64,000 bases of DNA from Salinibacter grassmerensis (GTDB lineage Bacteria > Bacteroidota > Rhodothermia > Rhodothermales > Salinibacteraceae). Positions within the stretch are counted from its first letter, which is position 1. Each line of letters opens with the position of its first letter. A program made the translations under genes and the position numbers. The notes beneath the pieces were generated by a model. It did not search any database. It worked only from the letters and a program-made list of their open reading frames with translations, and was not told where the DNA came from. The DNA lies in assembly GCF_947077765.1 (NCBI RefSeq), contig NZ_CAMTTF010000002.1:434001-498000 (forward strand), written 5' to 3'. Positions 1 to 64,000 of this stretch are shown piece by piece.

Positions 1-612
1 GACGAAATTGTGCCCAGTGGAGACGTCAACCAGTTCGGCGCCCCCCGTACCGGCAACGCCGACCGCACGCGGCATGTGGGGCTAGAGGTGGAGGGGGCTG
101 TGCAGCTGCTGCCGGACTGGGCCCTCTCGGGCAACGCCATGCTGGCCCGGACGCGCTTCGCGGACTTCTCCGAGTTTCAGGCGGTCGGCGACACGACGGT
201 GAAGCTGGACCGGGACGGCAACCCGATTGCGTCCTCCCCTGAGCAGCTGGCCAACCTGCGCACGTCGTACGAGTGGCGAGGGCTTACGGCGTCGCTCACG
301 ACACAGGTGGTGGGGCGGCAGTACGTCGACAATTCGGAGGGCACGACCGCTACGCTAAGCAGCGACGGAACGGTCGATCTCGAGGAAAACGACGCCCTCA
401 CGGTCGACCCGTACGCGCTGCTCGATGCGTCGATTTCGTATGAGGCCCCGCCCCGTTCGGCGCTGGGCGGCCTCCGGGTTCAGGTGAAAGCCAACAACCT
501 GCTCGACGCCCGTGTGCTCCAGCACGGATTCCTAAACGCTGGGGGGGCGGCGCGGTTTTACCCTGCGGCCACGCGAAATGTCTTCGTCGAGTTGCAGTAC
601 TCGATTCGCTGA
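1..612 (+). CDS. TonB-dependent outer-membrane receptor, C-terminal fragment
   Basis: The reading frame is open from the first base, so this is the 3' end of a gene that begins upstream; about 203 residues are present. The fragment shows alternating hydrophobic and polar beta strands (for example GLEVEGAVQLLPDWALSGN and LRVQVKANNLLDARVLQHG) and ends in the strand RNVFVELQYSIR. The 'N-LLD' turn and the terminal aromatic strand are typical of the last strands of TonB-dependent receptor barrels, which import siderophores, vitamins or glycans across the outer membrane. The plug domain and TonB box lie outside the window, so the ligand cannot be inferred. A hairpin with a T-run follows directly. 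Confidence 0.8.
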   Translation, partial: DEIVPSGDVNQFGAPRTGNADRTRHVGLEVEGAVQLLPDWALSGNAMLARTRFADFSEFQAVGDTTVKLDRDGNPIASSPEQLANLRTSYEWRGLTASLTTQVVGRQYVDNSEGTTATLSSDGTVDLEENDALTVDPYALLDASISYEAPPRSALGGLRVQVKANNLLDARVLQHGFLNAGGAARFYPAATRNVFVELQYSIR

Positions 613-621
613 GAAAGCATC

Positions 622-654
622 GTGCCGCGGGGGAGGCGCACCCGGGGCACTTTT
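622..654 (+). terminator. Rho-independent terminator after the TonB receptor
   Basis: Stem arms lie at 622-631 and 641-650, 9 of 10 positions pairing (one G-G mismatch), with a 9-base loop and TTTT directly after. It starts ten bases after the receptor stop codon and lies before the stop codon of the convergent GIY-YIG gene. Confidence 0.6.
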
Positions 655-656
655 CG

Positions 657-953
657 TCACGCTCCCGCTGGGTCATCGCCGTCGATGAGCTGCTCCTTCT
701 GTGCCCGACGGAGTTGCTTGATCGCGTACTCCCGCTGCATGGCCGTGGACTGGTTGTCGAACGTCTCCGTGTGGACCAGGGTCACCGGCCGCCGCCCGCG
801 GGTGTACTTGGCCGCCGTGCCGTCGTTGTGCTCCGTGACCCGCCGGTCCACATCTGTGGTGTAGCCGGTGTAGTAGGTGCCGTCGCGGCACTCAACGATG
901 TATACGTGATGACCCCCGGAGGGGGCAGTATTGGTCGGGGGGGATGAACTCAT
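657..953 (-). CDS. GIY-YIG nuclease-superfamily protein (UPF0213/YhbQ-like)
   Basis: A 98-residue protein made of a single GIY-YIG domain. The signature appears as VYIVECRDGTYYTGYTTD (the GIY element is YIV and the YIG element YTG), followed by the conserved Arg in DVDRRVTEHN and the KYTRGRRPVTLVH segment with conserved Tyr, Arg and Lys. The late Glu of REYAIKQLRRAQKEQLI is the usual metal-binding position. Stand-alone proteins of this size belong to the YhbQ/UPF0213 group, thought to be structure-selective nucleases in DNA repair, though the role is poorly established. A Ser/Pro-rich stretch of about 15 residues precedes the domain. Convergent with the TonB receptor gene. Confidence 0.85.
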   Translation of the reverse strand: MSSSPPTNTAPSGGHHVYIVECRDGTYYTGYTTDVDRRVTEHNDGTAAKYTRGRRPVTLVHTETFDNQSTAMQREYAIKQLRRAQKEQLIDGDDPAGA

Positions 954-998
954 GGAAGAGCCCTGTGATCTCGTAGGGAGCGCTTGGCTGTCTGGACG

Positions 999-1029
999 TT
1001 TGGGTGTATGTTAACTCTGTATATCTTAA
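999..1029 (+). promoter_or_regulatory. Candidate Bacteroidota-type promoter for the AsnC-domain gene
   Basis: TTTG at 999-1002 is followed after 19 bases by TATCTTAA at 1022-1029, close to the Bacteroidota housekeeping pattern TTTG-N19-TAnnTTTG. The start codon lies 35 bases further on. The block is clearly more AT-rich than its surroundings and contains two imperfect copies of a TTAAC motif (GTTAAC, CTTAAC) that could also serve as an operator. Start-site mapping would test this. Confidence 0.5.
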
Positions 1030-1063
1030 CGTCCCCTCGCCCTACACAACACGTTTACGCAAT

Positions 1064-1342
1064 ATGGTAACCGCAATCGTTCTGCTCGACACCAAGCGCG
1101 GCAAGGTCAACGACGTAGCCGACGCGCTCGCGGCCCTCGACGGCATCACGGAGGTTCATTCCGTGGCGGGGCGCGTCGATCTCGTCGCCATGTTGCGCGT
1201 CGCCGAAAACGAAGCACTCGCCGACCTCGTCACCAACGAGATCCGTCAGGTGGAGGGCATCACGGACACCGAGACGCTCATCGGCTTTCGTGTGCACTCC
1301 AGCCACGATCTGGAGAACATGTTCGGGGTGGGTATGGACTGA
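1064..1342 (+). CDS. Stand-alone Lrp/AsnC ligand-binding (RAM) domain protein
   Basis: A 92-residue protein matching only the C-terminal RAM (regulation of amino-acid metabolism) domain of Lrp/AsnC regulators, with no helix-turn-helix. The beta-alpha-beta-beta-alpha-beta pattern is visible: TAIVLLDTKRGKVNDVADALAA, then ITEVHSVAGRVDLVAML with the conserved G-DLVA element, and ITDTETLIGFRVH. Such 'SmallAr' proteins bind amino acids and form oligomers, sometimes modulating full-length Lrp proteins. The frame stays open to 1004, but the internal ATG at 1064 fits the family start and the promoter spacing. A short GC hairpin without a T-run follows. The ligand is unknown. Confidence 0.8.
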   Translation: MVTAIVLLDTKRGKVNDVADALAALDGITEVHSVAGRVDLVAMLRVAENEALADLVTNEIRQVEGITDTETLIGFRVHSSHDLENMFGVGMD

Positions 1343-1382
1343 TGCCCCCCGGAAGGGGCAGAGGGAGCGATGCGCCGCTCCA

Positions 1383-3932
1383 CTACCCGTTTCCGACGAA
1401 GAAGACGGCGTTGCTGAAGAGAACCTGCCCGTTGTACCAGAATCCCCGAAAGAGGGGATTGTCGACGAAGTAAGTCACCTGGCCGTCCCCGAGTGACTGC
1501 GTCCCGAAGAGGAACGTGTCGTCGACCGCCCGCTGCGCCTCGTGGCCCATGAAGCCGCCGACGGGCGTCGGGGTCTCTAGGGCACCCACGGTCTGCCCGT
1601 CGTCAAGGTAGGCAAATGCGTCGTCATTGCGCTTGAGCGTGAAGTACGGCGGCTCGACGCCGAAGCCGAGCGGATGAGAGTCGTCAAGCTGCACACGATG
1701 AATGCTACCCGGCGTGGCCCCGGACAAGCGCTGTCGTGTCTGGGCGCCATAGGACGTGAGTGCATCGTCCTCATCCGTCTCCGAGGCATCGGAGGTCTCC
1801 CGCGTGAGGGCATAGGACGGACGGTCCGCTAAGGCGTCATTGGCGGCGCCCATGGAGATGAGGCGCCCGCCCTGGCGCACCCAGTCCGTGAGGGCTTCGG
1901 CCCGCGCATCTGTGAGCCACTCGGCGTATTCCCCATCCGGAAGCACGAGCACGTCCACGTCGTCTAGCATTGAGGCCTCAAAATCGTCGGCCGGCAGGAG
2001 CGTGACCGGGTAGTCGAGCTGCCGGTCGAAGAAGTGCCAGACCTCCCCGGCCCGGGACGGGCTCGTTGGGGGCCCCGAAAGGGCGGCCACGTGCGGGGCC
2101 TCCACGAACCCGACATTGTCGGACCCGAAGTCCGGTCCCTGTGCGGTAAATCCGGTCGAGGCACCGTGGAGCGACTGGTCGTGGGCCTCGGCCAGCCGGC
2201 GCACCGTCGCGTCGAAGCGGCCGGTCCGGGTCGCATTTCCGGCGCGTGTGAGGACAAGGGCCCCTGGCTCAAACGACCGGTCGTCCACCGTAAACGACTC
2301 TGTGGCGAAGCGGAGGCGAAGTCCTGCGTCCAGCAGCGCCGCCGCGAAGCGGGCGTCGGCCCGGCTCGTCCAGGGAGTGACGTAGGCGTAGGGCGCGTCC
2401 GTGTCGCCGGTCATGGCGCCGGTCGAGCCCGGAGCGGCGTTGGTGTCGGGAGCCACCGACTCGGAGAGGGCGTAGGCCTCCAGGCCGTAGGCGTGCGGCA
2501 GGCTCCAGGCCGTGATGTCGTACGTCAGGGAGTCGACGATGGTCGTCTTCGGTTCCAGGAGCACTTTTGCGAGACGGGCCTTTGGCTGGGCCGCGTTCAC
2601 GAGGAGGTCCCCCTCCCGGAGGCGTGCCTGCTCGGACTCGCCGCTGCGGTAGCTGCGTCCGCGCACCGTCCGCGGCTCGGTCACGTAGCCGTGGCGAATC
2701 TCTTGGCGGTCCAGGTGGTCGGCGAGGGCCGCGAGGCGGTGTCCCTGTGCGTCCCGTCGCACGACGTAGGTTCGGTACTTGCCGGGCGGGCTCTCCTGAG
2801 CCGACGCGTAGTAGTCCGCAAACTGCTGCACTACCCGCTCGTGGTGCTCGGCCGTGGCCTCCACGGTGGAGAGGCCGGTGGTGTGGTGGCGGCGGAGCCG
2901 GTCGAGCAGGGTGAGCGTATCGCCCTCGGCAGTGACGATGGCACGTCCGGCCCGCCCCGAGCCGCCCTGTTCGTAGGTCATGCCAATGGCGCCGTTGAAG
3001 AGGGGCCACGTATCCCCGTAGCCGGGGTAGAACAGGTCGAAGACCTCCTCGGTGAAGTAGAGCCAGCCGTTCTCGTCGAAGTAGTCGGCGTTGTTGCGGC
3101 CGATGGTGAACTGAAAGTCACGCTGCCACTCGGTCAGGTTCTCGTGGAACGGCTCGGCGCCGGGGGCGAAGTAGTAGGGCTCGTTCACGCCCATCTCGTG
3201 GAAGTCGACGTGGACGTGCGGCATCCACCGATGGTAGGCCGCCAGGCGCTGCCGCGTCTCCGGCTGGACGCCCCAGGCCCAGTCGCGGTTGAGGTCGAAG
3301 TAGTAGTGGTTCGTGCGGCCGCCGGGCCAGGGCTCGTGGTGCTCGCGGGCCGCCGGCCGGGCGTTGGGCTGGTCCCCGGTCGTGCGCTTGTACCACTGCA
3401 CGTAGCGCTCGCGGCCGTCGGGGTTTAGGAGGGGATCGAGCAGCACCACCGTGTCGCCGAGGCAGTCGCCCGTTCGCTCGTTTTGGGGATTTCCGAGGGC
3501 GTGGAGGGTGCGGAGTGCCGCCTCGGTGGAGACGGATTCGTTGCCGTGTACCCCGTAGCTCAGCCAAACGATGGCGGTGGGCTCGGCCTGAGGAGACCCG
3601 TCGGCCAGACCGGTCCGCTTCCGGTTGTCCCGCCGGATCGTCTCGATGCGGTCGTGGTTGCTCGGGGCGGTCACGGTGGCGAGGAGGAGCGGACGGCCCT
3701 CCACCGATGTGCCGTACTGGCGGTGTGCAACGCGCGGGGAGTGTTCGGCCACGTGTCGCACGTAGTCTACGACCCGGTGGTGCGGCGTAAACTGCTCGCC
3801 GAGCTCGTAGCCCAGGAAGGTGGCGGGGGACTGCAGGGGCTCCGGCTCCGACGGCTGGGCCGGGGCCGTGAGGGGCAGAACCAGGAGGGCGAGGACCACG
3901 AGGCCAAAGCGGGGGAAGCGGGCGGTGCGCAT
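1383..3932 (-). CDS. M14-family zinc carboxypeptidase, secreted
   Basis: An 849-residue exported peptidase. The chosen ATG at 3932 gives a signal peptide (MRTARFPRFGLVVLALLVL then PLTAPAQ); a longer open frame to 4100 lacks one. The zinc site of M14 carboxypeptidases is visible: HGNES supplies His and Glu, and VHVDFHEMG lies in the region of the third ligand. The substrate-binding segment NHYYFDLNRDWAW has the N-R motif typical of the family. The C-terminal half, from about residue 430, resembles the domain found in long bacterial M14 proteins (GATase1-like, with LVLPDGEY and GGRLISMG). It probably degrades extracellular peptides in the periplasm or outside the cell. The adjacent PHA-system gene is divergent. 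Confidence 0.85.
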   Translation of the reverse strand: MRTARFPRFGLVVLALLVLPLTAPAQPSEPEPLQSPATFLGYELGEQFTPHHRVVDYVRHVAEHSPRVAHRQYGTSVEGRPLLLATVTAPSNHDRIETIRRDNRKRTGLADGSPQAEPTAIVWLSYGVHGNESVSTEAALRTLHALGNPQNERTGDCLGDTVVLLDPLLNPDGRERYVQWYKRTTGDQPNARPAAREHHEPWPGGRTNHYYFDLNRDWAWGVQPETRQRLAAYHRWMPHVHVDFHEMGVNEPYYFAPGAEPFHENLTEWQRDFQFTIGRNNADYFDENGWLYFTEEVFDLFYPGYGDTWPLFNGAIGMTYEQGGSGRAGRAIVTAEGDTLTLLDRLRRHHTTGLSTVEATAEHHERVVQQFADYYASAQESPPGKYRTYVVRRDAQGHRLAALADHLDRQEIRHGYVTEPRTVRGRSYRSGESEQARLREGDLLVNAAQPKARLAKVLLEPKTTIVDSLTYDITAWSLPHAYGLEAYALSESVAPDTNAAPGSTGAMTGDTDAPYAYVTPWTSRADARFAAALLDAGLRLRFATESFTVDDRSFEPGALVLTRAGNATRTGRFDATVRRLAEAHDQSLHGASTGFTAQGPDFGSDNVGFVEAPHVAALSGPPTSPSRAGEVWHFFDRQLDYPVTLLPADDFEASMLDDVDVLVLPDGEYAEWLTDARAEALTDWVRQGGRLISMGAANDALADRPSYALTRETSDASETDEDDALTSYGAQTRQRLSGATPGSIHRVQLDDSHPLGFGVEPPYFTLKRNDDAFAYLDDGQTVGALETPTPVGGFMGHEAQRAVDDTFLFGTQSLGDGQVTYFVDNPLFRGFWYNGQVLFSNAVFFVGNG

Positions 3933-4099
3933 GGTGGGGGCGGCGATGAGAAGAGCGGATAATGCGCCTCCACAACAAACGACGGCCGCAGGGCACTTAC
4001 AAGGAACGGACACGAACGAATCGCGACCGGAGCGAACGGACCCCGTGGCTCCGCGTACCTCCCTTGCTGATTTCACCCTTCGAAAAAACAATTCCGACA

Positions 4100-4384
4100 A
4101 TGGCCGACATCGACATCACCCGCTCGCATTCTCTGGGGCTCGACGACGGCCGGGCGGCCGTTGGGCGCGTCGCCGAAAAGCTCGAAACGGAGCTCGGGGT
4201 TGACGCCGAATGGGCGGGCGACACGCTGCAGTTCAGCGGACAGGGGGCAGACGGGCACATTGAGGTGGAGGCCGACGCGGTGCATGTCGCGATCAACCTC
4301 AGTGCTTTCCTGCAGCCGATGCGCGGACGAGTGCAGGCGGAGGCCGAGGACTACCTGGACGAGTCCCTTCAGTCGCAGTCGTAG
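4100..4384 (+). CDS. Polyhydroxyalkanoic acid system family protein
   Basis: A 94-residue protein that resembles the PHA granule-region family (PF09650), small proteins near polyhydroxyalkanoate genes. It starts MADIDITRSHSLGLDDGRAA, which fits the family pattern of an N-terminal I-(x)-R-x-H-x-L-(G) followed by a helix (VGRVAEKLETELGV). A beta section (DTLQFSGQGADGHIEVEADAV) and a terminal amphipathic helix (FLQPMRGRVQAEAEDYLDE) follow. The ATG at 4100 is chosen over an in-frame upstream start at 3962, which lies inside the divergent leader. Its molecular role is not well defined; storage-granule function is inferred from the family name. Confidence 0.7.
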   Translation: MADIDITRSHSLGLDDGRAAVGRVAEKLETELGVDAEWAGDTLQFSGQGADGHIEVEADAVHVAINLSAFLQPMRGRVQAEAEDYLDESLQSQS

Positions 4385-4393
4385 GGGCCGCAA

Positions 4394-4888
4394 TTACGCG
4401 GCGTCCCCACTCGGGGGCCAGAGGCCGAGCTCGCGGCGCACGGCCACGATCTGACCGAGGTGGTAGGCGGTGTGGTCGGCCACGAGCATCACTTCGCGGA
4501 GGTACGTGTGCTCGTCGCTAGAGGGAACCGTTGCGTAGAGATCGATCGTCTCGTCGGTGACGAGTTCGCACAGGGCCTCCTGGTCCTCCTGAAATTGAGC
4601 CACGGACTCGTCCCATGCTGTAGGGGAGGACGGGGCGGGTGCATCAGGCCAGTAGTCGTGCGGCCAGTCGTGCCCCTCGTAGTCGGGGGACTGGCAGTAG
4701 TCGAGGATGTCGCGCTGGGCCCGCCGGATGTGCTCGACGAGTTCCCACACCGAGTACGGCAGGGACTCAGGACGCTCGCCGCGACGATCCCGGGGCATGT
4801 GGGCCGTGATGTCCGCAAGTGTGGAGTGGGCCTGCCGGGCGGTGAGAAGGTCCGTAAGGTGGGAGCGGAGGGCGGCGTTCGGATCCAT
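4394..4888 (-). CDS. DinB-family protein
   Basis: A 164-residue four-helix-bundle protein of the DinB/YfiT metal-dependent superfamily. Three His residues in typical spacing can be seen: the first near residue 52 (SVWELVEHIRRAQRDIL), then one pair in the last helix (VADHTAYHLGQIVAVRRELG), which is the characteristic C-terminal motif of the family. Members bind a divalent metal; some are thiol transferases (bacillithiol or mycothiol) and many have no known substrate. Convergent with the PHA-system gene, only nine bases apart. No specific function is claimed. Confidence 0.85.
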   Translation of the reverse strand: MDPNAALRSHLTDLLTARQAHSTLADITAHMPRDRRGERPESLPYSVWELVEHIRRAQRDILDYCQSPDYEGHDWPHDYWPDAPAPSSPTAWDESVAQFQEDQEALCELVTDETIDLYATVPSSDEHTYLREVMLVADHTAYHLGQIVAVRRELGLWPPSGDAA

Positions 4889-5074
4889 AAAAGAGGGACT
4901 ATTCGCTGATTCTGGAAGCGTCGTGCGGCCTCAGCATAGTCACTGAACCGCACGGATGCAGGTGGCGGGAGGCGAAGCCGCGGCGGAATGGGACGGGGGC
5001 ATCCCGGACCTTGAGAACGGGGTCGCTGATTGAACAAAGTCCCCGTTGGTTTCCCGTCTCGCGTGTCCGAGTGC

Positions 5075-5752
5075 ATGCAGTGGTGGCGTGGTCTTCTCTT
5101 CGGCGCAGTGGCCGCGTGGCTCGTCGTGCTGGCAGCCCGCTGTCACCTGCCGCGTCAAACGGTCTCGTCCGCGGAGGGGCAGGAGAACACGAGTGCCATC
5201 TACGTTGTCCAGCACGGCTGGCACGCAGGCATTGCCATCCGCCGGGCCGATGTCTCCGACGGTCGATGGTCCGTCCTCAACGACTTTGCCAGCGCGCGGT
5301 ACGTGGAGGTGGGTTGGGGGGAGGCACAGTACTACCCCGGCGCGTCGCGGGGCGTGTGGGGCGTGCTCCGGGCCGGCGCCTGGCCCACGGGCAGCGTGGT
5401 GCACGTCGTGCCTATCGACCGGCCGGTCCCCGACCGGTTTTCAGGCCGGACCGTCGTGCGAGTGCTGGTGTCGCCCGCCGAACTGGACGCCCTCACCGCG
5501 TTCGTGGCAGAGTCGTTCGCCGTTGACTCCACGGGACGGGCGTCCACCGCAGCACCAGGGTATTACGCCGGCAGTCGGTTCTACGCGTCGCCGCTCGCGT
5601 ACCACGTCTTCAACAACTGCAACCACTGGGCCGCGGCCGCGCTCGAGGCAGCCGGGTGTGACGTGTCCCCGCGCTGGGTCTTCACGGTGGGACAGGTTGT
5701 GCGGCAGGCGAAGGCGTGCGGGGCACTTGTCCAGAGCGGCGGGCAGGAGTAG
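5075..5752 (+). CDS. DUF2459 family membrane-anchored protein
   Basis: A 225-residue protein matching the DUF2459/TIGR02117 family. Family signatures seen are YVVQHGWHAGIAI near the N terminus, YVEVGWGEAQYYPG, and FNNCNHWAAAALEAAGC near the C terminus. The N-terminal stretch MQWWRGLLFGAVAAWLVVLA is a membrane anchor or signal peptide; the LAARC that follows is only a poor lipobox because Arg precedes Cys. The ATG at 5075 was preferred to a TTG at 5030 because it places the hydrophobic stretch at the N terminus. The His and Cys-Asn-His-Trp motifs suggest a papain-like or NlpC-like active site, but that is inference; the function is unknown. Confidence 0.75.
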   Translation: MQWWRGLLFGAVAAWLVVLAARCHLPRQTVSSAEGQENTSAIYVVQHGWHAGIAIRRADVSDGRWSVLNDFASARYVEVGWGEAQYYPGASRGVWGVLRAGAWPTGSVVHVVPIDRPVPDRFSGRTVVRVLVSPAELDALTAFVAESFAVDSTGRASTAAPGYYAGSRFYASPLAYHVFNNCNHWAAAALEAAGCDVSPRWVFTVGQVVRQAKACGALVQSGGQE

Positions 5753-5788
5753 CGTGTGGTCCCGAGCACGCCGCGGTCACCGCCCGCG

Positions 5789-7567
5789 CTACGACGCCGC
5801 GGGCGTGGCCTCTGTCTCCTCCGACTCCGCCATGTTGAAGTAGTGCGTGACGCGGTCGGTCCCCTCCGCGGCATCCCAGCGTTCCAGCACGCTCACGACG
5901 GCCTGGTGCGGATCGAGGTGAAACTTGTTCTCGCCGAGCAGGGCGTGAAGCCCCGAGCGCCGCACCACCTCGCGCACCGGGCCGATGAGCCCGGTCAGGT
6001 GGAGCTCGATGCCTTCCTCCTCCAGCGACTCGGTCACCGAAAACAGGGCGTCGATGGCCGTGGTGTCCAGGCCGTTGATGCTGCTGCCGTCTACGACCAC
6101 GACCTTCACGGGACGCCCCTCGCGCTCGCTTTTCTCCAGGATGAAGTCCTTGAAGTACTCGGCGTTTGCGAACGAGAAGGCCGCGTCCACCCGCAGGACC
6201 ATGATGTCCCGCAGGCGGGCGGCCTGCTCGAACCGGTCTAGGTCGCGGAAGAGGCGGGTGCCGGGGACGTGCCCGAGCTCGGCCACGTTGGGCCGGCTGA
6301 TGCGGTAGAGCATGGCGACGACGGACGTCCCGATGCCGAGCAGGATGCCCTCCTGAATGCCGATGAAAAGGGTGCAGGCCGCCGTGAAGAGGGCGATGTA
6401 CCCGTCCCGCCGCCGCGCCTTGAATAGGCTGCGCAGCTCCCGAAGATCAAACAGCCCGAAGCCCGACACGATAATGATGGCGGCGAGCACCGGCGTGGGG
6501 AGGTGGTAGAACAGCGGCGTGAGGAACAGCAGGGTGAGTGCGATCACCCCGGCCGCAAAGACATTGGCGAGGGCCGTCTGGGCCCCGGACTGCTCGTTCA
6601 CGGCCGACCGGGAGAAGCTTCCCGACGCGGGAATGCTCTGGAACAGGCTGCCAAAGAAATTGCCGGCCCCAACCCCGATGAGCTCCCGGTTGGCGTCGAT
6701 CGTGTAGCCGTGCCGGGCCGCAAAGATGCGGTCCAGCGAAATGTCCTTCATGAACTGCACGAGCGCGAGGGTGATGGCCGCCGGCAAGAGCGTGTTGAGG
6801 TCCGAGAAGCTGAGCGCCCACAGTTCAGGGGCGGGGAGGCCCTGAGGGATGGACCCGACGACCGACACCCCCTTTTCGCGGAGCCCAAAGCCCCATCCGC
6901 CGAGCGTGCCGGCGACGACCACAATCAGGGCCTCGGGGACTTTGGGGAGCCAGCGGGGGAGGCCCATGAGCAGCACGATGCTCATGGTTCCGATTCCCAG
7001 TGTGAGTAGGTGGGTGTTGCCCGCATTCTGAACGGCCTCGATCAGCAGCACGTGAATGTACTGAGACCGCCCCAGCTCGACCCCGAGCAGGCTTCCAATC
7101 TGACTGAAGGCGATAATGAACGAGGCGGCCGTCGTGAGGCCAGCGATGACCGGCCTCGACAATAGGTTGGCCACGAACCCGAGCTTCATGGCCCCCATTG
7201 ACATCTGCAGCAGCCCCACCATGGCGGTGAGAAGGATGGCGAGGGCCACGTAGCGCTCCGTCCCGGCCTGGGCGATCGCCCCCACGCCCGCCGCGATGAT
7301 GAGCATGTCGATCGACACGGGCCCGAGCGCAAGGTGCCGCGAGCTCCCGATCAACGGGTAGACGAGCAGCGGCACGAGGCCGGCGTAGAGGCCGTAGATC
7401 GGCGGGACCCCTGCGATGACGGCGTAGGCCATGCCCTGCGGAATGAGCATGACGCCCACCGTGAGTCCCGCCGTCGCGTCCCCGCGCAGTGCCTCCGTCG
7501 TGTAGTCCGGAAGCCACTGAAACAGCGGAAGCGTACCGCGAAGCCACGCCCAGGCTTGATTCCACAT
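5789..7567 (-). CDS. SulP-family inorganic anion transporter with STAS domain
   Basis: A 592-residue inner-membrane transporter. The SulP signature follows the N terminus: LTVGVMLIPQGMAYAVIAG, then PPIYGLYAGLVPLLVYPLIG and the conserved LALGPVSIDMLI. Ten or more membrane segments run to about residue 430 (for example PTPVLAAIIIVSGFGLFDL). A cytoplasmic STAS domain occupies about residues 465-570, with VKVVVVDGSSINGLDTTAI matching the anti-sigma-antagonist-like fold. Length and order are typical. Substrates in this family include sulfate, bicarbonate and chloride and cannot be assigned here; a SulP carrier in a chloride-accumulating halophile need not be a sulfate importer. It stands alone, with convergent DUF2459. 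Confidence 0.9.
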   Translation of the reverse strand: MWNQAWAWLRGTLPLFQWLPDYTTEALRGDATAGLTVGVMLIPQGMAYAVIAGVPPIYGLYAGLVPLLVYPLIGSSRHLALGPVSIDMLIIAAGVGAIAQAGTERYVALAILLTAMVGLLQMSMGAMKLGFVANLLSRPVIAGLTTAASFIIAFSQIGSLLGVELGRSQYIHVLLIEAVQNAGNTHLLTLGIGTMSIVLLMGLPRWLPKVPEALIVVVAGTLGGWGFGLREKGVSVVGSIPQGLPAPELWALSFSDLNTLLPAAITLALVQFMKDISLDRIFAARHGYTIDANRELIGVGAGNFFGSLFQSIPASGSFSRSAVNEQSGAQTALANVFAAGVIALTLLFLTPLFYHLPTPVLAAIIIVSGFGLFDLRELRSLFKARRRDGYIALFTAACTLFIGIQEGILLGIGTSVVAMLYRISRPNVAELGHVPGTRLFRDLDRFEQAARLRDIMVLRVDAAFSFANAEYFKDFILEKSEREGRPVKVVVVDGSSINGLDTTAIDALFSVTESLEEEGIELHLTGLIGPVREVVRRSGLHALLGENKFHLDPHQAVVSVLERWDAAEGTDRVTHYFNMAESEETEATPAAS

Positions 7568-8340
7568 GGTGTGTGCCTTACGGGCGACCTGGTCTCAGAA
7601 GGAAGCGAGTGTGGCCGGACGGGCCCGGTTGAGAACCGGAAAGAGTACAGGCCACCGGAAAGAGGCGCGGCGGCTGTTGATCCGGACCGATTGTGAAGTG
7701 AGTACAAGAATACAGCTTCCTTACGCGGCAAACCGCATGCCTGCTGGCACCGAGGAGGGGGCTCGCGCACCCATACAGGAGAGAAATAGGGGAAATGGCG
7801 ACGGAATTCGTGCGCAGGGCCAAACAAAGCCACAGGCATTCGTCCGCCTGCCGCCAAATCAGATTTGGGTCCCGTACGCCCGGGTGTCTTTGCACACGGC
7901 ACTGGAAGGGTGCAGCGGGAGGAACGGCACGATGATTCAGCGTGCGTTGCGCAGGTAATCTTGTCAGTGCCCGCCCCGGCCCACGACGCCCTGTTTTCCA
8001 CTGTGGCGGAGCGTGGGCCTTTCCCTCCCAGCGAGGGGGGCGACTGTGGAGAATGCCTGGGGCGGTGCTCAACGAAACGAATTCTGTGCTCGTGGCGGAC
8101 CCGCTGGGTGCCACGTGAGATGTCCGCTCCGAACGATGCGACGCTTCTGGTCATCTTTCGGCGCGACGTGTGGAACCTGCAGACGGGCACGCAGCCTCCG
8201 CTCTCCTCGGGAGGGGAAGCATGCGGACGCATAAAACCTCGGGCCTGTCTGGCGGTCGTGGTTTGCGTGTTGCATTCGACCTGATCAGTGGGCACTTTAG
8301 AGAAAACTCATCATTCCATGCCCAATGTCTCGTCGGGTCC
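7568..8340. other. Long intergenic region without a recognisable gene
   Basis: About 770 bases lie between the divergent SulP and OmpA-like genes. Several open frames cross it on both strands (up to about 180 residues within it), but their translations are Arg/Pro/Ser-rich and have no recognisable motif. I see no tRNA, no repeat and no strong hairpin with a T-run. The only likely element is the promoter candidate at 8270-8300. Confidence 0.5.
8270..8300 (+). promoter_or_regulatory. Candidate promoter for the OmpA-like lipoprotein
   Basis: TTG at 8270-8272 and CACTTTAG at 8293-8300 are 20 bases apart, and the ATG is 41 bases downstream. The same ACTTTAG element with the same 20-base spacing lies upstream of pyrC (57072-57102), which supports both as Bacteroidota-type promoters. 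The first base of the TAnnTTTG box is C here. Confidence 0.4.
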
Positions 8341-8886
8341 ATGCGCTTCTTTTTCGGGCTTCTTTTGGCAATCGTCCTCGTGGGGTGCCAGCAAGGCAAT
8401 CAGGGCACCGGGCAGCAGGAGCTGCAGGGACGGATCGACTCCGTCCAGACAGCCAACCAGGACCTAAAGCGTCAGGTGCAGGCGCTCCGCGACTCGATGC
8501 GGGCGCGGGAGGAGGGCACCACGCTTCAACCGCCGATCTATTTTCCCTCGGGCAGCGCCTGGATTCCGGACCGTGGGCGCCAGCGGCTCGACGAACACGC
8601 CGCGACGATCAAGGACGAATTCCCGAACGCAGGCTTTCGTATACAGGGGTACACCGACCCCGTGCCCATCGGGCCCAGTCTGCAGGATACGTACCCGAGC
8701 AACTGGTACCTATCCGCTCAGCGGGCGGCGGCGGTGGCCCACTACCTCGATACAAACCACGACATCCGGACCGGAAGCCTTGAGATCGAGGCGTTCGGGC
8801 CGCGAACGGCGGTCGGGCCGGACGAAACGCCAGAGCGGCGCCGTGAAGACCGCCGGGTGGAGATTGTTGTAGAGGACGGCTCATAG
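8341..8886 (+). CDS. OmpA-family lipoprotein (peptidoglycan-binding)
   Basis: A 181-residue lipoprotein. The N terminus MRFFFGLLLAIVLVGC has a lipobox (LVGC), so Cys16 should be lipidated. Residues about 25-60 form a coiled coil (LQGRIDSVQTANQDLKRQVQ). The OmpA/MotB-like domain follows: IYFPSGSAWIPDRGRQRLDE (the usual F--GS--L start), FRIQGYTDPVP (the G-TD motif), NWYLSAQRAAAVAHYL (the N--LS--RA motif) and the terminal RRREDRRVEIVVE. The Asp and Arg that bind diaminopimelate in this fold are present. It probably tethers the outer membrane to the cell wall. The ATG at 8341 was chosen because it starts the signal peptide. Confidence 0.9.
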   Translation: MRFFFGLLLAIVLVGCQQGNQGTGQQELQGRIDSVQTANQDLKRQVQALRDSMRAREEGTTLQPPIYFPSGSAWIPDRGRQRLDEHAATIKDEFPNAGFRIQGYTDPVPIGPSLQDTYPSNWYLSAQRAAAVAHYLDTNHDIRTGSLEIEAFGPRTAVGPDETPERRREDRRVEIVVEDGS

Positions 8887-8921
8887 TTGAGCCTGAGGGT
8901 GCGGGGGCGTGCAACAAAAAT

Positions 8922-8950
8922 GGCAGACTCGGGTCCATCCCGAGCCTGCC
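8922..8950 (-). terminator. Rho-independent terminator of the HAD phosphatase gene
   Basis: A stem of 11 pairs with one A-C mismatch (arms 8922-8933 and 8939-8950) and a 5-base loop. On the minus strand it is followed by ATTTTTG. It lies 40 bases beyond the stop codon of the minus-strand gene and just after the convergent OmpA-like gene. Confidence 0.7.
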
Positions 8951-8990
8951 AAAACTGTGCGGGCCTGAGCCCCGCGAACGTGAACAGGTC

Positions 8991-9737
8991 CTACCGCGTC
9001 GATCGGGCGGGCGTGCGCTCCCCCAGGGTAGACAGCACGTCGGGCAGTGTATTGAGGTCGTCGATGACGACGTGTGCCCCGTGCTCCTCCAGCAGTGGCT
9101 TGTGCTCCTCGGTCTCTACGTACGGGGGGACGACCCCGATGCGCCACATGCCGGCTTCCTGCGCCGCGTCCATGTCGTCGACCGAGTCGCCGACGTACAC
9201 GGCCTCCTCCGGGTCCATGGGGCAGCCGGCAGCGGCCAGCATGGTGAGGGAGTGTTCAAGGGGAAAGGGATTGGGCTTTGCGCGGTCGCCCTGCTTCTCC
9301 TTGCCCACGAGAAGGGGAAAGTAGTCCGTCCAGCTCTGATGGTCGAGGGTCCACTGGGCCTCCTCCTCGGGCCGCCCGGTCACGATGCCCAGGATGTGGT
9401 CGTGGTTGAGCTGGTCGAGGGTCGAGTCGTCGATCAGCGGGGGCTCTTCCGTGATGAAGCCATCCCAGTCGTCCCCGCGATAGCGGTCCTGAAACTCGTC
9501 GATCACGCGGCTGATCGGCACCTCCATCGCCGTGTCGGTGACGATGGCGTGGGTCAGCTTCCAGTCGTCCTCGAAGCCGCCGTAGTTCTTGTACCGCTGG
9601 ATGGCATTCTCACCGATTTGGCGACCGGTGAAGTGCTCGACGGTCTCCTCGATCGCGCGCCGGTACGAGCGGGAGACGTCCACCAGGACGCCATCCATGT
9701 CGAAAAGCAACGCACTGAGGTCTACGTTCTCGGGCAT
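8991..9737 (-). CDS. HAD-superfamily phosphatase (subfamily IA)
   Basis: A 248-residue haloacid-dehalogenase-type hydrolase. Motif I is LLFDMDGVLVDVSRSY, with the nucleophilic Asp and the acid/base Asp two residues on. Motif II is HILGIVTGRPEEE, with the conserved Thr. Motif III is a Lys in VGKEKQGDRAKPNP, and motif IV is VYVGDSVDDMDAA, with two Asp for Mg2+. The long cap insert between motifs I and II (NYGGFEDDWKLTHAIV) resembles the group annotated as TIGR01548, of uncharacterised substrate. Phosphoglycolate phosphatase is a possible but unproven activity. The gene is monocistronic with its own terminator. Confidence 0.85.
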   Translation of the reverse strand: MPENVDLSALLFDMDGVLVDVSRSYRRAIEETVEHFTGRQIGENAIQRYKNYGGFEDDWKLTHAIVTDTAMEVPISRVIDEFQDRYRGDDWDGFITEEPPLIDDSTLDQLNHDHILGIVTGRPEEEAQWTLDHQSWTDYFPLLVGKEKQGDRAKPNPFPLEHSLTMLAAAGCPMDPEEAVYVGDSVDDMDAAQEAGMWRIGVVPPYVETEEHKPLLEEHGAHVVIDDLNTLPDVLSTLGERTPARSTR

Positions 9738-9928
9738 GGGGCGGAATTATGGGTGTGGATAAGCAATTGCGGACATTCTCCCTACACAGTGAGCTTGTCG
9801 TCCAGTTCCGGGATCTTTCCTCAGGGCGGGCAGCGGCGACGCAGAGACGGGCGGGGCGAGCATCGCACCCTGGAGGAGGCCCCCCGGCATGCTGCCTGTC
9901 GGAAAGAAACGGGACGGGGCCCGTCGTC

Positions 9929-12900
9929 CTACTCGCTGTTCTCGTTCAGAAGGGCCTCCACGGAGCGGCGCAGTTGAGGGTCTTCGCCCTCCGCCTTAAT
10001 GCCCGGTGGGTTCTCGACCCGAATGTCCGGCCGGGCGGGGCCGTGCTCCATGTTCTTGTCGGTCTGATGGACGTACCACCCCCGGAAGGGCATGCGCACG
10101 TAGGAGCCGTCGAGCAGGCCCGCACCGCCGGTCGAGATGACGGCCCCGAAGGTGGGCTGGCCCACGAGCGTTCCGTGGTCGAGGTTCTTGAAGGCGTGGG
10201 AGAAGATCTCGGCGTTGGAGTAGCTGTTTTCGTTGGCGAGGGCGGCCACCGGTTTCGTCCAGGCCGCGTAGGGGAGCCGCTCGCCGAACGGATAGTGCCC
10301 GCGGAACTGCTCGTGGTTCTGATCGAGGTCGTCCGTGGCCCCGCGGGGCACGGTGTAAGCGTGCCGTCGCACGTTGAGTACCGTCATGAGGTAGTCGGTC
10401 GTCCAGCCGCCGCCGTTGTAGCGCACGTCGATGATGAGGCCCTCCTTGTCGTGGCCGCTGGCGTACAGCTCCCGCTCGAAGTGCTCGAAGCTCTCCCAGT
10501 TCATCCCCTCGACATGCACGTAACCGAGCCGCCCGTCGGAATACTCTTCGACGAGCTCTTTACGGTCCTCCACCCACTCGCGGTAGAGCGCGTCGTCGAG
10601 GCTTTCGGTGGGACGGATCCGCACTGTGCGCTCCTCTCCGTCGGGGCCCGCGACGCCCAGAAGGACTTTCTCTTCAACGGTCCCTTCCAGTAACCGGTAG
10701 AAGTTGTCGGCCTCCGCCACAGACCGGCCGTCCACGGTGGTGATGACGTCGCCCTCCCGGAGCGTGCTGACCTCCCGGTCGGCAGGGGAACGGGGCACCA
10801 CCCGCTGCACCTCTACGCCGGTCTCGACCGGATCAAGCTCCACCCCGAGCCGGCCGGTGCGCTCGTCCTGCGTCTCGGCCCGGTTGCCGGCGTAGTACCC
10901 CATGTGGCTGGCGTTGAGCTCGCCGAGCATGCGGTTCACGACGGCCTGAAAGTCTTGGGCGGTCGAGGCCTCCAGGGCCCGCGGACGGTATTCCTCAAGC
11001 AGTGCGTCCCAGTCGTCGCCGTGGAAGTCGGGGTCGTAGAAGCCCTGGCTCAGGGCCCGGCCGACCTCGTCGAAGATCTGGGTCCGTTCCGCCTCGTGGT
11101 CCACCGTCATGGAGGCGGTGAAGGAGAGACGCTCCAGCTCGTTTTGCGCAACGGGCACACGCGCCAGCTGGCCGCCGGAGTGGGTGAAGAGAATCTGGGA
11201 GTCGTCCGGCGAGAGGCGAACGGCAGAGGGACCGACGTCGCGCTCCGTGACGCGCGTCCGCTCGGAGCCGTCCCACTGGATGCTGTACAGGTCGACCTCG
11301 GAATCGTAGTCGGCGGGGCCGGCGTCCTGTCCGCCCACGAAGTAAAAGGTGTCGCCGTCCTCGGCGATGACCGGGTCGGCCTCGCCGCCGGGCAGGGCCG
11401 TGACGCGCTCGAGGCGGTCGTGAATGTTTGCGAGGTCGATGTTCACCTCGGGCGACGCGTCGTCCTCGGAGTCTTCCGCGTCGGACTCGTCCTCGTCCTC
11501 AATTGCCTCCCAGTCGCGCTTCGTCTTTTCCCAGTCCTCCTCCTGGAGCCACACGAACCAGACGTCCGCGTCGTTGCCGCTGCGGTCGGAGACGAAGCCC
11601 AGCTTCGAGCCGTCGGGGCTCCACACCGGCTCGCCGTCGCTCTTGGGGTGCTGGCTCACGTTGACCGGCCCGGTCGAGCCGTCGGCGGCGTGGACGTAGA
11701 CGTCGGAGTTAAAGTTGAGATTGTTCTGGCTGTAGGCAAGCCAGTCGCCGTCGGGGCTCCAGGCCACGTCCGTGGGGGCGTTCCAGCCCTCTGCGAGCAC
11801 GGTCTCGTCCTCGATCGTGCCGTCCGCGACGGCGGCCGTCAGAAGCTGGCCGGCCCCGTAGGGCGTCATGGCGCCTCGGCGAAGGGCTACGTGTGAGCGA
11901 TCGGGGTCCATCGCCAGCACACGCTCATCCTCCGGCGTGTCCGTGAGCTGGGTGACGCGGTGCCGCAGGGCGTCGTACAGGTCGCCCGGGTGTTCAGGGT
12001 CGGCGGACTCGAGCGTGTACAGGTCGTACTGGTTCCCCCCACGGTCCGAAGAAAAGACGAGGGTTGAGTCGCTCATCCAGGCCACCTCGCGATCGCGATG
12101 GGCATGGTCGGTGAGCCGCGTGGTGCGCGGCTCGCCCGGTTCGTTCTGCATGAGGAAGATCTCCCCACGGAGCACGAGAGCCACCTGCTCGCCGTCGGGC
12201 GAGACGGCGTAGTCGCGGAGGCCGTCGGTCATCTGCATTTTTTCGGTGGGGTCGAACCGGTAGTCGGCCGGAACGGTGACGTCGAGCGGGCGCGGCTCGC
12301 CGCCGTTCTCAATCAGGTAGACGTCGGTCTCCCGCTGGACGGCCACGACCGACCCATCCCGGCTCGCGCTGAGGCTCCGCACATCGTGATTGTCGAACGT
12401 GGTGACGGCCTCGGGCGCCCCGTCGGCCGCCCCCTGGTCGGTGAGAGCGAGTCGGTGGACATTGTAGGTGCCGCTTTGCTCACTCACGTAGAGCAGCGTG
12501 CGCGGGCCGGTCCAGACCGGCGTGTGGTCGTTGCCCGCGTAGGTGGTCACCTGCGTGTACGTGTCGGCCTCCGTGTCGTAGACCCAGACGTTGCGGTCGG
12601 CGGGGCCCTCGTAGCCCTTCTTGGTGACGTCGTTGTACCCGCGTTCGAAGGCAATGAAGCGGCCGTCGGGCGACATGCGGGGGGCGCTGCCCACGGCGTC
12701 GAGTCGTCGGTCGGGTGTGCCGCCGTCCCCGTTCACCGCGTAGATCTCGTCCGACCACTCGGCTTGTGCGTAGGTGCGACTCGTGGTGAAGAGGAGCTGC
12801 CCGTCCGGCGTCCAGCCCCCGATGGCGTCGCCCGTGGAGTGGTGGGTAAGGCGCGTCGGCGTGCTGCCGGCGGCGTCCATCACGTAAAGGTCGTCGTTGC

Positions 12901-13171
12901 CGAAGCGGTCGCTCGTGAAGGCGATGCGGTCGCCGTCTGGGCCCCACCGGGGCGCGCCCTCGTAGGCCTCGTGGATCGTGAGGCGCTCGGGCGCACCGCC
13001 GTCGACGGGGACGGTCCAGAGGTCGCCCTGGTAGGAAAAGGCGATCCGGTCGCCGTCCGGGTGGACCGCGGGGTGGCGCACGAACGGATCAGCATCCTGG
13101 GCCGAGGCCGGGACGGCGACGAGGAAAAGCGTGAGGAGCGAGAGTCCTAGTGTGCGCAGGGCGGTTCGCAT
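9929..13171 (-). CDS. Tricorn-type S41 protease with beta-propeller
   Basis: A 1080-residue exported protease. Residues 1-24 are a signal peptide ending in ASAQ. Up to about residue 620 there are repeated PD40/WD40-like blades (for example WSPDGDWLAYSQNN, WSPDGSKLGFVSD), forming the propeller that gates peptides. Around residue 685 the Tricorn C1 domain begins (QIFDEVGRALSQGFYDPDF), then a PDZ domain (LREGDVITTVDGRSV) and the S41 core. The core shows IIDVRYNGGGWTTDYLM and the nucleophile region NENSYSNAEIFSHAF, with Glu in KNMEHGPARPDI. It probably trims peptides in the periplasm. A very acidic insert (EDEDESDAEDSEDD) sits between propeller blades. Confidence 0.9.
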   Translation of the reverse strand: MRTALRTLGLSLLTLFLVAVPASAQDADPFVRHPAVHPDGDRIAFSYQGDLWTVPVDGGAPERLTIHEAYEGAPRWGPDGDRIAFTSDRFGNDDLYVMDAAGSTPTRLTHHSTGDAIGGWTPDGQLLFTTSRTYAQAEWSDEIYAVNGDGGTPDRRLDAVGSAPRMSPDGRFIAFERGYNDVTKKGYEGPADRNVWVYDTEADTYTQVTTYAGNDHTPVWTGPRTLLYVSEQSGTYNVHRLALTDQGAADGAPEAVTTFDNHDVRSLSASRDGSVVAVQRETDVYLIENGGEPRPLDVTVPADYRFDPTEKMQMTDGLRDYAVSPDGEQVALVLRGEIFLMQNEPGEPRTTRLTDHAHRDREVAWMSDSTLVFSSDRGGNQYDLYTLESADPEHPGDLYDALRHRVTQLTDTPEDERVLAMDPDRSHVALRRGAMTPYGAGQLLTAAVADGTIEDETVLAEGWNAPTDVAWSPDGDWLAYSQNNLNFNSDVYVHAADGSTGPVNVSQHPKSDGEPVWSPDGSKLGFVSDRSGNDADVWFVWLQEEDWEKTKRDWEAIEDEDESDAEDSEDDASPEVNIDLANIHDRLERVTALPGGEADPVIAEDGDTFYFVGGQDAGPADYDSEVDLYSIQWDGSERTRVTERDVGPSAVRLSPDDSQILFTHSGGQLARVPVAQNELERLSFTASMTVDHEAERTQIFDEVGRALSQGFYDPDFHGDDWDALLEEYRPRALEASTAQDFQAVVNRMLGELNASHMGYYAGNRAETQDERTGRLGVELDPVETGVEVQRVVPRSPADREVSTLREGDVITTVDGRSVAEADNFYRLLEGTVEEKVLLGVAGPDGEERTVRIRPTESLDDALYREWVEDRKELVEEYSDGRLGYVHVEGMNWESFEHFERELYASGHDKEGLIIDVRYNGGGWTTDYLMTVLNVRRHAYTVPRGATDDLDQNHEQFRGHYPFGERLPYAAWTKPVAALANENSYSNAEIFSHAFKNLDHGTLVGQPTFGAVISTGGAGLLDGSYVRMPFRGWYVHQTDKNMEHGPARPDIRVENPPGIKAEGEDPQLRRSVEALLNENSE

Positions 13172-13260
13172 GGTGGCGCAGGGGGGGCTACTGGAAATGC
13201 GAAGACGTGCAGAGGTGAGAGGACCACGTTCGGCAAAAAAGAGAAGGCCGAACAGAATTC

Positions 13261-14679
13261 CTAATTCATCATCTCCAAGAACTCCTCGTTGTCCTCCGTA
13301 TCCCTCATCTTATCGAGGAGAAACTCCATGGCCTCAATCGGCTCCATATCGGCCAGAATTTTGCGCATCACCCACACGCGCTTCAGCATCGGCTTGGGCA
13401 GAAGCTCCTCTTCCCGACGAGTGCCGGACAAGATGAGGTCGATGGCCGGATAGAGGCGCCGGTCGGCCATCTCGCGGTCCAGGACGAGCTCCATGTTGCC
13501 GGTGCCCTTGAACTCCTCGAAGATGACCTGATCCATGCGGCTGCCCGTGTCGATGAGGGCGGTGCCGATGATGGTGAGGGACCCACTCTCCTCAACGTTG
13601 CGGGCCGCCCCGAAGAATCGCTTCGGGCCGCGCAGCGCCCCGGCCTCGATGCCGCCGGACAGCGTGCGCCCCTTTTCCGGCGTCACGGCGTTGTGGGCCC
13701 GGGCCAGGCGGGTGATCGAGTCGAGCAGCACGCACACGTCCTCCCCCGATTCCACGAGGCGCCGAACCTTCAGAAGCACCGTGTCCGCCACCTCCACGTG
13801 GCGCTCCGGCTCCTTGTCGAAGGTAGAGGCAACGACCTCCCCCTCCACGGTCCGGTCCATATCGGTGACCTCCTCCGGACGCTCGTCAATGAGAAGGGTC
13901 AGAAGGTGGGTGTCGGGGTGGTTGGTCGCGATGCCGTGGGCAATCTTCTGCAACAGCACTGTCTTGCCCGCCTTCGGGGGCGAGACGATGAGGCCACGCT
14001 GCCCCTTCCCGATGGGGGCGAACAGGTCGAGAATGCGTGGGCCGTAGCTGTCCGACTCCGCTTCGAGCGTAAAGCGCTCGTCGGGGAAGATTGGGGTTAA
14101 GAACTCGAAGTCGGACCGTTCGTCGAGTTCGCTTGGGTCGCAGCCGTTGATCGACGCGACCTGGATGAGGGCGAAGAACTTTTCGCCTTCTTTCGGGGGA
14201 CGCACGCGCCCCTTGACGGTGTCCCCTTCTTGCAGGCCAAAGCGCTTGATCTGGGATGGCGAGACGTAAATGTCGTCGGGGCTCGACTGGTAGCTGTACT
14301 CGTCGGAGCGGAGGAACCCGTAGCCGTCCGGGAGAACTTCGAGCACCCCAGCCTTCTCGATCATGCCCCGAAGCTCCGTCTGGTTGGGGTCGTACCGGCG
14401 CATGTAGTCCGGCTTTCCGGAGCTCCGACTCCCATATTCTTCAGAGGACGTGCGGTCGGCGTCTTCGGCGCCATTGTCCGGCGTGGAGGCCGCCTCCGTC
14501 TCGTTGAGGTCAGGCTCCTCTCCTGACGCGGCCCCTTCGGCCTGCGCCTCCAGGATGCGGTAGATAAGGTCCTGTTTTCGCAGGTCGGTGTAGCCGGTGA
14601 GGTCCAACTCCCGCGCGATCTCGCGGAGTTCATCGAGCTTCTTGTCCTGCAAGGTGGAGATCTTCATTGAGTTACTCAC
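13261..14679 (-). CDS. rho: Transcription termination factor Rho
   Basis: A 472-residue hexameric RNA helicase. The N terminus ([22 protein letters not shown]) is the Rho N domain. An acidic linker of about 50 residues rich in Glu, Asp and Ser follows. The cold-shock RNA-binding domain is at about 110-175 ([19 protein letters not shown]). The ATPase core has the Walker A region [15 protein letters not shown], Walker [17 protein letters not shown], and the secondary-site loop near [24 protein letters not shown]. coli Rho has about 419 residues, so the linker explains the extra length. A second in-frame ATG lies four codons in. The 570-base leader upstream is long; Rho genes are often autoregulated there. 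Confidence 0.95.
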
Positions 14680-15250
14680 GGGTCAAAAGGGCCGCTCGGG
14701 CCCGATGGGTTATCGAAGGGACCGAGGTGAAAACGACCTGCCGGAGAGAAAGACGGAGCGACAAGTTGGTCGCTCGGGGTGCCGGCAATGGCAAGGGCCG
14801 TCGTAGGGGAGAGGCATGGTGGCGGGAACACTAGATCGGTCGGGCCCGGTGTAGAACAGACAATCCGGGCCATCAACGCTCGGACGAAGAGTGGGAACCC
14901 CGTCCGTTGAAAACGATGCGACCGAGGCCTCGATAGGTAGAAGGCTCTTGCCCGAGGCGTCGTGTGTGGCGAATCGGACTCGCTGCTACGGGCTGATCTC
15001 CCAGTTGATTCACGGGAGTGTAGGGTTCGGAATGGGGGAATGTAGAATGGTTCACGGGTCGTTCTGGGCAGGGAAGACTGTTGTCTAGCTCTCGAGGGCC
15101 ACCCAGAACGTAGCGCTGATCGGCACAATTCTCCCATGTTCAGTTATCTTTAAGAGGAATCAGTCCGTCGCGTTACAACGGGGACTCTAGTGTGTCTTAT
15201 ATATTCCAACCCCGTTACGCGTCTCATTTGGCCATTTTGCTCTGCTGTTG
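14680..15250. other. Divergent rho-recJ intergenic region, no gene seen
   Basis: About 570 bases between divergent genes. No open frame here has a recognisable product. The part nearest recJ (15140-15240) is AT-richer, with TTATATATT at about 15196-15204 as a possible -7-type element, but no convincing upstream box was found. The rest would be the rho leader, a plausible site for rho autoregulation. Confidence 0.45.
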
Positions 15251-16999
15251 ATGACCCACCGATGGATCCCGCGCTCCCTCGACGAGCCCGACGTAGTGCC
15301 TCGTCTGCAGCGCGACCTCAACGATTTGCCCGAGTCGCTCGCTCGTGCCCTCGCCCTGCGCGGGGTGAAAACCCTCGAGGAGGCGAAGCACTTCTTTCGG
15401 GCCGACCGGTCGGCCCTGCACGACCCGTTCGAGATGGCGGGGATGGACGCGGCGGCGGCCCGCCTGTCCGATGCCATCGACAACGAGGGGACTGTGCTGG
15501 TGTATGGCGACTACGACGTGGACGGGACGACAGGCACGGCGCTCTTTACGGACTTTCTGCGCGACCGGGGCGTGGACGTGTCCTTCTTCATCCCGGACCG
15601 CTACGAAGATGGGTACGGGCTCTGCCGGCGGGGCCTCGACGCGGCGGCCGAGCGCGGGGCCTCACTGGTCGTGGCCCTCGACTGTGGCATCACTGCCCAC
15701 GAGGAAGCGGCCTACGCCCAAGAGTTGGGGCTCGACCTCGTCATTGCGGACCACCACACGCCAAAGGAGACGCTGCCTGAGGCGCTGGCCGTGCTCGATC
15801 CGAAGCGGCCGGACGACGACTATCCGTTCGACGAGTTGCCCGGGTGTGGGCTGGCCTTCAAACTCGTCCAGGCGGTCCTCGCGTACCGCGACGAGTCCCC
15901 CGACGCGGCCTACGAGTACCTCGACCTTCTGGCCCTTTCCACGGCGAGCGACATCGTTCCGCTCTACGGCGAAAACCGGGTCCTCATGGCCGAGGGGCTG
16001 GAGGCCCTACAACAGAGCACGCGTCCGGGCGTCCGGGCCCTGGCGGAAGCCGCTGACCTCGACCTGCAGACCGTCACCTCTACCGGCAACATCGTCTTTA
16101 CCCTCGGCCCCCGCATCAACGCCGCGGGACGCATGGAGCACGCCTCCTCGGCGGTCGATCTGCTCCTCGCTCAGAGCCACGAGGAGGCCGAGCCCCACGC
16201 CGCCGAGCTGGAGCAGTTGAACCGTGAGCGCCGCCGCGTCGACGACACCATCGAAGAGGAGGCCATCGAACGGGCGGAGCGCCAGATCACGGCCCGCAGT
16301 CCGCACGCGCTGGTGCTGTACGACCCCGACTGGCACCTCGGCGTGATCGGCATCGTGGCCAGCAGCATCGTTGAGCGCTTTCACAAGCCGACCATCCTGC
16401 TCACCCACAACGGAGAGGCGGTCAAGGGCTCGGCCCGCTCCATCGAGGGCATCAACATCTACGAGGCCCTCGCAGACTGCGAGGACGTACTTACGCAGTT
16501 TGGCGGACACGACCACGCGGCGGGCATGTCGCTGGAGGCCGACGACATCGATGCCTTCCGCGATCGCCTCGACGCCGCCGTGGGCGAGCGGGTGACGCCG
16601 GAGCTTCTTACCCCGTCGATCAAGGTGGACGCGCCGGTCGACCTCGATACGATCGGATCGGTCGCGGATCGCTTCTGGGCGGTGCTCAAGCAGTTCGGCC
16701 CGTTTGGCCCCGCCAACCCGACGCCCGTCTTCCACGCTGAGGACCTGGACGTGGTCTCCGCCCGCACGGTCGGGAGTAACGACTCACACCTCAAGTTTGA
16801 GGTCCGGCAGCGGGGCGCCTCGGCCGGCGGGACGTACGACGCAATCGGGTTTGGGATGGGCGAGAAGCTGTCGGTGCTCCGGGAGAGCCAGAACACCGGA
16901 ACGCCGGTGGAGCTGCTCTTCTCCCTGGAGGAGAACACCTGGAACGGGCGTACGACCCTGCAACTGAAGGCGCGAGACGTGCGCCTGGACGAGGAGTAA
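15251..16999 (+). CDS. recJ: Single-stranded-DNA-specific exonuclease RecJ
   Basis: A 582-residue 5'-3' exonuclease of the DHH superfamily acting in recombination and mismatch repair. The motifs are in order: VLVYGDYDVDGTTGTAL (motif I), VALDCGIT (motif II), VIADHHTP (motif III, DHH), the LPGCGLAFKLVQA segment, then the DHHA1 domain with GGHDHAAGMSLE around residue 420. A C-terminal OB-like domain (residues 460-582, FHAEDLDVVSART) follows. The length is close to E. coli RecJ (577). An ATG at 15251 directly follows an in-frame TTG at 15248; ATG is preferred. Convergent with the YheT gene. Confidence 0.95.
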   Translation: MTHRWIPRSLDEPDVVPRLQRDLNDLPESLARALALRGVKTLEEAKHFFRADRSALHDPFEMAGMDAAAARLSDAIDNEGTVLVYGDYDVDGTTGTALFTDFLRDRGVDVSFFIPDRYEDGYGLCRRGLDAAAERGASLVVALDCGITAHEEAAYAQELGLDLVIADHHTPKETLPEALAVLDPKRPDDDYPFDELPGCGLAFKLVQAVLAYRDESPDAAYEYLDLLALSTASDIVPLYGENRVLMAEGLEALQQSTRPGVRALAEAADLDLQTVTSTGNIVFTLGPRINAAGRMEHASSAVDLLLAQSHEEAEPHAAELEQLNRERRRVDDTIEEEAIERAERQITARSPHALVLYDPDWHLGVIGIVASSIVERFHKPTILLTHNGEAVKGSARSIEGINIYEALADCEDVLTQFGGHDHAAGMSLEADDIDAFRDRLDAAVGERVTPELLTPSIKVDAPVDLDTIGSVADRFWAVLKQFGPFGPANPTPVFHAEDLDVVSARTVGSNDSHLKFEVRQRGASAGGTYDAIGFGMGEKLSVLRESQNTGTPVELLFSLEENTWNGRTTLQLKARDVRLDEE

Positions 17000-17050
17000 G
17001 CGGGGGGCCGGAGCGCGGGCGAAGAGGGACCGCGGGGGGATCGTCCACAA

Positions 17051-18019
17051 TCATGACGGGGACAGGAACGACGCGGCGCGGCGCTCGGACCAGTATTCGC
17101 CGGAGTCGTTGAAGGAGACGAAGCCGACGTGGCCTCCACTTCGCGGGACCTCCAGAACCAGTTGGTCATGGGGCCGGGCGATGGAGTGCGGATAGCACGA
17201 GGGCGGCAGGAACGGATCGTTGGCGGCGTTGAGAAGGAGCGTCGGCACGGCAAGTGCGGAGAGCGACGGCTTGCTGCTGGCGCGCCGGTAGTAGTCGGCG
17301 GCCCCGTCGAAGCCGTGGAGGGGGGCAGTGTAGGCGTCGTCAAATTCCCGGAGAGAGCGGATGTTACCGAGCGGGGCGGCGGATACGCGGGCTGGATGCT
17401 GCTCGGCCTTCACGCGCATCTTGTGCCGGAGCGACCGGAGGAAGTACTGAACGTAGTGCCAGTTCGACCATCGGTCGATCCGGTCGGCGGAGGCGTCGAG
17501 GTCAACGGGGGTGGAGAGGGCGACGGCGCCCCGAATGCGGTCGTCGACCTGCGAGCCGCGCTCACCGAGGTATTTGAGCGTGAGGTTGCCGCCGAGACTG
17601 AAGCCGATCAGGGCCACGGACGTATACCCCTGATCGAGCACATGGTCGACGACGAGGGCGAGGTCGTCGGTCTTACCGCTGTGGTAGGTGGCCACCTGTC
17701 GGTTCGGCGTGCCGCTGCAGCCGCGCAGGTTGAGGGCACAGGCGTCCCACCCACGCCGGACGAAGGCCTGGGCCATGCCCCGCATGTATCCGCGTCCGGC
17801 ACTTCCCTCCAGTCCATGCGTCAGGACGACGGCACGATCCGAGGGAGACGCGCCGGCCCGGGCCCAGTCGAGGTCGAGAAAGTCGTCGTCCGGGGTGTCG
17901 AGGCGCTCGCGGCGGTCGTATTCGAGGTCGACGCGCCGCACCAACGACGCATACAGGGTTTGTCGGTGCCCGCCGTCGAGCCACGGCGGAGGAGCGTACG
18001 TCGAGTCGGCGATTGGCAC
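17051..18019 (-). CDS. YheT-family alpha/beta hydrolase
   Basis: A 322-residue hydrolase of the YheT/COG0429 family. The N-terminal PPPWLDGGHRQTLYASLVRR is the family's typical opening (W--G--QT). The oxyanion region is AVVLTHGLEGSAGRGYM, the NLRGCSGTPNR element is conserved, and the nucleophile elbow is IGFSLGGNLTLKYLGE with Ser in G-S-L-G-G. An Asp follows in NAANDPFLPP, and the catalytic His lies in RSGGHVGFVSF. Family members are reported as carboxylesterases of unknown natural substrate. The next minus-strand gene (pgeF) lies 81 bases upstream and may be co-transcribed. Confidence 0.88.
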   Translation of the reverse strand: MPIADSTYAPPPWLDGGHRQTLYASLVRRVDLEYDRRERLDTPDDDFLDLDWARAGASPSDRAVVLTHGLEGSAGRGYMRGMAQAFVRRGWDACALNLRGCSGTPNRQVATYHSGKTDDLALVVDHVLDQGYTSVALIGFSLGGNLTLKYLGERGSQVDDRIRGAVALSTPVDLDASADRIDRWSNWHYVQYFLRSLRHKMRVKAEQHPARVSAAPLGNIRSLREFDDAYTAPLHGFDGAADYYRRASSKPSLSALAVPTLLLNAANDPFLPPSCYPHSIARPHDQLVLEVPRSGGHVGFVSFNDSGEYWSERRAASFLSPS

Positions 18020-18100
18020 AGGACGAGGAACGGTCCGGTGGAACGAAAGAAGGGACTGCGAAACGTCAGCACCGCGCTGGGACGCCGGGGTGGGGAGGCG

Positions 18101-18868
18101 TCAGTGTCGAAGCACGACGGCCCCGAGCATGCGTCCGGTGGGGCCGTCAGCAGCGCGATACGAGAAGAAGTCGTTCGTGTCCCGCAGTGTGCAGCGGGGA
18201 GACACTTCAATGGCGTCGCTCGGCACGCCCCCTGTTTCGAGTTGGCGGCGGAGAGCAGCCTTGAGGTCGACGTGCGGGCGGTCGGCGTCCTCGGGACGCG
18301 ACACGACGGCGTCGTCGAATTCGGACGCGACCTCTGGCCCCACCTCGAAGGCCTCCCGAGACAGACACGGCCCCACGTATGCTCGAATCTGCGCCGGGTC
18401 CGCGCCGCAGTCCGTCATGGCCGTGACCGTCTTGGCGGCGACCCGGCGGGTCGTGCCCCGCCACCCGGCGTGGCAGGCCCCCACGACGTCGTGCCCCGGA
18501 TCGGCCAGGAGCACGGGTGCGCAGTCGGCCACGGCGATGGCGAGAAGCAGCCCGGGCGTGGTGGTGACGAGTCCGTCGCAGAAGGGCTCGTGTCGCGGCG
18601 CGTCGATCACGCGAACCGTAGACCCGTGCACCTGTCCGGCCGTTGCCAGCCAGGCGGGATCGGTTTGAAGAGAGGCACAGAACCGGCGTCGGTTCTCCTC
18701 TACACAGCTGGCCGTGTCTCCTACGTGACGCCCCAGGTTGAGGGTGTCGTAGGGCGGGCCGCTCACGCCCCCGTGTCGGGTGCTCATGCCGGCCGTCACG
18801 GATGGCACATGTGCAAAAATGCGGGGACGAAGGAGGGGCGACCGGTCGGTACCAGGGGCCGTGGGCAC
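18101..18868 (-). CDS. pgeF: Peptidoglycan editing factor PgeF / YfiH-LACC1 family enzyme
   Basis: A 255-residue protein of the DUF152 (YfiH) family, long annotated as polyphenol oxidase and now known as PgeF (E. coli YfiH), with purine-nucleoside activities reported for LACC1 and relatives. Zinc-site elements are in order: His in ATAGQVHGSTVRV, Cys in AVADCAPVLLAD, and His in GACHAGWRGT. The C-terminal CTLRDTNDFFSYRAADGPTGRM matches the family's conserved F-S-R-tail. Start choice is uncertain: the frame is open to 18976, but family N termini begin close to RIFAHVPSVTAGMSTR, so the GTG at 18868 (or a TTG four codons earlier) is likelier than the far upstream ATG. Confidence 0.8.
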   Translation of the reverse strand: MPTAPGTDRSPLLRPRIFAHVPSVTAGMSTRHGGVSGPPYDTLNLGRHVGDTASCVEENRRRFCASLQTDPAWLATAGQVHGSTVRVIDAPRHEPFCDGLVTTTPGLLLAIAVADCAPVLLADPGHDVVGACHAGWRGTTRRVAAKTVTAMTDCGADPAQIRAYVGPCLSREAFEVGPEVASEFDDAVVSRPEDADRPHVDLKAALRRQLETGGVPSDAIEVSPRCTLRDTNDFFSYRAADGPTGRMLGAVVLRH

Positions 18869-19057
18869 GATGAAGGACAACGAGTGAGGAAAAACCCGAC
18901 GGGTCAAACCAACAGGAAGCGCAGGAATCGGTTCACGGGACGCGGCTATAGAGCAGGAGGGGACCCCCCGATGCAACCTCTGTTGCCTTCACGCGTGCTA
19001 AAAATACCCCAAAAGCTTCAAAGAGCGAGTGCTCACAGACACGGTTCTCCTTCCCTC

Positions 19058-19654
19058 ATGGACCTAGATCCGACCCTCCTCACCTGGGCCTTCGTCGTTG
19101 GCGGAGCGCTCCTCATGCTGATCGAGGCCGTGGTGCCGGGCGGCATCGCGTTTTTTCTCGGCATCGGCGGCGTGGTGGTGGGGGGGCTTCGTGCGCTGGG
19201 CCTCCTGGTCGACCCCTTGTCGTCGGTCGTAACGTGGGTCTTCCTGTCGACCGGCCTCACGATTGCACTGCGGCCCCTCATGCTGCGCTTTGTTCAGGGC
19301 GACGTTTCGCTGGCCATGACCGACGAGGACGCGGAAGCCATGGGGGAGACCGTGGCGGTTCTCGAGCCGGTGGGCCCAGAAAGCCCGGGGCGCATTCGCT
19401 TTCGGGGGGCCACCTGGGACGCCCGCACGCTCGAGGGGCAGTTGCCGGAAGGCGCCGAGGCCCAACTGCTCTACCGCGATAACCTGACGTGGGTCGTGGA
19501 GCCCACCGACCACGCCGACCTCGACGCGGAGCTGTCGGCGGCGATCGGCTCCGACGTGTCCGAAGGGGATGCAGACCGGTCCCCGAGCACCAACGATACG
19601 ACATCGGAGAATTCAGGGCTGGGCTACGACCCGTCGGCACGTCCGTCCAGCTAG
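19058..19654 (+). CDS. NfeD-family membrane protein
   Basis: A 198-residue protein beginning MDLDPTLLTWAFVVGG. Three or four membrane segments occupy residues 5-85 (FVVGGALLMLIEAVVPGG, IAFFLGIGGVVVGG, VTWVFLSTGLTIAL). A soluble OB-fold domain follows (about 100-155), with GETVAVLEPVGPESPGRIRFRG and WVVEP. This is the short NfeD type, without a ClpP-like protease domain, which works with SPFH-domain proteins in membrane microdomains. The acidic C-terminal tail of about 45 residues is unusual. Two SPFH genes follow at 42 and 47 bases, making an evident operon. A long upstream open frame is out of context; the ATG at 19058 is clearly the start. Confidence 0.85.
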   Translation: MDLDPTLLTWAFVVGGALLMLIEAVVPGGIAFFLGIGGVVVGGLRALGLLVDPLSSVVTWVFLSTGLTIALRPLMLRFVQGDVSLAMTDEDAEAMGETVAVLEPVGPESPGRIRFRGATWDARTLEGQLPEGAEAQLLYRDNLTWVVEPTDHADLDAELSAAIGSDVSEGDADRSPSTNDTTSENSGLGYDPSARPSS

Positions 19655-19696
19655 TCCGCCACCTGCTTGCTTCTTCTACCAGCTCTTCCTGTTCCC

Positions 19697-20611
19697 ATGT
19701 GGACGCTTCTGCTCGCCCTCATTGTCCTCGGGCTGTTTATTTTCTACAACACGTTCGTGATCGTCGAGATGCGCGAGGAGGTCATCTTGGAGCGCTTCGG
19801 CAAGTACCACGACACGCTGCACCCCGGGCTTCACTTTACCATCCCGCTGGTCGACCGCGTGGCCTACCGGCAGGAGACCCGCGAGCAGGTGCTCGACGTC
19901 CCGCACCAGAAGTGCATCACGCAGGACAACATTGAGGTGGACGTGGACGGCATCGTCTACCTGAAGGTGATGGACGCCTACAAGGCCAGCTACGGCATCA
20001 ACGACTACCGGCTGGCCGCCGTCAACCTGGCGCAGACGACCATGCGGAGTGAGGTGGGCAAAATCACGCTCGACGACACCTTCAGCGAACGGGACTCGAT
20101 GAACGAGGCCATCGTAGAAGAGCTGGACAAGGCCTCCGACCCGTGGGGCGTGAAAGTGATGCGCTACGAGTTGAAGGACATCCAGCCGTCGCAGGACATT
20201 GTGCTCACGATGGAGAAGCAGATGGAGGCCGAGCGCGAGAAGCGAGCCGAGATCACGGAGTCGAGCGGGGAGCGGGACGCCCGGATCAACGTGTCGGAGG
20301 GAAACCGGCAGAAGTCCATTCTGATGTCGGAGGGCCAGCGGGAGGCCCGTGTCAACGAGGCGGAGGGGGAGGCCCGCGAGATGGAGCTCATTGCGGAGGC
20401 GACGGCCCACGGCATCGAGCGCATTGCGGACGCCATCGCCCAGCCCGGTGGCTCCCTCGCCGTCAAGATGCGGCTCACCGAGCAGTTCATCGATCGCCTC
20501 GGCGAGATTGTGGACGGTGCCAACGTGAGCGTGCTTCCGATGGAGGCCGCCAATCTGAAGTCGTTCTTCGAAGGCGCATCCGAAGTTACGAATCCGATCC
20601 AGAATAAGTAG
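19697..20611 (+). CDS. SPFH/stomatin-like membrane protein 1
   Basis: A 304-residue protein of the stomatin/prohibitin/flotillin/HflK family. The N terminus MWTLLLALIVLGLFIFYNTF is a membrane anchor. The SPFH domain follows (residues 25-180): VEMREEVILERFGKYHDTLHPGLHF, the DRVAYRQETREQVLDV element and VDVDGIVYLKVMDAYKASYG. A long coiled coil rich in Glu and Arg (EKQMEAEREKRAEITESSGE) follows, and the C terminus has the hydrophobic patch typical of oligomerising SPFH proteins. It probably forms large membrane rings that scaffold proteases or transporters. Its partner NfeD is encoded directly upstream. It is a paralogue of the next gene. Confidence 0.9.
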   Translation: MWTLLLALIVLGLFIFYNTFVIVEMREEVILERFGKYHDTLHPGLHFTIPLVDRVAYRQETREQVLDVPHQKCITQDNIEVDVDGIVYLKVMDAYKASYGINDYRLAAVNLAQTTMRSEVGKITLDDTFSERDSMNEAIVEELDKASDPWGVKVMRYELKDIQPSQDIVLTMEKQMEAEREKRAEITESSGERDARINVSEGNRQKSILMSEGQREARVNEAEGEAREMELIAEATAHGIERIADAIAQPGGSLAVKMRLTEQFIDRLGEIVDGANVSVLPMEAANLKSFFEGASEVTNPIQNK

Positions 20612-20658
20612 CCGCCTTTTCTGCCCACGCGCTCATCACGCCAAGTTCCCTGAATTCC

Positions 20659-21669
20659 ATGGATGCCTCCCCCTTCGAATTCCTCAACACCCTCAGCCTC
20701 GGCATTTTGTCGATACTGGCCCTCTACGTGGCCTATAAGTTCCTGCGGGCGATCCGGTTTGTGCCGCAGCAAAACGCCTACGTGGTGGAGCGGCTCGGCA
20801 ACTACCACAAGACCCTGCGCGCCGGCTTTCACGCGATGGTGCCGTTCATTGATCGGGTCGCCTACACGCTCGACCTCCGCGAGCAGGCCATTCCGGTGGA
20901 GCCGCAGGAGTGCTTCACGGAAGACAACGTGCGGGTAGAAGTGGATGGCATTATCTACCTGAGCGTGACCAATCCCGAAAATGCGGCCTACGGGGTCACC
21001 GATTACCGCCGTGGGGCCATTCAGCTGGCGCAGACCACCACCCGATCGGTGATTGGGCGCATGGAACTGGACACCACCTTCCAGGAGCGAGCGGCCATCA
21101 GTCAGGCGGTCGTGGAGGTGCTCAGCGAGGTGGAGCAGACGTGGGGCATCAAGGTGCACCGCTACGAAATCAAAAACATCGACACGCCGCGCACGGTGCA
21201 GCAGGCGATGGAGCGGCAGATGACGGCGGAACGGGAGCGCCGCGCCACCGTGGCGCGGTCCGAAGGGAATCAGCAATCCACGGTCAACGACGCGGAGGGC
21301 GAGAAGCAAGAGCTCATCAACCAGTCGGAGGGCGAGAAGCAGCGCCGCATCAACGAGGCCGAGGGACGCGCGAAGGAGATTGAGGCCCTCGCCGAAGCGA
21401 CGGCGGAAGCGATCGAGCGGGTGGCTGCCTCTGTCTCTGCCCCGGGCGGCGAGGAGGCCGTCAAGCTGCAACTCGCGGAGCAATACCTCGACACGATCGC
21501 CAAGCTGGGCAAGGAGGAAAACGAGGTGCTTCTTCCGGCCGACCTGACGAAGTACGAGTCCGTGATCGACGGCCTCTCGCTCGACGAGTTCACGCTGCGG
21601 TCGGACGACGAGACGCCGCGACCGTCCGGCGACGGGGCCGCAGGGGAGAGCAGATCGCAGAGTGATTAA
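20659..21669 (+). CDS. SPFH/stomatin-like membrane protein 2
   Basis: A 336-residue paralogue of the preceding gene, 47 bases downstream. A membrane anchor (LGILSILALYVAYKFL) precedes the SPFH domain, with QQNAYVVERLGNYHKTLRAG, DRVAYTLDLREQAIPV and VEVDGIIYLSVTNPENAAYG. The coiled coil is notable for short SEG/AEG repeats (NQSEGEKQRRINEAEGRAKEI). The C-terminal 35 residues are an acidic Ser/Gly tail absent from the first paralogue. Tandem SPFH genes behind NfeD suggest a hetero-oligomeric complex; that is inference. The stop codon is 30 bases from that of the convergent methyltransferase gene. Confidence 0.9.
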   Translation: MDASPFEFLNTLSLGILSILALYVAYKFLRAIRFVPQQNAYVVERLGNYHKTLRAGFHAMVPFIDRVAYTLDLREQAIPVEPQECFTEDNVRVEVDGIIYLSVTNPENAAYGVTDYRRGAIQLAQTTTRSVIGRMELDTTFQERAAISQAVVEVLSEVEQTWGIKVHRYEIKNIDTPRTVQQAMERQMTAERERRATVARSEGNQQSTVNDAEGEKQELINQSEGEKQRRINEAEGRAKEIEALAEATAEAIERVAASVSAPGGEEAVKLQLAEQYLDTIAKLGKEENEVLLPADLTKYESVIDGLSLDEFTLRSDDETPRPSGDGAAGESRSQSD

Positions 21670-21699
21670 GGTTGTGCCGCCACCGAAAGGGAACGCCGA

Positions 21700-22476
21700 C
21701 TACTCCACCGGCTTCCGAAAAATCATGAAGTGCTGGCGGGGGAGCATGTCTTTGGTCTCCATCCACTCCAGGCCCACCGCCCGCATTTCCTTCTTGGCCT
21801 GGGCCTCCGTCATCTTGTGTAGCGTCTTGATGGGGATGCTGGGGTCTTCCCGGGGATATTCGACGAGGACGACGCGTCCGCCCGGCGTTAAATCCTCCAC
21901 GAGCGCCGTCATCATCTCGTAGGGATGAGAGAATTCGTGGTAGGCGTCCACCATGTAGGCAAGGTCGACGGAGTCGGCCGGAAGCTGCGGGTTCGTGACT
22001 GTGCCGCGGACCGGGACGACATTGTCCACGCCTCGTTCATCGATGCGCTCCCGCATCATGTTTAGCATTTCCGGCTGAATGTCGACTGCGAGAATGTTGC
22101 CCCGTGGCACCCGCGGGGCTACGCGGAACGACAGGTATCCTGTCCCGGCGCCGATATCGGCCACAGTGTCGGAGGGGTCGAGCGGCAGGCTATCGACGAG
22201 CAGATCAGGGCGTTCCTTTTTCTCTCGCGCGGGGCGTTCCAACCAATTTGCCCCGCGGTGGCCCATCACCTTCGAAATTTCGCGGCCCATGTACATCTTG
22301 CCGATGCCGTTCCGGCTCGGGGAGCGCTGGGCGTAGACCCCTGAGGTGTCGATGGTGTCCGGCGGGGCGGGAGCTGCCTGGGCGCGTCGTTCGTCCGGGC
22401 CGAGCGAGTACAACAGTCCCCCGGCCGCGAGCAACAGCGCAAGGCCGGTGGTTCCGAGAGCCAAGTACCTGGACAT
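21700..22476 (-). CDS. Exported or membrane-anchored class I methyltransferase
   Basis: A 258-residue protein with an N-terminal hydrophobic stretch (MSRYLALGTTGLALLLAAGG) that should anchor or export it, which is unusual for an S-adenosylmethionine enzyme. The Rossmann-fold motifs are clear: motif I VADIGAGTGYLSFRVAPR, an acidic ribose-binding residue in ILAVDIQPEML, motif II/III DSVDLAYMVDAYHEF, and GGRVVLVEYPREDP. The segment GKMYMGREISKVMGHRGANWLERP before the domain is a signature seen in Bacteroidota and proteobacterial methyltransferases of unknown substrate. The ATG at 22476 was preferred over an upstream in-frame ATG at 22551 because it opens the hydrophobic segment. Confidence 0.82.
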   Translation of the reverse strand: MSRYLALGTTGLALLLAAGGLLYSLGPDERRAQAAPAPPDTIDTSGVYAQRSPSRNGIGKMYMGREISKVMGHRGANWLERPAREKKERPDLLVDSLPLDPSDTVADIGAGTGYLSFRVAPRVPRGNILAVDIQPEMLNMMRERIDERGVDNVVPVRGTVTNPQLPADSVDLAYMVDAYHEFSHPYEMMTALVEDLTPGGRVVLVEYPREDPSIPIKTLHKMTEAQAKKEMRAVGLEWMETKDMLPRQHFMIFRKPVE

Positions 22477-22527
22477 GGGAAAACGCCACAACGATGATGA
22501 GAAACCGTGGACCCGCCCGAATGCAAA

Positions 22528-22559
22528 TGGCCGCTGGGGGTTTGTCCCCACAGCGGCCA
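22528..22559 (-). terminator. Strong hairpin, probable terminator of the small membrane-protein gene
   Basis: A 9-bp perfect outer stem (22528-22536 with 22551-22559) encloses a GGGG/CCCC inner stem and a 5-base loop, with one bulged A. On the minus strand it is followed by TTTGCATT, a weak U-tract. It lies between the stop codon at 22627 and the methyltransferase start at 22476. Confidence 0.5.
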
Positions 22560-22626
22560 GATGGATGGGCGTATCAGTCTTCTTACAATGTTGCTCCGGT
22601 CTGCCGAGGGCAGCACCGGGCGGGAT

Positions 22627-22932
22627 CTACCCAATCAGCTTCTTGCGGTCTGTTCGGGCAAACCGCTGCTTGGACGCCCACGCGGCCCGGTAGGCCGTCC
22701 CGACGCGTTCCCGAAGCACACCGCCCGTCGCGGAAAGCACGAACGAGACGGGAGCGAGCAGCGTGTTGAGAATCAGAAACCCAATGATGTGCGGACGCGA
22801 CTGGGGGCGTCCAAAAATGTACGTCTCGAGCCCGACGTATGCAGTCCAAAGAAAGGCGAGTGTAAGATATACAGCCATGTGAAGCTTGTATAATTTGATT
22901 AGAAAGTATAGTTTTTCTAGGCCGGTTTGCAT
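22627..22932 (-). CDS. Small membrane protein of unknown function
   Basis: A 101-residue protein with two predicted membrane helices (AVYLTLAFLWTAYVGLETYIF and HIIGFLILNTLLAPVSFVLS) and a basic C-terminal tail (AAWASKQRFARTDRKKLIG), which would lie in the cytoplasm by the positive-inside rule. I recognise no family. An alternative ATG at 22878 would remove the first 18 residues. Coding is supported by the clean alternation of hydrophobic helices and the hairpin after the stop. It may be a lineage-specific gene. Confidence 0.5.
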   Translation of the reverse strand: MQTGLEKLYFLIKLYKLHMAVYLTLAFLWTAYVGLETYIFGRPQSRPHIIGFLILNTLLAPVSFVLSATGGVLRERVGTAYRAAWASKQRFARTDRKKLIG

Positions 22933-23420
22933 CGCTTCGTCCTTTTAAAACCGACACGGATCGTACGAGGGGAAGACACGTCAGTTTTGTGCTAGACAGA
23001 TCTTTACGACGACGAGCATCAGATGAAGGAATTAGTCCATATTGTTGCGGGTAGATGAAGAAGTGTGTGCAAAAGTGTATGAGCCCTACCTCGCATGGAC
23101 AGTGCTCTCTGGGTCTGCAGCAACCGGCCGTCGACGTTGAGGCCGGAATTTAAAAACAGCGTCCGTTGCGGCCCCCAAGGGGAAAACCGAATTGTGAGTG
23201 TGCCCCACGTGTGGTTCGCGCATGTCAGCGAATCCGATCAACATCGTCCTTTTGAGCCGCCGACGCCGAGGCGGACGAAATGCGGAGACCAGATGGATCT
23301 GGGGCGCAAAATCGAACCCCACTTGTCTGCATGCATTGCACTTGAATCCATTCATGTCGTCGGTCGAAGAATCTTGTGTCGACTCAGGCATCTGCGTTCT
23401 TCATACTCCCCTGTCGCCTT
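22933..23420. other. Intergenic region between divergent genes
   Basis: About 490 bases, more AT-rich than most of the window at 22880-23060. Frames crossing it give Arg/Pro-rich translations without motifs. It should contain the promoters of the small membrane protein (minus) and the UPF0182 gene (plus), but no box pair stands out. No RNA gene was seen. Confidence 0.4.
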
Positions 23421-26279
23421 ATGTCGATTCTCCGGTCGAGTCGTCTCCTCCAGATTCTGCTCGGCATCACTGGGGTCGTGTTCACCGTGCTGCTCGTAAC
23501 CCCAGAGCTGGTCGTCGAGTACTTCTGGTTGAGTGAACTGGATTACTCGAGCGTGTTCTGGACGATTCGGGGCGCGCAGGTGCTGCTGTTTGTGCTCGTG
23601 TTTTTGGTTGCGGGATTGTATTTCGGAGGCAACTTCCGGGCCTTAATCGGCAACATCCCGCCCCTCTGGGCCTCGCAATGGGCCCAGGAAGGAGAAGCGC
23701 CCGAGGTCGGGGGCAAGCCGCTCACCCGCGACCGGCTGCAGCGCCTGGGCTACGTCGTCGCGGGCGTGCTCAGCCTGCTCTTCGCCGCCGGGTTCTCGGG
23801 GCGGTGGAATGACCTGCTCCGGTTCTGGTACGCGGGATCTTATGGACAGAGCGATCCCGTCTACGGGGTGGACCTGGCGTTTTACATGCTGGAGCTGCCG
23901 TTTCTGCAGGCCCTCCAGAGCGCCGTCGTCGGGTTGGCCTTTCTCGGCCTCCTGGCACTCGTGACCGGATACGTCATCGCCGGGCAGATCGGCATCCAAG
24001 ACGGTGGGTTTGAAGCGGATTCTGGAGCCCTACGGCATCTGGGGGCGAACCTCATCTTCCTCCTGTTGGGCTGGGCGTGGGGCTTTTACCTGGACCTGTA
24101 CGAGCTTCTTCAAGAGGGCGGCGGCGCCGTCTACGGGGCCGGCTATACGGACGTCAACCTCATGATCCCGGCCCTGTATGTGATGGTCGCGGCCACGATC
24201 GTGCTCGCGGGACTGGTCGGCCTCAACCTGTACCGGCGGCGCCTCCGCCTCTTGGGCATTGGCGGGGTCGGGTACCTCGTCCTGCTGGTCGGCGGGCTCG
24301 TGCTGGCGCCGTCACTCGTGACGCAGCTCACCGTGCTGCCCAGCGAACTGCAGGTGGAGCGTCCCTACCTCAAGAATAACATCGACATGACCCGCGAGGC
24401 GTACGCGCTCGGGGACTTCAAGGAGCGCTCGTACCCGGCCCAGCCGGACCTGCCGGCCGACGCCGTGGAGCAAAACGAGGAGACCATCGACAACGTGCGG
24501 CTCTGGGACCCCCGCCTGCTGATTGACACCTACCGGCAGCTCCAAGAGATTCGCCTCTACTACGAGTTCTACAGCGTGGACGTCGACCGGTACATGCTTG
24601 ACGGCGACTACCGGCAGGTGATGGTGTCGCCCCGCGAGCTTACCCAGCAGCTGCCGGAGGACACCTGGGACAACCGGCACGTCCGCTTCACGCACGGGTA
24701 CGGGTCGGTGTCCAACCTCGTGGCGCGAGAGGGATCGGAAGGGAGCCCGGAGTTTCTCACGCAGGACATTCCGCCCCAGTCGAAGTACGAATCCCTCGAC
24801 GTAGACAACCCGGCGCTCTACTACGGGGAGCGCACGCCCACCTACCGGGTTGTCCCCGCGGGCGTGCCGGGCGACTCTTTGGAACTGGACTATCCCCGCT
24901 CCGGCGAAAACAAGTACACCCGGTACGGCGGGGAGGGGGGCGTACCTGTGGGGAGCTTCTGGAAGCAGTTGCTCTTCTCCTACTACATGGGCGACTTCAA
25001 CATTCTCCTCACCGACTACATCCAGGATGACAGTCAGATCCAGTTCTGGAACCAGGTGGAAGAGCGAGTGCGTCACGTCGCGCCCTTCCTGAGGCTCGAC
25101 AAGGATCCCTACTTGGTTCACGGCGACGACCGTCACTACTACATCGTGGACGCCTACACGGCCAGCAACTCGTTTCCCTACTCGGAGCCCATTCGGGGTC
25201 AGCAGGGCTACGAGGGCACACGCTACATCCGAAACTCGGTGAAGGTGGTAGTGGATGCGTACAACGGGGACGTTTCCCTGTACGTATCGAACTCGGACGA
25301 TCCAATCATTCAGACGTACCAGCGGATCTTCCCGGACCTCTTTCAGCCGCTCGACGCGATGCCGGAGCTGCTGCAGAACCACATTCGGTACCCGCAGGAC
25401 TTCTTCGAGATCCAGATGGAACGGTACCGGCGCTACCACCAGACGCAGCCGCAGGTCTTCTACAACAATGAGGACCTCTGGACACGGCCGCAGGAGCAAT
25501 ACGCGAACCAGCAGCGCAAGATGGAGCCGTATTACATCCTTACGGACCTGCCGGGAAAGGACGATGCCGGGCTGGAGTTCATGCTCATGCTGCCGATGAC
25601 GCCCGATGGGCGCGACAACATGATCGGATGGGTGGCGGCCCGGTCCGACCCGTCAAACTACGGGGAGGTTGTCGTTTACGAGCTCCCGAAGGACCGACTC
25701 ATTCGCGGGCCCAATCAGATTGAGTCACGCATCGACCAGGACACTGAGATCTCCCAGCAGCTGTCGCTGTGGGACCAACGAGGATCGAGTGTCATCCGCG
25801 GCAACTTGATTGTGGTGCCCATTGAGGAATCGTTCCTCTACGTCGAGCCGATCTACTTGATCGCCGACGAGATCCAGATTCCGGAGATGCAGCGCGTGAT
25901 CGCGGCGACCGATCAGGATGTCGCGATGAAACGGACCCTGCGCCAGTCGCTCAACAGCGTGCTGGGGGAGCAGGTCGTGGAAACGCGTGACCAGGCGCTG
26001 GCCCAGATGCAACAGGCCGCACAGTCGGCACAGGCCGCGTCGCCAGAGCAGGTAGAGGGGCTGGAGCGGGCCAAAGAGCTGATTCAGGAGGCGCGAGACG
26101 CCCTCCAGGGCGGCGACTTTGCCACCTTCGGCAATCGGTTCGACGAGCTGCAACAGGTGCTCAACGACGTGCCGCTTCCCGACACCACCGGCACCGCTCC
26201 GCCCCCGACGTCCTCCGACACGACCGGCACCATGACGGTCCCGACCGGAGACGTGTCGGAGGTGAGCGGAGGGTCGTGA
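23421..26279 (+). CDS. UPF0182 family large membrane protein
   Basis: A 952-residue protein of the UPF0182/COG1615 family. Seven membrane helices occupy about residues 8-320 (for example ILLGITGVVFTVLLVTPELV, VLLFVLVFLVAGLYFG). A large extracytoplasmic domain follows, with family signatures PYLKNNIDMTREAYAL, DNVRLWDPRLLIDTYRQLQ, NLVAREGSEGSPEFLTQDIP, LTDYIQDDSQIQFWNQVEER, YIVDAYTASNSFPYSEP and MLPMTPDGRDNMIGWVAARS. The tail is a coiled coil followed by a Thr/Pro-rich end. Function is unknown for the whole family. The ATG at 23421 is preferred over a GTG at 23376 because the hydrophobic helix follows directly. The PYP gene is convergent. Confidence 0.92.
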   Translation: MSILRSSRLLQILLGITGVVFTVLLVTPELVVEYFWLSELDYSSVFWTIRGAQVLLFVLVFLVAGLYFGGNFRALIGNIPPLWASQWAQEGEAPEVGGKPLTRDRLQRLGYVVAGVLSLLFAAGFSGRWNDLLRFWYAGSYGQSDPVYGVDLAFYMLELPFLQALQSAVVGLAFLGLLALVTGYVIAGQIGIQDGGFEADSGALRHLGANLIFLLLGWAWGFYLDLYELLQEGGGAVYGAGYTDVNLMIPALYVMVAATIVLAGLVGLNLYRRRLRLLGIGGVGYLVLLVGGLVLAPSLVTQLTVLPSELQVERPYLKNNIDMTREAYALGDFKERSYPAQPDLPADAVEQNEETIDNVRLWDPRLLIDTYRQLQEIRLYYEFYSVDVDRYMLDGDYRQVMVSPRELTQQLPEDTWDNRHVRFTHGYGSVSNLVAREGSEGSPEFLTQDIPPQSKYESLDVDNPALYYGERTPTYRVVPAGVPGDSLELDYPRSGENKYTRYGGEGGVPVGSFWKQLLFSYYMGDFNILLTDYIQDDSQIQFWNQVEERVRHVAPFLRLDKDPYLVHGDDRHYYIVDAYTASNSFPYSEPIRGQQGYEGTRYIRNSVKVVVDAYNGDVSLYVSNSDDPIIQTYQRIFPDLFQPLDAMPELLQNHIRYPQDFFEIQMERYRRYHQTQPQVFYNNEDLWTRPQEQYANQQRKMEPYYILTDLPGKDDAGLEFMLMLPMTPDGRDNMIGWVAARSDPSNYGEVVVYELPKDRLIRGPNQIESRIDQDTEISQQLSLWDQRGSSVIRGNLIVVPIEESFLYVEPIYLIADEIQIPEMQRVIAATDQDVAMKRTLRQSLNSVLGEQVVETRDQALAQMQQAAQSAQAASPEQVEGLERAKELIQEARDALQGGDFATFGNRFDELQQVLNDVPLPDTTGTAPPPTSSDTTGTMTVPTGDVSEVSGGS

Positions 26280-26290
26280 GGCCCCCGGCC

Positions 26291-26761
26291 TCACCGCTTC
26301 TGAATCAGAATCCAGTTGTTCGCCGCCGCGTCGCGGTAGAGCCGCACGTCCACGAGGGTGGGACGCATCTGGTACGTAAATGTGTACGTGAAGTACTCGT
26401 CGAGGCCGCCCTCCCGGACCCCATCCTTGAAGCGGCCGAAGAACAGCGGGTTGTTGCTACACGGGGCCAGTTCGGTGAAGAAGTTGGACCCGACAGCATC
26501 TGCGGGATCGATGCCGCTCAGGTTTGACTCGTAGCGGTTGTAGAACTGCACGATGCCCCCATCGTCAATCTGAATAATGCCGAACGGGGCCGTATCCAGT
26601 TCGTCCTCGTCGGCGTGCCGCAATTCCTCTCCTACGCCTTCGTCGTCGAACTCGAGGTCCGTCGTCGGAAGCTCGGGCTCGTCGGCGTTGCCAGAGTCGC
26701 CGGAGGGCGACTCCGAGCCGTCTTCGCGCAGGTACGAGTATGGGTCCTGAGAGTCAGCCAT
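26291..26761 (-). CDS. pyp: Photoactive yellow protein (PYP) with acidic N-terminal extension
   Basis: A 156-residue blue-light photoreceptor of the PAS fold. Aligned by eye with Halorhodospira halophila PYP (offset 32), the chromophore Cys69 is Cys101 (in FFTELAPCSNNP), Glu46 is Glu78 and Tyr42 is Tyr74 (QFYNRYESN), and Tyr94, Phe96, Tyr98 and Met100 are kept (FTYTFTYQMRP). Thr50 is Ser82 and Arg52 is Ile84, both likely to tune the photocycle. A tail of about 57 residues, rich in Asp, Glu and Ser, precedes the PAS core; H. halophila PYP has only about 25 residues there. PYP binds p-coumaric acid through Cys; no tyrosine ammonia lyase or p-coumaryl ligase gene lies in this window. An alternative ATG lies four codons upstream at 26773. 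Confidence 0.93.
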   Translation of the reverse strand: MADSQDPYSYLREDGSESPSGDSGNADEPELPTTDLEFDDEGVGEELRHADEDELDTAPFGIIQIDDGGIVQFYNRYESNLSGIDPADAVGSNFFTELAPCSNNPLFFGRFKDGVREGGLDEYFTYTFTYQMRPTLVDVRLYRDAAANNWILIQKR

Positions 26762-27120
26762 GAGGGCAGACACAGTGAAGAGGCTGGCGAGCGGGGCGCG
26801 ATCGCATCACAGCCGCGCGCGTGAGCAATCGAGGGACGGAGTCCCCAAAGTTCGGGTCCTCCGCTTCAGTGTAATACTCTCGTATCCGTCGTGCGAGGCA
26901 TCGATCCATCATCCCGGCCGTCACGCCCGGTTCCGAGAGAGAAATCGGATGTAACCAAGTCGCTATGACCAAGGACGAGAATAAACGCCAGGAATCCTCG
27001 GTTAATGCCCCCAATACTATTTCACTAGACATCCCAACTTATGCACTGAATACGACTTTTCGAAGTCGCCACTGAGTTGGGGCTGTGCAATGACTGTCGT
27101 CGAATCCGAGGCAGAGCCGA
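26762..27120. other. Divergent PYP/unknown-gene intergenic region
   Basis: About 360 bases that must hold the promoters of pyp (minus) and the 147-residue gene (plus). The stretch 26940-27070 is AT-rich relative to the window. A TTCGAA-centred palindrome (CGACTTTTCGAAGTCG, 27052-27067) is a possible operator or transcript hairpin. No RNA gene was seen. Confidence 0.4.
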
Positions 27121-27564
27121 ATGGAACAGGATGTAGGTGAGTCGACGAGTGTCGACTCCGCGTTTGAAGGACTTAAACAGCGCGTTGAGACAGCCCTGCG
27201 CGATCCATTGGAAGAGCAATGGGACGAAGTGCTGGGGCAGTGGAAAGAGGCGTCTTCTTCCGAGCGTCAGGCCGTGCGTCAGTACGCGACCGAACTCCGC
27301 GACCGTATACTCGACAGTCTGCTGGCCGCCGACACCGCCGATGAGCTCAGGCGGGGCCTTGCCCTCGGGTACGCCGAGATGAAGTGCCACTGGACGATGC
27401 TCAACACGCGCATACAGCACCAGACTGCACAAACCGGTCGTCCAGAAGAGCCGCTCATCTATCGGGCGACCTGCGTGAGCCTTATTGTGCAGACCCTGGA
27501 GCCACTGCTCAGCCGAGAGCACGTGGAGGACCTTGCGTCCTTTCTGGCCGAGCCGCTCAGTTAA
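27121..27564 (+). CDS. Acidic helical protein of unknown function
   Basis: A 147-residue, probably all-helical cytosolic protein (for example FEGLKQRVETALRDPLEEQW, AVRQYATELRDRILDSLLAA). I recognise no family. It carries Cys in EMKCHWTMLN and RATCVSLIV and no hydrophobic membrane segment. Coding is supported by typical codon use, helical periodicity, an ATG start and a strong terminator 67 bases beyond the stop. It is transcribed divergently from the PYP gene across a shared 360-base region, so co-regulation is possible but unproven. Confidence 0.6.
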   Translation: MEQDVGESTSVDSAFEGLKQRVETALRDPLEEQWDEVLGQWKEASSSERQAVRQYATELRDRILDSLLAADTADELRRGLALGYAEMKCHWTMLNTRIQHQTAQTGRPEEPLIYRATCVSLIVQTLEPLLSREHVEDLASFLAEPLS

Positions 27565-27630
27565 CCAGGCCGGTCGTCCCGTCGACTCCATCGAAGAGTC
27601 TGGAAGAAGCCGGTTCAAGTCTGCTCCGTT

Positions 27631-27667
27631 GAGGGGGCGCCCGTTGCAAGGCGGGGGCGCCCTTTTC
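27631..27667 (+). terminator. Rho-independent terminator after the unknown helical-protein gene
   Basis: GC-rich inverted repeat with arms containing GGGCGCCCG and CGGGGGCGCCC around a short loop, followed by TTTTCT. It lies between the gene ending at 27564 and the terC start, so terC is probably transcribed from its own promoter. Confidence 0.7.
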
Positions 27668-27754
27668 TACATTCTGTGCCACCGGCAGTGCTCGCGGCAC
27701 CCCGGCGGGCGAACTTGAGCCCTCGACACGGACCTCACACAATGCCTCAGTCCC

Positions 27755-28540
27755 ATGGAGTGGATCGCCTCCCCCGAAGCGTGGATCGCGCTCGGTGCGC
27801 TGACGGTCCTTGAGATCGTCTTGGGCATCGACAACATCGTATTTATCTCGATCCTGTCGAACAAGCTGCCCGCGAAGCAGCAGCCCCTCGCGCGGCGGGT
27901 TGGACTGGGATTGGCCCTTGCCGGGCGCGTCGTGCTTCTGCTCTCGATCAGCTGGGTGATGTCCCTCACCGCACCGCTCTTCTCGGTGCTGGCGCACGCC
28001 TTCAGTGGGCGCGACTTGATTTTGCTGATCGGCGGATTCTTTCTCATCGGCAAGGCGACGACGGAGATCCACGACAAATTGGAAGGGGAGGACGGGGCGA
28101 CGGAGGCCCGGGCCGAGGTGACCTTCACGAGCGTCATTGCCCAAATCTTTCTGCTCGATCTCGTCTTCTCCCTGGATTCCGTGATTACGGCGGTGGGGAT
28201 GGCCGAGCACGTCGAGGTCATGATCGCCGCCGTCACCATCGCCATCTTCATCATGATGGCGTCGGCGGAGACCATCTCGTCCTTCATCGAGGCGCACCCC
28301 ACCCTGAAGATGTTGGCGCTGAGCTTTCTTCTCCTGATCGGGGTTACGCTCGTGGCGGAGGGGCTGGGGCAGCACATCCCGAAGGGCTACATCTACTCCG
28401 CGATGGCGTTCTCGGTGCTGGTGGAGGTGCTCAACCTGAGTGCTGTACGGGAGGACGAAGCGGCGGCGGAAGAACCGGTCCACCTGCACCGGCCCCGGCT
28501 GCGGCGGGCGGTGGAGCGCGCCGTGGAAGAAGAGCGTTGA
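27755..28540 (+). CDS. TerC-family integral membrane protein
   Basis: A 261-residue protein with about seven membrane helices. The TerC signature is at the N terminus: WIALGALTVLEIVLGIDNIV, with the acidic Glu and Asp residues within the membrane that are thought to bind metal. The matching second half has IFLLDLVFSLDSVITAVGMA. Members are linked to manganese export (MntX/Alx type) and to tellurium resistance; recent work favours metal-ion export coupled to secretion. No tellurium genes are near. The C terminus is a hydrophilic tail of about 30 residues. The gene is convergent with argH. Confidence 0.92.
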   Translation: MEWIASPEAWIALGALTVLEIVLGIDNIVFISILSNKLPAKQQPLARRVGLGLALAGRVVLLLSISWVMSLTAPLFSVLAHAFSGRDLILLIGGFFLIGKATTEIHDKLEGEDGATEARAEVTFTSVIAQIFLLDLVFSLDSVITAVGMAEHVEVMIAAVTIAIFIMMASAETISSFIEAHPTLKMLALSFLLLIGVTLVAEGLGQHIPKGYIYSAMAFSVLVEVLNLSAVREDEAAAEEPVHLHRPRLRRAVERAVEEER

Positions 28541-28571
28541 CTGTGCGAGGACGCCTGGCGAAACCGATGGT

Positions 28572-29891
28572 TTAGAAGGCGGCGGTCCAGTCGCTGTGGG
28601 TGTCGATCTGGCTCCGCACGAGGTCGGGACGCTCCTGGCCGGGGGTGCCGTCGGTCTCGTACGCGTCGAGGACGGCATCGGGATCGATGGGGCCCGGGGC
28701 AGTATCCTCGGCCGCAGCCTGCTGGTAGGCGGACCGGAAGGGCACGCCCTCCGCGACCTGCGCCAGCGCCCGCTGGGTAGCGAGGAGGGCTGGGGTGCAC
28801 GCGGCCCGCGTCTGGTTGGGATTGAACGTGACGCCGCGAGCCACCTCGGTCAGCGCGGTGAGCACGTCGGAGGTCATCTCTACGCTGCGCATGGCCGCCG
28901 CTTTCGTGAGCTGGAGGTCGCGGTGGTACCCGCCGGGTAGGTTCGAGGGGCCGGTCGCGAGGTGTTGCATCTCGGCGGCGAGGCGGGGGTGATAGGCCCG
29001 CGCCAACTCCAGCACGTCCGGATTCTGCTTCTGCGGCATGATGCTGCTGCCGGTGCAGTGCTCCGGCGGCAGGTCCACGAAGTCGAACTCGGCGGTAGCG
29101 AAGAGGACGAGGTCGGACGCTAGCCGGTTGCAGGTGGCGCCGACCTGCGTGCAGGCGTGGCTAACGGCGAGTTCGTGCTTGCCCCGGCTCAGCTGCACGG
29201 CCGTGGCGTGGGTCTGCACGGTGCGGAAGCCGAGGCGGTCGGCCACGGCCGTGCGTGGCAGGTCGATTACGGGCACGCCGTAGCCCGCGGCGCTGCCGAG
29301 GGGGGAGACGTTGATCCGGCGGCGGGCGTGGCGGAGCGCATCGAGGTCGCCCGCCAGCGTCTCCGCGTACCCCAGTGCCCAGAGGGCGGCGGTAGACGGC
29401 ATGGCCCGCTGCAGGTGGGTGTAGCCCGGCATGAGAACGTCCGGATGCCGGTCTGCGAGCTCGCACAGCACGTCGGCGAGGGCGGCGGCCTGGCCCCCGA
29501 TTGTGGCGAGGGCGTCGCGGAGATAGAGCCGGAGTGCGGCGAGCACCTGGTCGTTGCGCGAGCGCCCCGTGTGCAGCTTCTCGCCGGCCGTCCCGGCGTG
29601 CTCGGTCACGAACCGCTCGATCACGGTGTGGCAGTCCTCGTCCTCGGGCGTGACGGTCACCTCTCCGTCGTCGAACGCGTCGAGGAGGGCGTCCAGCGCG
29701 CCGCCGATCCGCGTCCACTCCGTCTCCGAAAGCACGTCGATCTGGCGGAGGCCCCAGGCGTGGGCGCGGCTCGCCCGTACGTCATAGGGCAGCAGCAGGC
29801 GGTCCCATTCATAATCGTCTCCGACCGTAAACCGGTGGACCCAGTCCTCGGTGGGCGTCGTCGTGTCGTGGTCCCAGATCGGTGTGCTCAT
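28572..29891 (-). CDS. argH: Argininosuccinate lyase
   Basis: A 439-residue enzyme releasing arginine and fumarate from argininosuccinate, the last step of the pathway. The fumarase/aspartase-superfamily signature GSSIMPQKQNPDVLELARA contains the catalytic Ser loop. Other conserved blocks are HTGRSRNDQVLAALRLYLRD and the TxxHxxQRAMP-type element YTHLQRAMPSTAALW, with the catalytic His region. The protein is slightly shorter than E. coli ArgH (457) but complete. It is the last gene of the arginine operon, 114 bases after argE. There is no clear terminator before the convergent terC stop. Confidence 0.95.
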   Translation of the reverse strand: MSTPIWDHDTTTPTEDWVHRFTVGDDYEWDRLLLPYDVRASRAHAWGLRQIDVLSETEWTRIGGALDALLDAFDDGEVTVTPEDEDCHTVIERFVTEHAGTAGEKLHTGRSRNDQVLAALRLYLRDALATIGGQAAALADVLCELADRHPDVLMPGYTHLQRAMPSTAALWALGYAETLAGDLDALRHARRRINVSPLGSAAGYGVPVIDLPRTAVADRLGFRTVQTHATAVQLSRGKHELAVSHACTQVGATCNRLASDLVLFATAEFDFVDLPPEHCTGSSIMPQKQNPDVLELARAYHPRLAAEMQHLATGPSNLPGGYHRDLQLTKAAAMRSVEMTSDVLTALTEVARGVTFNPNQTRAACTPALLATQRALAQVAEGVPFRSAYQQAAAEDTAPGPIDPDAVLDAYETDGTPGQERPDLVRSQIDTHSDWTAAF

Positions 29892-30005
29892 GGCATGCGT
29901 CTGTCCGGAGAAAGGAAAGTGGAGAGAATGCGTGCGCAGAGGGAGGAGACCGGCGGAGGAACGCCACCAGTAGGGTGTGGCGCTGTCGATCTCGTCGGTG
30001 TGCTC

Positions 30006-31106
30006 TCACGGGTGATCACGGGTGGTCGAAAAGTAGGCCCGGATCAAATCCCGGTAGACGACGACGGCCCGTCTCACCTCGTCCACCTCGATGCGCTCCG
30101 TGGCGGTGTGCGAGCGGGTGCTCGGGCCCGGTCCCATCTTGACCGTGGGCACGTCGTGAAGGAAGACCCAATCCGACGAGGTAGGAGACCCGAAGGGCTG
30201 GGCGTTGGGCCGGGCAGACTGGGCGGCCTGGGCGATCCGCGCGTCTCTGGGCGTGGCGCAGGGCACGAGGCGGTCGCTGTAGACCTCCACCTCCGCGTCC
30301 ACCGCCTCGGACACCTGATCCGCAATCTCGTCGTGCGTGTAGGCGGGCGTGGTGCGGAGGTCGACGGTGAAGACGCAGTGCTCGGGCACCACGTTGTGTG
30401 CGTCGCCGCCCTCGATGGTGGTGACCGTCGCGGTTGGCGCACCGAGGTGCGGGGCCTCCCGGTTCAGGGGAAGGGCCTCGAGCTGCTGGATCGCCGCCAG
30501 GGCCGCCGGAATCGCGTTTTCGCCGAGATGCGACCGGCCGGCGTGCGCGGCCGTTCCTCGGGCGTGGATCTTGAGGATGAGCAGGCCCTTCTGCGCGACG
30601 CAGGGGCGAAGTGTGGTGGGTTCGCCTACGACGGCGGCGGAAAGGGACGGAAGTTCGGGACGGAGGTCCTGCAGCCCGTTTCTGACGCCGCCGGACTCCT
30701 CGTGCGTGGTGAGGCCGACGAGGAGCTGTCCATCGCTTGGGGCCCACCCCTCCGCCGCCAGGGAGAGCAGCGCCATCGTCATCGCGGCGCCGCTGGCCTT
30801 CGCGTCTACACTGCCCCGGCCGTAGAGGACGCCGTCGGTCTCGACCGGCTCGAACGGCTCGTACGGGTGGTCGCTCGACGGCGGCACGACGTCGAGGTGC
30901 GAGTTCAGCAGAAGCGTGTCCTCACCTGCGCCGACGCCGAAGGCGATGTTGTCGTCGTGCCGCAGCACGTCGACCCCGGCGCGCCGGACGTGGGCCTCCA
31001 CGAAGTCGGCAATTGCCGCCTCCTCTCCGCTGAGGGAGGGGAAGCGGATGAGCTCCTTTAGAAGGTCAACGGCGTCGGTGGTGCTCGAAGAAGAGGAGGA
31101 GTGCAT
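30006..31106 (-). CDS. argE: M20-family N-acyl-citrulline/ornithine deacylase
   Basis: A 366-residue di-zinc amidohydrolase of the M20 family. Metal ligands are visible: His and Asp in LLNSHLDVVPP, the bridging Asp in LYGRGSVDAKASGAAM, the catalytic Glu pair in THEESGGVRNG, Glu in VVGEPTTLRP, and the terminal His in TRSHTATERIEVDE. The dimerisation-domain His is in GTAAHAGRSHLGENAI. In a pathway with argF', deacylation normally follows carbamoylation, so the substrate is expected to be N-acyl-citrulline rather than N-acetylornithine. That is inferred from the operon. The protein begins with a run of six Ser. Confidence 0.88.
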   Translation of the reverse strand: MHSSSSSSTTDAVDLLKELIRFPSLSGEEAAIADFVEAHVRRAGVDVLRHDDNIAFGVGAGEDTLLLNSHLDVVPPSSDHPYEPFEPVETDGVLYGRGSVDAKASGAAMTMALLSLAAEGWAPSDGQLLVGLTTHEESGGVRNGLQDLRPELPSLSAAVVGEPTTLRPCVAQKGLLILKIHARGTAAHAGRSHLGENAIPAALAAIQQLEALPLNREAPHLGAPTATVTTIEGGDAHNVVPEHCVFTVDLRTTPAYTHDEIADQVSEAVDAEVEVYSDRLVPCATPRDARIAQAAQSARPNAQPFGSPTSSDWVFLHDVPTVKMGPGPSTRSHTATERIEVDEVRRAVVVYRDLIRAYFSTTRDHP

Positions 31107-31218
31107 TGTATCAACCGGTTGGGACGATGGCTCGCGTTACTGGTGTCCCCGGCCCTCTCGTGGTTTGCAGGGCGAGACGAAGCCGGGGCAACGTCCGCCA
31201 GGCCGAACGATCCGTGGG

Positions 31219-32022
31219 TCACGATCGGCGCACGATTTCTGTTGCTCGGGACCGGGACAGAAGGTCGTCCGGACCGCAGATGTGAACCTCGCCGACGGGG
31301 CCGTCGAGGGCGTCGAGTGCCGTTTCGACCTTCACGCGCATGCCCCCATCGATCCAGCCGTCCGCGATTCCTTGCCTGGCGGTGGCCGGGGTGCAGGCGT
31401 TAAGGCGGGACTCGGGATTCCCGGCGTCCCGGCGCACGGCTCCCGCCTCGGTGACGTAGAGCAACTGCTCGGCCGCCAGGGCCTCAGCCAGCGCACGGGC
31501 AACCGTGTCGGCGTTCACGTTGTAGACCTGCCCCCCGTCGTCGATGCCGAGGGGGGCCACGACGGGAACCAGTGACCGATCCAGAAGCCCGTTCAGGAGC
31601 GACGGGTCCACGTGCTCGATGTCGCCGACCCATCCAAAATCGACGGTCTTTCCATTGACGTCCCACGCCGGACGCTTCGAGACCTGGACCAGGGCGGCGT
31701 CGGCCCCGGAGATCCCCACCGCGGTGAGGTCGTGCTGCTGTGCTTCTGAGACGAGGGTCGTGTTGAGCGAGCCCCGCATGGCCCACTGCGCAATCTTAAG
31801 GTCGAGGTCGGTCGTGATGCGGCGGCCCTGGACCCGCTCCGGCGTGTGGCCGAGTCGATCCGCGAGGGCGGTCATCTGCGTGCCGCCGCCGTGAACGAGC
31901 ACCACCGGGGCGTCCTCGTGCAGCGCCTGCACGCCGGGCCACAGCCCTGTGGGTGCGCTCGCCTCATCGAGAAGCGATCCGCTAATCTTGATGACGGTCG
32001 GGGAGGGCTTTTGCGGAGGCAT
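31219..32022 (-). CDS. argB: N-acylglutamate kinase
   Basis: A 267-residue amino-acid-kinase-fold enzyme phosphorylating the gamma-carboxyl of N-acylglutamate. Motifs are TVIKISGSLLDE (Lys for phosphate binding), VVLVHGGGTQMTALADRLG, RVQGRRITTDLDLKIAQWAM (acyl-glutamate binding Arg) and YNVNADTVARALAEAL with the conserved N-D. The C-terminal WIDGGMRVKVETALDAL is the ATP/Lys element. It lacks the N-terminal helix of arginine-inhibited kinases (the domain starts at about residue 8), so feedback by arginine at this enzyme is unlikely. The ATG at 32022 is chosen; a longer frame reaches 32109 into the spacer. Confidence 0.93.
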   Translation of the reverse strand: MPPQKPSPTVIKISGSLLDEASAPTGLWPGVQALHEDAPVVLVHGGGTQMTALADRLGHTPERVQGRRITTDLDLKIAQWAMRGSLNTTLVSEAQQHDLTAVGISGADAALVQVSKRPAWDVNGKTVDFGWVGDIEHVDPSLLNGLLDRSLVPVVAPLGIDDGGQVYNVNADTVARALAEALAAEQLLYVTEAGAVRRDAGNPESRLNACTPATARQGIADGWIDGGMRVKVETALDALDGPVGEVHICGPDDLLSRSRATEIVRRS

Positions 32023-32135
32023 TGTCGCTGCGGTAGAGTCGCTTCGTTCGAAAACAGAGAGGAGGGCGTGGGGGAAGGCATTGCTGAGGGAGCCCCCAGT
32101 TGCCTCCACTCACTCCTCATTCTGCGGCCCCGTGA

Positions 32136-33197
32136 TCAGAGGCTCCAGACGTACTCAAGCAGTGCTTTCTGCGCGTGAAGGCGATACTCGGCCTGGTCGA
32201 GGTGGGCGGCACGCGGACCGTCGAGCACCGCGTCGTCCACCACCACGTTGCGGCGCACGGGCAGGCAGTGCATGAAGAGGCCCTCCCGGCTGTGCGCCAT
32301 CAGGTCCGCGGTGATGCGCCAGTCGGAGCGTGCCGCCCGGGCCTCGGACTCGGCCTCCGGGTTCTCGTACATGAGCGGGCCGCCCCACGACTTGGCGTAG
32401 ACCACGTCGGCGTTCTCCGCCGCGGCCGCCTGGTCGCTTGTCGCCGAGACCGACCCGCCCTGCCCCTTGGCCAGCGCCTCCGCCTCGGCCATCACTTTCG
32501 GGGCCAGGGCGTGCGTGTCGGGGCGGGCCACGGTCACGTCCATGCCACAACGGGCCGCCGTGCGGAGTGCTGTGTTCGGCACGGCCATTGGCAGGGGCTT
32601 CGGGTGGGGGGCCCACGAGAGGACGAAGGTTTTGTCCGCGAGGTCCTCCCCGAACCGCTCGGTGAGCAGGGCCGCGTCGGAGAGGCCCTGGCACGGGTGC
32701 GCCCCGGCCGACTCCAGGTTGATGACTGGCACCGTCGCGTGCTCGGCGATGGTGCGGATGAGCGTGTCCTGCTCGTCCGCGGCGTAGTCGGTGCCGGAGG
32801 CGAAGACGCGGACGCCCAGGGCATCATGGTAGCGCGACAGCACGCCGATCGCGTCCCGGACGTGCTCGGCCGGGCCCCCATCCATCACGGCCCCCTCCGT
32901 CCACTCCAGATCCCAGCTCCCATTGCCCGGCACCAGGGTGGTATGGTGGGCCCCGAGGTGGGCGGCGGCCCCTTCCATCGAGGTGCGCGTGCGGAGCGAG
33001 GGGTTCATGAAGATAAGCCCGAGCGACGAGCCCGAAGCGGCCCCGGCGTGTAGGGTGTCGTCGTGTCGATGCTGCACGGCAGCGTGACGGAGGGCGTCCC
33101 AGGTCGCGTCCGAAAACGCGTCGACGCGGAGGACGTGCTGCAGATCGTCGTCCGTGTCGGAGGACGACGAGGTCGGCGTGGGTGGGGAGGTTGGCAT
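32136..33197 (-). CDS. argF': N-acyl-ornithine carbamoyltransferase (AOTCase/SOTCase type)
   Basis: A 353-residue transcarbamylase. The carbamoyl-phosphate loop is FMNPSLRTRTSMEGAA; the AOTCase/SOTCase-specific blocks are GNGSWDLEWTEGAVMDG, WAPHPKPLPMAVPNTAL and FMHCLPVRRN, which replace the SMG loop of ordinary ornithine transcarbamylase. Two residues conflict on acyl specificity: in GGPAEHVRDA an Ala occupies the position of AOTCase Glu92 / SOTCase Pro90 by hand alignment, whereas the C-terminal RLHAQKALLEY keeps the Lys302 motif of AOTCase. Acetyl versus succinyl is left open. A Ser/Thr/Pro/Asp tail of about 17 residues is at the N terminus. Confidence 0.88.
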   Translation of the reverse strand: MPTSPPTPTSSSSDTDDDLQHVLRVDAFSDATWDALRHAAVQHRHDDTLHAGAASGSSLGLIFMNPSLRTRTSMEGAAAHLGAHHTTLVPGNGSWDLEWTEGAVMDGGPAEHVRDAIGVLSRYHDALGVRVFASGTDYAADEQDTLIRTIAEHATVPVINLESAGAHPCQGLSDAALLTERFGEDLADKTFVLSWAPHPKPLPMAVPNTALRTAARCGMDVTVARPDTHALAPKVMAEAEALAKGQGGSVSATSDQAAAAENADVVYAKSWGGPLMYENPEAESEARAARSDWRITADLMAHSREGLFMHCLPVRRNVVVDDAVLDGPRAAHLDQAEYRLHAQKALLEYVWSL

Positions 33198-33261
33198 TGG
33201 GGAAAAGCTTGTTGGCAGGTAGACGGTAGGAAAATCGGCGGCTTGCTGCGCCTCGGGGACG

Positions 33262-34449
33262 TCAGTGCGCTCCGGTAGTGACCGTGGTGGCGTCGAGGGC
33301 CGCGTGGAGCGCGTCCGCAAAGGCGGCCACGTCGTCGTCCGAGACGATGAGCGGGGGCATCAGGCGCATCACGTGCGGGTCCGACGAGCCACCGACGAGC
33401 ACACCCTGATCGCGAAGCGCATCGATCACGGGCTCGACCGGCCGATCCAGATGGAGCCCCATCAGGCAACCGCGCCCGCGCACCTCCTCGACGACCGGCC
33501 CCACAGCCCCAGCCACCTGCTCGTGGATGTCGGTAGCCCGGGCCATCAGGTCGTCCTCGACCAGCGTCGTGAGGGTGGCCTCCACAGCCGCCATCGCGAG
33601 CATCCCCCCGCCGAACGTGGAGCCCTGGTCGCCGGTCTCGACGGTCGCGGCCACGGCGTCGTCCACGAGCACGGCGCTCACGGGCATTCCCGCGCCGAGG
33701 CTCTTGGCGAGCGCGACGAGGTCGGGCGTCGCCCCCAGTTGCTCACTCATGGAAAACGTGCCGGTCCGTCCCACGCCCGTCTGCACCTCGTCGAAAATCA
33801 GAAGCGTACCGTACTTGTCGCAGAGCGTGCGGAGGCCCTGCACGTAATCGGCGGGCATCGTCCGCATGCCGGCGATGCTCTGGATTGGCTCTAGGAGCAC
33901 GGCCGCGATGTCCTCGGTGGCCAGCACTGCCTCCGCGGCGTCGAGGTCTCCCACCGGGACCCAGGTCGTCTCCGGGAGCACGTCCGCGTACGGCGCACGG
34001 TCCTTCTCGTCGTGCGTGGTGGCGAGGCTGCCGAGGGTACGTCCGTGCCAGCCCTGCTCCATCGCTACGATGCCGGACCGCCCCGTGTATTTCCGGGCCA
34101 GCTTCAGGGCCGTCTCGTTGGCCTCCGAGCCGGAGTTGGCGAAGAAGACGTTGCCGAGGCCGCTGGGAGCGAGTCCCGCCAGTCGCTGGGCGGCCCGGGC
34201 GCGGACCGGGCTGTGTGCGACGTTCGAGTAGAACATGAGCGTGTCCGCCTGGGCCTGCAGGGCCTCCACGACGGTTGGGGGGCAGTGGCCGAGCAGCGAC
34301 ACGCAGTGCCCCCCGTAAAAGTCGAGATACCGGGTGCCCTCGTCGTCCCATACGTAGGGTCCCTCCCCGCGCACGAGCGCCATGGGCATCTTGTCGTACG
34401 TCGGGATTTCGAGTTCCTGCTCCAGGTTGATCGTGTCTGTTGGGGGCAT
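33262..34449 (-). CDS. argD: N-acyl-ornithine aminotransferase
   Basis: A 395-residue class III PLP aminotransferase forming N-acyl-ornithine. The PLP-binding Lys is in LVALAKSLGAGMPVSAVLV, the Asp in LLIFDEVQTGVGRTGTF, and the phosphate-binding Gly/Ser in FANSGSEANETALKLARKYT. The N-terminal block ALVRGEGPYVWDDEGTRYLDFYGG is typical of ArgD. A much longer frame to 34872 runs through the argC end and is ignored; the ATG at 34449 starts the first family residues. Argininosuccinate-operon position and the argF' neighbour fit arginine rather than lysine use. Spacing to argC is 92 bases. Confidence 0.93.
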   Translation of the reverse strand: MPPTDTINLEQELEIPTYDKMPMALVRGEGPYVWDDEGTRYLDFYGGHCVSLLGHCPPTVVEALQAQADTLMFYSNVAHSPVRARAAQRLAGLAPSGLGNVFFANSGSEANETALKLARKYTGRSGIVAMEQGWHGRTLGSLATTHDEKDRAPYADVLPETTWVPVGDLDAAEAVLATEDIAAVLLEPIQSIAGMRTMPADYVQGLRTLCDKYGTLLIFDEVQTGVGRTGTFSMSEQLGATPDLVALAKSLGAGMPVSAVLVDDAVAATVETGDQGSTFGGGMLAMAAVEATLTTLVEDDLMARATDIHEQVAGAVGPVVEEVRGRGCLMGLHLDRPVEPVIDALRDQGVLVGGSSDPHVMRLMPPLIVSDDDVAAFADALHAALDATTVTTGAH

Positions 34450-34541
34450 GGGGGCTGTTGGTATGTAGGTGTGAGGGAGCGTAGGAAAGCGGAAGCACGA
34501 GCGAGCGTGGAGAGGCACGTCTCCACCCGCTGCGTACGCAT

Positions 34542-35573
34542 TCAAAGCGCGGGAGCGGAGCGCGGGGTAGGCACGAGGCCGGCGGTTTCGGGGAGGTCGA
34601 GCGTACGATTCAAGTTCTGCAGCGCCTGACTTGCAGCCCCCTTCAGGAGGTTGTCGAGGGCGAAGCCGACGATGAGGGTGGAGCCGTCTGTCTTCCAGCC
34701 GAGGTCGCAGAACGGGGTGCCCACCGTGGGCTGAAGCGCGGGCAATCCGTCCGGCGTGTGGCGGACGCAGGAGGCCTCGTCGTAGGCGGCGTCGTACTCC
34801 GCGGCTACGGCCCCTGGCTCGACGGGGGCGTCCCACTCGATATGGGCCGTGCCCCAGATTCCCCGTGTCCAAGGGCCGGAAGCGGGCACGAAGTCGAGCG
34901 ACACGTGGTCGCCGAGCGTCTGCCGGATTTCGGGGCCGTGCTGGTGGCTCATCACCTTGTAGGGGCGCACGTTGCCGTCGCGGTCAGGAAAGTGAGTGGC
35001 CGAAGAGGGCCTGGCGCCCGAGCCGGACGCGCCCGTGAGGGCAGTCACGTGGGCGGTGAACGGAATTTCTTTCTGAGAAAGGGGGGCAAGCGCCAGCGTG
35101 ATGCCGGTGGCGTAGCAGCCGGGATTGGCCACGAGCGACGCTCCCGTGATGTCGTCGCTCCACTCCGGCAGCCCGTATACGGCATCGGCCAGCAGGCCCG
35201 GGGCCGGATGCGTCGCGTCGAACCACTCGGGGTAGACCGCCGGGTTGCGGAAGCGAAAGTCGGCGCTCAGGTCCACGATGGGGCCGCCGAATCCGTGCTC
35301 CAACAGCGGGGGAATGACCTCCATACTCCGGCCGTGCTCCCCGGCCACGAGAAGTGCGTCGAGCGGCGAGGGGTCCAGGTCCTCCGGTGCGACGAAGACC
35401 TGATCGACCTGTTCACGCAGGGATGGATGCGCCGCGCCGACGGCCTGGCCGGCAAACGTCCGGCTGGTCACCGTGTGGAGTGCGGCGGCAGGGTGGCCGG
35501 CCAGCAGGCGGATGAGTTCCCCCCCCACGTAGCCGGCGCCGTGGAGGAGGCCGATGTGGGCAGTGTCGTTCAT
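34542..35573 (-). CDS. argC: N-acyl-gamma-glutamyl-phosphate reductase
   Basis: A 343-residue NADPH-dependent reductase making N-acylglutamate semialdehyde. The dinucleotide loop is IGLLHGAGYVGGELIRLLAGHP and the catalytic Cys lies in LVANPGCYATGITLALAPL; the second active-site His is in VMSHQHGPEIRQTL. PIVDLSADFRFRNP is also conserved. Length equals family norms. Start choice: ATG at 35573, which directly precedes the Rossmann strand; an ATG ten codons upstream also exists. The gene is 93 bases after the P-loop gene and 92 bases before argD. Confidence 0.94.
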   Translation of the reverse strand: MNDTAHIGLLHGAGYVGGELIRLLAGHPAAALHTVTSRTFAGQAVGAAHPSLREQVDQVFVAPEDLDPSPLDALLVAGEHGRSMEVIPPLLEHGFGGPIVDLSADFRFRNPAVYPEWFDATHPAPGLLADAVYGLPEWSDDITGASLVANPGCYATGITLALAPLSQKEIPFTAHVTALTGASGSGARPSSATHFPDRDGNVRPYKVMSHQHGPEIRQTLGDHVSLDFVPASGPWTRGIWGTAHIEWDAPVEPGAVAAEYDAAYDEASCVRHTPDGLPALQPTVGTPFCDLGWKTDGSTLIVGFALDNLLKGAASQALQNLNRTLDLPETAGLVPTPRSAPAL

Positions 35574-35666
35574 GGGTGCGGGGACGGGGCGAGCAGATTT
35601 CATGATGACTGAGATACGTGTTGGAAAGTGCCGCGTGGGCACAGGAGGCACCGGGCGGCTTGCACA

Positions 35667-36809
35667 TCACGCCTCATGGTTCTTCACCGCCATGGCGAGG
35701 TTGCTGTCGGGTGCCGGCATGGAAGCAGCGGGCGTCCCCGGGCCGTCCGGCGCGACGGAGGCTGGAAGGGCTCGCACGACTGCATTCACGAGTCCGGTGC
35801 TTTGCTGCAGGGCGTTGAGGGCCGTCACGCCGAGCCGCTGCGTGATGTAGCGGCGCCCCACGTCGTTGTCGGTCACCGGTCCAGTCATTGCGGTGATGTC
35901 GGCGTGGTACCGCTCGCGGAAGGTGCGCTCGGCGGCCCACGCCCCGGCCAGGTCGGTGGCCGCCACCACGTGCGTTTCGATAAAGGACTGCAGTTCCATG
36001 TCTGTCAGGAGGTCGTCGACGCCGTAGTAGCCGACGAATCCGTCGCCCATTTCCGCCACAATCACGTCCAGGTCCTTCGTCTCATTGAGGTGGTGGATCA
36101 CGCCCTTTGCGATGGGGGTGATCGCGTCTTCCACGGTGCAGGCAATGCCCGCGTCGGTGAAAGTGGACACGGCCGCGGCCCCGTGCTCCCGCATCCGGCG
36201 CACATCGCGCATGAGCGACGCCCCGGTGAGCTTGGCGGCGCCCACCCGGAGTCCGCGTTCCGAGAGCCCCTCGACAATCCGGCAGGCCGCCTCGGTCTTG
36301 CCCGTCTCCATGGCCGTGCCGCTGACCGTGACGAGGGGGACCGATCTCTCCAGGCGGTGCCGCATCTCCAGGGCGTCCTCCTGAATCCGGGCGTGTGTCC
36401 ACTGGTCGTTCCGCCTCACCATCGCGGCCCCGAGCACCTCCACCGGCAGGGCCGGCCCGAGCTCCGGGTGCGCCGCGGTGCACTCGCCGATGAGCCCGCC
36501 CAGGTTGAGCACGTTCAGCGTATCGCCCGGGGCAATGTGGCGGGGGACCCGTCCGCTGTATCCCTTGAGTGCCTGCCGTCCGCCAAGGGTGCCCACGAGC
36601 ACGTCGCCCTCTCGGACGTGCCGGAAGCTCCCATCCCTGCACTCGACTTCGTCGTACTGGTCTTTTTCGGCGAGCGCGCGGCCCACAATCACGTAGCCGT
36701 GCTGGGCCACGACGTACGGGGAGAGCGTGATGGGCGACTCGATGTCACAGTGGGCGGTGCTGGAGGCAATTTTGTCGACGGGTCCGGTCCGGAAGGCGTC
36801 GTCGGTCAT
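35667..36809 (-). CDS. P-loop protein (DUF1611/BioD-CobB-like) inside the arginine operon
   Basis: A 380-residue protein of uncertain family. Residues about 25-145 form a beta-rich N-terminal domain (HGYVIVGRALAEKDQYDEVE, GDTLNVLNLGGLIGE). From about 170 a P-loop is clear in VTVSGTAMETGKTEAACRIV (G-x4-G-K-T), followed by GLRVGAAKLTGASLMRDV and a later acidic element LDVIVAEMGDGFVGYYGVDD. This order resembles SIMIBI-class enzymes such as BioD/CobB and DUF1611 proteins; one DUF1611 protein (DgcN) has been described as an N-acetyltransferase of D-glutamate. It lies between argG and argC, where an N-acylglutamate synthase would be expected, and no ArgA or ArgJ is in the operon. A role in glutamate acylation is inference only. 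The ATG at 36809 is chosen. Confidence 0.6.
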   Translation of the reverse strand: MTDDAFRTGPVDKIASSTAHCDIESPITLSPYVVAQHGYVIVGRALAEKDQYDEVECRDGSFRHVREGDVLVGTLGGRQALKGYSGRVPRHIAPGDTLNVLNLGGLIGECTAAHPELGPALPVEVLGAAMVRRNDQWTHARIQEDALEMRHRLERSVPLVTVSGTAMETGKTEAACRIVEGLSERGLRVGAAKLTGASLMRDVRRMREHGAAAVSTFTDAGIACTVEDAITPIAKGVIHHLNETKDLDVIVAEMGDGFVGYYGVDDLLTDMELQSFIETHVVAATDLAGAWAAERTFRERYHADITAMTGPVTDNDVGRRYITQRLGVTALNALQQSTGLVNAVVRALPASVAPDGPGTPAASMPAPDSNLAMAVKNHEA

Positions 36810-36856
36810 GGGGGAGGAGCGTGGGTGTCTGAGAGTGTGGGGGCGGTGGAGATGCG

Positions 36857-38098
36857 CTATCCCGTGGTCGATTCGGCGAGCGGTGCTTCGGAGTGCGAAG
36901 AATCCGTGCCGGCGCGGGCCTTTTTGGCGAGAAGGGACGGAACGGCGGCGAGCGTGGTGTATCCCTCCGCGTCCCGTCCGTCCCACAGCGCATTTTCTTC
37001 GCCGTAGGTGGCCGTGCCGGCGTCGAACAACGAGTGTGGACTGTCGACGCCCTGCACCGTGGCCCGGCCCTTGAAGAGCTTTACCGTCACGGTGCCGGAG
37101 ACGACGTCCTGACTGTGGTCGAGAAACGCCTCCACGTCCCGCATCACCGGATCGAAATACTGTCCCTCGTGGAGCAGGCGGCCGTACACGTCGCCGAGGG
37201 TGTGCTTCTGGACCTGCTGCTGCTCCGAGAGCACCACCTTCTCGAGCTCACGATGGGCCGCAATGAGGATCTGAGCCGCCGGCGCTTCGAATCCAACCCG
37301 TCCCTTGATGCCGAGGATGGTATCCCCCACGTGGACGTCGCGCCCGACCCCGTGGGCCCCGCCGATCTCGTTGAGCGTCTCGACGATCTCGACCCCCGAG
37401 CGAGACGTCCCGTCGACGGCGGCGGGAAGCCCATTCTCGAACGTGACCGTGAGGGTATGCGGCGTGTCCGGTGCCTGTGCAGGGGACGTCGTGTCCGGAT
37501 AAGCGTCCTCCGGCAGCGGGGTCGTCGCCGTGAGGGTCTCCTTTCCGCCGATCGTGGTCCCCCAGAGCCCCCGGTTGATGGAGTAGTCGGTCGTGTCGGC
37601 CGGAACCGAAAAGCCGCGCTCCTCGAGATAGGCCGTCGACTCGTCGCGGGTAAGCCCACGGCTGCGGATGGGTGCGATCACGTCCGGGTCGTCGCCCACC
37701 AGCTGCAGGGCCACGTCGAACCGAACCTGATCGTTGCCGGCGCCGGTGGAGCCGTGGGCGACAGTCGAAGCGCCAACCGCCTGCGCGACCTCCGCCACGG
37801 CCCGTGCCTGCACGATGCGCTCCGGCCCCACGCACAGCGGATAGACGCCGCCCTTCAGGACGTTGCCCTTGATCAAGTAGCTTAGGTGGTCGTCGTAGAG
37901 CGGAGTCCGCCCGTCGACGAGGTGATGATGGTCCGCCCCGAGGTGCTGGGATCGGGCCTCGATTGCCGAACGGTCGTCGTCGGTGAGGCCGCCGGTGTCG
38001 ACCGTCACGGTGTGGACCGGGGCGTCATGGGTTTCTTGCAGGTACGGAACGCAGAAGGAGGTATCGAGCCCTCCACTGAAGGCGAGAACGATGGGCAT
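36857..38098 (-). CDS. argG: Argininosuccinate synthase
   Basis: A 413-residue ATP-dependent ligase joining citrulline and aspartate, first gene of the operon. The N-type ATP pyrophosphatase loop is at the very start (MPIVLAFSGGLDTSFCVPYL). Downstream are GNVLKGGVYPLCVGPERIVQ, the AHGSTGAGNDQVRFDVALQ element and YSINRGLWGTTIGGKETLT. The ATG at 38098 begins immediately before the P-loop; a longer frame to 38197 runs back through the terminator hairpin. The 26 bases between the hairpin arm and the start codon leave little room for another control site. Expression is proposed to be set by the upstream leader and attenuator. Confidence 0.95.
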   Translation of the reverse strand: MPIVLAFSGGLDTSFCVPYLQETHDAPVHTVTVDTGGLTDDDRSAIEARSQHLGADHHHLVDGRTPLYDDHLSYLIKGNVLKGGVYPLCVGPERIVQARAVAEVAQAVGASTVAHGSTGAGNDQVRFDVALQLVGDDPDVIAPIRSRGLTRDESTAYLEERGFSVPADTTDYSINRGLWGTTIGGKETLTATTPLPEDAYPDTTSPAQAPDTPHTLTVTFENGLPAAVDGTSRSGVEIVETLNEIGGAHGVGRDVHVGDTILGIKGRVGFEAPAAQILIAAHRELEKVVLSEQQQVQKHTLGDVYGRLLHEGQYFDPVMRDVEAFLDHSQDVVSGTVTVKLFKGRATVQGVDSPHSLFDAGTATYGEENALWDGRDAEGYTTLAAVPSLLAKKARAGTDSSHSEAPLAESTTG

Positions 38099-38123
38099 AG
38101 GGACAAAATTCGGTGTGAAACAT

Positions 38124-38158
38124 AAAAAAGGCGCTGGCTCGTGAGAACCAGCGCCTTT
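38124..38158 (-). terminator. Attenuator terminator in the arginine-operon leader
   Basis: A perfect 11-bp inverted repeat (arms 38127-38137 and 38148-38158, loop 10 bases). On the minus strand it is followed by a run of six T (the last three paired positions plus three more) and then ATG at 38121-38123, which is not in frame with argG. The hairpin sits 26 bases before the argG start and 42 bases after the stop codon of the Arg-rich leader ORF, where a transcription attenuator is expected. Confidence 0.8.
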
Positions 38159-38170
38159 GCAGGGAAGGCG
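38152..38170 (-). promoter_or_regulatory. Possible antiterminator hairpin competing with the arg terminator
   Basis: On the minus strand CGCCTT (38170-38165) can pair with AAGGCG (38157-38152) across a 7-base loop. The second arm is part of the 5' arm of the terminator, so both hairpins cannot form together. Six pairs are weaker than the terminator, and only the sequence supports it; RNA folding and probing would be needed. Confidence 0.45.
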
Positions 38171-38200
38171 GCGATGCCGCGTCAAATGGAGGATCAAGCC

Positions 38201-38314
38201 TTACTCATCTGACGACCGGACGCCGGTTCGAGCCGTGGAGGTGGGGTGCAGTCGTCGCACACGTCGGGCTCGGCGTCGGGTCGTTGTCGCAATGAGAGTC
38301 GGTTGGCGTGTCAT
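38201..38314 (-). CDS. Arginine-rich leader peptide of the arg operon
   Basis: A 37-codon ORF, ATG at 38314, stop TAA at 38201, reading MTRQPTLIATTT then RRRARRVRR, then LHPTSTARTGVRSSDE. Ten of 37 residues are Arg and seven fall in the nine codons 13-21. Those codons are CGA CGC CGA GCC CGA CGT GTG CGA CGA, so CGA, uncommon in GC-rich genomes, dominates. GGAAG lies six bases before the ATG as a possible ribosome site. The stop codon is 42 bases from the terminator stem. Stalling at the Arg run during arginine shortage would favour antitermination; this is inference from layout, as in the leader peptides of his, trp and leu operons. The frame is also open to an ATG at 38437. Confidence 0.7.
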   Translation of the reverse strand: MTRQPTLIATTTRRRARRVRRLHPTSTARTGVRSSDE

Positions 38315-38377
38315 AGTAGCTTCCACGATAGCGGGCGCCGCTGGGACTATCAAGCCGGCCGAGGCCCGATTCGATGA

Positions 38378-38404
38378 CGAAGTTATGAAGGGAAGCGCTT
38401 TCAA
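38378..38404 (-). promoter_or_regulatory. Weak candidate promoter of the arginine operon
   Basis: On the minus strand TTG (38404-38402) is followed after 16 bases by TAACTTCG (38385-38378), seven of eight matches to TAnnTTTG. The spacing is shorter than the usual 19-21, which lowers confidence. If used, transcription would begin near 38370, leaving about 55 bases before the leader ATG. Confidence 0.3.
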
Positions 38405-38500
38405 GATCGCGTGATCGTCTGAGGTGGAGGCTGTCACCCCGTGTCGTGGGCGGGGTGGAGAGCGTTCAGATGGTGTTCAGAAGCCCGGCGCTGACGATCG

Positions 38501-39022
38501 CTACGGCGCCGTGGCCCGGAGCGTCCCCGTCACCCGCACCGTTCGGGAAGTCGTCAGGGAAGAGGCCTGCTCTGTCATTTCAAGGTCGAATGTCCCGCCT
38601 ACGGCCTCCTTCTCGGCGTGGGTGACCGAGAAGTGCCCCTCTGTGGCCTCGAATCTATCGTTGGGCAGGGACAAGAACGCGACAAGTCCTGGAAGGCTGT
38701 CGGTCCGGGGGGCGTTGAGCAGGGAGGCCCGCACCACGTCGTAGCGGCCCGTTTCCACGTCGGGGGCCTCTCCCGTTCGGTGAGGCGCGAGTTCAATCGA
38801 GAGGCCGGGTTTGTCGCGGGCGCCCAGCTCAAGTCCCACGCGGGAATCGCGCGCCGAGCGAAGAACGGCGGGACCCGTGAGCGTGTCGGCAACGGCCCCA
38901 CGCACCTGCAGGCGGTACCGTCCCGCGGCCACGTCGAGGTCGGAAGCATCGCCGCAGCCGGAGATCAGGAGGCCAAGGCAAAGGCCGGCGAGCGAGAGCG
39001 GCAGAGCGAGGCAGCGAGGCAT
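38501..39022 (-). CDS. Lipoprotein of unknown function
   Basis: A 173-residue lipoprotein. The signal peptide MPRCLALPLSLAGLCLGLLI ends in the lipobox LISGC, so Cys23 should be lipidated. The mature part alternates short beta strands (AAGRYRLQVRGAVADTL, RYDVVRASLLNAP, GHFSVTHAEKEAVGGTFDLE, RTVRVTGTLRA), suggesting a beta sandwich or barrel-like fold. I recognise no family. Many Bacteroidota lipoproteins of this size are outer-membrane-attached. It is downstream of NDH-2 on the same strand at 77 bases and may share its transcript. Confidence 0.7.
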   Translation of the reverse strand: MPRCLALPLSLAGLCLGLLISGCGDASDLDVAAGRYRLQVRGAVADTLTGPAVLRSARDSRVGLELGARDKPGLSIELAPHRTGEAPDVETGRYDVVRASLLNAPRTDSLPGLVAFLSLPNDRFEATEGHFSVTHAEKEAVGGTFDLEMTEQASSLTTSRTVRVTGTLRATAP

Positions 39023-39099
39023 AGGTTGGTGCTAGCAGAGGAACGGTGCTGAGTCGAAGCGAAGCCCTGACTCGGCGTGGTAGGCTCCTCGACAGCGGG

Positions 39100-40458
39100 C
39101 TACTGCGGTTGGGTCTCCATCGTCTGGAGGCGTTCCTTGGACTGCTCGTCCGCCGCGTCCACGTCCATGGGCGCGTCGTCGGAGATGGGGACCGCGTCGA
39201 GGATAAGGCGCGCGCTGCGGTTGTACGTGAAGTAGTTGTAGGCCCAGTTGACGAGGGCGCTGAGGCGATTGCGGAAGCCCACCAGCTTGGCAATGTGGAT
39301 GACGACCCAGAGGAACCAGGCCATGAATCCCCGGAACGCGATGCCGCCCGCAAACTCGGCCACCGCCGCGTTCCGGCCGATTGTGGCCATCTGGCCGAGG
39401 TCCCAGTATTCGAACCGCTCTGAGTTTCCGTCACGGAGGCGGCGCTGAATCTGGTCCGCGGCGTGCCGTCCGCTCTGTATGGCGACCTGGGCGAGCTGGG
39501 GCTCGTACCCGTCCTCGCCCTCGATGGCGGCCATGTCGCCCACGACGTACACGTTCGGATGCTCGGGCACAGTCAGGTCCGGGCTCACAATGACCCGATC
39601 GCCTCGATCCTGCTCAGCGTCGAGCAAATTGGCCACCGGGCTCGCCTTCACACCGGCCGCCCAGACCAGCGTCTGCGTCGGAATCACTTGTCCGTCGGCG
39701 AGGTGAACCCGGTTGGGGTCGACGCGCTCGACGGCCGTGTTGGTTCGGACATCCACGCCGCGGGCCTCAAGGACCTGTCGGGTGTAGGCCCGCTGGGGGG
39801 CCTCGTAGGGAGGGAGTAGGTCCTCCTCCATCTCCAGGAGGAGGCAGCGGGCCTCCTCGCGTGTGTCAAACTGGGAGAAGTCGTCGTTGAGCGTGTCGAA
39901 GAGCTCCACGAACGCGCCCGCCATCTCGACGCCCGTCGGCCCCCCGCCCACCACGACGAAGGTGAGGGCGCCCTCTCCGGTGGCTTCCCGCTGCCGGTCG
40001 TACCGCTCGAACTGCCGCAGTACGCGATTGCGCAGGTTGACGGCGTCGGGCACATTCTTGAGGGGGTAGGCATGCTCCTCCACACCGGGGATCCCAAAGT
40101 CGGTCGACACGGCGCCCGCGGCCAGGATCAAGTGGTCGTACGAGAGCGACTCGCTGCCGTGCAGGCGCACCTGCTGACGAGAGGGATCGATATCCACCAC
40201 AGTACCCAGGCGGAAGTTCACCGTCTCGTTGCCCTGGAAGATGTTGCGCACGTTGTGCGCGATGTCGTCCGGCTCCAGCCCCGCCATCGCCACCTCGTAG
40301 AGCAGTGGCTGAAACTTATGGTAGTTGTTGCGGTCGACGAGCGTGACGCGGACCGGAGCGTCGCGCAGCGTCTTGGCGGCCTCCAGGCCCGCAAATCCGG
40401 CCCCGACAATAACAATGTGGGGACGTTCGGACGTGGATGATGGTGTATCAAACGGCAT
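39100..40458 (-). CDS. ndh: Type II NADH dehydrogenase (NDH-2), FAD-dependent
   Basis: A 452-residue membrane-associated flavoprotein passing electrons from NADH to quinone without pumping protons. The FAD-binding loop is IVIVGAGFAGLEAAKTLRDA, followed by LVDRNNYHKFQPLLYEVAMA (the NDH-2 signature with H-F-PLL-E). The NADH loop is FVVVGGGPTGVEMAGAFVEL and the second FAD element is VYVVGDMAAIEGEDGY. The C-terminal part (FRGFMAWFLWVVIHIAKLVG) is the membrane-anchoring amphipathic helix pair. Length matches bacterial NDH-2 (about 430) plus a short acidic tail. It is monocistronic or with the next lipoprotein. The upstream region to blh is 690 bases without genes. Confidence 0.93.
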   Translation of the reverse strand: MPFDTPSSTSERPHIVIVGAGFAGLEAAKTLRDAPVRVTLVDRNNYHKFQPLLYEVAMAGLEPDDIAHNVRNIFQGNETVNFRLGTVVDIDPSRQQVRLHGSESLSYDHLILAAGAVSTDFGIPGVEEHAYPLKNVPDAVNLRNRVLRQFERYDRQREATGEGALTFVVVGGGPTGVEMAGAFVELFDTLNDDFSQFDTREEARCLLLEMEEDLLPPYEAPQRAYTRQVLEARGVDVRTNTAVERVDPNRVHLADGQVIPTQTLVWAAGVKASPVANLLDAEQDRGDRVIVSPDLTVPEHPNVYVVGDMAAIEGEDGYEPQLAQVAIQSGRHAADQIQRRLRDGNSERFEYWDLGQMATIGRNAAVAEFAGGIAFRGFMAWFLWVVIHIAKLVGFRNRLSALVNWAYNYFTYNRSARLILDAVPISDDAPMDVDAADEQSKERLQTMETQPQ

Positions 40459-41147
40459 AGAGGAAGGAGGAAGCGTGGAATAACACGTCTATCCGGAGCT
40501 GTACCGAGCAAGTTAGACGCCACACGCTCATTGCCTTTCCCTCGTCTCATCATCCAGTGCAAATTTCCCATTATCGTCACACTGGACAGGGGGCGAGCGA
40601 ACGCGCTCGGTTTTCGGTGGATGCGTCGCTACGCGGAGTGGTCCCGGCCACACCTCCCCCGATCTTGTGGGCATGGATCGGGGGACGGCCTGTCAGAACA
40701 ATTACTGATTTGAGGGCGGGACGGCGCGCATCCGCTCTTGATCACAGGCAGGGGTAGTGTGTCGCCCATTTCTCACGTGGTACGTTCAGGCAGTCGTACA
40801 CCACCGACGCGCCCTCACAGGCTGCCCGGGCCTCTCGCTGTGGATTACGGGCCGTACCGAGCGGCCACGGTCAACAAGCTCGTTGATGACAGCCCGGCCT
40901 GTCCATGAACGTGGGTGTCTCGGCAATGGCGCCACGGCCTGAGAACTGTTTGGAAGGCCCAATGATCGCCCCGTAGAGAGAACCAGTGTGGGAGAACTGC
41001 CAGGGGTGTGGCAGTGGACCGGTCGTCTATATGCAACAAAATTGTTGGGAACTCCCCGTGCCTGTGGGGGCGATCGTGGACCTCCCCTGGCTTTCTGATT
41101 ATACTTGCATCTGCGGGTTTTCCCTACGAAGTCGTTCTGTTCTCGTC
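40459..41147. other. Long intergenic region between ndh and blh
   Basis: About 690 bases between divergent genes. Open frames of 60-66 codons exist but are Arg-rich and unlike proteins. A hairpin-forming GC block (GATCGGGGGACGGCC region near 40675) and CCGGGCC-type repeats are present but do not form a recognisable RNA gene, and no tRNA was found. It should include the promoters of ndh and blh; no -7 box with the usual spacing stands out. Confidence 0.4.
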
Positions 41148-42116
41148 ATGCACAACCCGGTTACCCTTCGCTCGCCGCGCATCTACGTGAGCGTGCTTGC
41201 TTTCACCCTGTTGGCCGTCGCGGTAGGGGCGTGGAGCGGCGTATCCCTGGGGCCCTGGGCGCTGGGGGTCCTGTTTGTCGCCGTCGTTCTGACGGGCATG
41301 CCGCACGGGGCCATCGACCACCTCGTGGCGGCCCGGCTGTGGGGGCTCGACCAGACGTGGGCTGACCAGGCAAAATTTTATGGTGGATACCTCGCCTTGA
41401 TGGCGCTTTACGGAGTGCTCTGGATTGTGACCCCGGCCTGGAGCCTCGGCCTCTTTCTGGTCATGACCATGTATCACTTCGGGCAGGCCGACCTGGCCTA
41501 CTGGCGGCTTCCGCCGCTGTCCGCACGTCTTCTGTACCTGTCGCGCGGCCTGTTTCTTCTCGGCCTGCCCATCGTGGCCTTTCCGGAAATTGTCGCGCCC
41601 ATTTTCGAAGCGATGGGGGACGTGCGCCTACTCAGCTGGCCGTTGGTGACGACGGCCCCGGGCGCGCTCTTCGCGGGCCTCGTCCTGCAGCACGCGGGGG
41701 CACTCGGAATGGGCCGGCTGTGGGCGGATCCGAGTGTAGACTGGGCCCTCGGACGGGAGGCGATCAACGTCGCGGTGCTCGCGACCCTGTTCGGGCTCGT
41801 CCACCCGCTCGTGGCCTTTGCCGTCTTCTTCGGGGGGTGGCACGCGCTGGGGCACATCCTGGAGCTTCTTCGCTTCTTCCAGCGGCGTGGAGACGTCATG
41901 TCGATGGCCCAGTTCTACCGCGAGGCGTTCCTCTTCACGGTGATTCCCTTTGTGGGGCTGGCGGGCCTCTACGCTGCCACGCAGTCGTTTGGGATGGAGG
42001 ATCAGATGATTGCGCTTCTCTTTATTCTCATCGCCATCGTGACCCTCCCCCACATGGTGGTCGTTGAGAAGATGTACCGGGAGCGGGAAAAAGGCGCACC
42101 CCGGGCCGCCTCCTGA
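41148..42116 (+). CDS. blh: Brp/Blh family beta-carotene 15,15'-dioxygenase
   Basis: A 322-residue integral membrane protein of the Brp/Blh family, which cleaves beta-carotene to two retinal molecules. Iron-binding His motifs are visible: VVLTGMPHGAIDHLVAARL (HGA-DH), MTMYHFGQADLAYWRL (H-x-G-x-x-D) and FGGWHALGHILELLRF (WH-x-x-x-H). About eight membrane helices are present. The ATG at 41148 was chosen; a longer frame begins at 40986 in non-protein-like sequence. The retinal would supply rhodopsins, such as xanthorhodopsin or halorhodopsin-type pumps known in Salinibacter; none is in this window. Just after the stop lies the minus-strand fasciclin terminator. Confidence 0.9.
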   Translation: MHNPVTLRSPRIYVSVLAFTLLAVAVGAWSGVSLGPWALGVLFVAVVLTGMPHGAIDHLVAARLWGLDQTWADQAKFYGGYLALMALYGVLWIVTPAWSLGLFLVMTMYHFGQADLAYWRLPPLSARLLYLSRGLFLLGLPIVAFPEIVAPIFEAMGDVRLLSWPLVTTAPGALFAGLVLQHAGALGMGRLWADPSVDWALGREAINVAVLATLFGLVHPLVAFAVFFGGWHALGHILELLRFFQRRGDVMSMAQFYREAFLFTVIPFVGLAGLYAATQSFGMEDQMIALLFILIAIVTLPHMVVVEKMYREREKGAPRAAS

Positions 42117-42129
42117 TCCCACACAAATA

Positions 42130-42160
42130 AAAAAGGGCGTGGCAGTCGGCCACGCCCTTG
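42130..42160 (-). terminator. Rho-independent terminator of the fasciclin gene
   Basis: Perfect 10-bp stem (42133-42142 with 42150-42159), extended by one C-G pair, around a 7-base loop. On the minus strand it is followed by TTTTTTATTT. It begins 25 bases after the fasciclin stop codon and 14 bases after the blh stop codon. Confidence 0.8.
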
Positions 42161-42183
42161 GGGAGAAGAGAAGAGGGAGAAGG

Positions 42184-42723
42184 TTACATGCCTCCGTCGT
42201 TGGCCTCCGGGGGAAGCAGAACGCTATCGATGACGTGGATGACCCCGTTTGAGGCTTCGAGGTCGGTCTGGACAACGGTGGCGGTGTTCTGGCCCATCAG
42301 CTGAACGGTGCCGTCGTCGACCTGAACTTGAATAGAGCGCCCTTCAAAGGTCGGTACGGCGTCCGCGCCGGTGACGTCCGATGCCATGACCGCGCCACTC
42401 ACGACGTGGTACCGCAGAATGGCCTGGAGCTGCTCCTTGTTTTCGGGCTGCAGGAGGGATTCGAGCTGACCGTCGGGCAGCGCATCAAACGCGGCGTCGG
42501 TGGGGGCGAAGACGGTGAACGGCCCCTCGCCCTTTAGGTCCTCCACGAGATCGGCCGCCTCTAGGGCCTGAGCTAGGGTGTTGAAGTCATCGGCCTGCAC
42601 GGCCGTGTCGATGACGTCCGGCTGGTCGGCGCCCATGTCGTCCTGCTGGGCGACGGCCGGGCTGGCAAGAAGTGCGAGGCCGAGACCGAGAAGAAAGGCG
42701 AAGCGAGATGCGTAGGTATACAT
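42184..42723 (-). CDS. Secreted fasciclin-domain protein
   Basis: A 179-residue protein of one FAS1 domain preceded by a signal peptide ([19 protein letters not shown] then ASPAVAQQ). The two FAS1 conserved blocks are clear: H1 in [20 protein letters not shown] and H2 in [15 protein letters not shown], with the central [14 protein letters not shown] (here [14 protein letters not shown]). FAS1 proteins mediate adhesion or matrix contacts; in bacteria the partners are mostly unknown. The mature protein is acidic. An in-frame ATG ten codons upstream (42753) is less likely because it would add a polar stretch before the signal peptide. The terminator follows at once. Confidence 0.88.
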
Positions 42724-42995
42724 TGGCTGTTTGGGGTAGTTGAAAGAATTCATGGATATAGCCTAATCCCTAACCCGCAGAAATATTCCCCCTGACCGAC
42801 GGGCCGACGCTATTGTTACAGCCAATGCTCGCCCTCACGGGTTCGTCGTGCCTCGGAGGTGGGACCGGCGCCGCCGCAGCCGCGCAGGTAAAGAACCTAC
42901 GATCTGTCAGGACTCCCGAACACTGGTTTGCACGGCGCGTTACACCGCTGCAATGAGTATTGTTCATCCCCATCGCAACAGATCAATACAGCGTC

Positions 42996-43481
42996 GTGGC
43001 ACAAGTGAATGAAGGAGACGAGGTCCAGGTCCACTACACGGGCAAACTGGAAGACGGCACAACGTTCGACGAGTCAGAGGAAGAGCCCCTGAGCTTTACT
43101 GTGGGGGAGAATCGTGTCATTCCGGGTTTTGAGGAGGCCGTGACGGGCATGGAGCCGGGCGACGAGAAGACCGTGGAGGTGGAGCCGGAGCAGGCCTACG
43201 GGGAGCACCGTGAAGACATGGTCATGGAAATGGACCACGACCAGATTCCCGACGAGGTGGAGCCGGAGGTCGGGCAGCAGCTTCAGCTGCGACTCGAAAA
43301 CGGCCAAACCGTCCCGGTGCTTATCACGGCCCTCGGGGAAGACTCGGTAACCATCGACGCGAACCATCCGCTGGCGGGGCGCACGCTCATCTTCGACATT
43401 GAGGTGATAGACGTCGCTGAAGGCAGTGGCTCGCCCGACGGTGGAGGAGGCGACGGCGGCGGCAACATTGTGACGCCGTAG
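42996..43481 (+). CDS. FKBP-type peptidyl-prolyl isomerase (SlyD-like)
   Basis: A 161-residue FKBP isomerase. The FKBP fold is recognisable: GDEVQVHYTGKLEDGTTFDE, then PLSFTVGENRVIPGFEEAVTGM, with the flap insert (GEHREDMVMEMDHDQIPDEV) of SlyD-type enzymes at about residues 68-115, which also provides chaperone function. Many Glu and Asp suit a halophile. The C-terminal 20 residues are Gly/Asp-rich (GGGGDGGG). Starts: a TTG at 42960 would add 12 residues that look unlike the family, so the GTG at 42996, just before AQVNEGDEV, is preferred. A 10-bp hairpin follows the gene at 43535. Confidence 0.88.
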   Translation: MAQVNEGDEVQVHYTGKLEDGTTFDESEEEPLSFTVGENRVIPGFEEAVTGMEPGDEKTVEVEPEQAYGEHREDMVMEMDHDQIPDEVEPEVGQQLQLRLENGQTVPVLITALGEDSVTIDANHPLAGRTLIFDIEVIDVAEGSGSPDGGGGDGGGNIVTP

Positions 43482-43834
43482 CCTCGAAGGACGGTCCGGA
43501 CACGCTGGACATCGTCCCATTTCGGTACTTTCCGTGCCCCTGCATGGTTGATCTGTGCAGGGGCATTGCTGTGGGGAGCAGTTGGACAAGCGGCGGCGCA
43601 AGGGCCGAGCAATGTTCGTGTAACGGTGAGCGAGATGGACTCGGCACGAGAATCTTTCTCGCACGCCCGTTCCTACCTTAGTCCGGGAAAAACGTCACGG
43701 AGGTCCAGGTGATGAGGCCTCATTGCGCAGCGTTCGCGTGTTGTCTACCTTGTCGCGTTGCGTCGCCGTAAGAAGACAGGGGCCTTCGTTTTCCACCCGC
43801 TGCGCTTCTCATCTGTCGATTCAACCCCTTGATC
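43482..43834. other. Intergenic region between FKBP and serC genes
   Basis: About 350 bases. It contains the hairpin at 43535-43565; the rest up to serC has no recognisable gene and no RNA. The serC promoter should lie here, but no pair of boxes with usual spacing stands out. Confidence 0.4.
43535..43565 (+). terminator. Hairpin, probable terminator of the FKBP isomerase gene
   Basis: Perfect 10-bp stem (43535-43544 with 43556-43565) and an 11-base loop. The T-tract after it is weak (TTGCTGT), so termination is plausible rather than clear. Confidence 0.45.
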
Positions 43835-44944
43835 ATGTCTGCTCCCGATGCCGCGGCTCCCGCCGACCGCAGCCAGCGCCAGTACAACTTCTCGGCCGGG
43901 CCGGCCACACTTCCCGTAGAGGCGCTACGGGAGGTAGAAGACGAACTCCCCGTGTACAACCATGTGGGGGCTTCGGTGATGGAAATTAGCCACCGTTCGC
44001 CCGCGTACGACGAGGTTGAGGCGTCGGCCCGCGAGCACCTCCGCGCCCTGCTCGATCTGGATGACGACTGGCACATCCTCTTTCTGCAGGGCGGGGCCCG
44101 GATGCAATTCTACCAGGTGCCCCTCAACTTCCTACCCGAGGACGGCGTGGCCGACTACGTCGTGTCGGGGCGGTGGGGCGTGAAGGCAGTCGCGGAGGCC
44201 GAGCGGGTGGGCGGGGTGAACGTCGCGGCCTCCAGCGAGGACGCGGACTTTTCGTACGTGCCGGACGTAGCGGAATGGGATCTCACCCCGGACGCGGCGT
44301 ACGTCCACACCACGACCAACGAAACGGTCAACGGCAACCAGATGACCGACGACCCGGTCCTCGACGTGCCCGTTGTCACTGACGCGTCGAGCGAGTTCCT
44401 GAGCCGCCCGATGGACCTGGAGGGCTATGGGCTCATCTATGCTGGGGCGCAGAAGAACGTTGGGCCGGCGGGCGTCACCGTTGTCCTGGTGCACGATGAC
44501 TTCCTTCAGCGCCGCAAGCAGCCGTTGCCGACGATGCTCGACTATGGCACCCACGCGGAGCGCCGCTACAACACGCCGCCGGTCTTTGCCATCTACATGG
44601 TGGAGAAGGTGTGCCGCTGGCTTCGCAATCAGGGAGGCATCGACGCCATCCACGCCATCAACCGGCGGAAGGCGCGTATGCTCTACGACGCGATCGACGG
44701 GACCGATTTCTACCAGGGCACCGTCGAACCGGAGGACCGATCGACAATGAACGCCACGTTTCGGCTTCACGACCCGGACCTGGAGCCGGTCTTCCTGCAG
44801 AAGGCCGAGCAGCAGGGCCTACTCAGCCTGTCCGGGCACCGCTCCGTAGGTGGGGTTCGCGCCTCCATGTACAACGCCATGCCCGAGGAAGGCGTCCGGC
44901 GGCTCGTGCAGTTCATGGATGAGTTCGAGCGCACACACGGGTAG
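43835..44944 (+). CDS. serC: Phosphoserine aminotransferase
   Basis: A 369-residue PLP enzyme of serine (and pyridoxine) synthesis converting 3-phosphohydroxypyruvate to phosphoserine. The N terminus QRQYNFSAGPATLPVEALRE is typical. The substrate/phosphate region is FLQGGARMQFYQVPLNFL, the PLP Lys is in IYAGAQKNVGPAGVTVV, and the C-terminal GHRSVGGVRASMYNAM is highly conserved. Length matches E. coli SerC (362). The ATG at 43835 is used; a TTG two codons earlier is possible. It stands alone, followed 97 bases later by the transhydrogenase genes on the same strand. Confidence 0.95.
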   Translation: MSAPDAAAPADRSQRQYNFSAGPATLPVEALREVEDELPVYNHVGASVMEISHRSPAYDEVEASAREHLRALLDLDDDWHILFLQGGARMQFYQVPLNFLPEDGVADYVVSGRWGVKAVAEAERVGGVNVAASSEDADFSYVPDVAEWDLTPDAAYVHTTTNETVNGNQMTDDPVLDVPVVTDASSEFLSRPMDLEGYGLIYAGAQKNVGPAGVTVVLVHDDFLQRRKQPLPTMLDYGTHAERRYNTPPVFAIYMVEKVCRWLRNQGGIDAIHAINRRKARMLYDAIDGTDFYQGTVEPEDRSTMNATFRLHDPDLEPVFLQKAEQQGLLSLSGHRSVGGVRASMYNAMPEEGVRRLVQFMDEFERTHG

Positions 44945-45041
44945 GGCCGAAACGGTGGGAGAGGGAAACAGGATGAGCACCCGGGTCCCTTGGGGAGCGG
45001 GGACGGTACGAGACTGTCTTTGAATCAACGACCACGGCGCA

Positions 45042-46199
45042 ATGGCTCTCACGATTGGCGTCCCGCGCGAAACTGAACCGGGCGAAACCCGCGTCGCTCT
45101 GATCCCCGACGTGGCCGACCGCCTGTTGGCGACGGTGGACGGCCTGGAGATCCACGTAGAGGAGGGCGCTGGGCATGGGGCGCACCACACCGATGCCGAC
45201 TACGACGCGGCGGGATGTTTGGTCGGGGGGCGGGACGAGACGTTCGACGCCGACATCATCGCGAAAGTGGCCCCCCCGTCCGACGACGAGGTGGAGCGGC
45301 TCGGCGACGAGCAGGTCCTCGTCGGGTTTCTTAGCCCGCTCGAACGCCCGGAGACCGCACGGGCGCTGGCGGACCAGGGCGTGACGACGCTGGCGATGGA
45401 GCTTGTGCCCCGCATCTCGCGGGCGCAGAAGCTCGACGCGCTCTCCGCCATGAGTTCGATTGGGGGGTACCGAGCGGCGATCGGGGCGGCCGAGCGACTG
45501 CCCAAGTTTTTCCCGCTTCTTACCACCGCCGCCGGCACGGTGCGCCCGGCCCGGGTGCTCGTGTTGGGGGCCGGCGTGGCGGGCCTACAGGCCATCGCCA
45601 CCGCCAAGCGCCTGGGGGCGAAGGTCTTCGGGTACGACATCCGTGAGCCGACCCGGGAGGAGGTGGAAAGCCTCGGCGCGTCCTTCGTGGAGCTGGAGGT
45701 GGACATCGAGGCCGACCAGGACGAGAGCGGGTACGCGGAGCAGATGGAGAAGGAGAAGCAGGAGCGACAGCCCGAGCTCCTTCAGCCCCACCTCGCCGAC
45801 GCCGACGTGGTGATTTCGACGGCCCTTATTCCCGGCAAGCCTGCCCCCTTGCTCATCAACGAGGAGGCCGTAGCGGCCATGGATCCGGGGTCGGTGATCG
45901 TCGACTTGGCCGCGCCCAACGGGGGCAACTGTGCCTTCACGGAGGCCGGGGAGGAAATCGTGGAGCACAACGTACAGATCCTGGGGCCCACCAACTTGCC
46001 CGCCGAAATGCCGGTCCACGCGAGCGAGCTCTACGCCAAGACCGTAGCGGCCATGATTGAGGAGGGACTGGAGGAGGACACGTTCGCGCCGGACTTCGGT
46101 GACGAGATCTTCGCAGAGTCATGCCTTACGCGTGACGGGACGGTACAGAATGATCGTGTCCGGGGGCTTCTGGAGACGGCGGACGAGGCGAAGGCGTGA
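45042..46199 (+). CDS. pntAA: Proton-translocating NAD(P) transhydrogenase, subunit alpha part 1
   Basis: A 385-residue soluble NAD(H)-binding subunit (domain I). Conserved elements are TIGVPRETEPGETRVALIPD at the N terminus, the GRDETFDADIIAKVAPP block, VPRISRAQKLDALSAMSSI and the Rossmann loop RVLVLGAGVAGLQAIATAKR followed by VFGYDIREPTREEVES. Hydride transfer here couples NADH to NADPH. The alpha subunit is split in two genes (AA and AB) as in Rhodospirillum rubrum. The next gene begins 151 bases downstream and the membrane subunit beta follows, so they form an operon. Confidence 0.95.
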   Translation: MALTIGVPRETEPGETRVALIPDVADRLLATVDGLEIHVEEGAGHGAHHTDADYDAAGCLVGGRDETFDADIIAKVAPPSDDEVERLGDEQVLVGFLSPLERPETARALADQGVTTLAMELVPRISRAQKLDALSAMSSIGGYRAAIGAAERLPKFFPLLTTAAGTVRPARVLVLGAGVAGLQAIATAKRLGAKVFGYDIREPTREEVESLGASFVELEVDIEADQDESGYAEQMEKEKQERQPELLQPHLADADVVISTALIPGKPAPLLINEEAVAAMDPGSVIVDLAAPNGGNCAFTEAGEEIVEHNVQILGPTNLPAEMPVHASELYAKTVAAMIEEGLEEDTFAPDFGDEIFAESCLTRDGTVQNDRVRGLLETADEAKA

Positions 46200-46350
46200 T
46201 CGCCAGCCCCGCAGTTCGCAGCGGGTGCCCGACCGGGGCGGACGCCTTCCCGTCCTGCGGTTTGTACCTCTACCCCGCCCGCCGGGCGCTGCCTCCCCTC
46301 GACGAACGCACTTGCTTTTCGACGAACGAATCCCAGCCGCCTCAGACACC

Positions 46351-46683
46351 ATGCTCAACAACCTGATTATCTTTGTCCTCGCGGCGTTCCTGGGCACGGA
46401 AGTGCTGACCAAAGTGCCGCAGACCCTCCACACCCCACTCATGTCGGGTGCCAACGCGATCAGCGGCATTACGGTCGTGGGGGCGCTCGTGGCGGCGGGC
46501 ATGACGACCGGGCCGTGGTCGACCTGGATCGGCTTCGGGGCGCTCGTGGTGGCTACCATCAATGTCGTCGGTGGCTTCCTAGTGACCGACCGCATGCTGA
46601 AGATGTTTGGCAAGAAGGAGGCGTCCCCTGCTCAGGTCGACGCCTCTGGGGCCGCCCCGCGGACCGACGGTGCGGCCGGATGA
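46351..46683 (+). CDS. pntAB: NAD(P) transhydrogenase subunit alpha part 2
   Basis: A 110-residue membrane protein, domain II. Three helices: NLIIFVLAAFLGTEVLTKVP, NAISGITVVGALVAAGMTTG and WIGFGALVVATINVVGGFL, with the conserved LHTPLMSGANAISG block. The C-terminal 25 residues form a hydrophilic Pro/Ala tail. The ATG at 46351 starts the domain; an earlier in-frame start at 46057 lies within pntAA. A short GC hairpin (46687-46705) lies between this gene and pntB without a T-run. Confidence 0.93.
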   Translation: MLNNLIIFVLAAFLGTEVLTKVPQTLHTPLMSGANAISGITVVGALVAAGMTTGPWSTWIGFGALVVATINVVGGFLVTDRMLKMFGKKEASPAQVDASGAAPRTDGAAG

Positions 46684-46778
46684 CCCGCCCCTCGTGATGA
46701 GGGGCACCAAGTGAGGCCCGCATCACGACCCTGTGCCACGACGCTCAACGTCTTTCTTCCAATGCTTCAACGCCCCCT

Positions 46779-48206
46779 ATGAAGACCGCGATCATCGACC
46801 TCGCGTACCTGCTCTCGGCGGTGCTCTTTGTGTTCGGGCTCAAGCGCATGCAGTCTCCCGTCACCGCCCGTACGGGCAACGCGCTGGCCTCCCTCGGCAT
46901 GCTCGTCGCCGTCGTCGCGACCCTCTTTCTGCAAGAGATTCTGTCGTGGCCCATGATTCTGGGCGGCCTTGCATTGGGGGGGATGATCGGCGTGGCGCTG
47001 GCGCGGACGGTCGAGATGACGGCCATGCCGGAGCTGGTGGCCGTGTTCAACGGGTTCGGGGGGCTCGCCTCCGCGCTCGTGTCGGGGGCGGAGCTGTCTC
47101 AGTACGTGAGTGGGGACGTGTACGGGTTCGGGGCCGTCACGGCGGTGACCATCGCGCTCTCGATCCTAATTGGGACCGTCACCTTCTCGGGGAGCATTAT
47201 CGCCAACGGCAAGCTGAGCGGCTGGATCACAGGCAGTCCCATTTCCTTCCCCGGCCTGCGGGTGCTGACGGGCCTTCTGCTCGTGGGGGCGGGCGTGGCG
47301 TTCGGCGTGATGGTGGCGTACGCGGAGGCCTTTCCCACGCTCGCCCGTCCTATGATCCTCGCGGCCCTCGGCCTGGGGGCTGCGGCCCTCTTGCTCGGCG
47401 TCCTGCTGGTCATTCCCATCGGCGGGGCCGATATGCCGGTGGTCGTGTCGCTTCTGAACTCGTATTCCGGCCTCGCGGCCGCCGCGGCCGGGTTTGTGCT
47501 GGACAACACGGCCCTCATCGTGAGCGGGACGCTCGTCGGGGCGGCGGGCATGATTCTGACCGTCCTCATGTGCGAGGCGATGAACCGCTCCCTGGCGAAC
47601 GTCATGCTCGGCGGCTTCGGCGGGGGCGACGGGCCCGCGGCGGGGCTCGACGTGCCGGAGGGCAAGACGGTCAACGAGACGTCGCCGGACGACACGGCCA
47701 TCCTGGCCCGCTACGCCGACAAGGTGGTCATCGCACCGGGCTACGGGCTGGCCGTGGCACAGGCGCAGCACGAGGTGCGTGAGCTGGCCGACCAGCTTGA
47801 AGCACAGGGCATCGAGGTGAGCTACGCGATCCACCCGGTAGCGGGGCGCATGCCGGGGCACATGAACGTGCTTCTCGCGGAGGCCAATGTCTCCTACGAG
47901 AAGCTCTTCGAGCTGGAGGACATCAACCCCGAGTTCTCGACGACGGACCTCGCCATCGTTGTGGGGGCCAACGACGTCGTCAACCCTGCGGCCCGTGACG
48001 ATGAGGGCAGCCCGATCTACGGCATGCCGATCCTGAACGTCGACGACGCGGACACGGTCGTCATGATCAAGCGCAGCCTCAGCCCTGGCTACTCCGGCGT
48101 GCCCAACGAGCTATTCTACGCGGACGGCACGAAGATGCTCTTCAGCGATGCGAAGGAGGCGGTCGCCGAGATCACCGACGCGGTGAAGGAGATGGAGGAG
48201 GCGTAA
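46779..48206 (+). CDS. pntB: NAD(P) transhydrogenase subunit beta
   Basis: A 475-residue subunit with about nine membrane helices in residues 1-270 and a cytoplasmic NADP(H)-binding domain III. Signatures are TFSGSIIANGKLSGWITGSP in the membrane part and KVVIAPGYGLAVAQAQHEV, then YAIHPVAGRMPGHMNVLLAEA and LAIVVGANDVVNPAARDDEG for the NADP site, ending in VVMIKRSLSPGYSGVPNELFY. It completes the proton channel with PntAB. Length fits E. coli PntB (462). It supplies NADPH, for example for argC and biosynthesis. Convergent with the TesA-like gene. Confidence 0.95.
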   Translation: MKTAIIDLAYLLSAVLFVFGLKRMQSPVTARTGNALASLGMLVAVVATLFLQEILSWPMILGGLALGGMIGVALARTVEMTAMPELVAVFNGFGGLASALVSGAELSQYVSGDVYGFGAVTAVTIALSILIGTVTFSGSIIANGKLSGWITGSPISFPGLRVLTGLLLVGAGVAFGVMVAYAEAFPTLARPMILAALGLGAAALLLGVLLVIPIGGADMPVVVSLLNSYSGLAAAAAGFVLDNTALIVSGTLVGAAGMILTVLMCEAMNRSLANVMLGGFGGGDGPAAGLDVPEGKTVNETSPDDTAILARYADKVVIAPGYGLAVAQAQHEVRELADQLEAQGIEVSYAIHPVAGRMPGHMNVLLAEANVSYEKLFELEDINPEFSTTDLAIVVGANDVVNPAARDDEGSPIYGMPILNVDDADTVVMIKRSLSPGYSGVPNELFYADGTKMLFSDAKEAVAEITDAVKEMEEA

Positions 48207-48251
48207 CGGGAGAGGTACAAACGTGCGACGTCGCCCGCCCCGAGCCCGCCT

Positions 48252-48983
48252 CTACACCGGGTCCTGAGAGCGCCTTGTTTCCAATAGGGGCTGCAGATCC
48301 CCCCAGACCTCGTCCGCGATGATGCGGTGGCCGGCCGCGGTGGGATGGATGCCGTCGTCCTGCATCAGAGAGTCGGACCCCGCGATGTCATTGAGGATGA
48401 ACGGAATCAGCGTGACGCGGTCGTACGCCTCGGCGATCGTCGGATAGACCTGGCGGAACTGTCGCACGTACTCCTGCCCGAGGTTGGGAGGAACCTGCAT
48501 GCCCGTCAGGAGGACGTGTGCCTCCGGGTACGTGCTTAGGGTCGTGTCGATGATGCTTCGTAGGTTCTCGCGGGTGACGCCCGGATCGATGCCGCGTAGG
48601 CCGTCATTGCCGCCTAGCTCCAGCACGAGCACGTCCACGGGCCTCTGCAACACCCATCCGATGCGTTGCAGGCCCCCCGCCGTGGTTTCTCCGCTCACGC
48701 CCGCGTTCTGAACCTGTACGTTCCACCCGAGGGAGTCGACCTCCCGCTGGAGAAGGGCGGGGAAGGCCTCCTGGGACGACACGCCGGACCCGGCGGCAAT
48801 GCTGTTGCCGAGGACGAGCACACGCGCTTCCGCGTCGGTCGTGTCCGCCGCGTCCGATGCCGTGGTAGACTCGGTTGTGTCGGCCGACGAGGTGGCGGGC
48901 GCCGAAGTGGAACGATCTTGCCCGCAGGCCACCAGGCCCAGAACCCCTACGAGCAGAAACAGGTATATGCGGACGCTTGACAT
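48252..48983 (-). CDS. SGNH-hydrolase lipoprotein (TesA/arylesterase-like)
   Basis: A 243-residue lipoprotein; the signal peptide SVRIYLFLLVGVLGLVAC ends in LVAC, followed by a Ser/Thr-rich linker of about 30 residues. The SGNH core has block I VLVLGNSIAAGSGVSSQEAF, where the usual GDSL is GNSI (Asp to Asn, catalytic Ser kept), block II with Gly in VQNAGVSGETTAGGL, block III LELGGNDGLRG and block V DDGIHPTAAGH with the catalytic Asp and His. TesA-type enzymes hydrolyse thioesters or aryl esters. The adjacent YbbA-like gene is divergent, as in E. coli tesA-ybbA. The ATG at 48983 is used; an upstream ATG (49160) would overlap the partner gene. Confidence 0.85.
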   Translation of the reverse strand: MSSVRIYLFLLVGVLGLVACGQDRSTSAPATSSADTTESTTASDAADTTDAEARVLVLGNSIAAGSGVSSQEAFPALLQREVDSLGWNVQVQNAGVSGETTAGGLQRIGWVLQRPVDVLVLELGGNDGLRGIDPGVTRENLRSIIDTTLSTYPEAHVLLTGMQVPPNLGQEYVRQFRQVYPTIAEAYDRVTLIPFILNDIAGSDSLMQDDGIHPTAAGHRIIADEVWGDLQPLLETRRSQDPV

Positions 48984-49120
48984 GAGCGAGGCGGGGCAGA
49001 GTGGCAAGAGCGAAGAGCGAGTTCGGCCCGCCGAACCGAAACCGATGCAGCAGGGTTTCCGGGACGTCGCGGTCGAGAACGCACACTCATCTTTTTCGCA
49101 CCGATCTTTCCTTCGCGCCC

Positions 49121-49828
49121 ATGAGCGAGACATCCGTTCTCCAGGTCGAGTCTCTGACAAAGACCTTCCCCAGCGGGGGGCGTACCCTGACGGTGATTGA
49201 CGACGTAGGCTTTTCGGTGAATGAGGGCGATACCTGCTCCATCGTCGGCCCGTCGGGGAGTGGAAAGACGACCCTCTTGGGGCTTTGCGCCGGGCTCGAC
49301 CAGCCGACGAGTGGCCGCGTGGAGCTTTGTGGAGTCGACCTCACCCCCCTCGACGAAGATGAGCGTGCCGAGGTACGCAACCGAAACGTCGGATTCGTCT
49401 TCCAGACCTTCCGCCTGCTCCCGACGCTCACGGCGCTGGAAAACGTCATGGTGCCGGCGGAGCTGCGGGGCGACGCCGACCCGCGTGCACGCGCCGCCGA
49501 TTTGCTGGATGAGGTGGGGCTGGGCGATCGCCTCGACCACTACCCGTCGCAGCTCTCGGGCGGCGAGCGCCAGCGAGTGGCTATGGCCCGGGCCTTCATC
49601 AACCGCCCGCGCGTGCTGTTTGCCGACGAGCCGACGGGCAACCTCGACGCCGAGACGGCCGGCCGGATCGAAGATCTTCTCTTCGAACTGAACGAGACGG
49701 CCGGAACGACGCTGGTCCTGGTGTCCCACGACCAGGAGCTGGCCGCCCGTACAGAACGTATTCTGCACCTCCGCGGCGGCGAAGTCGTCGACGACGAGCG
49801 AGCCCCGGAACCGGCTGGTGTCGCCTAG
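49121..49828 (+). CDS. ABC transporter ATP-binding protein (YbbA/LolD type)
   Basis: A 235-residue ATPase. Walker A is CSIVGPSGSGKTTLLGLCAG, the Q-loop VFQTFRLLPTLTALENV, the signature SQLSGGERQRVAMARA, Walker B RVLFADEPTGNLDAE, and the H-loop LVSHDQELAAR. Sequence type is the MacB/LolD/YbbA group, which exports lipids or lipoproteins. The divergent TesA-like gene repeats the E. coli tesA/ybbA layout, but the permease (ybbP) that should follow is absent: the next gene (phosphohexomutase) lies on the other strand 193 bases away. A permease elsewhere is assumed. The in-frame ATG at 49121 is preferred over the frame opening at 49001. Confidence 0.92.
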   Translation: MSETSVLQVESLTKTFPSGGRTLTVIDDVGFSVNEGDTCSIVGPSGSGKTTLLGLCAGLDQPTSGRVELCGVDLTPLDEDERAEVRNRNVGFVFQTFRLLPTLTALENVMVPAELRGDADPRARAADLLDEVGLGDRLDHYPSQLSGGERQRVAMARAFINRPRVLFADEPTGNLDAETAGRIEDLLFELNETAGTTLVLVSHDQELAARTERILHLRGGEVVDDERAPEPAGVA

Positions 49829-50021
49829 CGGGCCACCTTCCGACCGGGCGTCTATCCCTGACAGCCGGAACGGAAGAAGGGGCCCAACGGACGAGGATAG
49901 CCGCCGGCGCCCCAGCAAGGAGCGGCCCCCGGGATCCACAGAGGGGCACCCTTCCTGGTCATGTTCGGCGCACGAGACCGCGAGGCTTGAAAGTAGACCC
50001 CTCAGAGAAGGGAGGAGGTTA

Positions 50022-51440
50022 CTAGTTGAGTCCCAGCTGTGTCGATGCGTCCTTCACCAGCGCCTCGGCGGCCTCGATCGACTCCGCCTCCGAGTACACG
50101 CGCAGCACCGGTTCGGTGCCGGACGGGCGGATAAGCAGCCAGCCGCGGTCTGTGACGTGCTTGAAGCCGTCGAGCGTCTGCACCTCCTCAACGGCGTGGC
50201 CGTCCACCGAATCCAGGCCGCCCTGATTCTCGAGCTGGTCCAGCACGTCCGCCTTCTGGTCCTCGCGGATGTGGATGTCGTCGCGGTAGTTGTAGTGTGG
50301 GCCAAACTCCTCCAGCAACTCGTCTACGAGGGCGGAGAGGGTCATGCCGCGCTCCACCATCATTTCTACGATCAGGAGGCCGATGTAGACGCCGTCGCGC
50401 TCCGGGATGTGGCCGGCCGCTGCGATGCCGCCCGACTCCTCGCCGCCCACGAGCACGTCGCCCTCGGCCATCTTCGGGGCGATGTGCTTGAACCCAATCG
50501 GGGTCGTCTCTACGTCGAGCCCGTAGCGCTCGCCCATCTTGTCGAGCAGGTGGGTGGTGGAGAAGGTCTTCACGATCGAGCCGGTGAGGCCGCGCTCTTC
50601 ATGGAGGTACTTCACGAGCAGGGCGAGGATGCGATGCGAACTGACGAAGTTACCGTCCTCGTCGACCATCCCGATCCGGTCGCCGTCGCCGTCGTTGGCG
50701 AGGCCGACCTCGGCGTCGCTACCGGCGACGGTGTCGGACAGCTCGCCCAGCCGGTCTGCGATCGGCTCCGGGGCCGTGCCGTGGAAGCCCGGGTTGAGGT
50801 CGTGGCGGAGAGACACCACGCCGTCCCCGAGGAGCGCCTCCACGAGTCCCTGTGCCGCGCCGAACATGGCGTCGTGGGCGATCGTGAGGTCGGCGTCCTG
50901 GATCGACGAGATGTTGAGTGCATCGCGCAGCGCGTCGAGGTACCCGCCCCGCACGTCATCGGTCTGAATCGTGCCGTCGGCGGCGAGGGTGCCGAACGGG
51001 GAAAGGGACGTGCCGTCTAGGTCGTGGTCCGGCACGGCCGCCTCCACGGACGCGATCATGTCCGGGGGCGCGGGGCCGCCGAAGTGCGCCTTAATTTTGT
51101 AGCCGTTGTAGGCGGGCGGGTTGTGGCTGGCCGTAATCACCACGCCGGCGTCGTGCCCGGCCGCCTGGGTGGCCCAGCTGACGGCCGGGGTGGAGACGAT
51201 CGAGTCGGCCAGGGTGACCTCCACCCCTGCGTCCGCGAGCACGCGAGCCGTCCGTTCGGCAAATTCGGACCCGAGAAAACGGGTGTCGTGCCCGAGGACG
51301 ATCGACGGCGAGTCGCCGTAGTCCTCATGCAGCCAGTTCGCGGTGGCCTGGGCCACGCGTTCGAGGTTGGCGAAGGTGTAGTCGTCGGCGATGACGGCCC
51401 GCCAGCCGTCGGTGCCGAATTCGATCGGCGTGTTGGCCAT
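50022..51440 (-). CDS. Phosphoglucomutase/phosphomannomutase family protein
   Basis: A 472-residue alpha-D-phosphohexomutase. Domain I opens with FGTDGWRAVIADDYTF, the phosphoserine loop is GVVITASHNPPAYNGYKIKA, the Mg2+ loop is GLANDGDGDRIGMVDEDG, the sugar loop is VGGEESGGIAAAGHIPERDG, and the C-terminal phosphate loop is LIRPSGTEPVLRVYSEA. It interconverts hexose 1- and 6-phosphates; glucose versus mannose versus glucosamine cannot be decided from these motifs. The ATG at 51440 is chosen; the frame stays open to 51677. It is monocistronic, divergent from an outer-membrane protein gene. Confidence 0.93.
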   Translation of the reverse strand: MANTPIEFGTDGWRAVIADDYTFANLERVAQATANWLHEDYGDSPSIVLGHDTRFLGSEFAERTARVLADAGVEVTLADSIVSTPAVSWATQAAGHDAGVVITASHNPPAYNGYKIKAHFGGPAPPDMIASVEAAVPDHDLDGTSLSPFGTLAADGTIQTDDVRGGYLDALRDALNISSIQDADLTIAHDAMFGAAQGLVEALLGDGVVSLRHDLNPGFHGTAPEPIADRLGELSDTVAGSDAEVGLANDGDGDRIGMVDEDGNFVSSHRILALLVKYLHEERGLTGSIVKTFSTTHLLDKMGERYGLDVETTPIGFKHIAPKMAEGDVLVGGEESGGIAAAGHIPERDGVYIGLLIVEMMVERGMTLSALVDELLEEFGPHYNYRDDIHIREDQKADVLDQLENQGGLDSVDGHAVEEVQTLDGFKHVTDRGWLLIRPSGTEPVLRVYSEAESIEAAEALVKDASTQLGLN

Positions 51441-51695
51441 ACTGGAAGGGAGGTCGGTGCGAGAAATGGCGATTGAAGATGTCGTCGGTGTCAAGGCAAC
51501 ATCCCTAAGAAAAGAAGCCGTCGGGGAAAAAGCCACCCTCCGTGTTTGCAGCTGGTGCGGGGACGGGACGTGAGGACGGGCGTACGAATGGACGTTGAAG
51601 GAAAAGCAAATCTCAGGAGAACGCACCGGAGAATTCTGCGTTGGGGTCGGCGGTATAGATTCGGCATCCTGTCCCACAGTCGCTCAGTTTCCTCT

Positions 51696-52355
51696 ATGCG
51701 CGTCCGTTCATCCACCGCAGCGTCCCTGTTGGTCATCGTGGTCGTATTGTTCGGGGGCGGGCGGGCCGAGGCGCAAACCGTGCGGGTGGAGGCCGGGGGG
51801 GGCTGGGCAATCCCGTCGACGGAGGTAAACGTGTCGGTTCAGGGGCGAGACCGCCCCGCAGAAATCGACCCCGGATCCGGGCCGAGCGCGTACGCCGCGG
51901 TGGGCCTGATGCGGACGCTCACGGACAATTTGTCGTTGGACGTGCGGGTCCGTGCCCAGCAGTCGCAGCTGCGTGTGGGAAGCGATGACATTTCGCCCAC
52001 GATTGATCGCTGTATCGGCTCGTGTCCAGAGGGTCGCCTGCGGGCCTTGTCGTTTGAGGGCCAGCTACACCTCACGTCGGTCGGGCGCATCACTCCGTAC
52101 TTCCTGGTGGGCCTCGGCGTGGCACAGACCACTATCGACGCGACCCGCATCGAGGCAGGAGGAAATGAGTTTCAGCTCTCGGAGACCGACGTGACGGATG
52201 CGGGGGGAAACGTGGGCTTCGGGGCGGCCCTGGGGCTGGGGAGGGGGCTCTCACTCACGGCGGAGACGCGCGTGACGGGCAGCCTGCCGGGGGCACAGGA
52301 CAGCGCCGTCACGACGTTTCCATTCACGTTAGGGATTGCCTACCGCTTTCAGTAG
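51696..52355 (+). CDS. Outer-membrane beta-barrel protein
   Basis: A 219-residue protein with a signal peptide (MRVRSSTAASLLVIVVVLFG then GGRAEAQ). The mature region is a series of about eight strands ending in the aromatic strand FPFTLGIAYRFQ, with a terminal aromatic residue-Gln, in the style of OmpW/OmpX-like barrels (SAYAAVGLMRTLTDNLSLDV, RITPYFLVGLGVAQTTIDAT). A Cys pair in IDRCIGSCPEG lies in a loop and could form a disulfide. Function is unknown. It is divergent from the phosphohexomutase gene. Confidence 0.8.
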   Translation: MRVRSSTAASLLVIVVVLFGGGRAEAQTVRVEAGGGWAIPSTEVNVSVQGRDRPAEIDPGSGPSAYAAVGLMRTLTDNLSLDVRVRAQQSQLRVGSDDISPTIDRCIGSCPEGRLRALSFEGQLHLTSVGRITPYFLVGLGVAQTTIDATRIEAGGNEFQLSETDVTDAGGNVGFGAALGLGRGLSLTAETRVTGSLPGAQDSAVTTFPFTLGIAYRFQ

Positions 52356-52401
52356 AGAGGATAAAGTAGGTGAAGACATCTTGAGAAAACGGGAAGATAT
52401 A

Positions 52402-52433
52402 TTGGGCACGTTTCTTCAATACACATAGATTTA
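52402..52433 (+). promoter_or_regulatory. Candidate promoter of the secreted metalloprotease-like gene
   Basis: TTG at 52402-52404 and TAGATTTA at 52426-52433 (seven of eight matches to TAnnTTTG) are 21 bases apart. The start codon is only ten bases beyond the -7-type box, so the message would be nearly leaderless. A second, closer TTG/TATATTGG pair (52381, 52398) has a 14-base spacing and is less likely. Confidence 0.35.
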
Positions 52434-52442
52434 CACCGTTCT

Positions 52443-54128
52443 ATGCTTCCGTCACGCACCCCACTTCTTTGTGGTGTGAGCACTGGGCTCTGTATCGCCC
52501 TGCTTCTGCTTCTAGTACCGCCAACATCTGCACAGGAGCGATCAATACAGGATGAGTCAGCAAATGCTCCGTCTGTCATGTCCTACGAACAGGCCTTGTC
52601 TCGCTATCGGGACTGTGGACTCAGGAAGCTAGACGTGAATGCGTTCAAGAGCCGACGGCCAGGCTCAAAAATGCTCCGCAAGCAGGCATCGGCCACGATC
52701 CAGGTGAACTACAGCCGTAATTTCCCGTCGGAGGCGAGATCAGCCTTCGAGCGTGCTGTAGGTATCTGGGAACGGCACATTTCGTCGTCCGTCCCGATCG
52801 TCATTGAGGCAAATTGGGAGAGTTTGGGAGAAAGAGTTCTGGGATCGGCCGGTCCACTTCTTGCCTCCGTCGACGCAGACAATGACGGCGTCATCGACAC
52901 GTTTCGCGGTCTTCCTTTGCATGATGCGATCACGGGACAGAATCAGTTTGAGAATCAGGTCGACATTGACATCGTGGCCCAATTCAACAGCGACCGGAGT
53001 GATTGGCACTTTGGAGAAGAGCCAGCACCTGCAGAGACAATTGATTTTACGTCAACGGTCCTCCACGAGATTGGTCACGGCCTCAACTACACGAGTGTCC
53101 TGAATTATGACACAGGATCAGGGGGGTACGGTTTTGACATCGACGGCAATGGACAGATTGACGAAACTGAACGAGTGCCAGGTCCTTTTGCGAGAAGAAT
53201 AATTGAGAGACAAGACAATGGGGATCTGTTGTCCTTAGTGAATGAGAGTGAATTCCCCAATCCATCGACAAAACTTGGGGATGCGCTGGTGGACAGCTCA
53301 CTCTTCTTTACCGGGAGTCGATCCGAAGAGGCCGCCGGACAGGGAAGTGGACCCCCCCGGCCGAAAATATATGCACCGACTGAGTACAACCAGGGATCAA
53401 GTATTGCCCATCTTGATGAGGGTACATACCCCTTCGAGTCAACCAATGCACTTATGACGCCGTTCGCTGCACAGGCGGAAACAAATCGGGTACCAGGTCC
53501 GATCGTTTGCGGTCAGCTTCTTGACATGGGATGGACGGCTGGTCCGGGCTGTGCGTTCGACGAAGTGTCCATCAGATCGGTCAATGCGGACGCAGAAACG
53601 AGTCAGTCAAACCAGGGATCTGCCAATCTGGAATGGACCCTTTCCGGAGCGGCTACGGTCGAAGAATTCGTAATTGAGCGTATTTACTTTGGGGAGAAGA
53701 AAGAAGAGAAAATGGTAGAGGCTGATAGACCAGGCGATTACAGTATCTCCTTCAACGAGCTGGATGTCGGCAGACACACGTTCCGCGTAAACTACGTGAC
53801 AGCAGATGGGAACAGGGTGCAGTCTGGTGGCACGCCTTCGATAGAGGTTGCCGCCAATGTGTCGGACGTGTCCGTCTATCCCAACCCGTTCGATGAACGT
53901 CTGAACGTATCATTCACCCTTCCAGAGACACAAGACGTGTCGGTTGAAGTGTTCGATGTCTTAGGTCGACGTGTGGCCACGTTTCGCCGGAGTGGGGTGA
54001 GTGCCAATGACCCTCGTCCTGTTCAAATTAGGGCCTCCGATTTGGGGTCGCGTAGCAGCGGGGTCTACTTCGTCCAAGTGGATGGCGAGACCTTCGAGAA
54101 GACGGTGAAAGCCGTACGAGTGCGGTAG
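52443..54128 (+). CDS. Secreted zinc-metalloprotease-like protein with T9SS sorting tail
   Basis: A 561-residue exported protein. A signal peptide (LLCGVSTGLCIALLLLLVPP) precedes the mature region. A zinc motif H-E-I-G-H-G-L-N lies at about residue 206 (STVLHEIGHGLNYTSVLN), with no third His of metzincin spacing, so the third ligand is unclear. Two calcium-loop-like acidic runs are seen (DADNDGVIDTF and DIDGNGQIDETE). Around residues 375-475 there is a beta-sandwich region, and the final 85 residues (VSVYPNPFDERLNVSF ... VYFVQVDGETFEKTVKAVRV) are a type IX secretion Por sorting tail, so the protein is probably delivered to the cell surface. GC content is visibly lower, about 47-55% in sampled 60-base blocks. 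Confidence 0.85.
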   Translation: MLPSRTPLLCGVSTGLCIALLLLLVPPTSAQERSIQDESANAPSVMSYEQALSRYRDCGLRKLDVNAFKSRRPGSKMLRKQASATIQVNYSRNFPSEARSAFERAVGIWERHISSSVPIVIEANWESLGERVLGSAGPLLASVDADNDGVIDTFRGLPLHDAITGQNQFENQVDIDIVAQFNSDRSDWHFGEEPAPAETIDFTSTVLHEIGHGLNYTSVLNYDTGSGGYGFDIDGNGQIDETERVPGPFARRIIERQDNGDLLSLVNESEFPNPSTKLGDALVDSSLFFTGSRSEEAAGQGSGPPRPKIYAPTEYNQGSSIAHLDEGTYPFESTNALMTPFAAQAETNRVPGPIVCGQLLDMGWTAGPGCAFDEVSIRSVNADAETSQSNQGSANLEWTLSGAATVEEFVIERIYFGEKKEEKMVEADRPGDYSISFNELDVGRHTFRVNYVTADGNRVQSGGTPSIEVAANVSDVSVYPNPFDERLNVSFTLPETQDVSVEVFDVLGRRVATFRRSGVSANDPRPVQIRASDLGSRSSGVYFVQVDGETFEKTVKAVRVR

Positions 54129-54186
54129 TGCAGCATGTGGACTTCTGATTGACGGGACTTTGGACAAGTGGAACCAGGGATGCCGA

Positions 54187-56901
54187 TTATCCCCCCGTCT
54201 CCTCCACGGCGTCGCTGGCCGCGTTGTCGTCCATCTCCCCGTTCGCGGCGGCCGCGGCGTCTGCGTCGGCCGTCTCATCGTCGGCCTCTGGCTCCTCGGT
54301 GTCGGCCACCCGGGTGACGTCGGCAATCGCGTCGCCGTCCTTCAGGTTGATGACCTGCACGCCCTGCGTGTTGCGGCCCATCGTGCTGATCTCCTCAACC
54401 CGGGTGCGAATCATGATGCCGCCCTCGGTGATGACCATCAGATCCTCGTCGCCGAGCACGCCCTTGATCGAGACGAGGTCGCCCGTGCGGTCGGTGCGGT
54501 TGAGCGTGATAAGGCCCTTGCCGCCCCGGCCCTGCACGCGGTAGTCGGACAGGGCTGTGCGCTTGCCGTAGCCGTGCTCCGCGATCGCCAGCACGTCGAG
54601 GTCGTCGTGCATCCCCGGGGGCACCGAGATCATGCCCACCAGCTCCTGGTCGCCGGGCAGCTCCATGCCGCGTACGCCCCGCGTGTTGCGGCCCATGGGG
54701 CGCGCGTCACTCTCGTCGAAGTGGACGGCCCGGCCGCCGGAGGAGGCCACCACGACGGTGTTGTCGCCGCCGGTGAGGGACGCCTCGATAAGCTGGTCGC
54801 CCTCGTCGATCTTGATGCCGATAATGCCGTTGGTGCGCGGGCGGCTGTATGCTTCGAGCGCGGTCTTTTTGACCTGCCCCTGCCGCGTGGCCGCGAGGAC
54901 GTAGTGGTTGTTGAGGAAGTCCTCGTCCTCGAAGTCCTCCTTACCCACGCTGATGACGGCCCGCACGCGGTCGTCCGGGTCGATGTCGACGAGTTGCCGG
55001 ATCGATCGGCCCTTTGCCGTCCGGCCGCCCTCCGGAATTTCGAAGGGGCGGAGCCAGAAGCACTGGCCCTTGTCGGTAAACAGGAGCAGGACGTCGTGGG
55101 AGTGGCAGACGTAGAGGTGCTCGATGAAGTCGTCCTCGCGCTTGCCCGTGCCCCGCATGCCGACCCCGCCCCGGCCCTGCGTACGGTACGTATCGATGGG
55201 CGTCCGCTTCGTGAGGCCCTGGTTCGTGATCGTAACGACGACGTGTCGGCGCTCAATCAGGTCCTCGATGATGATGTCGTCGCCGCCGGTGTAGTCGATC
55301 TCGGTGCGGCGCTCGTCGTCGAAGCGGTCCTTGACCGTCAGTAGCTCCTCCTTGATGAGCTCCATCCGGCGGTCGCGACTGTTCAGGATGTCCTGGTACT
55401 CCCGAATTTGCTCGATGATGTCCTCGTACTCGCCGATAATCTTCTCGCGCTCCAGCCCCGTCAGGCGGCTCAGGCGTAGGCGCAGGATGGCGTTGGCCTG
55501 GGCCTCGGTCAGCCAGTGGCCCTCCTCCGGTTGCTGCACCAGCTCCTCGTACTCGTCGCCCAGAAGCGCCTGCACGGTGTCCTGCTCCTCCTCGGCTTCC
55601 GCCGGCGGGGTGAGGGGCACGTTGATTTCCCGGAGGTCGTCGTCCGACAGGCCGTCCGGGTAGCGGCCCTCGCGGAGGTTCTGGCGGGCCGTGCCGGTGT
55701 CGGGGGAGTGGCGGATGATGGCGATGACGGCGTCGAGGTGGTCGAGCGCCAGGGTGAGCCCTTCCAGGATGTGGGCGCGGTCCTGGGCCTGCTCCAGGTC
55801 GTACTCCGTGCGGCGGACGACGATCTCGTGGCGGTGGTCCACGTAGTGCCGAATCGCGTCCTTCAGGGTCACCACCTGGGGGCGCCCGTCGACCAGCGCC
55901 ACCATGTTGACGCCGAACGTGTCCTGCAGGCGCGAGTGCTTGTAGACCTGGTTCTTGACGATCTCGGCGTTGGCCCCCTGCTTCAGCTCAATCACGATGC
56001 GGAGGCCGTTCCGGTCGCTCTCGTCGCGCAGGTCGGCAATGCCCTCGATGCGCTCCTGGCGCACGCGGTCGGCGATGCGCTCCACCTCGCGGCTCTTGTT
56101 CACCTGGTACGGCAGCTCGGTGACGATGAGGGCGTCGCGCCCGCTGCGCACCTCCTCTTCGTGCATCTTGGCGCGCATGACGACGCGGCCCCGGCCCGTG
56201 TGGTAGGCCTCGTAGACGCCCGCGTAGCCGTAGATGATGCCGCCGGTCGGAAAGTCCGGCGCCGGGACGTGCTCCATCAGGTCGTCGATCTCGATCTCCG
56301 GATCGTCGATGTAGGCCACTGTCGCGTCGATCGTCTCGCCCAGGTTGTGGGGCGGGATCTTCGTGGCCATGCCCACGGCGATGCCGTCGGCCCCGTTCAC
56401 GAGCATATTGGGGAACGCGGCGGGAAGCACCGTCGGCTCCTCCATCGTCCCGTCGAAGTTTTCCTGCGTGTCGACCGTCTCCTTGCCGATGTCGGTCAGC
56501 ATCTGCTCGGCGATCCGCGTCATGCGGGCCTCCGTGTACCGCATGGCCGCCGCCGAGTCGCCGTCGACGGAGCCGAAGTTGCCCTGCCCGTCGGCCAGGG
56601 GGTACCGCATGGAGAAGTGCTGGGCCATCCGCACGAGCGTGTCGTAGACCGACGAGTCGCCGTGCGGGTGGTACTTTCCGAGCACCTCCCCCACGATGCG
56701 GGCGCTCTTCTTGTAGTTGGCACCCTGAGTGAGGCCGAGCTCGTGCATGCCGTACAGGACGCGGCGGTGCACTGGCTTCAGCCCGTCGCGCACGTCCGGA
56801 AGCGCGCGGCTCACGATCACCGACATCGAGTAGTCGATGTAGGAGGACTTCATCTCCTCCTCGATGTTAATCGGGATCACGCGGCTGTCGTCGGCTTCCA
56901 T
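54187..56901 (-). CDS. gyrA: DNA gyrase subunit A
   Basis: A 904-residue type II topoisomerase subunit. From the ATG at 56901 the numbering matches E. coli in the active site: catalytic Tyr122 (in [11 protein letters not shown]) and quinolone-region residues Ser83 and Asp87 ([17 protein letters not shown]), both in the wild-type state. The winged-helix start is [20 protein letters not shown]. The C-terminal beta-pinwheel has repeated blades and a GyrA-box-like motif QGRGGKG ([12 protein letters not shown]), which distinguishes gyrase from topoisomerase IV. The C-terminal 45 residues are highly acidic. A longer upstream frame (56991) is not used. It pairs with GyrB, encoded elsewhere. The divergent neighbour is pyrC. 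Confidence 0.96.
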
Positions 56902-57071
56902 GGTGTGGGAGGACGGCTGGTACGAAAACGGTGACGAAAACGAATGCCTGAAACAGAGGCTCAAACGATGGAGCCTCAAGCCATAAAACATACGGAATTA
57001 CGGGCAGAAGTGCCACCAGCATGCCCCTCAGAAACCACCTCCACCGGCTTTTGACAGGAACGAGGGGGCCG

Positions 57072-57102
57072 TTGACGGAAGGAGGCTGAGATCGTACTTT
57101 AG
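57072..57102 (+). promoter_or_regulatory. Candidate promoter of pyrC
   Basis: TTG at 57072-57074 and TACTTTAG at 57095-57102 (seven of eight matches to TAnnTTTG) are separated by 20 bases. Transcription would begin near 57109, 31 bases before the ATG. The same box and spacing occur upstream of the OmpA-like gene. Confidence 0.5.
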
Positions 57103-57139
57103 GACGGATCAACCCTCTCCACGACGCACCTCTTTCCGC

Positions 57140-58432
57140 ATGACGCCTCATCTTCTCCTCCGCGGCGGCACGCTTCTCCGGCCCGAGCCCGAAACGACCC
57201 AGGACGCCGATCTGCTCATCCGGAACGGCACGATCGCAGCGATCGGAAGCGACCTCGACGCAGGAGACGACGTGTCGGTGTACGACGCGTCGGGCCTGTT
57301 CATCTCGCCGGGGTGGATGGACATGCACGTCCACTTCCGAGAGCCCGGCTACGAGCACAAAGAAACCATCGCCACCGGAAGCCGGGCGGCCCTCGCGGGT
57401 GGGTTCACGGACGTGGCCTGCATGCCCAACACCGATCCGCCCCTCCACACGCGTGATGTGGTCGAGTTTGTACGGGAGCGGGCCGAGGACACGCCGGTGG
57501 GCGTGCACCCCATCGCGTGCGTTTCGAAGGAGCGGGCCGGCGACGAGATTGCCGAGATGGCCGACCTGCGGGCGGGCGGGGCCGTTGCCTTTAGCGACGA
57601 CGGGGCACCCGTGCCGACGGCGGGGCTGATGCGGCGGGCGCTGGAGTACAGCAGCATGCTCGACCGCCCGATCATCAACCACATGGAGGAGGAGACCCTC
57701 AATCCGAGCGGGCAGATGCATGAGGGCGCGGTGTCGGCGCGGCTTGGGCTCGACGGCATTCCGGCCGCGTCCGAAGACGTGATGATTGCCCGCGACATTG
57801 AGCTGGCGGCCCTCACCGGGGGCGCCCTTCACGTGGCGCACATCTCGACCGCCCGGGGCGTGGAACTCGTGCGGCGGGCCAAGGCCCACGGCGTGTCCGT
57901 CACAGCCGAGGTGTGCACCCATCACCTGACGCTCACGGACGGAGCGGTGGAGGCGTCTCAGTTCGACACGAACACGAAGATGCATCCGCCCCTCCGCTCA
58001 CCGGCGGACGTGGCGGCCCTGAAGGACGGCCTGGCCGACGGCACCATTGACGCGATCTGCACCGACCACGCCCCCCACGCATCCTACGAGAAGCAGGTTG
58101 AGTTCGCCCACGCTCCCTTCGGCATCCTCGGCCTCGAAACAGCGTGGGGCCTCATCGGGCGCGAACTGATCGAACCGGGCGTGCTCTCCGTGGAGGAGGC
58201 GGTGCGGAAGCTGACCGTGGCCCCGCGCCGCATCCTGCGCCTCGACGGGTTGGGCCTCGCAGAGGGCGTCCCGGCGCGGCTCACGGTTTTCGACGCGTCG
58301 ACCGAGTGGACCTTCACGGAGGACGACATCCGGTCGAAGAGCGAAAACACCCCGTTCACGGACGCCGAGATGGTGGGGCGGCCCTGGGCGGTCTACAGCG
58401 ATGGGCAGTTCGTGGAGTGTGGGGGGACGTAG
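57140..58432 (+). CDS. pyrC: Dihydroorotase
   Basis: A 430-residue class I dihydroorotase, third step of pyrimidine synthesis. Zinc ligands are visible: GWMDMHVHFREPGYEHKET (H-x-H), then the His in PIINHMEEETLNPSG and HVAHISTARGVEL, and the Asp in DAICTDHAPHASYEKQ. This fits class I (about 430 residues) and not the shorter class II of E. coli. It is followed by ddl on the same strand 120 bases downstream. The start is ATG with the promoter candidate 38 bases upstream. Confidence 0.94.
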   Translation: MTPHLLLRGGTLLRPEPETTQDADLLIRNGTIAAIGSDLDAGDDVSVYDASGLFISPGWMDMHVHFREPGYEHKETIATGSRAALAGGFTDVACMPNTDPPLHTRDVVEFVRERAEDTPVGVHPIACVSKERAGDEIAEMADLRAGGAVAFSDDGAPVPTAGLMRRALEYSSMLDRPIINHMEEETLNPSGQMHEGAVSARLGLDGIPAASEDVMIARDIELAALTGGALHVAHISTARGVELVRRAKAHGVSVTAEVCTHHLTLTDGAVEASQFDTNTKMHPPLRSPADVAALKDGLADGTIDAICTDHAPHASYEKQVEFAHAPFGILGLETAWGLIGRELIEPGVLSVEEAVRKLTVAPRRILRLDGLGLAEGVPARLTVFDASTEWTFTEDDIRSKSENTPFTDAEMVGRPWAVYSDGQFVECGGT

Positions 58433-58552
58433 TGGCACGGTTCTGCCGGGCATGAGCAGGGCGCCACTTCTAAAGGATCGTCCGGGCGCTCGTCTTCGTA
58501 TCGGGTTCTTGTCTTCGCATCGTTCTGTTTTTCGTCCGTCTCCGGCCCCACT

Positions 58553-59806
58553 GTGTCTTCCGAGTCTCTACAGGTTGGCGTCGTCCTCGGCGGGGTGGCG
58601 CCCGAGCACGAGGTGTCGGTCATCACGGCGCTGCAGGCCGCCGCGGCCCTCGACCGCGACCACTACACCCCCGTTCCCATTTACGTGGCGAAGGACGGCA
58701 CGTGGTACACCGGGGACGCCCTGCTGGAGGTCGAGTCGTACCGCAACCTGGACGCCCTCCGCGAAGAGGCGCTGCCCGTGGCGCTCGCACCGACGCCCCA
58801 CGGGTCCCTCGAACTGCTCGAAGACCGTGGACCGGGCGCCCTAAAGCACCTCCAGCGGCCCGCGCTGCGGCGTCGGATCGACGTCATGCTGCTGGGACTG
58901 CACGGCGGCCCCGGCGAGAATGGAGGGGTGCAGGGCCTCTGCGAGGCATTCAACGTGCCCTACACCAGCGCCGGTGTGTTTGGCTCCGCCCTCGGCATGG
59001 ACAAGGTCATGTCGAAGCGGGTGTGCCGACAGGCCGGCATCCCCGTGGTCGACTTCGTGGCGCTCCGCGAGGGCGAGTGGGCCTACCAGGAAGGGGCGGC
59101 CCTGGACGACTGTGAGGCTGCGCTCGATTACCCGCTCGTGGTCAAGCCGGCCCGCTGCGGGTCGTCCATCGGCATTTCGCAGGTGGAGACCCGCGCAGGG
59201 CTCGACGCGGCCATCGAGGACGCGTTTCGGTACGACGACAAGGTAGTCGTTGAGGAGGCGGTGGAGGCGCTGCGCGAGATCAACTGCTCGGTGCTGGGGG
59301 ACGGCCACGAGGCCACGCCCAGCGTGCTGGAGGAGCCGGTGCCGTCGGAGGATGACGAGGTGCTCACCTTCCAGGACAAGTACATGCGGGAGGACGGGGA
59401 GGCGACGAAGGCAGGGGGCACCAAGAGTACCGAGTCCGGCCCGGAGGGCATGGCCGCACAGGACCGCATCGTGCCGGCGAACCTCTCCGACGAGCGCACC
59501 GAGGCGATTCAGGAAATGGCCGTCCGCATCTTCCACCAGTTCGAGTGCGCCGGCGTCGTCCGCATCGACTTTATGATCGACGAGTCCACCGGACGGCTCT
59601 ACTTCAATGAAATAAACACCATCCCGGGCTCGTTCTCATTTTACCTGTGGGAGCCGTCTGGCGTGTCGTTCGACGAGCTGGTGGACCGGCTGGTGACCAT
59701 CGCCCGCCGCCGGCACCGCGACCAGAACGGGCGGGTTCAAACCTACGACGTGAATCTGCTCGCCGAAAAAAGCCTGCAGGGCTTTAAGGCGAGTGAGTCC
59801 TCCTAG
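58553..59806 (+). CDS. ddl: D-alanine--D-alanine ligase
   Basis: A 417-residue ATP-grasp ligase of peptidoglycan precursor synthesis; GTG start. Conserved parts are LQVGVVLGGVAPEHEVSVIT (N-terminal loop), LHGGPGENGGVQGLCEAFN, YTSAGVFGSALGMDKVMSKR, VVKPARCGSSIGISQVE (ATP lid) and the Mg2+ site RIDFMIDESTGRLYFNEINTIPGS. E. coli Ddl has about 306 residues: the extra length comes from an N-terminal insert around DALREEALPVALAP and an insert of about 30 acidic residues after LTFQDKYMRED (residues 285-310) before DRIVPANLSDER. The inserts fit halophilic adaptation; whether they affect function is unknown. Confidence 0.92.
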   Translation: MSSESLQVGVVLGGVAPEHEVSVITALQAAAALDRDHYTPVPIYVAKDGTWYTGDALLEVESYRNLDALREEALPVALAPTPHGSLELLEDRGPGALKHLQRPALRRRIDVMLLGLHGGPGENGGVQGLCEAFNVPYTSAGVFGSALGMDKVMSKRVCRQAGIPVVDFVALREGEWAYQEGAALDDCEAALDYPLVVKPARCGSSIGISQVETRAGLDAAIEDAFRYDDKVVVEEAVEALREINCSVLGDGHEATPSVLEEPVPSEDDEVLTFQDKYMREDGEATKAGGTKSTESGPEGMAAQDRIVPANLSDERTEAIQEMAVRIFHQFECAGVVRIDFMIDESTGRLYFNEINTIPGSFSFYLWEPSGVSFDELVDRLVTIARRRHRDQNGRVQTYDVNLLAEKSLQGFKASESS

Positions 59807-60027
59807 GATCGTGATCAAAACTGGTTGCGACGGTGGGAGATTCCCCCTGCGTCATCGCTCCAGAAACCGATGGAATTGAGGTCGGACGTTGATCTGAGGG
59901 CCTTCCAGCTGCGTGGTGAGGCCGTAGTAATCGTCGGATGGGCTCTGAGTCAAGCCCCGAGCGACGACGGAATAGGTCGGCCAACGGCTTTTGGGAAATG
60001 AGCCCCACTTATTTTCCTTTCTCCAAT

Positions 60028-61266
60028 ATGACCCGTACGCCGCTTCATAGCGTATTGCCGATCCGAACGGTCGGCGCAGTGCTCGCGGCCCTACTCCTGA
60101 TGAGCACAGTGCACGCCCACGGCCAGGCGCGCCGGGCCACGGCGGCCGCTGAGACCACCGCCGTGGCGCAGACCTCCTCGGTACTCACCGACGAGTTTGT
60201 CCGGACGACGGGCACCGAGGGGCTCGACCTGCTCTACGGCATGCAGTTCGAGGCGGCGAAGGCCCGCTTCGAAGCGATCGATGCGCGCTACCCCGATCAT
60301 CCCATTGGGCCGTTCCTGCAAGGGCTCAATCTATGGTGGACCATCATGCTCGACCTCACGGACACCTCCCACGACGAGGCGTTCGCCGAGCAGATGAACA
60401 CCGTGATTGACCGGTGTGACGCGCTTTTGGCGGAGGACCCGGACCACTTCGACGCGGCCCTCTTCAAGGCGGCGGCCCACGGCTTTCTGTCCCGCCTCCA
60501 CTCCAACCGCTATCACTGGTGGAAGACGATCCGGAATGCCCAGACGGCCGTCAGCTACGTCCAGACGGTCGAAGAGGTGGCGCCGGAGCGTGGCGACTAC
60601 GTCTTCGGCTCGGGCATGTACGACTACTACGCGGACATCCTGCCGGAGGAGTATTCGCTGTCGAAGGCCATCATGTGGATGTTGCCCAATGGCAACAAGA
60701 AGCGGGGGCTGAAGCTGCTCCGCGAGACGGCCACGAACGGCCACTACGTGCAGACAGAGGCGATCTACTTCCTTGCGAAGGTCCACTACCTGTACGAGGA
60801 TGATTTTCGAGAGACCCGGAAGTGGGCCGAGCAGCTCCGCGAGCGCCACCCGGACAATCCCTTCTTCCACACCTTCGAGGGACGGGTCTACGCCCGGTGG
60901 GGGCGCTGGGGACAGGCGCGCCGTGTCTTCGAGACGGTCGTGGAGCGCGCAGAGGCCGGGCGGACCGGCTACAACACTCACATGGAGGAAATTGCGCAGT
61001 TGTACCTGGCCCGTGATCGGCTCTACCAGGACGCCTACCGGGAGGCGCTGCAGCACCTAGCGGAGCTGGAGCAACTGACTTCCCGGGAGAACATCGAGGA
61101 CACGCGCTACCGGGTGCTTGGCTATCTGTATCAGGGCATGGTGTACGACGCCCTCGGCCGCCGCGAGATGGCCGTGAACCGCTACCGGACGGTGCTCAAC
61201 ATGGAGGATGCGTCCGGAGCGCATGAGCGTGCGCACGACTACCTCGATGAGGCCTACTCAGGATGA
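60028..61266 (+). CDS. Secreted or periplasmic TPR-repeat protein
   Basis: A 412-residue protein with a signal peptide-like start (SVLPIRTVGAVLAALLLMST then VHAHGQ). The rest is helical with tetratricopeptide-style repeats, for example LLYGMQFEAAKARFEAIDARYPDHP, YFLAKVHYLYEDDFRETRKWAEQL, GRVYARWGRWGQARRVFETVVER and YLYQGMVYDALGRREMAVNRYRTV. It should serve as a protein-protein interaction scaffold; the partner is unknown. The family is common in Rhodothermota. An upstream ATG at 59938 would place 30 polar residues before the signal peptide, so 60028 is used. The VWA gene follows 134 bases later. Confidence 0.82.
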   Translation: MTRTPLHSVLPIRTVGAVLAALLLMSTVHAHGQARRATAAAETTAVAQTSSVLTDEFVRTTGTEGLDLLYGMQFEAAKARFEAIDARYPDHPIGPFLQGLNLWWTIMLDLTDTSHDEAFAEQMNTVIDRCDALLAEDPDHFDAALFKAAAHGFLSRLHSNRYHWWKTIRNAQTAVSYVQTVEEVAPERGDYVFGSGMYDYYADILPEEYSLSKAIMWMLPNGNKKRGLKLLRETATNGHYVQTEAIYFLAKVHYLYEDDFRETRKWAEQLRERHPDNPFFHTFEGRVYARWGRWGQARRVFETVVERAEAGRTGYNTHMEEIAQLYLARDRLYQDAYREALQHLAELEQLTSRENIEDTRYRVLGYLYQGMVYDALGRREMAVNRYRTVLNMEDASGAHERAHDYLDEAYSG

Positions 61267-61400
61267 CCGGAAGTCCAGGAGAGGCGCGCGAATGTCCCAT
61301 CCGTGTAAGGATGGGCGGAGGGCGTCCATGAAGAACAAACAAACAGAAGAGGTCCGACGTATTCCCATTGCAGTATTATTCCCAGACCAGCCACTTCGCC

Positions 61401-62507
61401 ATGCGTTTTCGGTATACCGAATGGGACTCCGTTCGCCACGGCAGCCAGCAGCCACTCTTCGAAGAGCTCCTCGACCTCTTCCAGGAGCTGCTTGAACACA
61501 CGGCCGGGGACGCCGAGGAGGCCCTCGACTGGATGGAGCAACTCGACGACAAGTACGACCTCACTGAAGGCTCGGACAAGGATCTCGACGACTTCATTGA
61601 GGAGCTGAAGAAACGCGGCTACCTCGAGGACGGCGAAGACGGTGAGACGGTCGAGATCACCGCCCGCACCGAGCGCTCGCTCCGCCAGTCGGCCCTGGAG
61701 GAGATCTTTAACGACCTCAAGAAGGGGGGCATGGGCGGCCACCGGACCCCCTACACGGGACAGGGCGACGAGCGGCTGCCCGAAACGAAGGACTGGCAGT
61801 TCGGGGACGACCTGTCGAACCTCGACGTGACCGGCACCCTCTCCAACTCGTTCAAGCGCTCCGGCGTGGGGGACGACTGGAACCTCGCGGAGGACGACTT
61901 TCAGGTCCACAAGACGGACCACCACGCCTCCATGGCGACGGTGCTCATGATCGACCTCTCCCACTCGATGGTGCTCTACGGGGAAGACCGAATCACGCCG
62001 GCCCGGCGCGTGGCACTGGCCCTCTCGGAGCTCATCATGACCCAGTACCCGAAGGATTCTCTCGACATCGTGGCCTTCGGCAATGACGCCTGGGAGGTGG
62101 ACGTGGAGGACCTGCCGTACCTCGACGTGGGGCCGTACTATACGAACACGCGGGCGGGACTACGGCGGGCGCGCGACATTCTACACCGCCGCAACAACCG
62201 CAACAAGCAGATCTTCATGATCACCGACGGCAAGCCCAGCTGTCACATCGAAGACGGAGAAATGTACCGCAACGCCTACGGGCTCGACCGCAAGGTCGTC
62301 AACAAGGTGCTCGATGAGGCCACGGTCTGTCGCCGCGAGGACATCACGATCACGACCTTCATGATTGCCCGCGATCCGGGCCTGCGCGACTTCGTCCGCG
62401 AGCTGACGGAGGCCAACCAGGGCCGCGCCTACTACTCGGAGCTCGACGACCTCGGCTCCTTCCTGTTCGAAGACTACGTCCGAAACCGGCGGAAGCATCT
62501 GGGCTAA
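61401..62507 (+). CDS. VWA-domain protein (CoxE/ChlD-like) without visible AAA partner
   Basis: A 368-residue protein. The N-terminal half (residues 1-150) is acidic and helical (FEELLDLFQELLEHTAGDAEE). A von Willebrand factor A domain follows from about residue 175: the MIDAS motif is VLMIDLSHSMVLYG (D-x-S-x-S), with Thr in NTRAGLRRARDILHRR and Asp in IFMITDGKPSCHIED. The tail is GSFLFEDYVRNRRKHLG. VWA proteins of this layout usually work with a MoxR-type AAA+ ATPase, normally adjacent, in metal insertion or complex assembly; none is in the next genes. The ATG at 61401 is chosen. The substrate is unknown. Confidence 0.85.
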   Translation: MRFRYTEWDSVRHGSQQPLFEELLDLFQELLEHTAGDAEEALDWMEQLDDKYDLTEGSDKDLDDFIEELKKRGYLEDGEDGETVEITARTERSLRQSALEEIFNDLKKGGMGGHRTPYTGQGDERLPETKDWQFGDDLSNLDVTGTLSNSFKRSGVGDDWNLAEDDFQVHKTDHHASMATVLMIDLSHSMVLYGEDRITPARRVALALSELIMTQYPKDSLDIVAFGNDAWEVDVEDLPYLDVGPYYTNTRAGLRRARDILHRRNNRNKQIFMITDGKPSCHIEDGEMYRNAYGLDRKVVNKVLDEATVCRREDITITTFMIARDPGLRDFVRELTEANQGRAYYSELDDLGSFLFEDYVRNRRKHLG

Positions 62508-62583
62508 CGGCGACCACGCTGAACGTTGAGGGTTGAGAGGCGTGTGCACAACCTTCACCCGTTCAACTTTCCCCGCGAGTCCT

Positions 62584-63387
62584 GTGAGCATTCCGTTCCG
62601 TCCGAAGCAGAGCCTCGGCCAAAATTTTCTGCACGACCCCAACATGGCCGAGAAGATTGTGGGGACGCTGACGGCCCCGCCGGAGGCGCATGTCGTGGAG
62701 GTGGGGGCTGGCACTGGCGTGCTCACCAAACGACTGGCTGAGCGCTACGACCGCCTCACCGCCCTGGAGATCGACGAGCGGGCCGTCGAGGTCCTCCGCG
62801 AACGCGTTCCCGGGGTGGACGTGCGGGAGGTAGACGTGCGCGAGACAGACTGGGCCGCCCTCGCCGACGAAAAGGGCGAGCCGCTTCACATCATCAGCAA
62901 CACGCCGTACTACCTCACGAGCCCGATCCTCTTCTCCCTACTGGGGCAGCGGCAGCACCTCGCCGAGGCGGTCCTCACGATGCAGAAAGAGGTGGCCGAG
63001 CGAATTGTCGCGGAGCCGAGCACAAAGGCGTACGGCATCCTCAGTGTCCTACTGCAGCTCTTCGCCGAGCCGGACCTCCGCTTCACGGTGCCCCCGCAGG
63101 TCTTCTCTCCGCAGCCCGATGTCACGAGCGCGGTGGTCCGTTTCCGGTTTGGGGACGACGCAGCGCCCGACGCGCCTCCATTCGACGACGTGCGCCGGTA
63201 CGTACGGGCGGCCTTCAACCAGCGCCGCAAGATGCTCCGTAACAGCCTGAGCGCCTGGACGAAAGAACAGGACGTCGACTTTCCGAACGATTGGGGCCGC
63301 AAGCGGGCCGAGGCGCTCACGCCTGGAGAGTTTGCGACGCTCGCGCGTCATTTGAACGCCCACGCCGACCCGGTCTCCGAAGCATAG
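62584..63387 (+). CDS. rsmA: 16S rRNA dimethyladenosine transferase
   Basis: A 267-residue methyltransferase (KsgA) that dimethylates two adjacent adenines near the 3' end of 16S rRNA. N-terminal SLGQNFLHDPNMAEKIVGTL is the signature; motif I is VVEVGAGTGVLTKRLAER, the acidic residue in LTALEIDERAVEVL, and the catalytic N-x-P-Y is ISNTPYYLTSPILFSLLG. A C-terminal helical domain contains FNQRRKMLRNSLSAW. GTG at 62584, just before SIPFRPKQ, is the likely start; a TTG at 62533 would add 17 unmatched residues. It is 76 bases downstream of the VWA gene and 68 bases before mgtE on the same strand. Confidence 0.95.
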   Translation: MSIPFRPKQSLGQNFLHDPNMAEKIVGTLTAPPEAHVVEVGAGTGVLTKRLAERYDRLTALEIDERAVEVLRERVPGVDVREVDVRETDWAALADEKGEPLHIISNTPYYLTSPILFSLLGQRQHLAEAVLTMQKEVAERIVAEPSTKAYGILSVLLQLFAEPDLRFTVPPQVFSPQPDVTSAVVRFRFGDDAAPDAPPFDDVRRYVRAAFNQRRKMLRNSLSAWTKEQDVDFPNDWGRKRAEALTPGEFATLARHLNAHADPVSEA

Positions 63388-63455
63388 TGCACCTCTGGGG
63401 GCAACCCGTCCACCGAATGGACCGGATCTGAATCCCGCCTAGTCCTCGTCGCTCC

Positions 63456-64000
63456 ATGTCCCCCTCCGACGCGTCTCCCTCGTCGTCCTCGCGATCGCCG
63501 GCGGCCTCCGAGGGGCCGCCCTACAGCGGCCTGCTGGAGGTGGACGAGTCGGTCGTGGACGACATCGTGGCCCTGCTGATGGAGCGTCAGCGCGGGATGG
63601 TCCTCAACCTCGTCGCCGATCTCTACCCGGCCGACGTGGCCCTGCTGCTTCGCCGCCTGCCGGACGCGGAGGCCGGTCGCCTCTTCCGGTGGCTCCCGCC
63701 GGAGACGGGCGCCGACGTGCTCGCGGAGATGGAGGACGCGGTGCGGGCGGCGCTGCTGAAAGACCTGCCGCCGGGCACGCTCACCGCCCTGATCGACGCG
63801 CTCGACACCGACGACGCGGCGGACGTGCTCGCCGACCTGCCGGACGATATGGCCCTGCAGGTGCTGCCCGACCTCGACGACACGGAGGACCTGACCGAAC
63901 TGCTGGAGTACGGGGAGGAGACGGCCGGCGGGCTCATGGCCCGTGAGTACGTGGTCATCTCTCCAGAGCAGACTCTACAGGAGGCCACCGAGGCGGTCCG
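63456..64000 (+). CDS. mgtE: MgtE-family magnesium transporter, N-terminal part
   Basis: The first 181 codons of a gene that runs off the window. A Ser/Pro-rich start (residues 1-25) precedes the MgtE N domain (VDESVVDDIVALLMERQR, LYPADVALLLRRLPDAEAGR, LPDDMALQVLPDLDDTEDLT), made of helical superhelix repeats. The linker to the CBS domains begins at TAGGLMAREYVVISPEQTLQ, the conserved GLM motif. The CBS pair and the five-helix membrane channel domain are beyond the edge. MgtE is a Mg2+-gated channel; the cytosolic N and CBS domains sense Mg2+. The ATG at 63456 is clear. Confidence 0.9.
   Translation, partial: MSPSDASPSSSSRSPAASEGPPYSGLLEVDESVVDDIVALLMERQRGMVLNLVADLYPADVALLLRRLPDAEAGRLFRWLPPETGADVLAEMEDAVRAALLKDLPPGTLTALIDALDTDDAADVLADLPDDMALQVLPDLDDTEDLTELLEYGEETAGGLMAREYVVISPEQTLQEATEAV

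Follow-up and report, generated by a model that had tools for sequence, protein, structure and literature searches.

The argG gene of the window (the whole 64-kb stretch of DNA analyzed) is preceded by a leader that, judging from its sequence and from those of its relatives, is very probably an arginine-sensing transcription attenuator of the ribosome-mediated his/trp type. In the his/trp-type attenuators of proteobacteria, codons for the end product are clustered in a leader ORF, which is combined with mutually exclusive hairpins and with a terminator located before the first structural gene. The leader ORF of the window, whose coordinates are given in Table 1 together with those of the other features, encodes MTRQPTLIATTTRRRARRVRRLHPTSTARTGVRSSDE followed by a stop codon. 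This short ORF is rich in codons for the product of the operon, as seven of codons 13 to 21 specify Arg, five of them being CGA, and the run is conserved. The stop codon is located 42 nt upstream of the terminator hairpin, and argG starts at position 38098. The ORF, its Arg run, the stop codon, the terminator and the argG start were all found on the minus strand at the places where the first-pass annotation had put them, and its reading of the leader as an arginine-operon attenuator is well supported by the comparison across the class.

Table 1. Features of the putative attenuator and of the presumed arg operon, with their positions in the window.
Feature	Position	Strand	Basis or description
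Promoter-like element TTGATA, 17 nt, TATCGT	38325..38353	-	sigma-70-type match
Leader peptide ORF	38201..38314	-	37 codons + stop, putatively near-leaderless
Segment A: predicted to pair with region of segment B in ribosome-free fold, overlaps Arg codons	38267..38282	-	minimum-energy and centroid fold
Arg codon run RRRARRVRR (codons 13-21), proposed sensor	38252..38278	-	sequence, conserved, CGA-biased
Segment B: antiterminator strand GAACCGGCGTC, within ORF, downstream of Arg run	38219..38229	-	duplex and comparison
Segment C: terminator 5' arm GGCGCTGGTTC, common to antiterminator and terminator	38145..38155	-	duplex and comparison
Intrinsic terminator: 14-bp stem, TCAC loop, six T	38124..38158	-	predicted, conserved
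argG, argininosuccinate synthase, first gene of presumed operon	36860..38098	-	Pfam and NCBIfam
Further presumed arg operon genes	28572..36809	-	Pfam and NCBIfam

According to the proposed mechanism, the transcription start would coincide with the leader ATG or be located just upstream of it. With an ample supply of charged arginyl-tRNA, the ribosome would pass the Arg codons and cover or pass segment B (or B would pair with A); with B unavailable, the terminator would form and end transcription about 25 nt upstream of argG. Under a shortage of charged arginyl-tRNA, the ribosome would stall on the Arg run, over segment A, and the free segment B would pair with C, leaving no terminator and allowing the arg operon to be transcribed. 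We infer here the use of the promoter, the translation of the ORF, the stalling on the Arg codons, and termination with its release in the cell.

Conservation of the leader in the class

The evidence consists of the parts of the leader, their order, spacing and conservation and the tracking of segments B and C, all read from the compared sequences, and of the competition between the hairpins in folding models. Within the window, both strands were scanned in overlapping 420-nt tiles. At least five Arg in 12 codons with a strong terminator at most 80 nt downstream were found in one of 606 tiles, namely at the leader locus, and three of 606 tiles were found with at least four Arg.

An argG match was present in 81 of 100 relatives, from which 78 upstream regions were taken and parsed, and in 197 of 244 genomes of the class, from which 42 further loci were used and 39 parsed (for three f16 loci no start was found). 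The remaining argG matches of the class, including many distant argG copies of f16 and f17, lie outside the parsed set; genus and family labels (f1, f15 etc.) are those printed by the analysis tool. A system was counted when an ORF with at least four Arg in 12 codons was followed by a strong terminator within 80 nt. With this filter, whose first and second versions use different loop sizes, terminator scores and ORF distances and were both set after the first upstream regions had been viewed, an Arg-rich ORF followed by a terminator was found in 80 of the 117 parsed argG upstream regions of the class, representing 38 genera and 16 families. These systems belong to the order of the window and to four families of the class outside it (f18-f21). 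The five dinucleotide-shuffled sets passed the filter in 1, 0, 2, 1 and 0 of 117 cases, and at a threshold of at least five Arg in 12 codons there were 75 real upstream regions versus none in each shuffled set. The first-pass annotation had let its reading stand or fall with conservation in relatives, and such conservation is present: many families of the order, and others of the class beyond it, share the Arg run, the terminator and an antiterminator.

Several loci are borderline. Six (L030, L040, L043, L044, L180 and L181) are positive by eye and were counted as negative, two counted as positive are doubtful (L032 and L172), and L038 of f15, in which a 16-codon ORF with six Arg is located far from a terminator-like hairpin, was counted as negative. 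L178 (genome G206) has retained the terminator and a B-like sequence and has lost the Arg run, so its upstream region may represent a decaying or retargeted attenuator. The Arg run is present in L035 with no recognisable terminator, and in L174 the ORF ends early and the B sequence is retained.

A named collection contains at least 80 argG loci; of the 80 listed, 77 were parsed, and four of them passed the loose filter. Two of these, L081 and L102, bear the names Rhodothermales and Balneolales, respectively, and the latter (record SKNT01000200.1) has the same layout. The other two, L108 and L130, were read as false, their ORFs resembling a coding sequence at the same place in related loci such as L105 and L141. 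Since at least 8 of the 80 listed loci are Rhodothermales or Balneolales by name, fewer than 77 lie outside the class; among the parsed named loci listed, no convincing leader was found in other lineages. None was seen in 13 further loci from the phylum, for which the screen was limited to Arg ORFs and T runs. In 20 genomes, namely that of the window and 19 lacking an argG match, a blastn search with the leader, which is insensitive beyond the genus, gave no evidence of a copy in front of other genes; among the matches listed, those outside the window's own locus were short, with a best E value of about 0.001.

Competing hairpins and the position of the ribosome

A predicted intrinsic terminator stands between the leader ORF and the first structural gene. 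The first-pass annotation had described an 11-bp stem with a six-T run. The T run stands, and the stem is longer, as the hairpin at 38158-38127 has three A-U pairs in addition to the 11, making 14 in all, and leads into the six T. Similarly, its antiterminator on the 5' arm of the terminator was recovered, with 11 contiguous pairs in place of six: GAACCGGCGTC pairs with GGCGCTGGTTC with two G-U pairs and a predicted energy of -20.4 kcal/mol, which was equalled by 5 of 200 dinucleotide shuffles of the leader. The fold of the RNA is more stable than those of 200 shuffled versions (z -4.64). The antiterminator is mutually exclusive with the terminator, and it is weak in several families, e.g. f5, f10 and f13.

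In a first pass over single B:C duplexes, 26 of 58 were matched by at most 10 of 200 shuffles, whereas 8 of the 58 did not surpass the mean of their shuffles; the pairing is weak in four of the eight leaders of the window's genus (L003, L004, L005 and L008, with 36-68 of 200 shuffles). We then considered the own-arm test, in which the pairing of a leader with its own C arm is set against that with the arms of other genomes, the average strength of leader and arm being removed. In five draws of one genome per genus (n = 38), the observed own-arm preference was reached 1, 0, 0, 0 and 0 times in 5000 permutations. With one genome per family (n = 16), the corresponding counts were 283, 28, 9, 30 and 17 of 5000, one draw of five missing the 5% level, so that the signal is present but weaker than at the genus level. 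An earlier run restricted to the order had given 85 of 20000 for 26 genera and 129 of 20000 for 12 families; its 20 further family draws ranged from 4 to 205 of 2000, two of them being above 5%.

The hairpin could be a constitutive terminator or a general premature-termination device, the Arg richness being a by-product of a structured RNA rich in GC and in CGN. When C arms are exchanged between families, they do still pair substantially, which indicates that part of the pairing is compositional. Nevertheless, we regard this explanation as highly improbable: it leaves the own-arm preference unexplained, the dinucleotide shuffles described above preserve dinucleotide composition and yet yield only 0-2 of 117 systems, and no other tile of the window matches at five or more Arg.

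The attenuator reading was also compared with alignments of 14 of the 16 systems of f1, the family of the window (without L032 and L077), and of 17 of the 18 systems of f18-f20 in other orders (without L172). The share of cells with standard B:C pairs was 86.9% in the window's family, versus 27.1-54.2% in slid controls, and 87.3% in the other orders, versus 39.7-58.8%, a comparison biased in favour of the aligned structures because these were named from one member. The terminator pairs filled 100% and 94.1% of the cells. The shuffle controls for the B:C alignments were mixed. For the window's family and the other orders, respectively, the paired cells were reached by 21 and 0 of 500 shuffles and the covariation score by 4 and 5 of 500, while the pairs changed on both sides were reached by 128 and 248 of 500 and the further pair types by 472 and 201 of 500. 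Some compensatory changes, which the first-pass annotation had named as support for its reading, were found; in L012 and L013, which belong to one genus, B, C and D all carry a change at one position, such that both hairpins are preserved.

The effect of the ribosome was modelled by folding the RNA as it would be just before the 3' arm of the terminator is made, with the ribosome footprint removed, and by counting any upstream partner of C, not B alone. Over the 80 systems, C was paired upstream to 76% with the A site on the Arg run and to 41% with the ribosome at the stop codon, and the value for the Arg stall exceeded that for the stop codon in 76 of the 80 systems. In the model with no ribosome 58% of C was kept paired upstream on average, so basal termination is not clearly predicted; in the ribosome-free fold of the window itself, the protector pairing A:B is predicted. 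When the C arm was taken from another family, the corresponding values were 58% (Arg stall), 39% (stop codon) and 52% (no ribosome). In the window, 11 nt of C were paired upstream with the ribosome at codons 13-25 and 4 nt at the stop codon, with a return to 11 nt at codons 29, 30 and 35. In this model the regulatory codons are placed so that a ribosome stalled on them would free the antiterminator, and the model supports the proposed direction of control.

Codon choice, promoter-like element and ArgR

The Arg codons of the leaders differ from those of the gene they precede. In the 28 genomes with a full argG, CGA makes up 44% of the leader Arg codons (100/229) versus 6% of those in argG (39/673), and CGA and CGT together make up 69% versus 16%. 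The excess of CGA is seen in seven of eight families, the exception being f9, which is represented by one genome with no CGA in six codons. In the window's genus, CGA accounts for 42 of 69 leader Arg codons versus 38 of 498 in window genes, i.e. in twelve minus-strand window ORFs taken as genes. In the theory of attenuator codons, those whose tRNA is sensitive to starvation are favoured, and CGA and CGT are assigned to one arginine isoacceptor. The bias seen in the leader sequences fits both this theory and this assignment, and base-pairing constraints on the Arg run could contribute to it. Such a strong synonymous codon bias offers a direct test of isoacceptor-specific sensing.

The codon bias also bears on the possibility that the Arg-rich nascent peptide itself, rather than codon decoding, stalls the ribosome, the signal being free arginine or another ligand. 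Peptide-driven stalling has precedents in the fungal arginine attenuator peptide and in bacterial nascent-chain sensors, and a basic peptide is conserved across the class. Outside the Arg run, however, the peptide diverges strongly between families, and the position of the run in the ORF shifts. Moreover, a bias among synonymous codons in seven of eight families points to decoding, and in the model B is usually located downstream of the run at a distance that would suit a ribosome halted there. Stalling by the peptide is very improbable in our view.

The promoter-like element TTGATA-17-TATCGT is the sole sigma-70-type match in the 5 kb scanned, for which 0.3 were expected, and its -10 box ends 10 nt 5' of the leader ATG. 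A transcription start downstream of 38201 would have spoken against the first-pass annotation; in the sequence, the promoter-like element is located upstream of the ORF. In 47 of 76 systems, a similar element was found within the 90 nt that precede the leader, versus 166 of 1520 mononucleotide shuffles. Such an element, of some score, is carried by 24 of the 36 genera listed, and in 19 of those 24 the distance from the end of the -10 box to the leader ATG is 6-11 nt, which predicts a transcription start at or beside the start codon. Further upstream, at 38391-38402 of the window, there is a GAAAGCGCTTCC-like palindrome, which recurs upstream of argG in L003, L004, L006, L007, L024 and L030. 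It is possibly a candidate regulator site; one-mismatch matches to it are not over-represented within the window.

ArgR and AhrC, which control arg genes in other bacteria, are protein repressors of arginine biosynthesis, and arginine operons are usually presented as repressor-controlled. The operon could likewise be under a protein regulator such as ArgR, a T-box or a riboswitch, with the leader being incidental. Arginine T-boxes control arg genes elsewhere according to the available text of PMC1262725, and the palindrome upstream of the promoter-like element would be in line with a protein regulator. Against this, a profile search of the window genome (G000) gave no match to either ArgR domain (PF02863 or PF01316), and no Rfam leader, riboswitch or T-box family reached the gathering score in the window. 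We consider it extremely improbable that such control replaces the attenuator; a further regulator may act beside it.

The positive controls of the profile search gave PF02863 matches in 8 and PF01316 matches in 9 of 14 control genomes. The ArgR C-terminal domain was found in one of the 244 genomes of the class (G060), and the N-terminal domain in 2 of 99 relatives, G060 and G037; the five equal-scoring copies in G037 are taken as a mobile element. In G060, ArgR is located directly before argG, which is 50% identical to that of the window and has no leader. The leader is also absent in G066, G054 and G238, and argG of G066 appears to be preceded by an unrelated coding sequence. The families f15 (16 parsed) and f16 (9 parsed) are without the leader system and without ArgR. 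Six of seven tested genomes lacking an argG match gave no argH over the cut-off, with weaker matches of the wider lyase family remaining, and they are probably arginine auxotrophs since both genes are missing. These probable auxotrophs are G001, G012, G014, G015, G035 and G056, with a completeness of 92-99%, and two of them belong to the window's genus. The seventh, G078, has no argG match and has kept argH. In G040 and G087 of f15, the argH model matched with E values of about 1e-186 to 1e-192, versus about 1e-91 to 1e-100 in the ten remaining genomes whose argH exceeded the cut-off; this gap suggests a replacement of argH in the leader-less family.

We lean somewhat towards the view that the ancestor of the class had an ArgR-free control of arginine synthesis by a near-leaderless leader-peptide attenuator tuned to one tRNA isoacceptor (that of CGA/CGT, scarce in argG and dominant in the leader), which would have been lost with auxotrophy, operon break-up or an ArgR-linked gain of argG. 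If true, this would be the first leader-peptide attenuator of arginine biosynthesis. Several amino acids are known to be sensed by ribosome-mediated attenuation. A widespread arginine attenuator in bacteria without ArgR would show that one control logic can stand in for another; it would add an amino acid and a lineage to ribosome-mediated attenuation and would provide a natural series of losses and swaps.

Known systems and the presumed arg operon

The leader shares with the proteobacterial his/trp attenuators the codon run in the leader ORF, the exclusive hairpins and the layout of the terminator. It differs from them in its proposed sensing of arginine, in its lineage, in the location of the antiterminator strand inside the leader ORF of the window, in the closeness of the ORF start to the presumed transcription start, and in the synonymous bias to a codon that is rare in genes. 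The ArgR/AhrC regulons likewise control arginine biosynthesis and do so through a protein repressor, whereas here the ArgR C-terminal domain was not found in 243 of 244 genomes of the class. The available text of PMC1262725 names attenuators for histidine, threonine and phenylalanine, reports no arginine attenuator in Actinobacteria and cites T-boxes for arginine elsewhere.

Several other described elements, as presented in the available parts of the respective papers, resemble the leader in some respects. The cysS uORFC-8-2 motif of Rhodobacterales (PMC8632094) is likewise a ribosome-mediated attenuator predicted by comparison, with conserved codons for the sensed amino acid in an uORF, but these are cysteine codons before a tRNA synthetase gene of alphaproteobacteria. 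The carA motif of betaproteobacteria (PMC8632094) is likewise a candidate structured RNA before a gene of arginine/pyrimidine synthesis, but it is a hairpin motif for which that text reports no Arg-rich leader peptide. The leader peptide rbfL of Staphylococcus aureus (PMC13009471) also senses arginine restriction via rare Arg codons; it differs in having two Arg codons, in acting by translational control that blocks a ribosome binding site, and in its target, a biofilm regulator. The Salmonella speF leader (PMC6386406) is an mRNA element whose conformation responds to arginine levels, but it precedes a polyamine gene. Finally, trpL of Sinorhizobium meliloti (PMC10117765) is an attenuator in which translation of the leader ORF takes place on a leaderless RNA, but it concerns tryptophan and an alphaproteobacterium.

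The available text of PMC9723704 reports strong clues that amino acid operons of Flavobacterium, left unnamed there, are preceded by leader-peptide attenuators, and attenuation within the phylum is therefore not itself new. The first-pass annotation knew of no arginine leader-peptide attenuator in this lineage, and none was found described in the open-access PMC literature, as far as its texts were available, either for the lineage or for any arginine biosynthetic operon. The mechanism is of a known kind; its arginine specificity, its occurrence in this lineage and the accompanying lack of ArgR seem to be new with respect to the open-access papers searched.

Downstream of argG, the minus strand encodes, in this order, a P-loop protein, argC, argD, an N-acetylornithine carbamoyltransferase, argB, an argE-like M20 peptidase and argH. 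As these arg genes follow argG on the same strand, the leader precedes an apparent operon for most of arginine synthesis. The P-loop protein (35670-36809, minus strand), located between argG and argC, is of unknown function and shows a weak DUF1611 and MobB likeness under the cut-offs. Its predicted structure has a mean pLDDT of 78.8, with general P-loop NTPases as the best PDB matches, and a protein with the same motif occurs near argG in 19 of 30 loci (L002-L031). Of the ten ORFs scanned in the window, none was recognised as argA, and as a guess the P-loop protein may supply or regulate the first step of the pathway. The carbamoyltransferase (32136-33320, minus strand) scored 496 bits with the N-acetylornithine carbamoyltransferase model, well above the cut-off of 288, so the pathway probably proceeds via acetylcitrulline.
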